From the NCBI GenBank assembly GCA_017466345.1, contig JAFTUI010000008.1, positions 1 to 32,571 of the forward strand: a stretch of 32,571 nt of DNA. Direction: 5' to 3'. This document shows positions 1-32,571 of the stretch, one piece after another (the stretch's first letter is position 1; every line of letters begins with the position of its first letter). Both the position numbers and the translations under genes were made by a program. This stretch comes from Tidjanibacter sp. GTDB lineage: Bacteria > Bacteroidota > Bacteroidia > Bacteroidales > Rikenellaceae. The notes below the pieces were generated by a model. It was given only the letters and a program-made list of their open reading frames with translations. It did no database searches and was not told the DNA's origin.

Positions 1-175
1 ATTAGACCAAATTTCTCCGGATTATCCCCCAGTTACGGGTAGGTTGCATACGCGTTACGCACCCGTGCGCCGGTCGCCACCAAATGTATTGCTACATCTT
101 ATGCTGCCCCTCGACTTGCATGTGTTAGGCCTGCCGCTAGCCTTCATCCTGAGCCAGGATAAAACTCGCCATTGT
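1..175 (-). rRNA. rrs: 16S ribosomal RNA, 5' end (partial, runs off the left edge)
   Basis: Read on the minus strand, 167-148 gives the conserved 16S start block (GAGTTTTATCCTGGCTCAG), followed by the GATGAAGGCTAGCGGCAGG and CTAACACATGCAAGTCGAG blocks that open bacterial 16S genes. By analogy with E. coli numbering, mature nucleotide 1 lies near 175. Only about the first 175 nt (V1 and its flanks) are present. The V1 sequence and the GGCGACCGGCGCACGGGTGC block look like Bacteroidales, most like Alistipes/Rikenellaceae; that assignment is from memory. The gene is transcribed leftward from the tandem promoters at 336-481. Confidence 0.96.
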
Positions 176-267
176 AAAAAAAGTTTTGTTAAAATCTTGG
201 CTTGTTTCTCAAAGGCATTGAATTCAAAAACCTTGAATATTTTTGAACGTATTTAGCTGCTTCATTA

Positions 268-280
268 CTTCAAAGAACAT
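268..280 (-). promoter_or_regulatory. boxA-like antitermination site in the rRNA leader
   Basis: The minus strand reads ATGTTCTTTGAAG here, close to the rRNA boxA consensus (TGCTCTTTAACA), about 95 nt upstream of the mature 16S end and downstream of both promoters. That is where an Nus-factor recruiting site is expected in an rRNA leader. Assigned by resemblance and position only. Confidence 0.55.
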
Positions 281-335
281 ATTGTTCGTGATAAAGATCC
301 TGCTTTGTCACGCCGCTAACTTTCAAAGCGGACTG

Positions 336-366
336 CAAAGGTAAGGACTTTTTTTGAACTTCCAAA
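336..366 (-). promoter_or_regulatory. rRNA promoter, proximal
   Basis: On the minus strand a -33 TTTG (366-363) is separated by exactly 19 nt from a -7 TACCTTTG (343-336). This matches the Bacteroidota housekeeping sigma consensus (TTTG, 19-21 nt, TAnnTTTG). Predicted transcription start near 330, about 155 nt upstream of mature 16S. The flank resembles the second promoter at 451-481, so the pair probably arose by duplication. Confidence 0.8.
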
Positions 367-450
367 TTTTCTCAAAAAAATTTTCAAAAATTTTTCCGTC
401 ACACTCTATCTCAGAACTCGTGTGCTTTCGTTATTTTTTGAAAGCGGATG

Positions 451-481
451 CAAAGGTAGCGACTTTTTCGTAACCTGCAAA
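451..481 (-). promoter_or_regulatory. rRNA promoter, distal
   Basis: A second full promoter: -33 TTTG (481-478), 19-nt spacer, -7 TACCTTTG (458-451), minus strand, 115 nt upstream of the proximal copy with identical geometry and the same -7 octamer. Tandem strong promoters are expected ahead of an rRNA operon. The span 482-660 upstream is AT-rich and could hold UP-like sequence, but I see no defined motif there. Confidence 0.78.
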
Positions 482-663
482 TCTTTCGCGGAAAAAATTT
501 CGGCACTTTTTGGCGCATTTTTTGTAAGTTGCCGAAAATCCGAATTTTACCCCAACTACGCAAAAATCACATTTAACATTGGCTTAACATTGCCCCTGAG
601 CACACTCTCTGGCGGTTCCCTATATATAATATAGGTATGGGGGAATTCAAAATTCAAAATTCA

Positions 664-752
664 AGCAAATGCGAATAAGCGAGTGCAGAGGGCACTTGTG
701 CACTCTGCCGAGCGGGAGCATTTTAGAGCAGCCGAAGGCTGGTCAATTCAAA
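664..752. repeat. Type A palindromic intergenic repeat, copy 1
   Basis: About 85 bp. It opens with CAAATGCGAATAAGCGAG, then a hairpin (GCAGAG 685-690 with CTCTGC 703-708; inner GCA/TGC around loop CTTG), then CCGAGCGGGAGCATTTTAGA, and ends with a triloop hairpin CAGCC-GAA-GGCTG (729-741). Homologous copies lie at 922-1010 and 23468-23553. It is flanked by AATTCAA heptamer repeats. Non-coding. Confidence 0.85.
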
Positions 753-756
753 ATTG

Positions 757-876
757 ACAGACCTCTCCCGCCCTTTGGGCACCCTCCCTGCTCGGCGAGG
801 ACGCCGAGCACAATTTCGACCACCCCTCCTACCCTCCCCTCATCGTAGGGGAGGAACTCCTTTGATATAGGGGAGG
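757..876. repeat. Type D palindromic repeat, copy 1
   Basis: About 115 bp between two type A copies. It contains a GCCC-TTT-GGGC triloop (770-780), a GCTCGGCG/CGCCGAGC hairpin (790-809) and a CCTCCCCT...AGGGGAGG palindrome near 833-855. The same block occurs in inverted orientation at 4013-4133 and as a shortened derivative at 5196-5243. Confidence 0.85.
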
Positions 877-921
877 GATAAAATACTCGCAGGCGTAGCC
901 TGCACCATAATTTTCAATTTT

Positions 922-1010
922 CGCAAATGCGAGTCGAGCGAGGGCAGAGGGCACTTGTGCACTATGCCGAGCGGGAGCATTTTAGACAAAACAAAGTTTT
1001 GTCAATTTTC
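922..1010. repeat. Type A palindromic intergenic repeat, copy 2
   Basis: Same layout as copy 1. The terminal triloop stem is entirely different: GACAAAAC-AAA-GTTTTGTC (985-1003) replaces CAGCC-GAA-GGCTG, yet complementarity is perfect in both. A further triloop GCAGGC-GTA-GCCTGC (889-903) lies just before it. The repeat runs into AATTTTC heptamers, next to the promoter of the following gene. Confidence 0.83.
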
Positions 1011-1013
1011 AAT

Positions 1014-1044
1014 TTTCAATTTTCAACTTCTAATTGTATATTTG
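1014..1044 (+). promoter_or_regulatory. Promoter of the polyprenyl synthase gene
   Basis: A -7 TATATTTG at 1037-1044 is preceded, at a 19-nt spacing, by TTTC (1014-1017), one mismatch from -33 TTTG. The start codon at 1085 lies about 35 nt beyond the predicted transcription start. The -33 falls inside AATTTTC heptamer repeats, so the repeat supplies part of the promoter. Confidence 0.6.
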
Positions 1045-1084
1045 CACTGCTTTTGCTCTACCCAAACGCAAAAGGGATTAATAA

Positions 1085-2077
1085 ATGAACGAGAACAGAA
1101 CCATAACGCTTGCCGAGATTAAGGCTCCTCTGGCGGAGGAGATGGCGGCTTACGAGCGTTTCCTCAGGGAGGCTCTCCACTCCGAGAGTCGCTATTTCGA
1201 TGGCATATTGGAGTATATCTTCGACAATCGAGGCAAGGGTGTGCGCCCCACGCTGGTGATGTTGTGGGCTAAGATGCTCTCTGGCGGCAAGCCTTTTGGC
1301 AAGAGGGTGCTGCTGTCGGCATCGCTCATTGAGCTTATCCACACCGCCTCGCTCGTGCACGATGACGTGATAGACCGCGCCAACCTGCGCCACGGTAAGG
1401 CTTCGGTAAACGAGATGTATGGCGGCAGGAATGCCATTCTCACGGGTGACTTCATCCTCTCGCGCATCTTTGAGCTCGGTATGGAGAGTTTGGAGTTCGA
1501 CATCCTGACCTATGTTTCGCACTCCATAAAGTGGCTCTGCGAGGGCGAGGTTATACAAGACGAGCAGACCAAAACGCTCGGTATGACCCACGAGCGTTAC
1601 TACGACATCATCGACAAGAAGACCGCCTCGCTGCTGGCTATCAGCTGTGGTGTGGGTGCTCTTGCCGTCAAAGCCAAAGCCGCCGAGGTGGATGCTGCCT
1701 ACGAGTTTGGTCGCAATATAGGTATGGCTTTCCAGATTAAGGACGACATCCTCGACTATGCTGCTGCCGACCAGACGGGTAAGCCCACTTGTGCCGACCT
1801 CAGGGAGCACAAAATCACACTCCCTCTCTTGGAGGCTCTCTCGCAGATGGACGCCGAGGAGGAGCAGCAAACCCGCCAGGCAGTCGGCAAGGGCGATGAC
1901 GAGGCTATTGCACTCATTCAGCAGAAGATTGAGAAATTTGGCGGCATAGAGCGTGCCGAAAGGATTATGGCGGAGTATATCGCCTCTGCCAAGGAGGCAC
2001 TTACGCTCTACCCCGCCTCAGAGTATCGCACCGCCTTGGAGGCTATGTGCGACTTCTTGGCTCAGAGGAAGAAGTAG
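1085..2077 (+). CDS. ispB: Polyprenyl diphosphate synthase (trans-isoprenyl, medium/long chain)
   Basis: 330 residues, the usual size for this family. It shows both aspartate-rich Mg-diphosphate sites: DDVID at 93-97 (FARM) and DDILD at 219-223 (SARM), plus the GKGVRP block at 50-55 that binds isopentenyl diphosphate. The residue five before the first DDxxD is alanine, not aromatic, which in this family fits products longer than farnesyl diphosphate. The enzyme should condense isopentenyl diphosphate units onto an allylic primer in the cytoplasm, giving the side chain of menaquinone, the usual Bacteroidota quinone. The exact chain length cannot be read from sequence. The ATG at 1085 gives the normal N terminus. 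It stands alone and ends at a strong terminator shared with the convergent lipoprotein gene. The symbol is by family resemblance. Confidence 0.9.
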   Translation: MNENRTITLAEIKAPLAEEMAAYERFLREALHSESRYFDGILEYIFDNRGKGVRPTLVMLWAKMLSGGKPFGKRVLLSASLIELIHTASLVHDDVIDRANLRHGKASVNEMYGGRNAILTGDFILSRIFELGMESLEFDILTYVSHSIKWLCEGEVIQDEQTKTLGMTHERYYDIIDKKTASLLAISCGVGALAVKAKAAEVDAAYEFGRNIGMAFQIKDDILDYAAADQTGKPTCADLREHKITLPLLEALSQMDAEEEQQTRQAVGKGDDEAIALIQQKIEKFGGIERAERIMAEYIASAKEALTLYPASEYRTALEAMCDFLAQRKK

Positions 2078-2097
2078 TGGTACGCCACGACAAAATA

Positions 2098-2132
2098 AGC
2101 CGCCCCAACCGACAATGGTTGGGGCGGCTTTG
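2098..2132. terminator. Strong hairpin terminator between convergent genes
   Basis: A perfect 11-bp stem, CCGCCCCAACC (2100-2110) with GGTTGGGGCGG (2117-2127), has a 6-nt loop and is followed by CTTTGTCATTT. It lies 20 nt after the synthase stop and before the end of the opposing lipoprotein gene, so it can serve both strands. Confidence 0.85.
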
Positions 2133-2155
2133 TCATTTCGGCGCATCACAACACC

Positions 2156-3763
2156 CTATTCGGGAGTTTCATCGCCGGGGTTGTAGATGGGGTAATCAGC
2201 CAAACCTGCCTCTATGCGTCCTGTCCAATCAACATCGAACACATCGCCATTCTCCCCCACTGCGTGGGCGACAATATGATATTCGTTGCCGATATGCTCT
2301 ACAACCATAGATGCCTCCACAAAAACGGACACCACCGGTCTCTCCGTATCTGAGTAGTAAATGAATCTGGAATCTTCTTTATGGAGATAATTAGACTCTC
2401 CATTGAGCAAATACTCTCCCTCGGGAATGATATATTTCTCATCTCCACACTCCAAAGTAAAATAAACCACTTTGTAAACGTCTATCTGGAATATCACTTG
2501 CAGTGGCATCGCTCCCCCGCCGTAGCCATAGACACGTTCGAAGGGCATAAGCTCGGGAATATCATCGCCGGGATGGTAAACGGGAATCCAGGATTGGCTG
2601 GTATCCACACGCCCTGTCCAATCCACCTTATATATCATACCATCCGAATCCTCGACATCGAGCACAAACCTATACTTGTTGTCAACATATTCCACATCGA
2701 GGGTAGCACTCACAATGTCTGCTATATCGTCCCCCGCCATATCTCCTATACGAGAGTAACTTTGAATGATGGTCTCTTCTTCCCAATCATATCGTCCTTC
2801 TGGTAGCAAACCATAGGTGCCTTCATCCACGCTAACGGATACCAACAACTGTCTTATCTCCTCACCGTCTGTGAAACAGAAATAGATATCATAGTTAGTC
2901 TCCATATAATTAACTCTTACTCCATAATCGAGAGCAAACCTCATTCCTGTTTCGGATTCGGGAGTTTCCTCACCGGGGTTGTAGAAAGGATATTGGTCAT
3001 CCCTTTCTATCTGTCCCGTCCACTCACACGCAAAGACTTCGCCATCTTCGTAGCCCTCGGCTGTGGCAACAAACTGATACTCATTACCAATATGTTTCAC
3101 TTCGAGCGAGGCTTTCTTAAAGTCTTTTACATAGCGACCAATATCATTGATATAGACAAATCCCGAGTAAACGGTTGTCTCCTCGTCCTCATCCTTGCCA
3201 TAGAGATATGTGCCCTCGGGGATAACTCGCGAACCATCGATGCCACGAACATTAAACCTTACCTCCACAAACTCCTTACCCTCCACTTGAAAGTAAATGT
3301 CAAAGTGTGTTTCAATCCAATGTCCGTAATAGCCATACACGCCTACAACGGTTGAAAGTTCCGGCTCGGTGACGGGCTCCTCGCCGACAAAAATCTCTTC
3401 TAACTCCATTGTCTGTGTGCCGTCTTTGGATATTGCCACTACCCATATACCTTTGGTGTCATTCCAGGGCATTGTGTACTCCACCACTATCGACTCTTCG
3501 GTGAACCGCGTGCCATTCTCCACAACATAGTTCATTCCGTTGATTGCATCGCCAATGTACCAATAACCCTCAACAGCATTTTGGGTTGTGATGGTAAAAC
3601 TAACAACATTCGCAGGCTCGCCCTCCACCTCGTTCTTCACAATCGTCACTTCGGGCTGTATGGGAGTAAGGGGCAGAGGCTCCTCATCGTGCCTCTGACA
3701 ACTTGCCGCCGCACCAACCATTACCATCGCCAGCAGGGCGTAAAATAGACTCTTCGCTTTCAT
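2156..3763 (-). CDS. Surface-type lipoprotein with three internal ~125-residue repeats
   Basis: 535 residues. The N terminus is a lipoprotein signal peptide with a lipobox ending at C22 (AAASC), followed by an acidic stretch. Residues of about 35-130 form a small beta-rich domain of the kind that follows the lipobox in many Bacteroidota lipoproteins. Three repeats follow (roughly 137-265, 270-400, 405-535). Each has an IPEG/LPEG-x-Y turn, a V.HIGN-Y or similar strand, a DWTG or EWTG motif, and ends in YNPG-(D/E)-ETPE or YHPGDDIPE. The last repeat ends at the stop codon immediately after TPE, so the C terminus is cut exactly at a repeat boundary. It is predicted to be outer-membrane anchored. 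I do not recognise a named family and assign no function. It is transcribed alone, convergent with the synthase gene. Confidence 0.8.
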   Translation of the reverse strand: MKAKSLFYALLAMVMVGAAASCQRHDEEPLPLTPIQPEVTIVKNEVEGEPANVVSFTITTQNAVEGYWYIGDAINGMNYVVENGTRFTEESIVVEYTMPWNDTKGIWVVAISKDGTQTMELEEIFVGEEPVTEPELSTVVGVYGYYGHWIETHFDIYFQVEGKEFVEVRFNVRGIDGSRVIPEGTYLYGKDEDEETTVYSGFVYINDIGRYVKDFKKASLEVKHIGNEYQFVATAEGYEDGEVFACEWTGQIERDDQYPFYNPGEETPESETGMRFALDYGVRVNYMETNYDIYFCFTDGEEIRQLLVSVSVDEGTYGLLPEGRYDWEEETIIQSYSRIGDMAGDDIADIVSATLDVEYVDNKYRFVLDVEDSDGMIYKVDWTGRVDTSQSWIPVYHPGDDIPELMPFERVYGYGGGAMPLQVIFQIDVYKVVYFTLECGDEKYIIPEGEYLLNGESNYLHKEDSRFIYYSDTERPVVSVFVEASMVVEHIGNEYHIVAHAVGENGDVFDVDWTGRIEAGLADYPIYNPGDETPE

Positions 3764-3898
3764 AACTCGTGCTTATTTATTATCGTTCTTTCTTTGCATT
3801 GTATTCATTACAAATTAAATCTAATTCAAAATTAGTGAAAATTTTTGTAACCGACAATAGTGCGGGCGAAAAAATTGCGGTGGCGGGACGTTTTTTTC

Positions 3899-4012
3899 TG
3901 ATTCAAGAGTTCTAAGGCTTATGAGGCTTATAGGGCTTATAGGAGTAGGGTCTTTAAGGACCTTAATGTCCTTAATGTCCTTAATGTCCTTAATGTCCTT
4001 AATGTCCTTAAA
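3899..4012. repeat. 9-nt-period array, locus 1
   Basis: This starts with AGGCTTATG/AGGCTTATA/GGGCTTATA-type units (from about 3911), passes through a short palindrome GGTCTTTAAGGACC (3949-3962), and continues as six exact or near-exact units of CCTTAATGT to 4012. Unit length stays at 9 nt while the unit changes. A similar succession is at 17735-17862. Together with the type D copy and the next array it fills most of the 3764-4349 gap; I see no gene there. Confidence 0.9.
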
Positions 4013-4133
4013 CACCCTCCCCTAAGTTAGAGTAGTTCCTCCCCTACGATGAGGGGAGGTTAGGAGGGACGGTCGAAATTGCGCTCGGCGTCCCCGCCGA
4101 GCAGGGAGGGTGCCGAAGGCGGGAGAGGTATGT
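4013..4133. repeat. Type D palindromic repeat, copy 2 (inverted)
   Basis: This is the reverse complement of the block at 757-876. It keeps the GCTCGGCG/CGCCGAGC hairpin (4083-4102) and the CCTCCCCT/AGGGGAGG palindrome near 4038-4059. Its triloop is GCC-GAA-GGC instead of GCCC-TTT-GGGC. The opposite orientation argues for mobility or inversion. Confidence 0.85.
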
Positions 4134-4137
4134 TCTC

Positions 4138-4222
4138 CAGCAACCCCTGCACCCCCTGCAACCCCTGGAACCCCTGTAACCCCTGTCACCCCTGCAACCC
4201 CTGTCACCCTTGTCACCCCCGC
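4138..4222. repeat. 9-nt-period array, locus 2 (CCCTGNAAC/CCCTGTCAC units)
   Basis: About nine units of a C-rich nonamer, CCCTG(C/T)(A)AC and CCCTGTCAC, run to about 4222. If read in frame they would encode alternating Cys-Asn-Pro/Cys-His-Pro tripeptides, but there is no credible start or context for translation, so I treat the stretch as a repeat. Confidence 0.88.
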
Positions 4223-4333
4223 AATAAAATCGAGTTGCCCACCAACCACAGACAATCCCTCACCACCCCCTTGACTTTTGCGAGGTTTATGGTAATTATT
4301 TTTATTGGGGCGCGAGATTTGCAGAAAAATTAC

Positions 4334-4341
4334 TATATTTG
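4334..4341 (+). promoter_or_regulatory. -7 element of the zeta-toxin-like gene
   Basis: TATATTTG matches the Bacteroidota -7 consensus and ends only 8 nt before the ATG at 4350. Transcription would start 1-4 nt before the start codon, giving a leaderless or nearly leaderless message. No good -33 is visible at 19-21 nt spacing. Confidence 0.55.
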
Positions 4342-4349
4342 CAATTACT

Positions 4350-4919
4350 ATGCGAAGACTTTACATCATAGCGGGCTGCAATGGGGCGGGAAAGACTACC
4401 GCCTCCTATACGATGTTGCCCGAAATGCTCGATTGTCGCGAATTTGTCAATGCTGACGAAATCGCCAAAGGTCTTTCGCCCTTCAATCAGGAACGTATGG
4501 CTATCGAGGCAGGTCGCATAATGCTCCAACGTATGGAGGACCTGCTGAGCCAAGACGAGGATTTCGCCTTCGAAACCACCCTCGCATCGCGCTCCTACAC
4601 ACAATTTATCGAGAAGGCTCACGCCAAAAACTACTTTGTCACGCTGCTATTTTTTTGGCTTCCCTCGCCCGAACTTGCCATTGAGAGGGTTGCTACGCGC
4701 GTTGCCGAGGGTGGACACAACATTCCCGAAGATGTCATACGCCGCCGCTACGACAGCGGTATCCGCAACTTCAAGGCGCTCTATATGCCCAACTGCGACT
4801 TCTGGACCATCTACGACAACAGCGGCACCGATGGTGTAAAGCAGATTGCTTGGGGACAAGGCACCCTCATAAGGGAGATTTTGGAGCCTGAGTCGTACAA
4901 CAAAATTATGGAACTATGA
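4350..4919 (+). CDS. Zeta-toxin-like P-loop kinase
   Basis: 189 residues from the ATG at 4350. A longer reading would need a TTG start upstream of the promoter, so I reject it. Walker A is GCNGAGKT (9-16). It is followed by NADEIAKGL, whose D36 fits the zeta-toxin position that activates the substrate, then FETTLASR (E75, R81), and a [11 protein letters not shown] block with arginines suited to the lid. This is the zeta-toxin/AAA_33 pattern. Classical zeta toxins phosphorylate UDP-N-acetylglucosamine and poison cell-wall synthesis, but many chromosomal relatives have unknown substrates. It overlaps the next small gene by 4 nt (ATGA), so the two are translationally coupled. Toxin activity is inference. 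Confidence 0.8.
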
Positions 4920-5092
4920 GCGAACTGGATTTGACACAATTGCAAGAGAAGATAGATAGCGGTGTGCGCCTGGCACAGCGCAGACTCATCGAGCGCACCA
5001 TCAAGGAGCACGGCGACCTTGTGGTGGAGCAAGATGGCGAGGTTGTACACATCAAAGCCGAAGATCTCGAAGAGTTGTGCGTGGAGAGCTAA
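4916..5092 (+). CDS. 58-residue acidic partner of the zeta-like kinase (candidate antitoxin)
   Basis: Starts at the ATG that overlaps the kinase stop codon (4916-4919, ATGA). The product begins [10 protein letters not shown], has a basic helix around residues 19-30 (RLAQRRLIERTIK) and an acidic C-terminal half (VVEQDGEVV..., EDLEELCVES). It ends 34 nt before a perfect terminator, so the pair is a complete two-gene operon. Size, charge and coupling suit a partner or antitoxin. The order (enzyme first, small protein second) is opposite to classical epsilon/zeta pairs, and I see no clear epsilon homology. Residues like GEVVHIKAEDL could equally be a small regulatory or chaperone-like fold. Confidence 0.72.
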   Translation: MSELDLTQLQEKIDSGVRLAQRRLIERTIKEHGDLVVEQDGEVVHIKAEDLEELCVES

Positions 5093-5125
5093 GATAGCCC
5101 TCCCCCACCCCATAGTATATATAAT

Positions 5126-5160
5126 AAAAGGTGCACCCAAGTGGGTGCACCTTTTATTTT
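5126..5160 (+). terminator. Perfect intrinsic terminator after the kinase/small-protein pair
   Basis: A 13-bp perfect stem, AAAAGGTGCACCC (5126-5138) with GGGTGCACCTTTT (5143-5155), has a 4-nt loop (AAGT) and a T-rich tail to 5160. It isolates the two-gene unit from the repeats that follow. Confidence 0.92.
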
Positions 5161-5195
5161 GGATGCAGCCCCACTGACTTGGGGATACTTTCTTT

Positions 5196-5243
5196 ACAGA
5201 CCTCTCCCGCCCTGCGGGCACCCTCCCCTAAGTTAAGGGAGGG
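5196..5243. repeat. Type D repeat, shortened derivative
   Basis: It keeps the left end of the type D block and its triloop (GCCC-TGC-GGGC) but joins directly to a CCTCCCCTAAGTTAAGGGAGGG palindrome-like end. The central GCTCGGCG hairpin is missing, as expected of an internal deletion. Confidence 0.75.
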
Positions 5244-5396
5244 ATGCAGGGATTACAAGGGTTACAGGGGTTACAAGGAAAACAAGGATAACAAGGAAGA
5301 ATTCCCCCTGCAACCCCTGTTATCCCTGTTATCCCTGTTATCCCTGTTATCCCTGGAACTCTTAGGACTATTGACGTTAGACGTTAGACGTTAGAC
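5244..5396. repeat. Inverted 9-nt-period arrays plus GTTAGAC cassette
   Basis: Units such as ACAGGGGTT, ACAAGGAAA and ACAAGGATA run to about 5300. After a GAATTC centre, the complementary-type units CTGCAACCC and CTGTTATCC run to about 5355. The two halves can fold on each other (GGATAACA with TGTTATCC). The locus ends with CTTAGGACTATTGACGTTAG followed by tandem ACGTTAG heptamers to 5396. Confidence 0.88.
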
Positions 5397-5526
5397 CAAA
5401 AAAATGCATATAACGCGATGGATGCAAGGCTTACGAGAAAGCGGAGTCCGCAGTTTGCTTAACGCAAATGAGGAACTCCGCTTATCGAAGTATAACGCAG
5501 CAGACGCGCGTTATATGTGTTTTTCC
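5396..5526. repeat. Type B long-hairpin repeat, copy 1
   Basis: Outer ends pair as GCATATAACGCG with CGCGTTATATGTG. The middle stem is GCGGAGT (5441-5447) with ACTCCGC (5475-5481). The core CCGCAGTTTGC...GCAAATGAGGA has inner stem TTTGC/GCAAA (5454-5458 with 5464-5468). A and T runs flank the ends. It sits head-to-tail with copy 2. Confidence 0.88.
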
Positions 5527-5650
5527 AAAAAAAGCATATAAGCGAGCGTATTTTAGGCGCACAAGAAAACCACCTCCGCAGTTTACAAGGCGTAAATGAG
5601 GAGGTGGTTTATCGCAGTGCAACGCCAAAGACGCCGCTTAGATGCATTTT
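5527..5650. repeat. Type B long-hairpin repeat, copy 2, abutting the protease stop codon
   Basis: Middle stem AAACCACCTC with GAGGTGGTTT (5567-5576 and 5601-5610); inner stem TTTAC/GTAAA (5582-5586, 5592-5596). Both stems differ from copy 1 yet remain complementary. The element ends in a T run at 5646-5650, directly against the stop codon of the M16 protease gene (5651-5653). It could act as that gene's terminator. Confidence 0.88.
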
Positions 5651-8470
5651 TTACTGGGCATCCATAATAAGACGCAACTGATTACCATCTGCGAGAATCG
5701 AGGAAGCCATAGCCTTAACATCCTCCGAGGTGAGGTTCTGGATAATCTCCTCGTAGCCGGTGGTGTAGTCCACGCCATAGATCTCGCGGCTGGTCATCCA
5801 GCCCATCCAACTACCGTTCTGTTTGAGGGCATCGGCACGCTCTTTGAGCATATACTCTTTGATTTTGCCGAGTTCCTCCTCAGTAGCGCCTTCGGTAGCA
5901 AGCTTCTCAATCTCTGGGATGAGTGCGCCACGAGCCTGGTCGGCGAGGTCGCGCTGGGTGTCAAAACCAATGATAAGGAGGTAGTCGGGCTCGGAAGGCA
6001 TACCGCTCAACTGACCCGAGCAAGACACACCATAGGTTGCGCCCATCTCCTCGCGGATGCTCTTGGTGTAGCGAATGTCGAGCAACTGGTCGAGCACCGA
6101 AAGGGTGAGTTTATTCTTCAAATTAACCTCCATATCGCCACTCAGAACGTAGTAGATGCTTGTTTTGGGCATCTCCATAGCCATTTCGAAGCGATGCTCT
6201 CTGTCGCCCACCTGGTAGCCGATAGCGTTCTCAGGATTGTAGGCGAGAGTCTCTTTGGTTTTGGGCAGTGAACCGAGATATTTCTCTACGAGGGGTTTGA
6301 GTTCCTCCTCCGAGATATTACCCACAAAGAAGAAGGTCATATCATCGGGGTTCGAGAAGAGAGTTTTGTATACCCTCTGATACTGCTCAAACGAGAGAGC
6401 CTCCATATCGGCAGCGCTCCAAGCCTTCACACGGTTGGGCTTGTCGTATAGGTTAGCGAAGAGTTCGCGTTGGAGTGCGTAGTTGGGATCGGACTCAATG
6501 TTGGCATAAGCCTGTACGAGTTGCTCTTTCACGAGATTGAAAGCGTCCTCATCGTAACGGGGCGCGGTGCCATAGAGATATACGAGTTGCAGGAGAGTCT
6601 CCACATCTTTGGGCGAGCAGCTGCCGCTCAGACCGTGAGTAGAGGTCGACACGAAGGGGCTTACATTCACAGCCTTGCCTGCGAGTTGTTTCTGCAAGTC
6701 GGTAATTGAGAACTCGCCCACGCCCTGATAGGAGAGGAACGAGGTGAGCTGACCTGCCATAGCCATATCCTCGTCTGCGATAACCGAGTTACCACCGAAG
6801 GCGATAGCGTTCATCATCAGACCATCGGCATTGTAGTCGGTGGGTTTAACGATTACCTTAACGCCATTTTTCAGAGTCCAAGCGGTGTGACCGAAAGCAT
6901 CGGTAGAGGTGGTTTTAACCTTCGAGCCTTTCAGGCGGGTTTTTGCGGGGATAAGGGGTTTCTTAACGCCCGAATCTGCATAGGGTTGCAGTTCGGCAGC
7001 ATTCACAGCAGCCATCAAAGCCTCAACCTCCTCGGCTGTGGGCACTACCAAGCCCTCTTTTTCGGGTTGGCTGATGAGCACAACGTGGTTGGTGGGGAGG
7101 AAGCGCTCCTGCTGAGCCACAGCATTTACGGTATTGAGATCCATACCTGCGATGAGCATACTGTCAATCTGCCACTCCTCCTCGGCACCGTAGATGGGGG
7201 TACCGCTCTTGAAGTTGCTGGTGTAGCGACCTACGAACTCACCGTGACGGCGGTCGTTGCGGCGGTCGTAAGCCTGCTGGTTGCGGCGCAAGATGTTGGT
7301 CTGCGCACGCTCAAACTCCGAAGGAGTGAAACCGAAGCGGCGCACCTTCTCGAACTCTGCATAGATAGCCTCGAAAGCCCTCAGAGCCTCGCCCTCGCGA
7401 GGTTGAGCGTAGAGTTCGATGATGTCCATCGAGCGGGTGACGCTGCCACCATAGTAGCCTGCGCCAATGAAGGGAGCACCGGGCTGCTGAGCCATATCCG
7501 ACAGACGCTCATTGACGATGGTTGCGATGAACGAATCGACAATCGAGTAGAGTTCGTATGCGAGGGTGTTGTTGAGTTCTACGGGCCAAGCCTCGCGGCG
7601 AGCGATGAGCTCAACACTGCTCTCGGTAAGTTCGGGATCGGTAAAGATACCGATTGCGGGCTTGTCGTTTGCGGGGATGGGGATATACTCAATAGCCTCA
7701 GGGTTCTCCACTGCGGGGATGTCGCTCATTGTGGCGATAACCTTCTGCTCCATCTCGTCAACATCGAAGTCACCAACCACTACAATACACTGATTGGTGG
7801 TGTTGTACCAACGGTGGTAGAAGTCGCGGAGTTCGTCATAGGTAAAGGTTTTGAGCCTCTCCTCGGTACCGATAATGTTACGCTCGGCATACTTGGTGTT
7901 GCCATAGAGATAGGGTGCGCTCTTCTCGCGGATGCGCCACGAAGCATCGTTGCGGGTGCGCAACTCTTCGATAATCACGCCCCTTTCGTTGTCAATCTCC
8001 TCCTCTTCGAGCGAGATGTAGTATGCCCAATCGTGGAGAATCATCAGCACGTTGTCCACAACCTCAGGGTTGGTGATGGGCACACTCTGCATCATATACT
8101 GAGTCTGCTCCATTGCGGTCCAAGCATTGAGGTTGGCGCCGAACTTCACGCCCACGCTTTCGAGATAGTTGATCATATCCTTACCGGGGAAGTTCTTGGT
8201 GCCGTTGAAGGCCATATGCTCCAAGAAGTGTGCAAGACCAATTTGCAGATCCTCCTCCTGAATAGCACCTACGCGGTCGTAGATGTAGAAGTCTGCCTGA
8301 TTTTCGGGCTTCTCGTTGTGACGGATGTAGTAGGTCAGTCCGTTGGGCAGTACGCCTTTGCGAAGTTCGGGATCCTGTGGCAGGGGTGCAAACATAGGAT
8401 TCTCCTGAGCCAGCACACTTGTCAGCGACAAGACTGCAAAGGCAACTAAGGTAAACAATCTTTTAATCAT
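5651..8470 (-). CDS. M16 family zinc metalloprotease, secreted, two-domain
   Basis: 939 residues. The ATG at 8470 was chosen because it starts a clean signal peptide (MIKRLF, hydrophobic core, ALA-like site near residue 21); the upstream extension is hydrophilic and unlike the family. The inverted zinc motif HFLEH is at 81-85, with E162 in the NERG-VIIEE helix as the third ligand. The size fits the tandem pitrilysin/PqqL-type architecture: an active N-terminal M16 half and a C-terminal half from about 500 lacking HxxEH. The product is probably periplasmic or surface-exposed and degrades peptides of a size that fits its closed chamber. It stands alone, divergent from the 8821 lipoprotein gene, and its stop codon abuts a type B repeat. 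Confidence 0.93.
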   Translation of the reverse strand: MIKRLFTLVAFAVLSLTSVLAQENPMFAPLPQDPELRKGVLPNGLTYYIRHNEKPENQADFYIYDRVGAIQEEDLQIGLAHFLEHMAFNGTKNFPGKDMINYLESVGVKFGANLNAWTAMEQTQYMMQSVPITNPEVVDNVLMILHDWAYYISLEEEEIDNERGVIIEELRTRNDASWRIREKSAPYLYGNTKYAERNIIGTEERLKTFTYDELRDFYHRWYNTTNQCIVVVGDFDVDEMEQKVIATMSDIPAVENPEAIEYIPIPANDKPAIGIFTDPELTESSVELIARREAWPVELNNTLAYELYSIVDSFIATIVNERLSDMAQQPGAPFIGAGYYGGSVTRSMDIIELYAQPREGEALRAFEAIYAEFEKVRRFGFTPSEFERAQTNILRRNQQAYDRRNDRRHGEFVGRYTSNFKSGTPIYGAEEEWQIDSMLIAGMDLNTVNAVAQQERFLPTNHVVLISQPEKEGLVVPTAEEVEALMAAVNAAELQPYADSGVKKPLIPAKTRLKGSKVKTTSTDAFGHTAWTLKNGVKVIVKPTDYNADGLMMNAIAFGGNSVIADEDMAMAGQLTSFLSYQGVGEFSITDLQKQLAGKAVNVSPFVSTSTHGLSGSCSPKDVETLLQLVYLYGTAPRYDEDAFNLVKEQLVQAYANIESDPNYALQRELFANLYDKPNRVKAWSAADMEALSFEQYQRVYKTLFSNPDDMTFFFVGNISEEELKPLVEKYLGSLPKTKETLAYNPENAIGYQVGDREHRFEMAMEMPKTSIYYVLSGDMEVNLKNKLTLSVLDQLLDIRYTKSIREEMGATYGVSCSGQLSGMPSEPDYLLIIGFDTQRDLADQARGALIPEIEKLATEGATEEELGKIKEYMLKERADALKQNGSWMGWMTSREIYGVDYTTGYEEIIQNLTSEDVKAMASSILADGNQLRLIMDAQ

Positions 8471-8820
8471 AATTTGTTGTGTGTTTGTTATTTGGTTATA
8501 GTTTATCTCTTTCTTTTGGGGGCTTTTGCTCTCGGTGTGCCGACACTTTTGCTCGTCACACCACACACTCACACGCGCGCATACGCGCCCAAATTCTTTG
8601 CAATATAACGATATTTTCGGGAAAAATTACATACAGAACAAAAAAAATTCCCCAATCGCCAAAAAATAGACACCTCTTATTAGGACATATTCGGCGTGAG
8701 CAAATCACAAATACAAGACTGATTATAAGCAAAACCACTAGCGTTCATATTGCAATTTGTAGCAGATATGCATATATTTGCATCCGATTAATATGCTAAT
8801 ATCACAAAGATTGAGTATAT
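8471..8820. other. Divergent intergenic region, AT-rich
   Basis: About 350 nt between the protease gene and a lipoprotein gene. It is markedly AT-richer than its surroundings and carries short CACACA/GCGCGC stretches near 8558-8588. On the plus strand it ends with a clear promoter (8750-8780). I see no confident minus-strand promoter, RNA gene or repeat copy here. Confidence 0.6.
8750..8780 (+). promoter_or_regulatory. Promoter of the AT-rich lipoprotein gene
   Basis: -7 TATATTTG at 8773-8780, with TTG (8750-8752) 20 nt upstream as -33. The predicted start is near 8786, leaving a leader of about 35 nt before the ATG at 8821. Confidence 0.7.
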
Positions 8821-9516
8821 ATGAAGAAATTAATCGCACTATTCGGTATATTGTGCATACTTGTTGGCTGTGGAGATTTTGTGGAGGATGAGAGTATAAA
8901 CACTCCCACAATCAACGGGTTTGTGCCTGGCGGAGAGCAAAACTTGTTGCCATATCCCATAGGATTGGACCATACGGTCGTAAACGAAAAGGGTGAGAAT
9001 GTTTGGCAGTATTTCTATGACCACGATGCAACAAGTGAGGAAGACTTCCAATACTTGGTTAACATATCAATGTATTGCAATGCTGACGAAGACTTTGATT
9101 TTTTGAATAATCCAACTGTTTTTGGCGGTAACTGGGGTATAATCAAGGAAGAAGACAACAATACAGAGATTGTTGTGGGAGACTACATAAAGCCTATACC
9201 GTCTTACACTACGCCCTATTTCTGGGCTATGTATTATTGCGTATTTTCGAGAGGTTCCCACCCCGAGTATTACCATAAACAGGGGTATCGCTATGAAATG
9301 CACTTTCCACTGTTGTTTCCAACCGCGGGTAAATATGTTTTGCAGCTAAATTTCGCACAACCCGTAGAGTTAGACAAACCCGACCACCCAGAAGTACATT
9401 ACGCCTACCGCACAGATTGGTTTACAATCAAGATTAACGAAGACAATCACGATGACGGATTGCCAATGTGCGGAGGGAAAGTAACTATTGCTAAGGGGTA
9501 TAATGCGAGTATGTAG
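8821..9516 (+). CDS. Lipoprotein of unknown function, AT-rich
   Basis: 231 residues. The first 17 residues form a lipoprotein signal peptide with lipobox LVGC (C17). The mature part is acidic and rich in aromatic residues (YDHD, YFWAMYYC, HPEYYH), and looks like a compact beta-rich domain; the FPTAGKYVLQLNF stretch resembles a gliding- or carbohydrate-binding-type strand but I do not recognise the family. Base composition and codon use are AT-richer than in neighbouring genes (many AAT, ATA, TAT codons), so recent acquisition is possible. A clear promoter and a terminator that begins inside the last codons make it a single-gene unit. Confidence 0.8.
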   Translation: MKKLIALFGILCILVGCGDFVEDESINTPTINGFVPGGEQNLLPYPIGLDHTVVNEKGENVWQYFYDHDATSEEDFQYLVNISMYCNADEDFDFLNNPTVFGGNWGIIKEEDNNTEIVVGDYIKPIPSYTTPYFWAMYYCVFSRGSHPEYYHKQGYRYEMHFPLLFPTAGKYVLQLNFAQPVELDKPDHPEVHYAYRTDWFTIKINEDNHDDGLPMCGGKVTIAKGYNASM

Positions 9517-9542
9517 GGCAAACGTGTCCTACATACTTTTTT
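9510..9542 (+). terminator. Terminator overlapping the lipoprotein stop codon
   Basis: Stem TATGTAGG (9510-9517) pairs with CCTACATA (9528-9535), followed by CTTTTTT. The TAG stop codon lies within the 5' arm of the stem, so ribosomes reaching the stop could interfere with folding. It faces the end of the next minus-strand gene. Confidence 0.85.
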
Positions 9543-9543
9543 A

Positions 9544-10344
9544 TCACCTCTGCAAGTAGGGTATGGAAAATGGTTTATTGTTCGCCTTGGGTTGCAGGGG
9601 GCGCACCAAGAACTTCTCTCCCACCCCCTGGGAGGAGAGTTGGGTGTTCAGTTCCGAGAGTTTGTTATTCAGAAGGTGGCTAAGGCGTTTTTCATCTTCG
9701 AGTTGCTCCCTAAGGCGTGCCACCTTAACCTCCGACTGCGAGATGTTGGCATAGATCTTCAAAAACTCCTTTTTGTGTTCTCCCGCAAGGGATGCCAAAG
9801 TCAGTCCTTCGGGATGGAGCACAAACATTGTGTAGAGCGCAGCACTCCACGGGCGCAGTTTGAGGCTTTTGCCCTCTATCCTCACCTTGCCCTTTTTGTC
9901 TGCCACCACAACCCCTGCCAAGTAGCCACAGCTACGCTCAAAGCAGAGCCTACCCTCAGACTCCAAGCGCACCCTAAGGTAGAGGTCGTTTTTGACACTC
10001 TTTGTGCCCCACTGCAATTGGTGGGCAGCGGGGAGCGTTCCGCACAGCAGACCGCCATAGACCTCCTTGTCGAAGGAGTGCTTGCGGCGACAAGTGATGG
10101 TGCAGCCCTCCCTATCGGCGCAGTGCTCACAGGGGTTCTCCCTACTCCACACCTCGCTGAGCCTTTCGTTACTCATAAAGCCCTCTTGGAGCCACTCAGC
10201 CGCCTGCCTCAACGCCCCAATCAACTCCTCGTTGATGATTTGGAACTTGGCGATATAACCCTCCTCATCGAAGTCGGCATATCGTTCGATTAGTTCGGCA
10301 GTGGGCTCGCTTAGTGCTATGCAGACTCTCTCTCTTTCAGCCAT
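9544..10344 (-). CDS. Conserved-looking protein with a Cys cluster and C-terminal coiled coil
   Basis: 266 residues, third gene of the minus-strand operon, 6 nt after the glycosyltransferase. The N-terminal half is helical. A cluster C-x2-C-x5-C-x3-C at 72, 75, 81 and 85 (CEHCADREGC...C) is suited to a zinc or Fe-S site. The middle (about 95-170) looks beta-rich. Residues of about 190-235 form a predicted coiled coil (SEVKVARLREQLEDEKRLSHLLNNKL). The tail is basic. No signal peptide or membrane segment is seen, so it is probably cytoplasmic. I do not recognise the family. The operon suggests a link to glycan or envelope work, but this is only positional. Confidence 0.72.
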   Translation of the reverse strand: MAERERVCIALSEPTAELIERYADFDEEGYIAKFQIINEELIGALRQAAEWLQEGFMSNERLSEVWSRENPCEHCADREGCTITCRRKHSFDKEVYGGLLCGTLPAAHQLQWGTKSVKNDLYLRVRLESEGRLCFERSCGYLAGVVVADKKGKVRIEGKSLKLRPWSAALYTMFVLHPEGLTLASLAGEHKKEFLKIYANISQSEVKVARLREQLEDEKRLSHLLNNKLSELNTQLSSQGVGEKFLVRPLQPKANNKPFSIPYLQR

Positions 10345-10350
10345 AGTTAT

Positions 10351-11277
10351 TTACAACTCCTTATCAATGTTTGCATCGTTTAGTCCGCGCGAAATTTGCA
10401 GTCGCATCAGCACAATAGACCCCGCCCTACCCCATTGCAGCGTAAGACCATAGAAGAGTGCCAACACCAATGCCGCGCACCACTTGAAGACCTCTGCCAC
10501 AATGCGTCTGCGGAACTCCTTGTGCCCTACTGAGAGGGTGCGGATGCGCTCGCTCTGACCTATGCGGTAGCATACCGCCTTGAAGTACTCCTTCGTCAGG
10601 CGGCTCTCGTCAATGACGTGCAAAATTTCCGCCTGCGGCAGGTAGAAAACATCTTCGCCAGAGGTGTAGTAGCGCATATAGAGCTCCTTTTCCTCGCCAC
10701 CGAGCAGTCGGCTACCCTTGCGTCCAAGGTTGGTATTGAACTTACCGTAATAGTTTATTGCTGTGCGCCTTAGGCACATATTACCGCCACCAAAGTACTT
10801 GCCATCGGGGAAGAGGATAATCTCATCGCCCAAATCGAGCGTACCTGCAATTGGTCGTTCGGTAATCTTCGAGAACCACGAGGGGCGCTTTGTTGGGTAG
10901 TGGGGTGTGATTTTACCTCCCGCAGCCACCGCATAGGGCGAAGTATCGAGGAAGTCGAAATAGGCTCTCAGCAGGTCGGGGCAGGCTATCTCATCGTCAT
11001 CAATGATGGCGATATACTCTCCCTTCGACTCATCAATGCCCCTGTTGCGGGCGAAGGACAAACCCTGCTGTGGCTCATCCACCAATTTGATGTCGATTTC
11101 GGGGTGCGAGGCAATAAACTCCTCCACCACCTCGCGTGTGTTGTCGGTGGAGTTATTATTGACCACCACCGCATCCCACAACTCCCTGTCGAGTGTCTGT
11201 TCGGCAAGGCTTTGGAGCGTGCGAGGCAGTTTCTTGGCACCGTTGTAGGTGGCAATAACGAGCGAAATAGTGTTCAT
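10351..11277 (-). CDS. Family 2 glycosyltransferase (GT-A)
   Basis: 308 residues. The nucleotide-sugar binding start (SLVIATYNGAKKL, 5-17), NNNSTDNT (40-47) and the metal-binding DxD-type motif DDDE (93-96, in AIIDDDEIACP) are the usual GT-A elements. A GGGNMC stretch and a GGEEKELYMR block correspond to the acceptor and catalytic-base region (the EE pair being the likely base). A hydrophobic segment near residues 262-282 (CAALVLALFYGLTL) probably attaches the enzyme to the inner membrane. It probably adds a sugar to a surface glycan or a lipid-linked intermediate; donor and acceptor cannot be read from sequence. Middle gene of the operon, 46 nt after the phosphodiesterase. Confidence 0.9.
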   Translation of the reverse strand: MNTISLVIATYNGAKKLPRTLQSLAEQTLDRELWDAVVVNNNSTDNTREVVEEFIASHPEIDIKLVDEPQQGLSFARNRGIDESKGEYIAIIDDDEIACPDLLRAYFDFLDTSPYAVAAGGKITPHYPTKRPSWFSKITERPIAGTLDLGDEIILFPDGKYFGGGNMCLRRTAINYYGKFNTNLGRKGSRLLGGEEKELYMRYYTSGEDVFYLPQAEILHVIDESRLTKEYFKAVCYRIGQSERIRTLSVGHKEFRRRIVAEVFKWCAALVLALFYGLTLQWGRAGSIVLMRLQISRGLNDANIDKEL

Positions 11278-11323
11278 AGGTTGTGGTTGGTTTTAGGTTG
11301 TATTTAGGTAGGTATCCTATACT

Positions 11324-12583
11324 CTATTTGCTGCGGAACAAGCCCTCTACATCTTCCCACACACAGTCGTTATTCTCGGCAGGCTCAATGCCCAAGATGT
11401 GTGCGATGATGAGGTGGTCGTTCAGGTTCTGGAAGGTCTTCTCGTGCACATAGCCGCTCTTGAAGGCGGGACCACACGCAAAGAATGCCATATGCATATC
11501 GGGATGGAAGGGGTCGTAGCCGTGCGAGGATGCTTTGGGTTTTGGTCTGCCCTTGTCAGCCTCCTTGTTGTACACCACTTTCCAGCCCGTATCGGCAAGC
11601 AACACAATAGGATAGATGCGGTCGGTATAGGTGCCGTAGTGGTACTCCTCGGGCATATCCTCACGCATCCACACTCGGTAGTGTCCCTCCTCTTCGTGTG
11701 CTTTGAGGGTGTTGTAAACCGACTCCAACTTGCCCGCAACGGGCTCGATAGTCAGAGGGTTGGAGTTGTAGTAGTATTTAGCCTCTCCGGGGATGAGGTC
11801 ATAGACGTTGTAGTACTTTTCGGGATTGAGCTCGGTCATTCCGTGGTCGGCAGTGAAGATGAAGTTAATCTTCTCATATACGGGCGACTTACGCACCTCG
11901 CTCATAAAGTATGCCAACACATTGTCGATATCCTCCACAACGGCTTTTGTTTCATCTGAGGTGGGGCTGTAACTATGCTCCACAGCATCGGGTTCATCGA
12001 AATACCACATCGTAAGGTTGGGAATCTCCTCCACATTGGGGTTGCACAGAGCCCCCAAAACGTGGTCGGCAAGTTCGCGGCGTGTGCGCCTGCTATCATA
12101 GATGAGGTATTTGGTGGGGAAATGGTTGTTGATGGGAGCCTCCACACCCACCCAAGTGTAGACGTGTGCTGTGAGTCCCTGTCGCTCCACAGTATTCCAA
12201 ATAGGCTCGCCCTTATAGAAATCGGGGTTTACTCGTGCCTCGTTGTCGCCAATGGAGTATGACAAACCCAAACTCTTATCATAGAAACTATTGTTCACAA
12301 TGCCGTGGTGGTCGGGATGGAGTCCCGTAGCCATTGAGTAGTGATTGGGGAAAGTGTTGCTGGGGAAGCAGGGTGCAACCTTCGAGAAGACACCCACCGA
12401 AGCAATAGAGTCGAGTGTGGGGGTGTCGTAGAGGTCGCAGAGGTCGTGGCGGAAGGCGTCCATAGAGAGTATTACCACATACTTCTCCTCTTGGTCGCTA
12501 CCCCGACCATTGGGATTGCCACCACAAGCGACCAGAAGTGTGGCCACGAGTGCCACCATACCGAGCGAATAGAGTTTTTTCAT
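11324..12583 (-). CDS. NPP-type nucleotide pyrophosphatase/phosphodiesterase lipoprotein
   Basis: 419 residues with lipobox LVAC (C20). This is the alkaline-phosphatase-fold type I phosphodiesterase family. D42 (SMDAF) is a first metal ligand and T77 in FPSNTFPNHYS is the nucleophile. DEPD...EHSYSP (near 192-201), TADHGM (near 246) and SSHGYDP supply the remaining Asp and His ligands for two zinc ions. Such ectoenzymes hydrolyse nucleotide or phosphodiester bonds outside the cell. The mature protein should be anchored to a membrane and face the periplasm or outside. It is the first gene of a three-gene operon with a glycosyltransferase and a Cys-cluster protein. The promoter lies in the divergent region shared with glmM. 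Confidence 0.9.
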   Translation of the reverse strand: MKKLYSLGMVALVATLLVACGGNPNGRGSDQEEKYVVILSMDAFRHDLCDLYDTPTLDSIASVGVFSKVAPCFPSNTFPNHYSMATGLHPDHHGIVNNSFYDKSLGLSYSIGDNEARVNPDFYKGEPIWNTVERQGLTAHVYTWVGVEAPINNHFPTKYLIYDSRRTRRELADHVLGALCNPNVEEIPNLTMWYFDEPDAVEHSYSPTSDETKAVVEDIDNVLAYFMSEVRKSPVYEKINFIFTADHGMTELNPEKYYNVYDLIPGEAKYYYNSNPLTIEPVAGKLESVYNTLKAHEEEGHYRVWMREDMPEEYHYGTYTDRIYPIVLLADTGWKVVYNKEADKGRPKPKASSHGYDPFHPDMHMAFFACGPAFKSGYVHEKTFQNLNDHLIIAHILGIEPAENNDCVWEDVEGLFRSK

Positions 12584-12630
12584 ATCCTACTTTAAGATCA
12601 GTTGATAGTTGTAAAAAAACGTTTGTTCTA

Positions 12631-12638
12631 CAAAAGTA
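12631..12638 (-). promoter_or_regulatory. -7 element of the phosphodiesterase operon
   Basis: The minus strand reads TACTTTTG (12638-12631), a TAnnTTTG match, 48 nt before the start codon at 12583. A second overlapping candidate TAATTTTG lies at 12646-12639. The plus-strand promoter of glmM starts 12 nt away, so the two divergent promoters share sequence. Confidence 0.6.
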
Positions 12639-12650
12639 CAAAATTATTTG

Positions 12651-12658
12651 TATATTTG
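12651..12658 (+). promoter_or_regulatory. -7 element of glmM
   Basis: TATATTTG, a perfect consensus match, 42 nt before the glmM ATG. TTTG at 12622-12625 is a possible -33, but the 25-nt spacing is too long, so the -33 is unclear. Confidence 0.62.
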
Positions 12659-12700
12659 TAGCAACGAAAAGCAGAAAAGCAACAACTATCACTTAACAAT

Positions 12701-14098
12701 ATGACACTTATCAAATCTATTTCTGGTATCAGAGGTACCATTGGTGGTGTGGTTGGCGACAACCTCACCCCTCTCGATGTTGTAAAATTCGTAACCGCCT
12801 ATGTTCGTTTCTTGGGCGAGCAGGCTCCCGACAAACGCTTGAAGGTGGTCGTGGGTAGGGACGCACGCCTTTCGGGCGAGATGGTCGAAAATATAGTCAT
12901 AGGCACCCTTCTTGGTTGCGGTGTAGATGTCATCTCCATAGGATTGTGTACCACCCCAGGTACGGAGTTGGCTGTAACCTCGCGTGGGGCAGACGGTGGT
13001 ATTATCCTCACCGCCTCGCACAACCCCAAGCAGTGGAATGCCCTCAAACTCCTCGCCTCTTCGGGCGAGTTCCTCACTGACGCAGAGGGCAAGAAGGTAC
13101 TCGGCTGGGCTGAGGATACCTCGTGGAGCTATCCAGAGATTGACCGCATAGGTCACATCATCGAGCGCACCTCGTTTGACGAAGAACACATACAGAGCGT
13201 TCTCGCACTCCCCGATGTGGATGTGGAGGCTGTCAAGGCTCGCCGCTTCAAGGTGGTCGTGGATGCTGTCAATTCGGTTGGTGGCACGGTCATCCCCGCA
13301 CTCTTGGAACAGCTTGGCGTAGAGGTTGTTAGGCTCAACTGCGAGCCTACGGGCAACTTCGCGCACAACCCCGAGCCTATCCCCGAGAACCTAACGGAGA
13401 TTTGCAGCGTTGTGGTGCGCGAGAAGGCAGACCTCGGCATTGTCGTAGACCCCGATGTGGACCGCCTTGCGCTCGTGTGCGAGGATGGCGAGATGTTTGG
13501 CGAGGAGTACACCCTTGTGGCTTGTGCCGACTATATCCTCTCGCGTAGGGGTGGCGGCAACACAGTGTCGAACCTCTCCTCGACACGCGCACTGAGGGAG
13601 GTCACCGCACGCTATGGCGGCACCTACGAGGCTTCGGCAGTGGGCGAAGTGAATGTAGTGGCTAAGATGAAGGCTACGGGTGCGGTGATTGGTGGCGAGG
13701 GCAACGGTGGTGTCATCTTCCCCGACCTCCACTATGGCAGGGATGCTCTTGTGGGCGTGGCACTCTTCCTCTCGCTCCTGGCGCAGAAGGGCTGCCGCGT
13801 GAGTGAGCTGAAAGCCACCTACCCCCAATACCACATCTCGAAGAATAAGATACAACTCACCCCCGACATTGACGTTGATAGGGTGCTGGCGATTATGCTC
13901 AACCGCTATACGGACTACAACGTGACCGACATTGACGGTGTGAAGATTGACTTCCCCACCGAGTGGGTTCACTTGCGCAAGAGCAACACCGAGCCTATCA
14001 TCCGCATCTACTCCGAGAGTCGCGATGAGGACTCCGCCGAGCGTTTGGCGAGGGGTATTATGAATGAAATCTCCGAAATCGTCAAAAACCGCATATAA
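12701..14098 (+). CDS. glmM: Phosphoglucosamine mutase (phosphohexomutase family)
   Basis: 465 residues, alpha-D-phosphohexomutase superfamily. The phosphoserine loop is TASHNP with S106 as the phosphorylated serine. The metal loop is DPDVDR (250-255). GEGNGG is the sugar-binding loop, and RKSNTEP near the C terminus binds phosphate. The GEGNGG version and overall length fit the Bacteroidota proteins usually annotated as GlmM, which interconvert glucosamine 6-phosphate and 1-phosphate on the way to UDP-GlcNAc for peptidoglycan and lipopolysaccharide. Action on mannose or glucose phosphates cannot be excluded from the loop alone. It is divergent from the phosphodiesterase operon. The stop codon lies inside the outer arm of a type B repeat. 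Confidence 0.88.
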   Translation: MTLIKSISGIRGTIGGVVGDNLTPLDVVKFVTAYVRFLGEQAPDKRLKVVVGRDARLSGEMVENIVIGTLLGCGVDVISIGLCTTPGTELAVTSRGADGGIILTASHNPKQWNALKLLASSGEFLTDAEGKKVLGWAEDTSWSYPEIDRIGHIIERTSFDEEHIQSVLALPDVDVEAVKARRFKVVVDAVNSVGGTVIPALLEQLGVEVVRLNCEPTGNFAHNPEPIPENLTEICSVVVREKADLGIVVDPDVDRLALVCEDGEMFGEEYTLVACADYILSRRGGGNTVSNLSSTRALREVTARYGGTYEASAVGEVNVVAKMKATGAVIGGEGNGGVIFPDLHYGRDALVGVALFLSLLAQKGCRVSELKATYPQYHISKNKIQLTPDIDVDRVLAIMLNRYTDYNVTDIDGVKIDFPTEWVHLRKSNTEPIIRIYSESRDEDSAERLARGIMNEISEIVKNRI

Positions 14099-14212
14099 CG
14101 AGCATCTGCTGCGTTATACTTCGATAAGCGGAGTGCCTCATTTACCTCTTGTAAACTGCGGACTCCGCTTTCTCGTATGCCTTGCATCTATCTCGTTATC
14201 TGCGGTTTTACT
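14090..14212. repeat. Type B long-hairpin repeat, copy 3 (overlaps the glmM stop codon)
   Basis: Reverse orientation. Middle stem AAGCGGAGT (14126-14134) with ACTCCGCTT (14162-14170); inner stem TTTAC/GTAAA (14141-14145, 14151-14155). The left end, GCATATAACGAG, includes the glmM TAA stop (14096-14098), so the element begins within the last codons. Confidence 0.86.
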
Positions 14213-14247
14213 GCTTGGGGAAGTTCCCCCTCTAAGTTAGTTGTAGG

Positions 14248-14345
14248 AAGCTCATATCTCTCATATCTCTCATATCTCCCATATCTCCCATATCTCTCAT
14301 AACTCCCATAAGCCCATAAGATCTATATGCCCTATAAGTCTTAGC
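14248..14345. repeat. 9-nt-period array, locus 4 (CATATCTCY/CATAAGCCC units)
   Basis: Units CATATCTCT, CATATCTCC, CATAACTCC and CATAAGCCC follow each other with 9-nt spacing between glmM and dapF. The pyrimidine-rich strand is the plus strand. The right end merges into ATAAGTCTTAGCACTCC next to the dapF stop codon. Confidence 0.88.
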
Positions 14346-14358
14346 ACTCCTATTACCC

Positions 14359-15153
14359 TCAGAACTCCCACTCGCCACGGAATACTCTGCGGGCAGGACC
14401 CGTAAGGCGGATTGAGGTGTAGCGACCATCCTTATGCTCAAAATCGACTGCCAAATCGCCGCCACGAGCTGCAAGGTCGCAGTGGCGCATATTGGGCTGA
14501 CTGGTGTGGTGGAGTGCTATGGCTGTCGCTGTTGCTCCCGTGCCGCAGGCGAGTGTTTCGTCCTCCACGCCACGCTCATAGGTGCGCAGCGCAACCTGTC
14601 CTTCGCCCTCAACCCTCACAAAGTTGATATTTGCGCCCTTTGTTGGGGCTGTTTTGGGGCTGTATCGCAACTCTCTGCCGAGCCCCACAACATCCATATC
14701 GAGCGACTCCACAAAACGCACCAAGTGTGGCGAGCCCGTATCGAGGAGCACATCGCCATCCGACAGCACCTCAACCCTCTCCACATCAACCATCTGCAAC
14801 CTCACAGTTGCAGTGTCGCCCTGGCGCGAGAGTATCTCAGCGGAGTGCATACCATCGATAGCCTCGAAGGTTTTCGTGTCGCCACCAATGCCCAGATGGT
14901 CGGCAAACCAAGCGATACAACGCCCGCCATTGCCACACATCGTAGCCTCGGGACCATCGGCATTGAAGTAGCGCATCGCAAAGTCGGCAACCTTGCTGTC
15001 AGCAAGTATCATAAGCCCATCGGCACCCACGCCTCGGCGGCGGTCGCATATTTTGTTTATCTGCTCTGCCGAAGGCTCAAAATTTGTATTTCTAAGGTCG
15101 AGCAGGACAAAATCATTGCCCGCTCCCTCGTATTTCCAAAACTCTTTTGTCAT
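14359..15153 (-). CDS. dapF: Diaminopimelate epimerase
   Basis: 264 residues from the ATG at 15153 (MTKEFWKYEGAGNDF), the normal DapF start; a longer frame upstream crosses the promoter and is rejected. The two catalytic cysteines are C73 (MCGNGGRC) and C203 (ACGTGATA). GAGNDFVLLD (10-19) is the family N-terminal signature. The enzyme interconverts LL- and meso-diaminopimelate in the cytoplasm, feeding lysine and peptidoglycan synthesis. Length is slightly below E. coli DapF (274), within the normal range. It is divergent from the TamL-like gene with tightly overlapping promoters. Confidence 0.95.
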   Translation of the reverse strand: MTKEFWKYEGAGNDFVLLDLRNTNFEPSAEQINKICDRRRGVGADGLMILADSKVADFAMRYFNADGPEATMCGNGGRCIAWFADHLGIGGDTKTFEAIDGMHSAEILSRQGDTATVRLQMVDVERVEVLSDGDVLLDTGSPHLVRFVESLDMDVVGLGRELRYSPKTAPTKGANINFVRVEGEGQVALRTYERGVEDETLACGTGATATAIALHHTSQPNMRHCDLAARGGDLAVDFEHKDGRYTSIRLTGPARRVFRGEWEF

Positions 15154-15175
15154 AAAAACGGGGTCTAAGCACTTA

Positions 15176-15183
15176 CAAATATA
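15176..15183 (-). promoter_or_regulatory. -7 element of dapF
   Basis: TATATTTG on the minus strand (15183-15176), 22 nt before the dapF ATG. TTTC at 15206-15203 lies 19 nt upstream as a near -33. It overlaps the opposing promoter. Confidence 0.65.
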
Positions 15184-15194
15184 GGAATTTATTG

Positions 15195-15202
15195 TATATT
15201 TG
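15195..15202 (+). promoter_or_regulatory. -7 element of the TamL-like gene
   Basis: TATATTTG, 31 nt before the ATG at 15234. The two divergent -7 octamers are only 11 bp apart, so RNA polymerase can probably occupy only one at a time. Confidence 0.65.
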
Positions 15203-15233
15203 GAAAATTTTTGTGGTACAACAACTCGAAACG

Positions 15234-17606
15234 ATGTATAGAGGTCGCAGAAAATACTCCCTTGTAGTGGTGGCACTGATGATGATTTTTGCCACCTCGT
15301 GTAGTATTCGTCAATTTCTTGGCGAGGGGGAGTATGTGCTGACTCAGAACAAAATTGAGAGCGACCGCACCATTCCTCGCGATGAGAGGATAACCCCAAG
15401 CGAGATCAGCAAGTATATCAAGCAACGCCCCTCGATGGACCTCTTCAACGTCAGGGCGTGGCTCTATATGAACTCCGACCCCGACAAGCACAACCTATGG
15501 CACAACCTTATGAGGGCTCTCGGCACACCTCCCGTAATTATCGATAGCACCCTCACACGCCGCAGTGCCGAGAACATTGAGGCTTATGTTGCCTCGCGCG
15601 GTTTCTTTGGTGCCGAGGAGGAGTACTCGTTCCGCCTCAACCCCTCGAAGCGCACCGCCGAAGTTACCTACACCACTTTGCAGGGCGAGCCTTATCGCAT
15701 CCGCAGTGTGCGCTACAACATCGAGGACGACTACATCGCCAAACTGCTCCAAAACGACACCACCTCCACAATTCATCGTGGCGACATTTTGGACATCAAC
15801 GCTTTGGGCGAGGAGCGCAGTCGTATCACCCAGCTGTTGCGTAGCGAGGGCTACTACGACTTCTCGGAGAACAACATCTCCTACCAGATAGACACCACAC
15901 TCGGCAACCACGAGGCGAGTGTAGAACTTTTGCTCCGCAAGCAGCTCGCCGGCTACAATTCGGAGGGAGAGCCCATCTTTGAGAACAACCCCCTCTACCG
16001 CATCGGCTCCATCCGCATTTTGCCCAACTACAACGCTGCCGAGGCTGCCACCAATCCCGACTACCTACGCTCGCTCGACACACTCTCCTACGAGGGTATG
16101 GAGATAGTCTATTCGGGACGCCGCCCCAACATCCGTCCCTCGGTATTGCGCCGCCTTGTGAGGTTGCAGAGCGGCTCTATGTATAACGACCGCAGGGTTA
16201 CGACAACCTACGACAACCTTATGAGTGTGGACTACATCCACAGTGCAAACATAATCTTCACTCCCGAGGGCAGAGATAAGATGCACCGTGTGACCTACGT
16301 TGGCGACCATTGGAGCGACACTGCCGAGACCGAGGAGGGCATTTTGGACTGCGAGATAAGACTCTCGCCCGCGCTAAGACAGAGTTACAAAATCGAACTC
16401 GAAACCTCCACAACCTCCACATTCTATGGCGTGGCGACAACGCTCGGCTACCAAAACCGCAACCTTTTCAGGGGTGCCGAGTTGGTGGATATGAGTTTCA
16501 CGTTTGGCTACGAACTCCTGAAAGTCGAAGACCCCTCGCTCAACCGCAACTCCACCGAGTTGGGCGGTATGGTGGGTATTACCTTCCCACAATTCCTCTC
16601 ACCCATAGACCTCGACCCTGCGGGCAGGGTACATCGCCCACAAACACGCTTGGAGTTCTCTATCAATGGGCAAAACCGCCGCTACTACGACCGCGTACTC
16701 TCGAATGTGAGCTTCGGTTATAGCTGGGGCGATGGCAAGAAGAGTCAATTCTCACTGCGCCCCTTCGATGTAAGCCTTGTGAAGATGAACTACGTCAGCC
16801 AATCGTTCCTCGACAGGCTCCAAAACCCCTACCTGAGGGATAGTTACACCACACAGATGATGGCGGGCATCTCGGGCTCCTACTTCTATGGTTCGACCAA
16901 CATCAACGGACTTGGCGACTACACCACCCTGCGTGCTGGCTTCGCCACGAGTGGCAACCTCATATCGGGCGTAAAGAAACTCTTTGGAGCCGAGAAGAGC
17001 GATGGTCATTATACGGTCTTTGGCATCCCCTATGCTCAATATCTCAGGGGCGATGTGACGTGGGCACAGTCGGTTAGCATTGGCGATGGTTCCTCGTTGG
17101 TCTACCGCCTCTATGGAGGTCTGATATTCCCCTATGGCAACTCGCGCAACGAGTCACTGCCTGCCGATAGGCTCTTCTATGCGGGTGGTGTAAACAGTAT
17201 GCGTGGCTGGACGGTGCGCACACTCGGACCGGGTAGCTCTGCGGAGGTCAATAGTGGCTATCCGAGCCAATTTGGCAACCTGCGCTTCGAGGCAAATGTG
17301 GAGTTGCGCTTCCCGCTGGGCGGCATCTTCGATGGTGCTGCGTTTGTGGATGCGGGCAACGTGTGGTACACTCCTAATATAAAAGGTATCCCTGCGGGCG
17401 CAGAGTTTAAGTTCGGTAAGGCATTGTCGGATATGGCTCTCAATACGGGTGTAGGTCTAAGACTCAACCTGAGCGTCTTGGTGCTGCGACTTGACTGGGG
17501 TATCCAACTCCACAACCCCAATAAACCCGCTGGCGAACGCTGGGTTATCGCCCACCCCGACATACACAATACAGCGCTTAACTTCGGTATCGGCTACCCC
17601 TTCTAA
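15234..17606 (+). CDS. tamL: TamL-like Omp85/BamA-family outer-membrane lipoprotein
   Basis: 790 residues from the ATG at 15234; the alternative TTG at 15192 precedes the promoter. The signal peptide has lipobox FATSC (C23), which is unusual for Omp85 proteins outside Bacteroidota and points to the lipidated TamA relative called TamL. Residues of about 30-400 form POTRA-like alpha/beta repeats (VRYNIEDDY, GDILDINALGEERSRI, RSEGYYDF). The C-terminal ~390 residues form the 16-strand surface-antigen (D15) barrel. The lid-loop signature is visible in the YAGGVNSMRGW block (V/I-R-G-[WY]-type). The barrel ends at the terminal aromatic residue F790 (IGYPF). Predicted role: insertion or assembly of outer-membrane components, probably with a TamB-like partner that is not encoded here. 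Confidence 0.85.
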   Translation: MYRGRRKYSLVVVALMMIFATSCSIRQFLGEGEYVLTQNKIESDRTIPRDERITPSEISKYIKQRPSMDLFNVRAWLYMNSDPDKHNLWHNLMRALGTPPVIIDSTLTRRSAENIEAYVASRGFFGAEEEYSFRLNPSKRTAEVTYTTLQGEPYRIRSVRYNIEDDYIAKLLQNDTTSTIHRGDILDINALGEERSRITQLLRSEGYYDFSENNISYQIDTTLGNHEASVELLLRKQLAGYNSEGEPIFENNPLYRIGSIRILPNYNAAEAATNPDYLRSLDTLSYEGMEIVYSGRRPNIRPSVLRRLVRLQSGSMYNDRRVTTTYDNLMSVDYIHSANIIFTPEGRDKMHRVTYVGDHWSDTAETEEGILDCEIRLSPALRQSYKIELETSTTSTFYGVATTLGYQNRNLFRGAELVDMSFTFGYELLKVEDPSLNRNSTELGGMVGITFPQFLSPIDLDPAGRVHRPQTRLEFSINGQNRRYYDRVLSNVSFGYSWGDGKKSQFSLRPFDVSLVKMNYVSQSFLDRLQNPYLRDSYTTQMMAGISGSYFYGSTNINGLGDYTTLRAGFATSGNLISGVKKLFGAEKSDGHYTVFGIPYAQYLRGDVTWAQSVSIGDGSSLVYRLYGGLIFPYGNSRNESLPADRLFYAGGVNSMRGWTVRTLGPGSSAEVNSGYPSQFGNLRFEANVELRFPLGGIFDGAAFVDAGNVWYTPNIKGIPAGAEFKFGKALSDMALNTGVGLRLNLSVLVLRLDWGIQLHNPNKPAGERWVIAHPDIHNTALNFGIGYPF

Positions 17607-17729
17607 AAAACGCATCTAAGCGGCGTCTTTGGCGTTGCACTGCGATAAACCACCTCCTCATTTACGAAGAGTAAACTGCAAAGGTGGTTTTCTTGTGCGC
17701 CTAAAATCCGCTCGCTTATATGCGTTTTT
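17607..17729. repeat. Type B long-hairpin repeat, copy 4, abutting the tamL stop codon
   Basis: Starts directly after the stop codon. Outer ends AAAACGCATCTAAGCGG and CCGCTCGCTTATATGCGTTTT are complementary. Middle stem AAACCACCT/AGGTGGTTT (17647-17655, 17682-17690); inner stem TTTAC/GTAAA (17661-17665, 17671-17675). It ends in a T run and is well placed to terminate transcription. Confidence 0.88.
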
Positions 17730-17730
17730 T

Positions 17731-17868
17731 TGTCTAAGGCATATAGGGCTTATAGGGCACATAAGGCTTATAGGAGTTTAAGGAGTTTAAGGAGTTTAAG
17801 GAGTTTAAGGAGTTTAATGTCCTTAATGTCCTTAATGTCCTTAATGTCCTTAATGTCCTTAACATCCC
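17731..17868. repeat. 9-nt-period array, locus 5
   Basis: Units of GGGCTTATA type, then five of GGAGTTTAA (about 17774-17818), then about five of TCCTTAATG (to 17862). The order is the same as at 3899-4012. Confidence 0.9.
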
Positions 17869-17883
17869 TCACCCCCACCCCCA

Positions 17884-18126
17884 CCAAAAAAAACGCATAG
17901 AGCGAGGCGATTTCAAGGCTTGCGAAGAAGGCGGCTCCGCAGTTTACTTGACGTAAATGAGGATGCCGACTATCGAAGTGCGATAGCCTATCCCCACAAC
18001 AAAAAAAACGCATAGAGCGAGGCGATTTCAAGGCTTGCGAAGAAGGCGGCTCCGCAGTTTACTTGACGTAAATGAGGATGCCGCCTTCGAGTGTAACGCG
18101 GAAATCGCCCGCTATATGCGTTTTTT
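17884..18126. repeat. Type B repeats, copies 5 and 6, tandem
   Basis: The first ~85 nt are identical in the two copies (17885-17968 and 18001-18084). Copy 5 then diverges and lacks its closing outer arm. Copy 6 is complete: GAAGGCGGC (18042-18050) pairs with GCCGCCTTC (18080-18088), inner TTTAC/GTAAA (18058-18062, 18068-18072), and the outer arms GCATAGAGCG.GGCGATTT and AAATCGCCCGCTATATGC pair. Copy 6 ends in a T run against the lspA stop codon (18125-18127). Confidence 0.9.
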
Positions 18127-18733
18127 ACTTGAAGTAGCGCCAGTGGAAGATGATAAGATAAAACACTGCTATGGTGATGTAACTGTCGGCAAAGTTGAAG
18201 ACGGGCGAGAAGAAGAGCTCGCCACCCACCAACGGCATCCAATCGGGGAAATGGAAGAGCGGGAAGTAGAGCATATCGACAACCTTACCGTGGAGGAAAG
18301 GTGCATAGCCGCCACCCTCTGGCAGCAGTTGTGCAACACTCGTGAAGGTCGATTCGGAGAAGATCATACCATAGAATGCGCTGTCTATCATATTGCCCAC
18401 AGCACCCGCCAAAATCAGCGCAAAGCCCACGACAACACCCGTAGGTGCGCCCGTGCGCCTAAGTCTGCCGATGAACCACACCAACACGCCTATTGCCACG
18501 ATGCGGAAGAGGCTCAGTGCCAACTTGCCATATTCGCCACCGAGAGCCATACCGAAGGCTGCGCCCTCGTTCTCGATGAAGCACCAGCGGAACCAATCGC
18601 CCAAGACGTTGTGGCTCTCGCCGAGTGTCATAGTGGTCTTGACGGAGAATTTCACTATTTGGTCGAGCACTATAAGTACTGCGACAATCAGCCACAGCAC
18701 CCAACCTTTTATACTCTCTTTTTTCTGTTTCAT
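18125..18733 (-). CDS. lspA: Lipoprotein signal peptidase (signal peptidase II)
   Basis: 202 residues. The catalytic aspartates are D117 (GAVGNMID) and D183 (FNFADSYI). Other family blocks are LDQIVK (23-28) and FIENEGAAFG (52-61). Four hydrophobic segments place it in the inner membrane, where it removes signal peptides from prolipoproteins ahead of the lipid-modified cysteine. It is slightly longer than E. coli LspA (164), with the extra length between the third and fourth membrane segments (about 125-175), typical of Bacteroidota versions. Several lipoproteins encoded in this window would be its substrates. It follows the 322-residue gene by 26 nt on the same strand, so the two are probably one operon. 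Confidence 0.96.
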   Translation of the reverse strand: MKQKKESIKGWVLWLIVAVLIVLDQIVKFSVKTTMTLGESHNVLGDWFRWCFIENEGAAFGMALGGEYGKLALSLFRIVAIGVLVWFIGRLRRTGAPTGVVVGFALILAGAVGNMIDSAFYGMIFSESTFTSVAQLLPEGGGYAPFLHGKVVDMLYFPLFHFPDWMPLVGGELFFSPVFNFADSYITIAVFYLIIFHWRYFK

Positions 18734-18759
18734 TTATCTTTGTTTGTGTTGCTAAATTA

Positions 18760-19728
18760 CTATCTCAGCGCGAGTTCTGCCTCGCCAATCATATAACCGT
18801 CCATATAGACCTCCACTTTGTGGAGTCCGGAGGTTATCTGGTCGTAATTGAAGAAGATGCTCACATCGAGGTCTTTGTTGTCGTAGTCCACCTCGCGCTC
18901 TGCGGAGTAGCTGATAACATCGCCCTCGAACTCCATAAGGCAGTCTGCGCCACCCGAGAGCACTGCACCATCGGGTCCCACAATGCGCACATAGACATTG
19001 CGCTTGCCGGGGATGGTCAGCTCGTTGGCAGTGAGCGTGAGGTCGGTGCGGAACTTGGAGGCACGCGAAGCACGGGTAACATTCGAGCCGCCCGTATTGT
19101 AGGCTCCGAGCACAATGCCACGAGCCTTTACGATGGAGCCGAGCTTGATTTTGTTTGCCATCTCCTGCGCCCTCTCCTCGGCGATGTTGGCACGCGAGGT
19201 CTCGGAGGCAACCTTCTGACGGATGGTGATATTCTCGTCCGCCAGACGCTTGTTGAGTGTGTTGAGCGAGTCTATCTGATGAACATAGCGTTTCATAATG
19301 GTGCGCAGTGTACCGAGCTCTTTCTCATACTGTTTGAGTTTCTCACGGTTCATATTGCGCTCCTTTTTGAGGCGTGTCATCAGTGAGTCTGCCTTGTCCC
19401 TTTCGATGGCAATATGAGCCCTTAGCTCGCTACTTACCGAGTCGTTGCGGAGATTGATGTTGTCAATCTCGGTTATCAGACCGCTAATCTGACTGTTGAG
19501 TGTGTCGCGTTCGATGCGGAACTGCTCTTTGATGTCGGAGGTCACTCGGAAGTGCTGGAACGTGAGCAGTCCCAACACCGCCACCAAGGCGATGATTATT
19601 ATGCGGTAGCCTTTGAGCGTCTTCTGCAAGTCGCCCTCGGAGTGCTGTGACTCCTCATTCTCGTACTCCTCTTTGTAATCGAGCTCATCATCCTCGTAGA
19701 GGTCGCTATTGTCTTTATACTTTTTCAT
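18760..19728 (-). CDS. Single-pass membrane protein with a long coiled coil
   Basis: 322 residues. A very acidic N-terminal tail of about 38 residues (DLYEDDELDYKEEYENEE) is followed by a membrane segment (about 41-60, GYRIIIIALVAVLGLLTF), then a coiled coil of about 135 residues (about 65-200). The C-terminal globular beta-rich domain (about 205-322) contains RNVYVRIVGPDGAVL and an immunoglobulin-like end. With no cleavable signal, the acidic tail should be cytoplasmic and the coiled coil and C domain periplasmic. I recognise no named family. Location just upstream of lspA suggests envelope function. Its promoter lies over the 3' end of recG. Confidence 0.78.
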   Translation of the reverse strand: MKKYKDNSDLYEDDELDYKEEYENEESQHSEGDLQKTLKGYRIIIIALVAVLGLLTFQHFRVTSDIKEQFRIERDTLNSQISGLITEIDNINLRNDSVSSELRAHIAIERDKADSLMTRLKKERNMNREKLKQYEKELGTLRTIMKRYVHQIDSLNTLNKRLADENITIRQKVASETSRANIAEERAQEMANKIKLGSIVKARGIVLGAYNTGGSNVTRASRASKFRTDLTLTANELTIPGKRNVYVRIVGPDGAVLSGGADCLMEFEGDVISYSAEREVDYDNKDLDVSIFFNYDQITSGLHKVEVYMDGYMIGEAELALR

Positions 19729-19753
19729 ATCTCAATTTTGAATTTTGCATTTG

Positions 19754-19761
19754 CAAAGATA
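19754..19761 (-). promoter_or_regulatory. -7 element for the coiled-coil protein/lspA operon
   Basis: The minus strand reads TATCTTTG (19761-19754), 25 nt upstream of the start codon at 19728 and 9 nt after the recG stop codon. It allows transcription of the operon independent of recG. No clear -33 is visible. Confidence 0.55.
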
Positions 19762-19769
19762 GTGCATTT

Positions 19770-21872
19770 TTAGGAAATCATACCATAGTCTATGGTGTTC
19801 TTGGGTTTGTAGCGTTCCCTGAGGGCTGCGAGGAGTCGGTTTTCGGGCTTGGAGAGTGTAGCATCGTCCTCCAAGACGCTGCTTGCCACCATCCTCGCCT
19901 GCTCCAATATCTGTCCATCGGACGAGAGGGATGCTATGCGCAGGTCTATCGCCTCGCCACTCTGGCGTGTACCGTTCACATCGCCCGCACCTCGCAATTT
20001 CAGATCCAACTCCGAGAGCCTAAAACCATCGTTCGTCTCGACCATCGCCCCAAGCCTTGCCTCCGCCTCGCGCGAGAGCTTGTCGCCACTCATCAGCACG
20101 CAGTAGCTTTGATTGCCGCCCCTGCCTACCCTGCCGCGCAGTTGGTGGAGTTGCGAGAGTCCGAAACGCTCGGCACTCTCAATGACCATCACCGTAGCAT
20201 TGGGCACATCCACGCCCACCTCTATAACGCTCGTAGCCACCAAGATGTTGTTCACGCCCTCGGCAAAGAGCCTCATAGCCTCAGCCTTATCTTCGGGGGC
20301 CATCTTACCGTGCAGCGCACCCACCTTGTACTCGGGCAGAGGGAACTCCTGCACGATGTGCTCAAAACCATCGTAGAGGTTCTGGTAGTCCATAGCCTCC
20401 GACTCCTTTATGAGCGGATAGACCACATATACTTGCCTGCCTTTGGCTATCTCCTGCTTCATAAAGCCGTTGAGTTTTAGCCTCATACCCTCTTTGAGGT
20501 GGTAGGTTTTTATGGGCTTGCGCCCTGCGGGCATCTCGTCAATAACAGACACATCCAAGTCGCCATAGAGCGTCATCGCCAGGGTGCGAGGTATGGGCGT
20601 AGCGGTCATCACGAGTATGTGTGGGGGTTGTGAGTTCTTGGTCCATAGTTTGGCTCTCTGCTCCACGCCAAAGCGGTGCTGCTCGTCTATTACCACCAAA
20701 CCGAGGTTCTCGAACTGCACCCTGTCCTCTATGAGGGCGTGTGTGCCCACCAAAATCTGCACCTCGCCAGAGAGTGTGCGCTCCAAAATCTCACGCCTCT
20801 CGCGTGTCTTTGTCGAGCCCGTAAGTACCGCCACACGCCCCTCTGCCGAGGTTCCTCGGAGCATCTTTGTGAGCGAAGAGTAGTGCTGTCGTGCGAGGAT
20901 TTCGGTCGGGGCCATCATACACGATTGGTACCCGTTGTCGCTCGCCAGGAGCATCGCCATCAGAGCCACAAGAGTCTTGCCGCTACCCACATCGCCCTGC
21001 AAGAGCCTATTCATCTGGTGCCCCGACACGCAGTCGGAGCGTATCTCCTTCACAACCCTCTTTTGCGCACCCGTAAGGGTAAAGGGTAGGTGGTTTTCGT
21101 AGAAGTCGCGGAAGAGGTCGCCCACTCGGGGGAACATAAAGCCGTTCCTATGGGTAGTTCTTCCCGCTTTGACGCTCAGAATGCCGAGTTGCACACCGAA
21201 GAGTTCCTCGAATTTCAGGCGGTAGATAGCCCTTTGGAGCATCTGTGGCGAGGTGGGAAAGTGGATATTTTGGAGTGCATCGCGGCGCGATAGCAGGTCC
21301 AAACGCTTAACCAAATGTTCGGGCAAGGTCTCCGTCACACTGTCTGAGATGTGCTCCCAGAGGGTACAAACCAACGTATATAGTCCCTTCGAGGCGAGCC
21401 CTACGGAGGTGAGCCTTTCGGTGGTGCTATATACGCCCTGCATACCCATATTACCTCGCGAGAGGAATTTTTCGACCGTTTCGATTTCGGGATGCACCAC
21501 ATTGCACTTGCCGCCAAAGAACGAGGGCTTACCGAGGACCATATACTCCCTGCCGACCTCCAACTGCTTCTCCACCCACTTGGTCTGCTGGAACCACACA
21601 AGCTCCATCTGCCCTGTGGAGTCTGCGAGGGTGGCTGTAAGACGCTGCTTGCGTCCCTCGCCCAAGAAAGCCTTGCCAATGATGCGCCCCCTCAGCTGGA
21701 CGAAAGTTGCCGAGTTCTCCTCCGAGAGAGAGGCTATGCGGTAGACCTTTGTGCGGTCGATGTAGCGGTGCGGATAGTGGTGCAGCAGGTCGCCTACGGT
21801 ACGAATACCGAGTTCCGAGGCAAGCAGTGCGGCACGTTTTTCGCCCACGCCACTGAGAAATTTTATGTCCAT
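19770..21872 (-). CDS. recG: ATP-dependent DNA helicase RecG
   Basis: 700 residues from the ATG at 21872 (MDIKFLSGVG). Upstream in-frame starts at 21884 and 21902 overlap the promoter and lack family resemblance. The N-terminal wedge/OB domain (about 1-230, GVGEKRAALLASELG helix-hairpin-like start) precedes helicase motifs: Walker A GDVGSGKT, DEQH (VIDEQHRFG), TATPIPRT, and the RGRVGRG motif VI. The C-terminal TRG-type region follows. RecG rewinds stalled replication forks and branch-migrates Holliday junctions in the cytoplasm. Length matches the family. It is divergent from ispG. Confidence 0.96.
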   Translation of the reverse strand: MDIKFLSGVGEKRAALLASELGIRTVGDLLHHYPHRYIDRTKVYRIASLSEENSATFVQLRGRIIGKAFLGEGRKQRLTATLADSTGQMELVWFQQTKWVEKQLEVGREYMVLGKPSFFGGKCNVVHPEIETVEKFLSRGNMGMQGVYSTTERLTSVGLASKGLYTLVCTLWEHISDSVTETLPEHLVKRLDLLSRRDALQNIHFPTSPQMLQRAIYRLKFEELFGVQLGILSVKAGRTTHRNGFMFPRVGDLFRDFYENHLPFTLTGAQKRVVKEIRSDCVSGHQMNRLLQGDVGSGKTLVALMAMLLASDNGYQSCMMAPTEILARQHYSSLTKMLRGTSAEGRVAVLTGSTKTRERREILERTLSGEVQILVGTHALIEDRVQFENLGLVVIDEQHRFGVEQRAKLWTKNSQPPHILVMTATPIPRTLAMTLYGDLDVSVIDEMPAGRKPIKTYHLKEGMRLKLNGFMKQEIAKGRQVYVVYPLIKESEAMDYQNLYDGFEHIVQEFPLPEYKVGALHGKMAPEDKAEAMRLFAEGVNNILVATSVIEVGVDVPNATVMVIESAERFGLSQLHQLRGRVGRGGNQSYCVLMSGDKLSREAEARLGAMVETNDGFRLSELDLKLRGAGDVNGTRQSGEAIDLRIASLSSDGQILEQARMVASSVLEDDATLSKPENRLLAALRERYKPKNTIDYGMIS

Positions 21873-21888
21873 ATCGGCTCGCATAATA

Positions 21889-21896
21889 CAAAGATA
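21889..21896 (-). promoter_or_regulatory. -7 element of recG
   Basis: TATCTTTG on the minus strand, ending 16 nt before the chosen ATG at 21872. The predicted leader is about 10 nt. It lies 14 bp from the opposing ispG -7 octamer. Confidence 0.6.
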
Positions 21897-21910
21897 CGAC
21901 AAATTAGTTG

Positions 21911-21918
21911 TATATTTG
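21911..21918 (+). promoter_or_regulatory. -7 element of ispG
   Basis: TATATTTG, 20 nt before the ispG ATG, so the leader is only about 15 nt. It is divergent from, and partly overlaps, the recG promoter. Confidence 0.6.
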
Positions 21919-21938
21919 CCTAAAATTAGCGGATTTTT

Positions 21939-23447
21939 ATGGGAAAATTTTGTTCTTCACTCACCCATTACGCTCGCCGCACCACCCGCCAAGTGAGCGT
22001 CAGGGGGCACAAAATAGGAGGCTTGGCACCCGTCTTGGTGCAGACGATGACCAACACCCGAACTCTCGACACCGAGGGCTCTGTGGCTCAGATTGAGGCT
22101 ATTGCCCGCTCGGGAGGCAAACTCGTAAGGCTCACAACACGCGATGAGCGTGAGGCTCAGAACCTTGCCCCCATCGGCGAAGGTGTGCGCCGCCACTTCC
22201 CCGATGTGGCACTTGTGGCGGATGTCCACTTTGTACCTCAGGTGGCAGCTGTTGCAGCAACCACAGCCGACAAGGTGCGTATCAACCCCGGCAACTACAA
22301 CGACCGAGGAGGCAAGTTCGAGGAGCTCATAGAGCTCTGCCGTGAGCGTGGCGTGGCACTCCGCATAGGTGTTAATCACGGTTCTCTGGCGAAGAAGATA
22401 TTTGACCTCTATGGCGACACCCCCGAGGGTATGGCGGCTTCGGCAATGGAGTTTTTGGAGCGTTGTCGCGAACTCGACTTCCACAATGTTGTCGTGTCGC
22501 TCAAATCGAGCAACGTGAGGGTTATGGTCTACGCCTACCGACTGCTTGTTAAGGCTATGGCGGAGGCGGGTATGGACTACCCCGTACACCTTGGCGTTAC
22601 CGAGGCGGGCAACCTCTTGGAGGGGCGTGTAAAGTCGGCAGTGGGCATTGGTGCCCTCTTGGCAGACGGCATTGGCGACACCATCCGCGTATCGCTCACC
22701 GAAGCCCCCGAGAACGAGATACCCGCCGCCCAAAAGCTCGTTGCACACTTCGCCTCGCGCCCCGAGGAGCACTTCCCCGAGGTCGATGAGTCGCTCTTTG
22801 CGGCATACGAATACACCCCACGCCCCTTTGGTACTACGCCCGTATTGTGGAGCGAGGTCGCCAATCCCGAAGAGTATGAGGTTGTGGAGGCTGTGAGCCA
22901 CCACCCCGTGCAGGAGTGGCGTAGCCGACTTGTAGGCTCTGCGCCCACCAAGCCCGTCATCCTCCACCGCCGCTACACCACCGCCAACCTCTACGACTTC
23001 GCCATTGAGGCGGCTGCCGACTTGGGCGTGATGTTCATCGACTCTCTGGCTGACGGCATACGCATCGAAAATCCCAACTTCTCGCAAGAGGAGATTGACG
23101 AGATAGCCCTACTTATTCTCCAAGCAGCCCGTGTGCGCATCTCTCGCACCGAGTATATCGCCTGCCCCTCGTGTGGCAGGACGCTCTACGACATCGAGAG
23201 TACATTGGCGGCAATCAAGGAGCGCACCTCGCACCTTGTAGGGCTGAAAATTGGCGTTATGGGCTGCATCGTGAACGGACCGGGCGAGATGGCAGATGCC
23301 GACTACGGCTACGTTGGCGGACTGCCCGACCATATATCGCTCTATCGTGGCAAAACCCTCGTGGAGCGCAACGTGCCCCAGGGGGAGGCAATAGACCGCC
23401 TTGTGGCACTCATCAAGGCTGACGGACGCTGGACTGATCCGAATTGA
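21939..23447 (+). CDS. ispG: 4-hydroxy-3-methylbut-2-enyl diphosphate synthase (MEP pathway)
   Basis: 502 residues. The TIM-barrel half begins near residue 17 (RQVSVRGHKIGG) and contains VQTMTNTRT, VADVHF and RINPGN. The C-terminal half carries the [4Fe-4S] ligands C409 and C412 (ACPSCG) and C443 (MGCIVNGPGE), plus E450, the usual fourth ligand/acid. It makes HMBPP from MEcPP in the cytoplasm, using reduced ferredoxin or flavodoxin. The central insertion between barrel and Fe-S domain (about 265-405) is present but shorter than the ~600-residue Bacteroidota/plant-type proteins I remember, and longer than the E. coli form (372). It supplies isoprenoid precursors for products such as that of the synthase at 1085. 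Confidence 0.95.
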   Translation: MGKFCSSLTHYARRTTRQVSVRGHKIGGLAPVLVQTMTNTRTLDTEGSVAQIEAIARSGGKLVRLTTRDEREAQNLAPIGEGVRRHFPDVALVADVHFVPQVAAVAATTADKVRINPGNYNDRGGKFEELIELCRERGVALRIGVNHGSLAKKIFDLYGDTPEGMAASAMEFLERCRELDFHNVVVSLKSSNVRVMVYAYRLLVKAMAEAGMDYPVHLGVTEAGNLLEGRVKSAVGIGALLADGIGDTIRVSLTEAPENEIPAAQKLVAHFASRPEEHFPEVDESLFAAYEYTPRPFGTTPVLWSEVANPEEYEVVEAVSHHPVQEWRSRLVGSAPTKPVILHRRYTTANLYDFAIEAAADLGVMFIDSLADGIRIENPNFSQEEIDEIALLILQAARVRISRTEYIACPSCGRTLYDIESTLAAIKERTSHLVGLKIGVMGCIVNGPGEMADADYGYVGGLPDHISLYRGKTLVERNVPQGEAIDRLVALIKADGRWTDPN

Positions 23448-23641
23448 AAATTGAGAATTGAGAATTGAAGCAAATGCGATTAAGCGAGGGCAGAGGCTGC
23501 TTGCAGACTATGCCGAGCGGGAGCATTTTAGAGCAGCCGAAGGCTGGTCAATTGAGAATTGAAAATTATCCTATAAGCCTTATATGCCCTATATGCCATA
23601 TAAGCCTTAGGACTATTGACGTTAGACGTTAGACGTTAGAC
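23448..23641. repeat. Type A copy 3, 9-nt array locus 6 and GTTAGAC cassette
   Basis: Heptamer AATTGAG repeats lead into a type A element (23468-23553). Its inner stem CTG/CAG around CTTG (23497-23506) replaces the GCA/TGC of copies 1 and 2, and its triloop is CAGCC-GAA-GGCTG. Then come nonamers CCTATAAGC/CTTATATGC/CCTATATGC (23569-23605) and CTTAGGACTATTGACGTTAG with ACGTTAG heptamers to 23641. The last ~60 nt are almost identical to 27181-27240. The WbqC-family start codon follows 9 nt later. Confidence 0.88.
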
Positions 23642-23649
23642 AAAAAAAG

Positions 23650-24228
23650 ATGAAGATTCTTCCACTTGCATATCTTGGCTCCCAGGAGTGGTGGCGCGAG
23701 GCTCTTGCGCCCGATGCTGTTGTGGACGTGGGCGAGCACTTTGTGAAGCAGACCGCCCGTAACCGTTGCGAGATAGCCACCGCCTCGGGTCGTATGTCGC
23801 TTACTGCCAATGTCATAAAGGGTGCAAGCATCCACAAAAAGGCGGTCAAGGATATGCGCCTCGACTACTCCAAGCGTTGGCAGCACCAACACCTTGTGGC
23901 TATTCGCTCGGCATACAAATCATCGCCCTACTACGACTACTACGCACACCATTTCGAGCCCTTCTTCGAGCGTGAGCACGAGTTTCTCTACGATTTCTCG
24001 CGTGGTTTGGTCGAGGCTGTGTGCAAAATTGAGGGGTGGGCACCGCCCCGTTTTTCGGAACAGTATATCATTGCCTCCGAGGATGATACGGACCTTCGTG
24101 GGCACAATTTCTTAGGCCCTCGCCCCGATGCCGAGCCCTACTATCAGGTTTTCTCGGAGCGACTGCCGTTTGAATCGAATTGTTCTATTATCGACCACCT
24201 CTTCTCCGAAGGAAAAAAACAATTTTAG
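23650..24228 (+). CDS. WbqC-family protein
   Basis: 192 residues. It opens with KILPLAYLGSQEWW and continues VVDVGEHFVKQTARNRCEI, a block with LVAIRSAYKSSPYYDYYAHHFEPFF, and HNFLGPRPD near the end; these are the conserved blocks of WbqC-like proteins (often found near O-antigen or LPS loci, biochemical role not firmly known). No signal peptide is present, so it is probably cytoplasmic. The leader is unusual: the GTTAGAC heptamer cassette ends 9 nt before the ATG and no consensus -7 is visible in between, so the gene may be read through from ispG, 202 nt upstream. Confidence 0.85.
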   Translation: MKILPLAYLGSQEWWREALAPDAVVDVGEHFVKQTARNRCEIATASGRMSLTANVIKGASIHKKAVKDMRLDYSKRWQHQHLVAIRSAYKSSPYYDYYAHHFEPFFEREHEFLYDFSRGLVEAVCKIEGWAPPRFSEQYIIASEDDTDLRGHNFLGPRPDAEPYYQVFSERLPFESNCSIIDHLFSEGKKQF

Positions 24229-24235
24229 CGGGTAA

Positions 24236-24311
24236 ATTTTGCACCGCACTGCGATAGGCGAGTTCCTCATTTGCGCTAAGCAAACTGCGGACTCGCCTTC
24301 TTGTTTGGCAC
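24236..24311. repeat. Type B-related repeat, copy 7, after the WbqC-family stop codon
   Basis: Middle stem AGGCGAGT (24256-24263) with ACTCGCCT (24291-24298); inner stem TTTGC (24270-24274) with GCAAA (24280-24284); the outer part is TTTTGCACCGCACTGCG and TTGTTTGGCACAAAA. It lies 8 nt after the stop codon. This subtype shares its outer arms with the copy at 27268-27355. Confidence 0.82.
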
Positions 24312-24590
24312 AAAATTTTCTCCGTTAAAATCGTTTTTCACCACTTTGCTTTGGCGAGAACCACCAGCACAAAAGCGTCATTCTGACGCCGCCTAAAATC
24401 CGCTCGCTTATATGAATTTTTTAGTCGGGGAGAAATCCCAGCACAAAAGTGCCGTTACGGCACCTCGCCTTCTTGTTTGGCACAAAATTTCCTCCGTCAA
24501 AATCGTTTTTTGGGGGTCACAAGAAATCCCTGCACAAAAGAGGCGTTCCGCCTCCGCCTAAAATCTGCTCGCTTATTTGCGTTTTTACTG
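24293..24590. repeat. Tandem modules with swapped triloop hairpins
   Basis: CTCGCCTTCTTGTTTGGCAC followed by AAAATTT(T/C)CTCCGT(T/C)AAAATCG occurs twice (24293-24332 and 24464-24507). After a spacer, each module carries (A)GAAAYCCCWGCACAAAA-like sequence and a hairpin with a triloop: GCGTCA-TTC-TGACGC (24375-24389), GTGCCG-TTA-CGGCAC (24449-24463) and GAGGCG-TTC-CGCCTC (24540-24554). Two of these hairpins (24375, 24540) are followed by CCGCCTAAAATC(C/T)GCTCGCTTAT, the outer arm of the type B element. I see no gene in 24229-24729. Confidence 0.82.
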
Positions 24591-24729
24591 CTTGGCAAGA
24601 ACTTTCAACTTTCAACTTTCAACTTTTCATTTGGCACTTGTTTTGCGCAATAAGCAGCAAAAAGCCCTCCACGCACCTCTAAGGATAGTGGATGGCACAA
24701 GTTTAACCAAATTAAAACATTTTTACACT

Positions 24730-25290
24730 ATGAAAAAACTTCTTCTCCTTTGTGCCGCCGCGATGTTGTCACTCGGCACAATCTCTGCTCAGGGTTGGGC
24801 GTGGGGTCCTAAGGTCGGAGCCACCCTTGCGACAGTGAATGGCATTCCCGATGCCAAACTCCTCCCTGGCGTGTCGGCAGGTCTATTCTTCGAGAGCGTT
24901 GCTTGCAGCTGGTTTGTCATCGAGAGCGACCTTTTGTTCTCGATGCAGGGCTTCAAGGTCGATGGTAATGAGAGCGATGCGAGCGTAAGGCTCAACTACA
25001 TCTCTATGCCCATTCTCGGCAAGTACTATCTTATTGATGGTCTGAACTTGCAGATGGGTGCTTCGTTCGACTACCTTGTGCATACGGGCGCAAAGGTCAA
25101 TGATGCGGAGGTTGATATGGACGGACAGTTCAACAAGTTCAACATCCAGCTTTTGGCGGGCTTGGCATACGACTTCGACTTCGGAATGGTCCTCGAAGGC
25201 AGATACCGCTACGGTCTGACGCCTCTCAGCCCCGAAACAGAGGATGTCTATTCGGGTATGTTGCAGATCTCGGTAGGTTGGAGGTTCTAA
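24730..25290 (+). CDS. Small outer-membrane beta-barrel protein
   Basis: 186 residues from the ATG at 24730. The signal peptide MKKLLLLCAAAMLSLGTISAQ is clean, and the upstream extension needs a TTG start. The mature part begins GWAWGPKVGATLA and consists of alternating strands (SAGLFFESVA, FVIESDLLFSMQGFKV, LNYISMPILGKYYL, GMVLEGRYRYGLTPL), ending in a terminal aromatic (VGWRF). This is the pattern of the porin-family/outer-membrane beta-barrel proteins (PF13568-like) common in Bacteroidota, probably eight strands. The function is unknown. It ends at a very strong terminator. Confidence 0.88.
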   Translation: MKKLLLLCAAAMLSLGTISAQGWAWGPKVGATLATVNGIPDAKLLPGVSAGLFFESVACSWFVIESDLLFSMQGFKVDGNESDASVRLNYISMPILGKYYLIDGLNLQMGASFDYLVHTGAKVNDAEVDMDGQFNKFNIQLLAGLAYDFDFGMVLEGRYRYGLTPLSPETEDVYSGMLQISVGWRF

Positions 25291-25300
25291 CACCTATCCT

Positions 25301-25351
25301 TACACAAAAAGAATGGGGTTTTCTGAGCGAAAACCCCATTCTTTTTGTGTA
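25301..25351. terminator. 22-bp perfect hairpin terminator
   Basis: The arm 25301-25322 (TACACAAAAAGAATGGGGTTTT-type) pairs perfectly with 25330-25351, around a 7-nt loop (CTGAGCG). A-run and T-run at the base make it bidirectional. It stands after the barrel gene and before the convergent PAP2 gene's 3' end. Confidence 0.92.
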
Positions 25352-25446
25352 ACGTCTAACGTCCAACGTCTAACCGACATATATCTAATTTGCATTCGGA
25401 CTCGCAGAGTCCGCGACTATTGACGTTAGACCTTAGACGTTGGACC
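25350..25446. repeat. GTTAGAC cassettes in opposite orientations
   Basis: AACGTCTAACGTCCAACGTCTAAC (about 25351-25374) is the inverse of ACTATTGACGTTAGACCTTAG and ACGTTGGACC (25416-25446). Between them lies a triloop hairpin GGACTC-GCA-GAGTCC (25398-25412). The two cassettes face each other and can pair. Confidence 0.82.
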
Positions 25447-25455
25447 TATAATAAT

Positions 25456-26778
25456 TTACCACAACACCGCATCCACCGCAACGCCAAAGGTCAGGGGGTT
25501 GCGGTAGTCGTTCTGTTTGGTGTAGCTGCCATCGGGGAGGCTAAGGCTCCAATCGGTACGCAGGTAGTTGTAGTCGGCAAAAATCCTCACACCGAGGTTG
25601 TCGGCAACAATCCTGCGCAGCGACACACCCGCAACAGCGGTGAAGTGCTCGGTGGTAGAATAGTGCAGGGTTGCAAGAGGCTCTCCCGACTCGCCCACAA
25701 AGTCATTTTCGAGGTGTTGGTTTTGCGCCACACCCACCAGCACCTTTGCGCCCAAGTGAAAACGCTCATCCTTGCCAAGAGATTGATTGAGGAAGAGTCC
25801 CACCGCTACCGAGTGACTATTGAGCGGCTTAGGCTCGGCAATGGTGCCACCAGCAACCACCGCTCGCTCCACAATGTTGGCATAGCGTCCCACCTTAGCC
25901 ACGCCACCCACGCCAATTTTTGGGGTTACAAACCACGCGCCCTCAACGCTATATCCAATACCCGAGGGGGTTACTCGCTCGTAGCGGTCGGTGTCGTAGA
26001 GGAGTACGTTGTGGGCAATACCCACACCCACATACGAGGGCTTACGCCCCACACTCACAGGCTCCCATTCATCTACGGGGCGCACCAAACCCCTATTCTT
26101 AAAGAGTTTGTCGGCAATGAGGTATCCGAGTTCGGTGGAGAGTATTCCCACTCCCGCACCTACCACAATATCGCTCAGCCAATGGCGGTTATTGAGTGCT
26201 CGCGAGATGCCCGTGATGGTCGCTGCCGAATAGCCCGCAATGCTCACCCAGGGGCTAAGGTAGCCGTACTCCTTGTGGAGCAACGTGGCAGAGGTAAATG
26301 CCATAGCCGTATGTCCCGAGGGGAAGGAGTTATAGGTGGAGCCATCGGGACGCAACCTGCCAAGACCGTATTTCACAGCATAGACCGTTGAGAGCATAAC
26401 GCCCACCGAGAAACCCGAAGAGACAATCATACGCTCCCACGAGGAGCGACTCTCCACACCCAAAGTCTTCATCGCCACCATCGCCACCGCAGGCGCAAAT
26501 TGCAGATAATCATCGTATTTATAGCGGAAAGTGGGCAGATAATCACTACGGAGCGAGCGCGTTTGCAAATCGGCAGCCGAGAGCACCGCCCCCGCACCTA
26601 TGAGCCCAAAACCCACCTGCGTGGTGCGCAAATTCCAGAAGGTGTGCCCCTTCGTGGCCACATTGGATATGGTAGGTTGTTTAACAAGGGATATGCTATC
26701 CCTTGTTCCGTAATCGATTACGGACGCTCGCATCGGCATCGCAATTGCCAATAGCAAAACCATAATTATCTTTTTCAT
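25456..26778 (-). CDS. PAP2-family phosphatase fused to a C-terminal beta-barrel-like domain
   Basis: 440 residues from the ATG at 26778 (MKKIIMVLLLAIAMPMRA signal peptide); the upstream 35 residues of the longer frame are basic and repeat-derived. PAP2 motifs are complete: K136...R143-P (KYGLGRLRP), SFPSGHT with H156, and SR(192-193)-N-x-H199-x3-D203. Several hydrophobic segments span about 52-225. After about residue 245 the sequence changes to alternating amphipathic strands (YVGVGIAHNVLLY, VGGVAKVGRYANIV, HSVAVGLFLNQ, FHLGAKVLVGVAQ, NLGVRIFADYNYL) ending FGVAVDAVLW, like a barrel with a terminal aromatic. The reaction should be dephosphorylation of a lipid or diphosphate substrate on the periplasmic side; a lipid A or undecaprenyl role is possible but unproven. 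Confidence 0.88.
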   Translation of the reverse strand: MKKIIMVLLLAIAMPMRASVIDYGTRDSISLVKQPTISNVATKGHTFWNLRTTQVGFGLIGAGAVLSAADLQTRSLRSDYLPTFRYKYDDYLQFAPAVAMVAMKTLGVESRSSWERMIVSSGFSVGVMLSTVYAVKYGLGRLRPDGSTYNSFPSGHTAMAFTSATLLHKEYGYLSPWVSIAGYSAATITGISRALNNRHWLSDIVVGAGVGILSTELGYLIADKLFKNRGLVRPVDEWEPVSVGRKPSYVGVGIAHNVLLYDTDRYERVTPSGIGYSVEGAWFVTPKIGVGGVAKVGRYANIVERAVVAGGTIAEPKPLNSHSVAVGLFLNQSLGKDERFHLGAKVLVGVAQNQHLENDFVGESGEPLATLHYSTTEHFTAVAGVSLRRIVADNLGVRIFADYNYLRTDWSLSLPDGSYTKQNDYRNPLTFGVAVDAVLW

Positions 26779-26795
26779 ACTCTTCTTTTGCTTTC

Positions 26796-26817
26796 GCACC
26801 TTTTTGTAAAAAGGTGC
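26796..26817. other. 22-bp palindrome upstream of the PAP2 gene
   Basis: GCACCTTTTT (26796-26805) is the exact complement of AAAAAGGTGC (26808-26817) with only GT between. It lies 18 nt upstream of the PAP2 start codon, within its leader or promoter. It could be an operator, or a hairpin that controls the leader. No TAnnTTTG is seen nearby. Confidence 0.6.
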
Positions 26818-26844
26818 CCAAAAACTTTTAGTGTAGCCTTTGCG

Positions 26845-26955
26845 GTGAGGTGTGGCTATCTTCGCAGATAGTCTGGCAGCCAAAATAGCAGCCCTCTTTC
26901 AAACGAGTTTGAGAGGGCTACCATTTCGTCTGCCACTCTCCTTCGGAGAGCCTCA
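26845..26955. repeat. Cluster of small hairpins
   Basis: CTATCT-TCGC-AGATAG (about 26859-26874), GCCCTCT...AGAGGGC with TTCAAA/TTTGA (about 26889-26918) and a triloop CTCTCC-TTC-GGAGAG (26936-26950) lie within about 110 nt. No ORF or RNA-gene signature that I recognise. Confidence 0.6.
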
Positions 26956-26984
26956 CACCTCCCCGAAAAAAATCTCCTCTCAAA

Positions 26985-27242
26985 AACTCCCCTGTTTCTC
27001 CTGTCGCTCCTGTTTCTCCTGTCACTCCTGCAAGAAGAACAGGAAGGACAAGAAGAATAGGAAAAACAGGAAAGGTAGATGCCAACCGCCTGCCTGCGGC
27101 AGTCGTGGCAAGACGGACAGCAACAGAGAAGGTTTGTCTTATCACATATCTCTCAGTTCTCCCATAACTCCCATAAGTCTTATACGCCCTATAAGCCCTA
27201 TATGCCTTAGGACTATTGACGTTAGACGTTAGACGTTAGACC
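26985..27242. repeat. 9-nt-period arrays (loci 7 and 8) and GTTAGAC cassette
   Basis: CTCCTGTTT/CTCCTGTCG units (26991-27031) are followed by purine-rich, inverse-type units AGGACAAGA/AGAATAGGA/AAAACAGGA (27042-27075). Then comes a triloop CTGCC-TGC-GGCAG (27090-27102), nonamers CATATCTCT...CATAAGTCT...CTATAAGCC (27145-27207), and the CTTAGGACTATTGACGTTAG plus ACGTTAG cassette to 27242. Confidence 0.87.
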
Positions 27243-27267
27243 ATAATCCCAGCGAGTGGGTTTTGTG

Positions 27268-27360
27268 AGGTGATTTTTGTGCCAAACAAGCGAGCAAGTC
27301 CGCAGTTTGCTCAGCGCAAATGAGGAAGTTGCGATGCGCAGTTTGGTGCAAAAAGCACCC
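27268..27360. repeat. Type B-related repeat, copy 9 (24236 subtype, opposite orientation)
   Basis: TTTTGTGCCAAACAAGCGAG opens it, then the core GTCCGCAGTTTGCTCAGCGC and AAATGAGGA with inner stem TTTGC/GCAAA. The middle stem is reduced to GCAA/TTGC. It lies about 40 nt beyond the repressor stop codon. Confidence 0.78.
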
Positions 27361-27375
27361 ACAAGGCACACTCGC

Positions 27376-27417
27376 CCGAATGAACTCGATACTCTCTTAG
27401 CGTATCGAGTTCATTCG
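27376..27417. repeat. 16-bp inverted repeat spanning the repressor stop codon
   Basis: CGAATGAACTCGATAC (27376-27391) is the perfect complement of GTATCGAGTTCATTCG (27402-27417). The right arm encodes the last residues of the S24 repressor (SIRMNSIR region) and the stop codon (27397-27399) is in the loop. A terminator or a recombination scar is possible; no T run follows. Confidence 0.85.
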
Positions 27418-28083
27418 GATGCTCGCCTTCACAAAGGCAAGCGCACGAATACGCTCAATCTCAATATCTTTGTCGGCGTGATGGGGGTTTTGGCTCACGA
27501 GCTTTATGCACCCTGGTCGCTCCGACTTATGGATGTATTTGACAGTCACATACTCCTCGCCTTCGAGGTCTATGGAGAGCAGATACATATCGCCCCAGAA
27601 GATGTTGCTCCAATCGTTCATCTGCTTGTAGAGGACAATGTCGCCGCTCTTCAACAAGGGGTACATACTGTCGCCCACAACATAAATCGCGCCATCGCAC
27701 TTGGGCAGATTGGGGATGTGGATGTAGTCTACGGGCTTAACCTTCGAGGGGTCCAAAAAGAGAGGCACCAAACCTGCGGTACCCTCCATATTATAGAGGG
27801 GCACACTCTGATGGGGTATGGTGTTGTCGGTGCGGAGGGTAAAACGCTGCCACTCCTCTTTGGGGCAGTTGAACATTTCGCCCTTGCCGGTGTCGAGCCA
27901 GTCGGGGTTTACATTCAATTCCTGAACTAATATATTTTTGTTTCTTTCCGAGAGTGCGCTCTTGTCGTTCTCTATCATCGAGAGGGCACTTTTGCCCACT
28001 CCGAGCACCGCCGCAAAGGCCTCTCCCGTCATTTCTAAATTTTTACGAATTCTCTTTACTCGTTGTCCCTTACTATCAGCCAT
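27397..28083 (-). CDS. CI/LexA-like repressor: helix-turn-helix plus S24 peptidase
   Basis: 228 residues. An XRE-type helix-turn-helix fills residues 5-55 (TGEAFAAVLGVGKSALSMIENDK). The C-terminal S24 self-cleaving domain has S139 (VGDSMYPLLKSGD) and K182 (YVTVKYIHK) as the catalytic dyad, and a candidate autocleavage bond A103-G104 in MEGTAGLVP. Such repressors cleave themselves when RecA filaments form, releasing the promoters they block. It is divergent from the Cys-rich protein and the terminase-muramidase gene, with interlocked promoters between, as in a phage lysis-lysogeny switch. It is shorter than many CI repressors but complete. Confidence 0.92.
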   Translation of the reverse strand: MADSKGQRVKRIRKNLEMTGEAFAAVLGVGKSALSMIENDKSALSERNKNILVQELNVNPDWLDTGKGEMFNCPKEEWQRFTLRTDNTIPHQSVPLYNMEGTAGLVPLFLDPSKVKPVDYIHIPNLPKCDGAIYVVGDSMYPLLKSGDIVLYKQMNDWSNIFWGDMYLLSIDLEGEEYVTVKYIHKSERPGCIKLVSQNPHHADKDIEIERIRALAFVKASIRMNSIR

Positions 28084-28120
28084 ATAGATACTCTTTTGAA
28101 TTTTTTTCCTCTTCGGGTGG

Positions 28121-28150
28121 TTGTAAATTCAATTTTTGAACATACCTTTG
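28121..28150 (+). promoter_or_regulatory. Rightward promoter of the terminase unit
   Basis: TTG at 28121-28123 as -33, 19-nt spacer, -7 TACCTTTG at 28143-28150. Predicted start near 28156, about 58 nt before the ATG at 28215. It overlaps the repressor promoter. Confidence 0.75.
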
Positions 28151-28160
28151 TGGTGCAAAG
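28128..28160. promoter_or_regulatory. Candidate operator(s) of the S24 repressor
   Basis: Two inverted repeats lie within the promoter region: TTCAA-TTT-TTGAA (28128-28140), between -33 and -7 of the rightward promoter, and CTTTG-TGGTG-CAAAG (28146-28160), which spans both -7 octamers. A dimeric repressor bound at either would block both promoters. Assigned by symmetry and position only. Confidence 0.4.
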
Positions 28161-28187
28161 TTAAGAAATTTATTTCGATTGAACAAA
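28156..28187 (-). promoter_or_regulatory. Leftward promoter of the S24 repressor
   Basis: Minus strand: -33 TTTG (28187-28184), 20-nt spacer, -7 TAACTTTG (28163-28156). Predicted start near 28150, about 67 nt before the repressor ATG. The two promoters are oriented so that each -7 lies downstream of the other's, so both cannot be occupied at once. Confidence 0.75.
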
Positions 28188-28214
28188 TCTACAAACCTTA
28201 AAATTTTACACAAG

Positions 28215-28583
28215 ATGCACGAAAAAGACAAAACCCCACAGCGATTGTTCGGTTGTGCTGAACATACCGACCCACGCTCCGAGTTCAATTTCACAGATGA
28301 GGACTACACCCTTGTTTGGGAGTCGCTTCTTGGTGCCATTGGCGAGAGCAACTATTTCAGTGGCAAAATCCATACCGACCACGAGGGCTTCTGCTCGGTG
28401 CTGACCATCTCGGTGATAATCTACCGCGATAGGGAGCAGCCCGAATGTCCCGTTTGCGACATTGTGCCCATTTGGTGGCAAATGGCGACCTACTCCAACT
28501 TCGATGGCGAAGGCGAACTCTGCAAGGAGTGCCCCAACGACTTCGAGTTTTGCGACCTTAGGAGAGTCTGCAAAGGGAATTGA
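28215..28583 (+). CDS. 122-residue Cys-rich protein of unknown function
   Basis: Start chosen at the ATG at 28215; an upstream TTG at 28179 is also possible. Cysteines form C78-x2-C81 (CPVC) and C103-x2-C106 (CKEC), then C113 and C119, which could hold one zinc ion. W/Y-rich strands (SVIIYRDRE, VPIWWQMATY) suggest a small beta domain. It is the first gene after the repressor-controlled promoter and lies 115 nt before the terminase-muramidase gene. I do not recognise the family. The position resembles phage early genes or a small DNA-binding/adaptor partner (small terminase subunit), but no helix-turn-helix is evident. Confidence 0.7.
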   Translation: MHEKDKTPQRLFGCAEHTDPRSEFNFTDEDYTLVWESLLGAIGESNYFSGKIHTDHEGFCSVLTISVIIYRDREQPECPVCDIVPIWWQMATYSNFDGEGELCKECPNDFEFCDLRRVCKGN

Positions 28584-28698
28584 GAATTGAGAATTGAGAG
28601 TTGAGAGTTGAAAGTTTCCCATTTCTCCCATTTCTCCCATTTCTCCCATTTCTCTCATTATTCCCATTTCAATTTTGAATTTTGAATTTTGAATTCTT
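28584..28698. repeat. Heptamer and 9-nt-period array before the terminase gene
   Basis: AATTGAG/AGTTGAG heptamers (28582-28612), then CCCATTTCT nonamers (about 28618-28670), then AATTTTG heptamers up to the start codon at 28699. No promoter is visible, so the terminase gene is probably transcribed from 28143. Confidence 0.85.
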
Positions 28699-30747
28699 AT
28701 GACCTTTCTCGATTTCACATCTCGGATGTTTCCCTCGTTTAGGGCGACACCGTTCCACACCCGCTACTACGCACTTCTTCAAGCCTTTGCCGAGGGCAAG
28801 GTGCGCCGACTTATGATTACACTTCCCCCACAGCACGGCAAGTCGCTCGGCTCCTCGGTGGCTCTGCCTGCGTGGCTGCTGGGCAACAACCCCAACCTGC
28901 ACGTTGCCATAGCCTCTTATAGTGCCTCCTTGGCGCAGAAGTTCAATAAGAGGGTGCAGCGACTCATCGACTCGCCCGCCTACACCGACCTCTTTCCCGA
29001 CACCACCATCAAGGCATCAGGCCGCACGGGCTCCTACCAGCGCACCGGCGAACTAACGGAGATTGTGGGACATTCGGGCGACTTGGTGGCAGTTGGCAGG
29101 GAGGGCTCGCTGACGGGCAACCCTGTCGATGTATTTATTATTGATGACCTCTACAAAGACGCTATGGAGGCAAACTCTCCAACCGTGAGGGACAACTGCT
29201 GGGATTGGTACACCTCGGTGGTCCGCACCAGGGAGCACAACAACTCTCAGGAACTAATCGTCTTCACACGCTGGCACAAGGAGGACCTCATAGGTCGCAT
29301 AATGCAGAAAGAGAGGGTGGTAGAACTCCGTGAGTGGAGCCAACTCGACACCATAAAGTCCAACGAGTGGCTCCACCTAAACCTCGAAGCCCTCAAAACC
29401 ACCCCCGCCACCGAACTCGACCCCCGCGAGGTGGGCGAGGCGTTGTGGGAGGAGCGACACTCGGCAGAACTCCTCAGGGAGAAGCAGCGACTCGACACTC
29501 TGCAATTCGAGGCTATGTATCAAGGTCGTCCCTCGGATGCTGCGGGTCTGCTCTATGGCGACAACTTTAAGACATACACCGTTCTGCCAAAATCCACCGA
29601 GGTTACTCGCAAGGCAAACTACACCGACACTGCCGATACGGGAGATGACTACCTCTGCTCGGTCAGCTACTCGGTGGGATTAGACGGGGATATCTACATC
29701 GAAGATGTGGTCTATTCGCGTGAGAAGATGGAGATTACCGAGCCGCTTGTTGCGAAGATGCTCACCGAGCGGGGCACCCGCGAGGCACTCATCGAGAGCA
29801 ACAATGGTGGCAGGGGCTTTGCCCGCAATGTGGGACGACTTGCCCCGGGTTGCTCGGTGGCGTGGTTTCACCAGAGTGCCAACAAGGAGGCCCGCATACT
29901 CTCCAACGCCTCCACAGTTCTGCGCACCATCCGTATGCCCATAGATTGGAAGGAGCGATGGGGCGATTGGGCGGCACACCTTATGGGCTACAACCGCCGC
30001 TTCCGCACCAACCGCTGGCACGATGCGGCAGATGTGCTGACGGGCATTGTCGAGTGCGAGGTTGGACGCACGCTCCGCAAACGAATACTCAGCACGGGCT
30101 TTTCGGTACGCAACTGTGTTCGCCCCAAGGAGCCACCCAAGCCACCCCAACGCCTCACGGATGAGGACTTCCGCAGGGCTGCCGAGAGCCTTGGCGTGGA
30201 AGAGGCTGCGCTGAGGGCTGTGGTGGAGGTGGAGTGCTCCTCCAAGGGCGGTTTCCTTGCGGACGGCAGACCCCGAATACTCTTCGAGGGGCACATCTTC
30301 TGGCAGAGGCTCCAAAGGCGAGGCATAGACCCCTCCACACTCGCCACCTCCAACCCCGACATCCTCTATCCCCGTTGGACACGCACCCATTACAAAGGTG
30401 GCAAAGGCGAGTGGGAGCGTTTTGGGCGTGCGGCGGCGATATGCGAGAGTGCGGCTGTGGAGTCGGCAAGTTGGGGACTGTTTCAGATTATGGGATTTCA
30501 TTGGAAGACCTGCGGTTGCGGCTCGGCAGAGGAGTTCCGCAGGGCTATGGAGCGCAGCGAGGGGGAGCAATTGAGGTTAGCGATGAAATTTCTCGAAAAA
30601 ACGGGTATTGCGGTGTATCTTAAAACAAAAGATTGGTGTACCTTTGCACTCAGATACAACGGTAGCGGATATAAGGCTAATCGCTATGACGAAAAACTCG
30701 CCGCCGCCTACCGCAAATTCAAAGAGCAAGAAGAGAAGACCGCATAA
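28699..30747 (+). CDS. Phage terminase large subunit fused to an N-acetylmuramidase domain
   Basis: 682 residues. The ATPase part (about 15-200) has Walker A PPQHGKS (43-49) and Walker B VFIIDD (145-150) of the TerL family, with a coupling motif FTRWH (189-193). The RNase-H-like nuclease part (about 300-455) has D310 (TDTADTGDDY), E366 (ALIESNNGG) and D442/D445 (RWHDAAD). A proline-rich linker (PKEPPKPPQ, 477-485) leads to a muramidase domain (about 487-675): FRRAAESLGVEEAALRAVVEVE with E512 as likely catalytic acid, RPRILFEGHIFW (525-535), SASWGLFQIMG (589-599), DWCTFALRYNG. All catalytic residues look intact and there is no frameshift in the joint. TerL packages DNA into proheads; muramidases lyse peptidoglycan. 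I know of no standard TerL carrying a lysin. Confidence 0.9.
   Translation: MTFLDFTSRMFPSFRATPFHTRYYALLQAFAEGKVRRLMITLPPQHGKSLGSSVALPAWLLGNNPNLHVAIASYSASLAQKFNKRVQRLIDSPAYTDLFPDTTIKASGRTGSYQRTGELTEIVGHSGDLVAVGREGSLTGNPVDVFIIDDLYKDAMEANSPTVRDNCWDWYTSVVRTREHNNSQELIVFTRWHKEDLIGRIMQKERVVELREWSQLDTIKSNEWLHLNLEALKTTPATELDPREVGEALWEERHSAELLREKQRLDTLQFEAMYQGRPSDAAGLLYGDNFKTYTVLPKSTEVTRKANYTDTADTGDDYLCSVSYSVGLDGDIYIEDVVYSREKMEITEPLVAKMLTERGTREALIESNNGGRGFARNVGRLAPGCSVAWFHQSANKEARILSNASTVLRTIRMPIDWKERWGDWAAHLMGYNRRFRTNRWHDAADVLTGIVECEVGRTLRKRILSTGFSVRNCVRPKEPPKPPQRLTDEDFRRAAESLGVEEAALRAVVEVECSSKGGFLADGRPRILFEGHIFWQRLQRRGIDPSTLATSNPDILYPRWTRTHYKGGKGEWERFGRAAAICESAAVESASWGLFQIMGFHWKTCGCGSAEEFRRAMERSEGEQLRLAMKFLEKTGIAVYLKTKDWCTFALRYNGSGYKANRYDEKLAAAYRKFKEQEEKTA
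30639..30646 (+). promoter_or_regulatory. Possible internal promoter for the U32 gene
   Basis: TACCTTTG matches the -7 consensus inside the last 110 nt of the terminase-muramidase gene. No good -33 is seen at 19-21 nt, so this is tentative. It could keep the U32 gene expressed when the repressor-controlled promoter is off. Confidence 0.35.
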
Positions 30748-30749
30748 AG

Positions 30750-32567
30750 ATGAAAAAACTCGAACTCCTCGCACCCGCCAAAGACCTCGCCACCGCCCGC
30801 GCCGCCATCGACTCGGGAGCCGATGCTGTCTATATGGGAGGTCCCACACTTGGTGCACGCCGAGGAGCCACCAACTCGTTGGAGGACATCCGCGAGGCGG
30901 CACGCTACGCCCACCTGTTTGGCGCAAGGCTCTATATGACAATGAATACCATAGTCTATGAGCACGAGTTGGAGGAGGCGCAGAGGATTGCCCAAAAGGC
31001 GATAGACTTGGGTGTCGATGCGCTGATTGTGCAGGACTTAGCCTACACCCGTATGGGGCTCCGAAATGCCGAACTTCACGCCTCAACGCAGATGTACAAC
31101 GCCTCGCCCGAGAGGGTTGCTTTTCTCGGCAAGGTAGGCTTCTCGCGCATAGTGCTCGAAAGGGGGCTTACGGCAGCAGAGATGAGGGAGATTTGCAATG
31201 CTACGGAGGCAGAGATTGAGGTCTTTGTGCACGGGGCAATTTGCGTGTCGGGTAGCGGCAGGTGCTATATGAGCCGCTCGCTCTCTTTCCGTAGCGGCAA
31301 CCGTGGCGAGTGCAGCCAGCCCTGCCGACAGACCTACGACCTTATAGATGGCAACGGCAAGACCATCCGCAAAGGGCAACATCTACTCTCGGTGAGGGAC
31401 CTCGACCTCTCGGCTCACATTGGAGAACTTGTGGATATGGGTGCCGTGTCGTTCAAGATTGAGGGCAGACTCAAAGACGAGGCTTATGTTCGCAACATTA
31501 CGGCACATTACAGCCAACTGCTAAATAGAGTCATAGCCTCGCGCGAGGGCTACTCTCGTGCCTCACGAGGCAGAGTTGCGCTCGACTTCACACCCTCGCC
31601 CTCCAAGACCTTCACCCGCAGCGGTGGCGACTACATATTCTCGGGCAAACGCCCCTCGCTCGCCTCTTTCGACACCCCTAAGGCTATGGGCGAACCCATA
31701 GGCAAGGTGGCAAAAATGGGTAAAGGGTGGTTCACGCTCGATAAGAAGGCAACACTTTCGGCTGGCGATGGCATATGCTGGATTGAGGGCGGAGTGTTGC
31801 GAGGCACCAACATCAACAAGGTGGACGAGGGGCGCATCTTCCCAAACCGTATGGAGGGCATATCGCTCGGGGCACACCTGTTCCGCAACTACGACAAGCA
31901 CTTCTACGACACCATCCTAAACTCGCGCACACGCCGCACACTACCCATAACGCTCACTCTCTCGGGCTCCACCAACCGCCTAAGACTCACTGCCACAGAC
32001 GAGTGCGGCACCACTGCCGAGGCGGAACTACACCAAGCATTCGACATCGCCTCAAAGCCCGAGGTGGCATTTGGCTCTATGCGCTCTTCGCTCGGTAAGA
32101 GTGGCGGCTCGGTCTTCGACATTGTGGATGTAGTGTTCGACTTCGAGGGCGAGGTGCCCTTTGTGCCTGCGGGTGTGGCTAACGGACTGCGCAGGGAGGT
32201 TTTGGAACGCTTGGAGGAGCAACTCAGAGAACAACTACCGCCCCGCAATATCGCCACCGAGGACACCGAGGTACGCTACCCCCAGAGCCATATCGGCGGC
32301 GACCACAATGTGGTCAATTCGCTCGCAAGGAAGTTTTACGAGGAGCACGGGGTGGAACGTATTGACGAGGGATATGACACCCTGCCCGACTTGGAGGGCG
32401 TGGATGTTATGCGCACCCCCTACTGCCTCCGCCGCGAGATAGGACACTGCCTCCGCAAAGGCTCACGCCTGCCCGAACCCCTCACCCTCGTCCACGGCAC
32501 CGAACACTACCTCCTCCGCTTCGACTGCAAAAACTGTATGATGTACGTCACGAAGAGGAAGAATTGA
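30750..32567 (+). CDS. U32-family protein (RlhA/TrhP-type RNA hydroxylation or peptidase)
   Basis: 605 residues. The N-terminal U32 domain starts KKLELLAPAKDLATARAAID and contains the ALIVQDLAY and LHASTQM blocks. The family signature EVFVHGAICVSGSGRCYMS is near 166-184, followed by GNRGECSQPCR with conserved Cys. A central DUF3656-like part and a C-terminal part with C-x2-C (FDCKNC) follow. Relatives act in 23S rRNA or tRNA hydroxylation (RlhA, TrhP); the old name 'collagenase/peptidase U32' comes from PrtC. Which role applies cannot be read here. It begins 2 nt after the terminase-muramidase stop codon. It ends 4 nt before the window edge. Confidence 0.92.
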   Translation: MKKLELLAPAKDLATARAAIDSGADAVYMGGPTLGARRGATNSLEDIREAARYAHLFGARLYMTMNTIVYEHELEEAQRIAQKAIDLGVDALIVQDLAYTRMGLRNAELHASTQMYNASPERVAFLGKVGFSRIVLERGLTAAEMREICNATEAEIEVFVHGAICVSGSGRCYMSRSLSFRSGNRGECSQPCRQTYDLIDGNGKTIRKGQHLLSVRDLDLSAHIGELVDMGAVSFKIEGRLKDEAYVRNITAHYSQLLNRVIASREGYSRASRGRVALDFTPSPSKTFTRSGGDYIFSGKRPSLASFDTPKAMGEPIGKVAKMGKGWFTLDKKATLSAGDGICWIEGGVLRGTNINKVDEGRIFPNRMEGISLGAHLFRNYDKHFYDTILNSRTRRTLPITLTLSGSTNRLRLTATDECGTTAEAELHQAFDIASKPEVAFGSMRSSLGKSGGSVFDIVDVVFDFEGEVPFVPAGVANGLRREVLERLEEQLREQLPPRNIATEDTEVRYPQSHIGGDHNVVNSLARKFYEEHGVERIDEGYDTLPDLEGVDVMRTPYCLRREIGHCLRKGSRLPEPLTLVHGTEHYLLRFDCKNCMMYVTKRKN

Positions 32568-32571
32568 AAAT

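Follow-up and report, generated by a model that had tools for sequence, protein, structure and literature searches.

A terminase–muramidase fusion gene as the probable packaging enzyme of a domesticated phage-like particle in Rikenellaceae

Why should a bacterial chromosome carry a phage-type large terminase (TerL) joined to a cell-wall-degrading muramidase in a single gene? We addressed this question for a locus near the end of the window (the whole stretch of 32,571 nucleotides from Tidjanibacter sp., family Rikenellaceae, that was analysed). From the comparison of genomes we regard it as likely that this TerL serves as the large terminase of a phage-like particle which has been domesticated, is inherited vertically, belongs to the core of Rikenellaceae and most probably is a gene transfer agent (GTA), and that TerL was fused to the particle's endolysin in one clade. 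TerL would not be a stray phage gene, because it is found family-wide together with a co-occurring set of head genes. The features of the locus, in window coordinates, are as follows.

25456..26883, minus strand: PAP2-domain gene (PF01569, E 3e-14), which would have moved with the inverted block described below and to which we assign no working part
27397..28083, minus strand: divergent helix-turn-helix (HTH) and S24 repressor (PF00717, E 2e-12; PF12844, E 9e-11)
28126..28168, plus strand: promoter/operator-like element between the repressor and c1, with the palindrome TTCAAnnnTTGAA at 28128-28140
28215..28583, plus strand: c1, a small gene ahead of TerL with a core of ~95 aa, in 49 of 52 TerL loci
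28699-30747, plus strand: TerL–muramidase fusion ORF, ATG at 28699 and stop at 30745-30747, 682 aa, open throughout
28699..30123, plus strand: TerL part (ATPase and nuclease), residues 1-475, from phrog_38, PF03237 and motif residues
30124..30150, plus strand: proline-rich linker, from comparison of the fused rows; its length varies and the frame is kept among fused genomes
30151..30747, plus strand: N-acetylmuramidase part (PF11860), residues 485-682 and stop, from Pfam and solved endolysins

The original prediction, that one intact 682-residue frame encodes both a TerL and a muramidase of the PF11860/DUF3380 type, was borne out by the open frame and by domain-database searches. In PHROGs, residues 3-460 match TerL phrog_38 (E 4e-84) and residues 482-680 endolysin phrog_1224 (E 4e-75); Pfam places Terminase_6N (PF03237, E 7e-9) at residues 39-227 and a full-length Muramidase domain (PF11860, E 1e-65, 221.5 bits against a curated cut-off of 22.3) at residues 503-675, and NCBIfam adds TIGR01630 at residues 317-451. 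The muramidase part also matches the solved endolysins 7q4s (E 2e-42), 5nm7 and 7rum. Walker A (PPQHGKS, 43-49), Walker B (D149-D150), D310, E366 and D442, all of which had been called intact, are invariant in a 20-row alignment (A3) that includes the TerL of phage AS73P1, and the anticipated proline-rich linker, PKEPPKPPQ, is seen at residues ~475-484. Alignments A1, A2, A3 and A6 are hand-picked subsets, and the TerL rows of L102 and L117, whose extended ORFs overran the stop, were omitted from the alignments.

In close, hand-chosen pairs, the TerL part gave dN/dS values of 0.05-0.19 (9 pairs) and the muramidase part values of 0.12-0.24 (4 pairs); all pairs compared (9 pairs) stayed below 0.35. 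The only PF11860 gene found in the window's genome is the fused one, seen on both overlapping contig ends. Because in-frame starts around the joint vary among the seven fused genes described below, with no start codon for a separate muramidase common to all seven, and because the sole start near the joint in the window is a GTG at residue 500, within the muramidase half, it appears unlikely that the gene also yields a separate muramidase product.

The same two-domain architecture was sought in relatives. Of 24 same-genus genomes searched, 23 had a match and seven (G000, G053, G092, G094, G096, G102 and G106) carry the fusion at full length and free of internal stops, the other six being 77-82% identical to the window's. 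The fusion is also present in five named MAG contigs (L083-L087), which look like the same assemblies as five of these genomes because their c1 and TerL sequences agree. That the fusion is an error of assembly or frame might be argued from its position close to a contig end and from the reappearance of the final 5,511 bases of the window (99.96%, 2 mismatches) close to where contig C17 begins. This repeat probably reflects overlapping contig ends, one locus rather than two copies, and an assembly join, named beforehand as what would undo the fusion, is contradicted by the in-frame fusion in seven genomes and by the low dN/dS of the muramidase part, so that we give such an error practically no credence.

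The gene order in unfused relatives suggests how the two genes came together. In these (L088, L089, L091 with L135, and L092 with L136), TerL and c1 share one strand, and the S24 repressor, the PAP2 gene and a stand-alone muramidase (194-196 aa) lie on the opposite strand, followed by peptidase U32, which in L088 is further away; the PAP2 gene sits between repressor and muramidase in L088, L089, L135 and L136. In the fused genomes the block PAP2-S24-c1-TerL is reversed and TerL reads into the muramidase, with U32 downstream of the fusion in the window, L083-L086 and L282; no U32 match was found after the fusion in L087. We infer that inversion of the block placed the 3' end of TerL ahead of the stand-alone muramidase gene, because this would account for both gene orders and for the end-to-end fusion. 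In both the capsid-plus-portal tree (support 0.92) and the TerL tree (0.64, moderate) the seven genomes with the fusion cluster together, and the wider 12-genome group that includes the stand-alone-muramidase relatives has support of 0.998 and 1.0, respectively. On these trees, one fusion event would suffice.

Fused or unfused, the terminase is near-universal in the family. The TerL query matched 135 of 151 Rikenellaceae genomes, including 96 of the 100 good ones, in 18 of 22 genera, and the best match outside the family in the Bacteroidales sample was 46% identical. The capsid profile matched 132 of the 151 genomes (96 of 100 good ones, 17 of 22 genera), with a single match per genome in 129 of the 132. 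Among 198 Bacteroidales genomes this profile was found in five, three of them Rikenellaceae and two with partial or weak matches (G244, weak, E 3e-7; G278, from another family, partial, E 1e-43 over 96 positions, which counts against a GTA); at E 1e-15 it was found in one of 392 sampled Bacteroidota, the window's own genome. TerL and capsid occur together in 129 genomes and are both absent from 13, with TerL only in 6 and capsid only in 3, an agreement of 142/151 (Fisher p 7e-12, to which incomplete genomes contribute part). Further, across 23 genomes TerL distances correlate with those of the capsid (r 0.79) and of the portal (r 0.86; the portal rows of G108 and G065 are partial), 0 of 2000 permutations being as high, and genera group together in the same comparison. 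The presence in nearly all good genomes, the correlated distances and the grouping of genera point to vertical inheritance across Rikenellaceae. Against a GTA it must be said that the 135 TerL matches include a few fragments or phage-like sequences (G023, G075, G014) and that TerL is broken in G072. None of the genomes sampled from genera g2, g10, g12 and g21 had the gene set.

The head genes form a conserved operon, namely c12, c9, c5, c4, c6, head protease, capsid-like protein, c8, portal, DUF6712 and often a holin; this list is a composite, and not all genes were recognised at each locus. The protease is of the ClpP type (phrog_94, E 5e-32), with S100, H125 and D149 invariant in 13 rows. 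The capsid-like protein corresponds to virion protein phrog_1623 (E 5e-7); its alignment, A4, comprises 15 of 16 rows, L233 being omitted because the end of the locus truncates it. With PF04860 the portal (phrog_11226, E 2e-16) was detected in 48 of 61 genomes and in 35 of the 38 good ones; most of these matches had E values of 1e-7 to 1e-13 and fell in ORFs of ~400-500 aa, and the best solved match of its profile is the RcGTA portal 6te8, a weak one (E 0.09). DUF6712 corresponds to PF20459 (E 3e-12) and the holin to PF05105 (E 2e-10), and c4, c5, c9 and c12 are conserved and match no named family (c4, c9 and c12 were compared with solved structures as well). Three points on this operon speak against a GTA: the HK97 fold of the capsid-like protein was not confirmed (AF2 pLDDT 48.5), the portal is frame-broken in G065, and no tail tube or tape-measure gene was recognised in the operon.

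In the window's genome, TerL lies on C26/C17 and the head operon on contig C11 (capsid at 35151-36149), followed by rimP-nusA-IF2, the two being separate operons dispersed in the genome. In L229-L231 (g8, g14), TerL, protease, capsid and portal adjoin, and in L227 the protease is further off. A single contig of G100 (L275) carries TerL, c1, S24, rnhB, c9, c5, c4, c6, protease and capsid, as well as c8, portal, DUF6712, holin and an endolysin. The putative partnership of TerL with a portal-bearing head is one of genomic association, by co-occurrence with the portal, protease and capsid-like genes and by adjacency in g8 and g14. No integrase or replication genes were noticed in the flanks that were read, in which rimP, nusA, IF-2 and rnhB were identified. 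Packaging and head genes fixed in the chromosome and placed in several dispersed operons, as found here, are features by which a GTA is recognised. The window's genome has in addition an ordinary phage-type portal on C14.

The cassette ahead of TerL recurs at nearly all of the loci that were read. The S24 repressor is present in 50 of 52 TerL loci (L083-L134), the other two stopping at a contig edge. It shows 79% mean column identity (19 rows, A2), its HTH resembles those of the 434 and P22 repressors, and its closest relatives outside Rikenellaceae in the Bacteroidales sample score about half the bits. Nearly all 19 rows keep an Ala-Gly pair, which we take to be the cleavage site, together with Ser139 and Lys182, presumably the catalytic dyad, for which L181 is the exception. 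Of the loci lacking c1, two stop at a contig edge, and c1 was not detectable at L127; elsewhere the c1 profile matched three of 198 Bacteroidales genomes, all three Rikenellaceae. The c1 alignment (A7) holds 42 of 51 listed rows, from which list rows of at least 150 aa were omitted. The AF2 model of the L104 copy (pLDDT 94) gave no clear fold match, and c1, considered as a candidate small terminase, does not look like one, which is a point against a GTA.

The operator-like element was found in 50 of the 52 TerL loci, and related palindromes lie ahead of the head operon (Fisher p 2e-5 over 18 loci; below 0.07 alone in 8/18), that of the window's genome being GTTCAGAAATTGAAC, ~33 bases ahead of the operon's first gene. 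Because similar operator-like palindromes front both operons, the data suggest that the TerL cassette and the head operon may be under common control. A wider 25-base TerL-promoter profile failed to single out head operons. The operator test is a modest one, given the 8 of 18 loci below 0.07, and we counted it against a GTA.

What, then, is the muramidase for? A holin match was found in 17 of the 31 genomes whose operon end was read, and no holin match in the other 14 (G007, G013, G018, G019, G027, G028, G036, G037, G040, G045, G049, G059, G065 and G071), which counts against a GTA and may reflect decay, divergent holins or lysis genes elsewhere. In several genomes outside the muramidase clade the holin is accompanied by other lysis genes: a phrog_873 endolysin follows it in G083 (E 2e-39), G100 (E 3e-37) and G022 (E 5e-39), and in G008 and G057 it occurs with a spanin-like lipoprotein and a transglycosylase of the SLT type (PF01464, E 1e-10 in the G008-type L254; phrog hits in L237). 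In all 12 loci of the muramidase clade (G000, G053, G076, G080, G086, G088, G092, G094, G096, G098, G102 and G106), DUF6712 and the holin are followed by host rimP (named by profile in G000 only), with no endolysin. Few members of the family have PF11860 at all (11 of 101 genomes, nine of them within the window's genus). Because no endolysin follows the holin in any of the 12 loci, the muramidase is most likely the particle's lysis enzyme; it would have come to act as the endolysin before its fusion to TerL, and it is best read as the head set's endolysin, fused for co-production. Against this stand the 14 genomes with no holin match, among them G065 with its broken portal, and G098 (320 contigs), a member of the clade that has an unfused TerL and no PF11860 match. 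A packaging motor that acts at the cell wall, one use that had been proposed for the fusion, finds no support with the muramidase so read; nor does a satellite's combined tool, as TerL goes with the family-wide portal, protease and capsid-like protein and with the holin of its clade.

The head set has hardly any counterpart among phages. In 50,697 phage records searched at E 1e-5, the capsid matched one 7.4-kb faecal fragment only, the portal two faecal fragments, c4 one, and nothing else was found. Parts of the set occur on nine short IMG/VR contigs, and on one of them (L254) the head operon lies between rnhB and a NUDIX gene (NudE-like) and encodes proteins 99% identical to those of Rikenellaceae genome G008; given these host gene flanks and this identity, L254 is a chromosomal cluster filed as a virus. 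Of the 2,279 phage records that match the fusion query, not one spans 80% of the query at a single site. TerL is 50% identical to that of Bacteroides phage B40-8, and in G035 a phage-like contig has a portal of the B40-8 type next to a TerL that shares 56% identity with the query, so that close phage TerLs do exist, a point against a GTA. The B40-8 type portal of these nearest phages was found in 2 of 61 genomes. A sporadic distribution with related free phages, as expected of prophages, was not what we found: the set is near-universal, and only faecal fragments match.

Taken together, these data suggest a possible course of events. The S24 repressor would be relieved by self-cleavage after DNA damage, whereupon the c1-TerL transcript and the head operon would be switched on. 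The TerL half would dock on portal-bearing heads and fill them with DNA, provided that particles form; the holin would open the inner membrane, and the muramidase half, if the fusion serves in lysis, would cut peptidoglycan and free the particles. By analogy with GTAs, the packaged DNA would be host DNA, which would be transferred. Large endolysin fusions pass the lesions made by the lambda holin, and it is plausible by this analogy that a fusion of such size reaches the wall through holin holes. On balance we favour the reading that a GTA belongs to the core of Rikenellaceae, which to judge from our searches would be the first in Bacteroidota, and that the packaging motor of one clade is a bifunctional packaging-and-lysis enzyme in which filling motor and cell opener would be one molecule.

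The most serious competitor retains the domesticated capsid and lysis system and drops gene transfer: a particle or lysis programme induced by damage would serve competition, cargo release or phage defence, as when the host's TerL and heads compete with infecting phages. It fits the same conservation data, and the lack of recognised tail genes and the damage response suggested by the S24-type repressor are in its favour; the retained ATPase and nuclease motifs of TerL and the portal, however, point to active DNA packaging, and PADLOC gave no match for TerL or c1. We consider this reading unlikely, if still worth keeping in mind.

Far less can be said for the two others. Were the genes ordinary prophages or remnants, acquired repeatedly, and the fusion an accident of decay, then the phage-like gene content, the 50% and 56% identities of TerL to B40-8 and the G035 contig, the 14 of 31 genomes with no holin match and the broken portal of G065 would find an easy explanation. 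Such a history is very improbable in view of a set that is present in 96 of 100 good genomes with a single capsid match in 129 of 132, has correlated distances, genera that group together and low dN/dS, precedes rimP-nusA-IF2 in the window's genome and occurs in no phage record beyond faecal fragments. Alternatively, the cassette S24-c1-TerL(-muramidase) might act alone as a DNA-degrading, lysing suicide system; TerL nucleases can cut DNA in the absence of heads, and in many genomes the cassette is separate from the head operon, but TerL and capsid are jointly present or absent in 142 of 151 genomes and are clustered in g8 and g14, which leaves this idea very little room. The same co-occurrence bears on the original suggestion of a domesticated DNA-handling enzyme, of which the domestication stands and the notion of a lone enzyme falls, since TerL co-occurs with a family-wide head set.

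If a GTA is indeed what Rikenellaceae carry, it would give the family as a whole, with gut bacteria as common as Alistipes and its relatives, a means of DNA transfer that has not been reported, and would allow a test of the standing question whether dedicated Bacteroidota agents are another source of the host DNA that capsids carry in the gut. A natural terminase–endolysin fusion would be useful for asking how packaging and lysis are coupled, and the case of L254 in IMG/VR suggests that clusters of this kind are entered as viruses in virus catalogues. Neither a GTA in Rikenellaceae or Alistipes nor a TerL–muramidase fusion turned up in the literature searched (PMC, with preprints absent and few subscription papers).

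Compared with the phage TerL family phrog_38/Terminase_6 (B40-8, Alistipes phage AS73P1), the window's TerL has the same motifs at 42-50% identity, but its type is chromosomal, Rikenellaceae-wide and, in one clade, extended by a C-terminal enzyme. The PF11860 endolysins (7q4s, 5nm7, 7rum) share the whole domain, which is 41-54% identical to copies on 80 retained viral contigs, whereas that of the window is fused behind a terminase. Prophage remnants are likewise phage genes in a bacterial chromosome; the set described here differs from them in being near-universal, with one capsid match in 129 of 132 genomes, purifying selection and distances correlated between loci. Among GTAs, RcGTA of Rhodobacter and CcGTA of Caulobacter are built from TerL, portal, protease and capsid genes that derive from phages, have become permanent parts of the chromosome and are spread over more than one operon, together with lysis genes. 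PMC12946183 describes FpGTA of Faecalibacterium, which occupies two loci, the second of which contains a holin and an endolysin, along with GTA activity in the families Oscillospiraceae and Ruminococcaceae as well as lateral transduction in Bacteroides; its main text never mentions Alistipes. The Rikenellaceae set resembles these three agents in its chromosomal TerL, portal, protease and capsid, in its distribution over more than one operon and, in part of the genomes, in its putative lysis genes. Unlike them, it belongs to another phylum, has an S24 repressor, a TerL 50% identical to that of B40-8 and welded to an endolysin, and no recognised tail genes, and its particle is a predicted one. 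By gene content and inheritance the set would thus be GTA-like, and what appears to set it apart is its phylum and its fused enzyme.

Short tandem-like repeats (TTGAGAATTGAGAGTTGAGAG..., CCCATTTCTCCC...) lie within window positions 28584-28698, between c1, the small gene in front of the TerL-muramidase fusion, and TerL itself; in some relatives, contig breaks adjoin TerL. Elsewhere in the window, we found a GcpE/IspG-like ORF of 502 aa (21939-23447), the family match of which falls in two stretches, and this ORF is possibly an altered or frame-interrupted copy. Among the genomes of the fused clade, in which TerL is joined in frame to a PF11860 muramidase, G102 has a second, more distant capsid match at G102:C22:2918-3853 (E 2.5e-102), the other match being located on its contig C84.

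In the locus L277 of genome G065, the portal of the head operon is broken across frames, and DUF6712 and c4, an unnamed gene of the set, were each matched as two pieces. This locus belongs to a genus subgroup, together with L271 (G019), L280 (G037), L243 (G059), L244 (G045) and L278 (G071), in which no holin or endolysin was seen 3' of DUF6712. Either decay or relocation of the lysis genes is possible in this subgroup.

The head operon was also encountered in the IMG/VR virus catalogue, where the 12.9 kb contig L254 holds the Rikenellaceae version flanked by rnhB and a NUDIX gene. This contig is likely a GTA-like cluster misfiled as viral, and MT838736, a faecal 'Bacteriophage sp.' record, may be a similar case. 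Capsid relatives with 43-54% identity are carried by the IMG/VR contigs L255-L262, most of which share the gene order of the head operon; in L255 and L257-L260, the endolysin motif NPGNIR comes next.

The window's own genome also has, outside the window, a strong match to an HK97-type portal of the ordinary phage kind (G000:C14:152078-153046, E 2e-98), and therefore a true prophage is probably present beside the domesticated set. With regard to TerL relatives, those at G041:C3:18459-19982 and G069:C31:6249-7763 bear an in-frame insertion of ~145-150 bases in the middle of the gene, near residue 215, and their reading frames stay open over 734 and 718 aa, respectively. On the phage-like contig G035:C84, a portal of the Bacteroides phage B40-8 type adjoins a TerL that shares 56% identity with the query, and this contig perhaps represents a free phage near the source of TerL.
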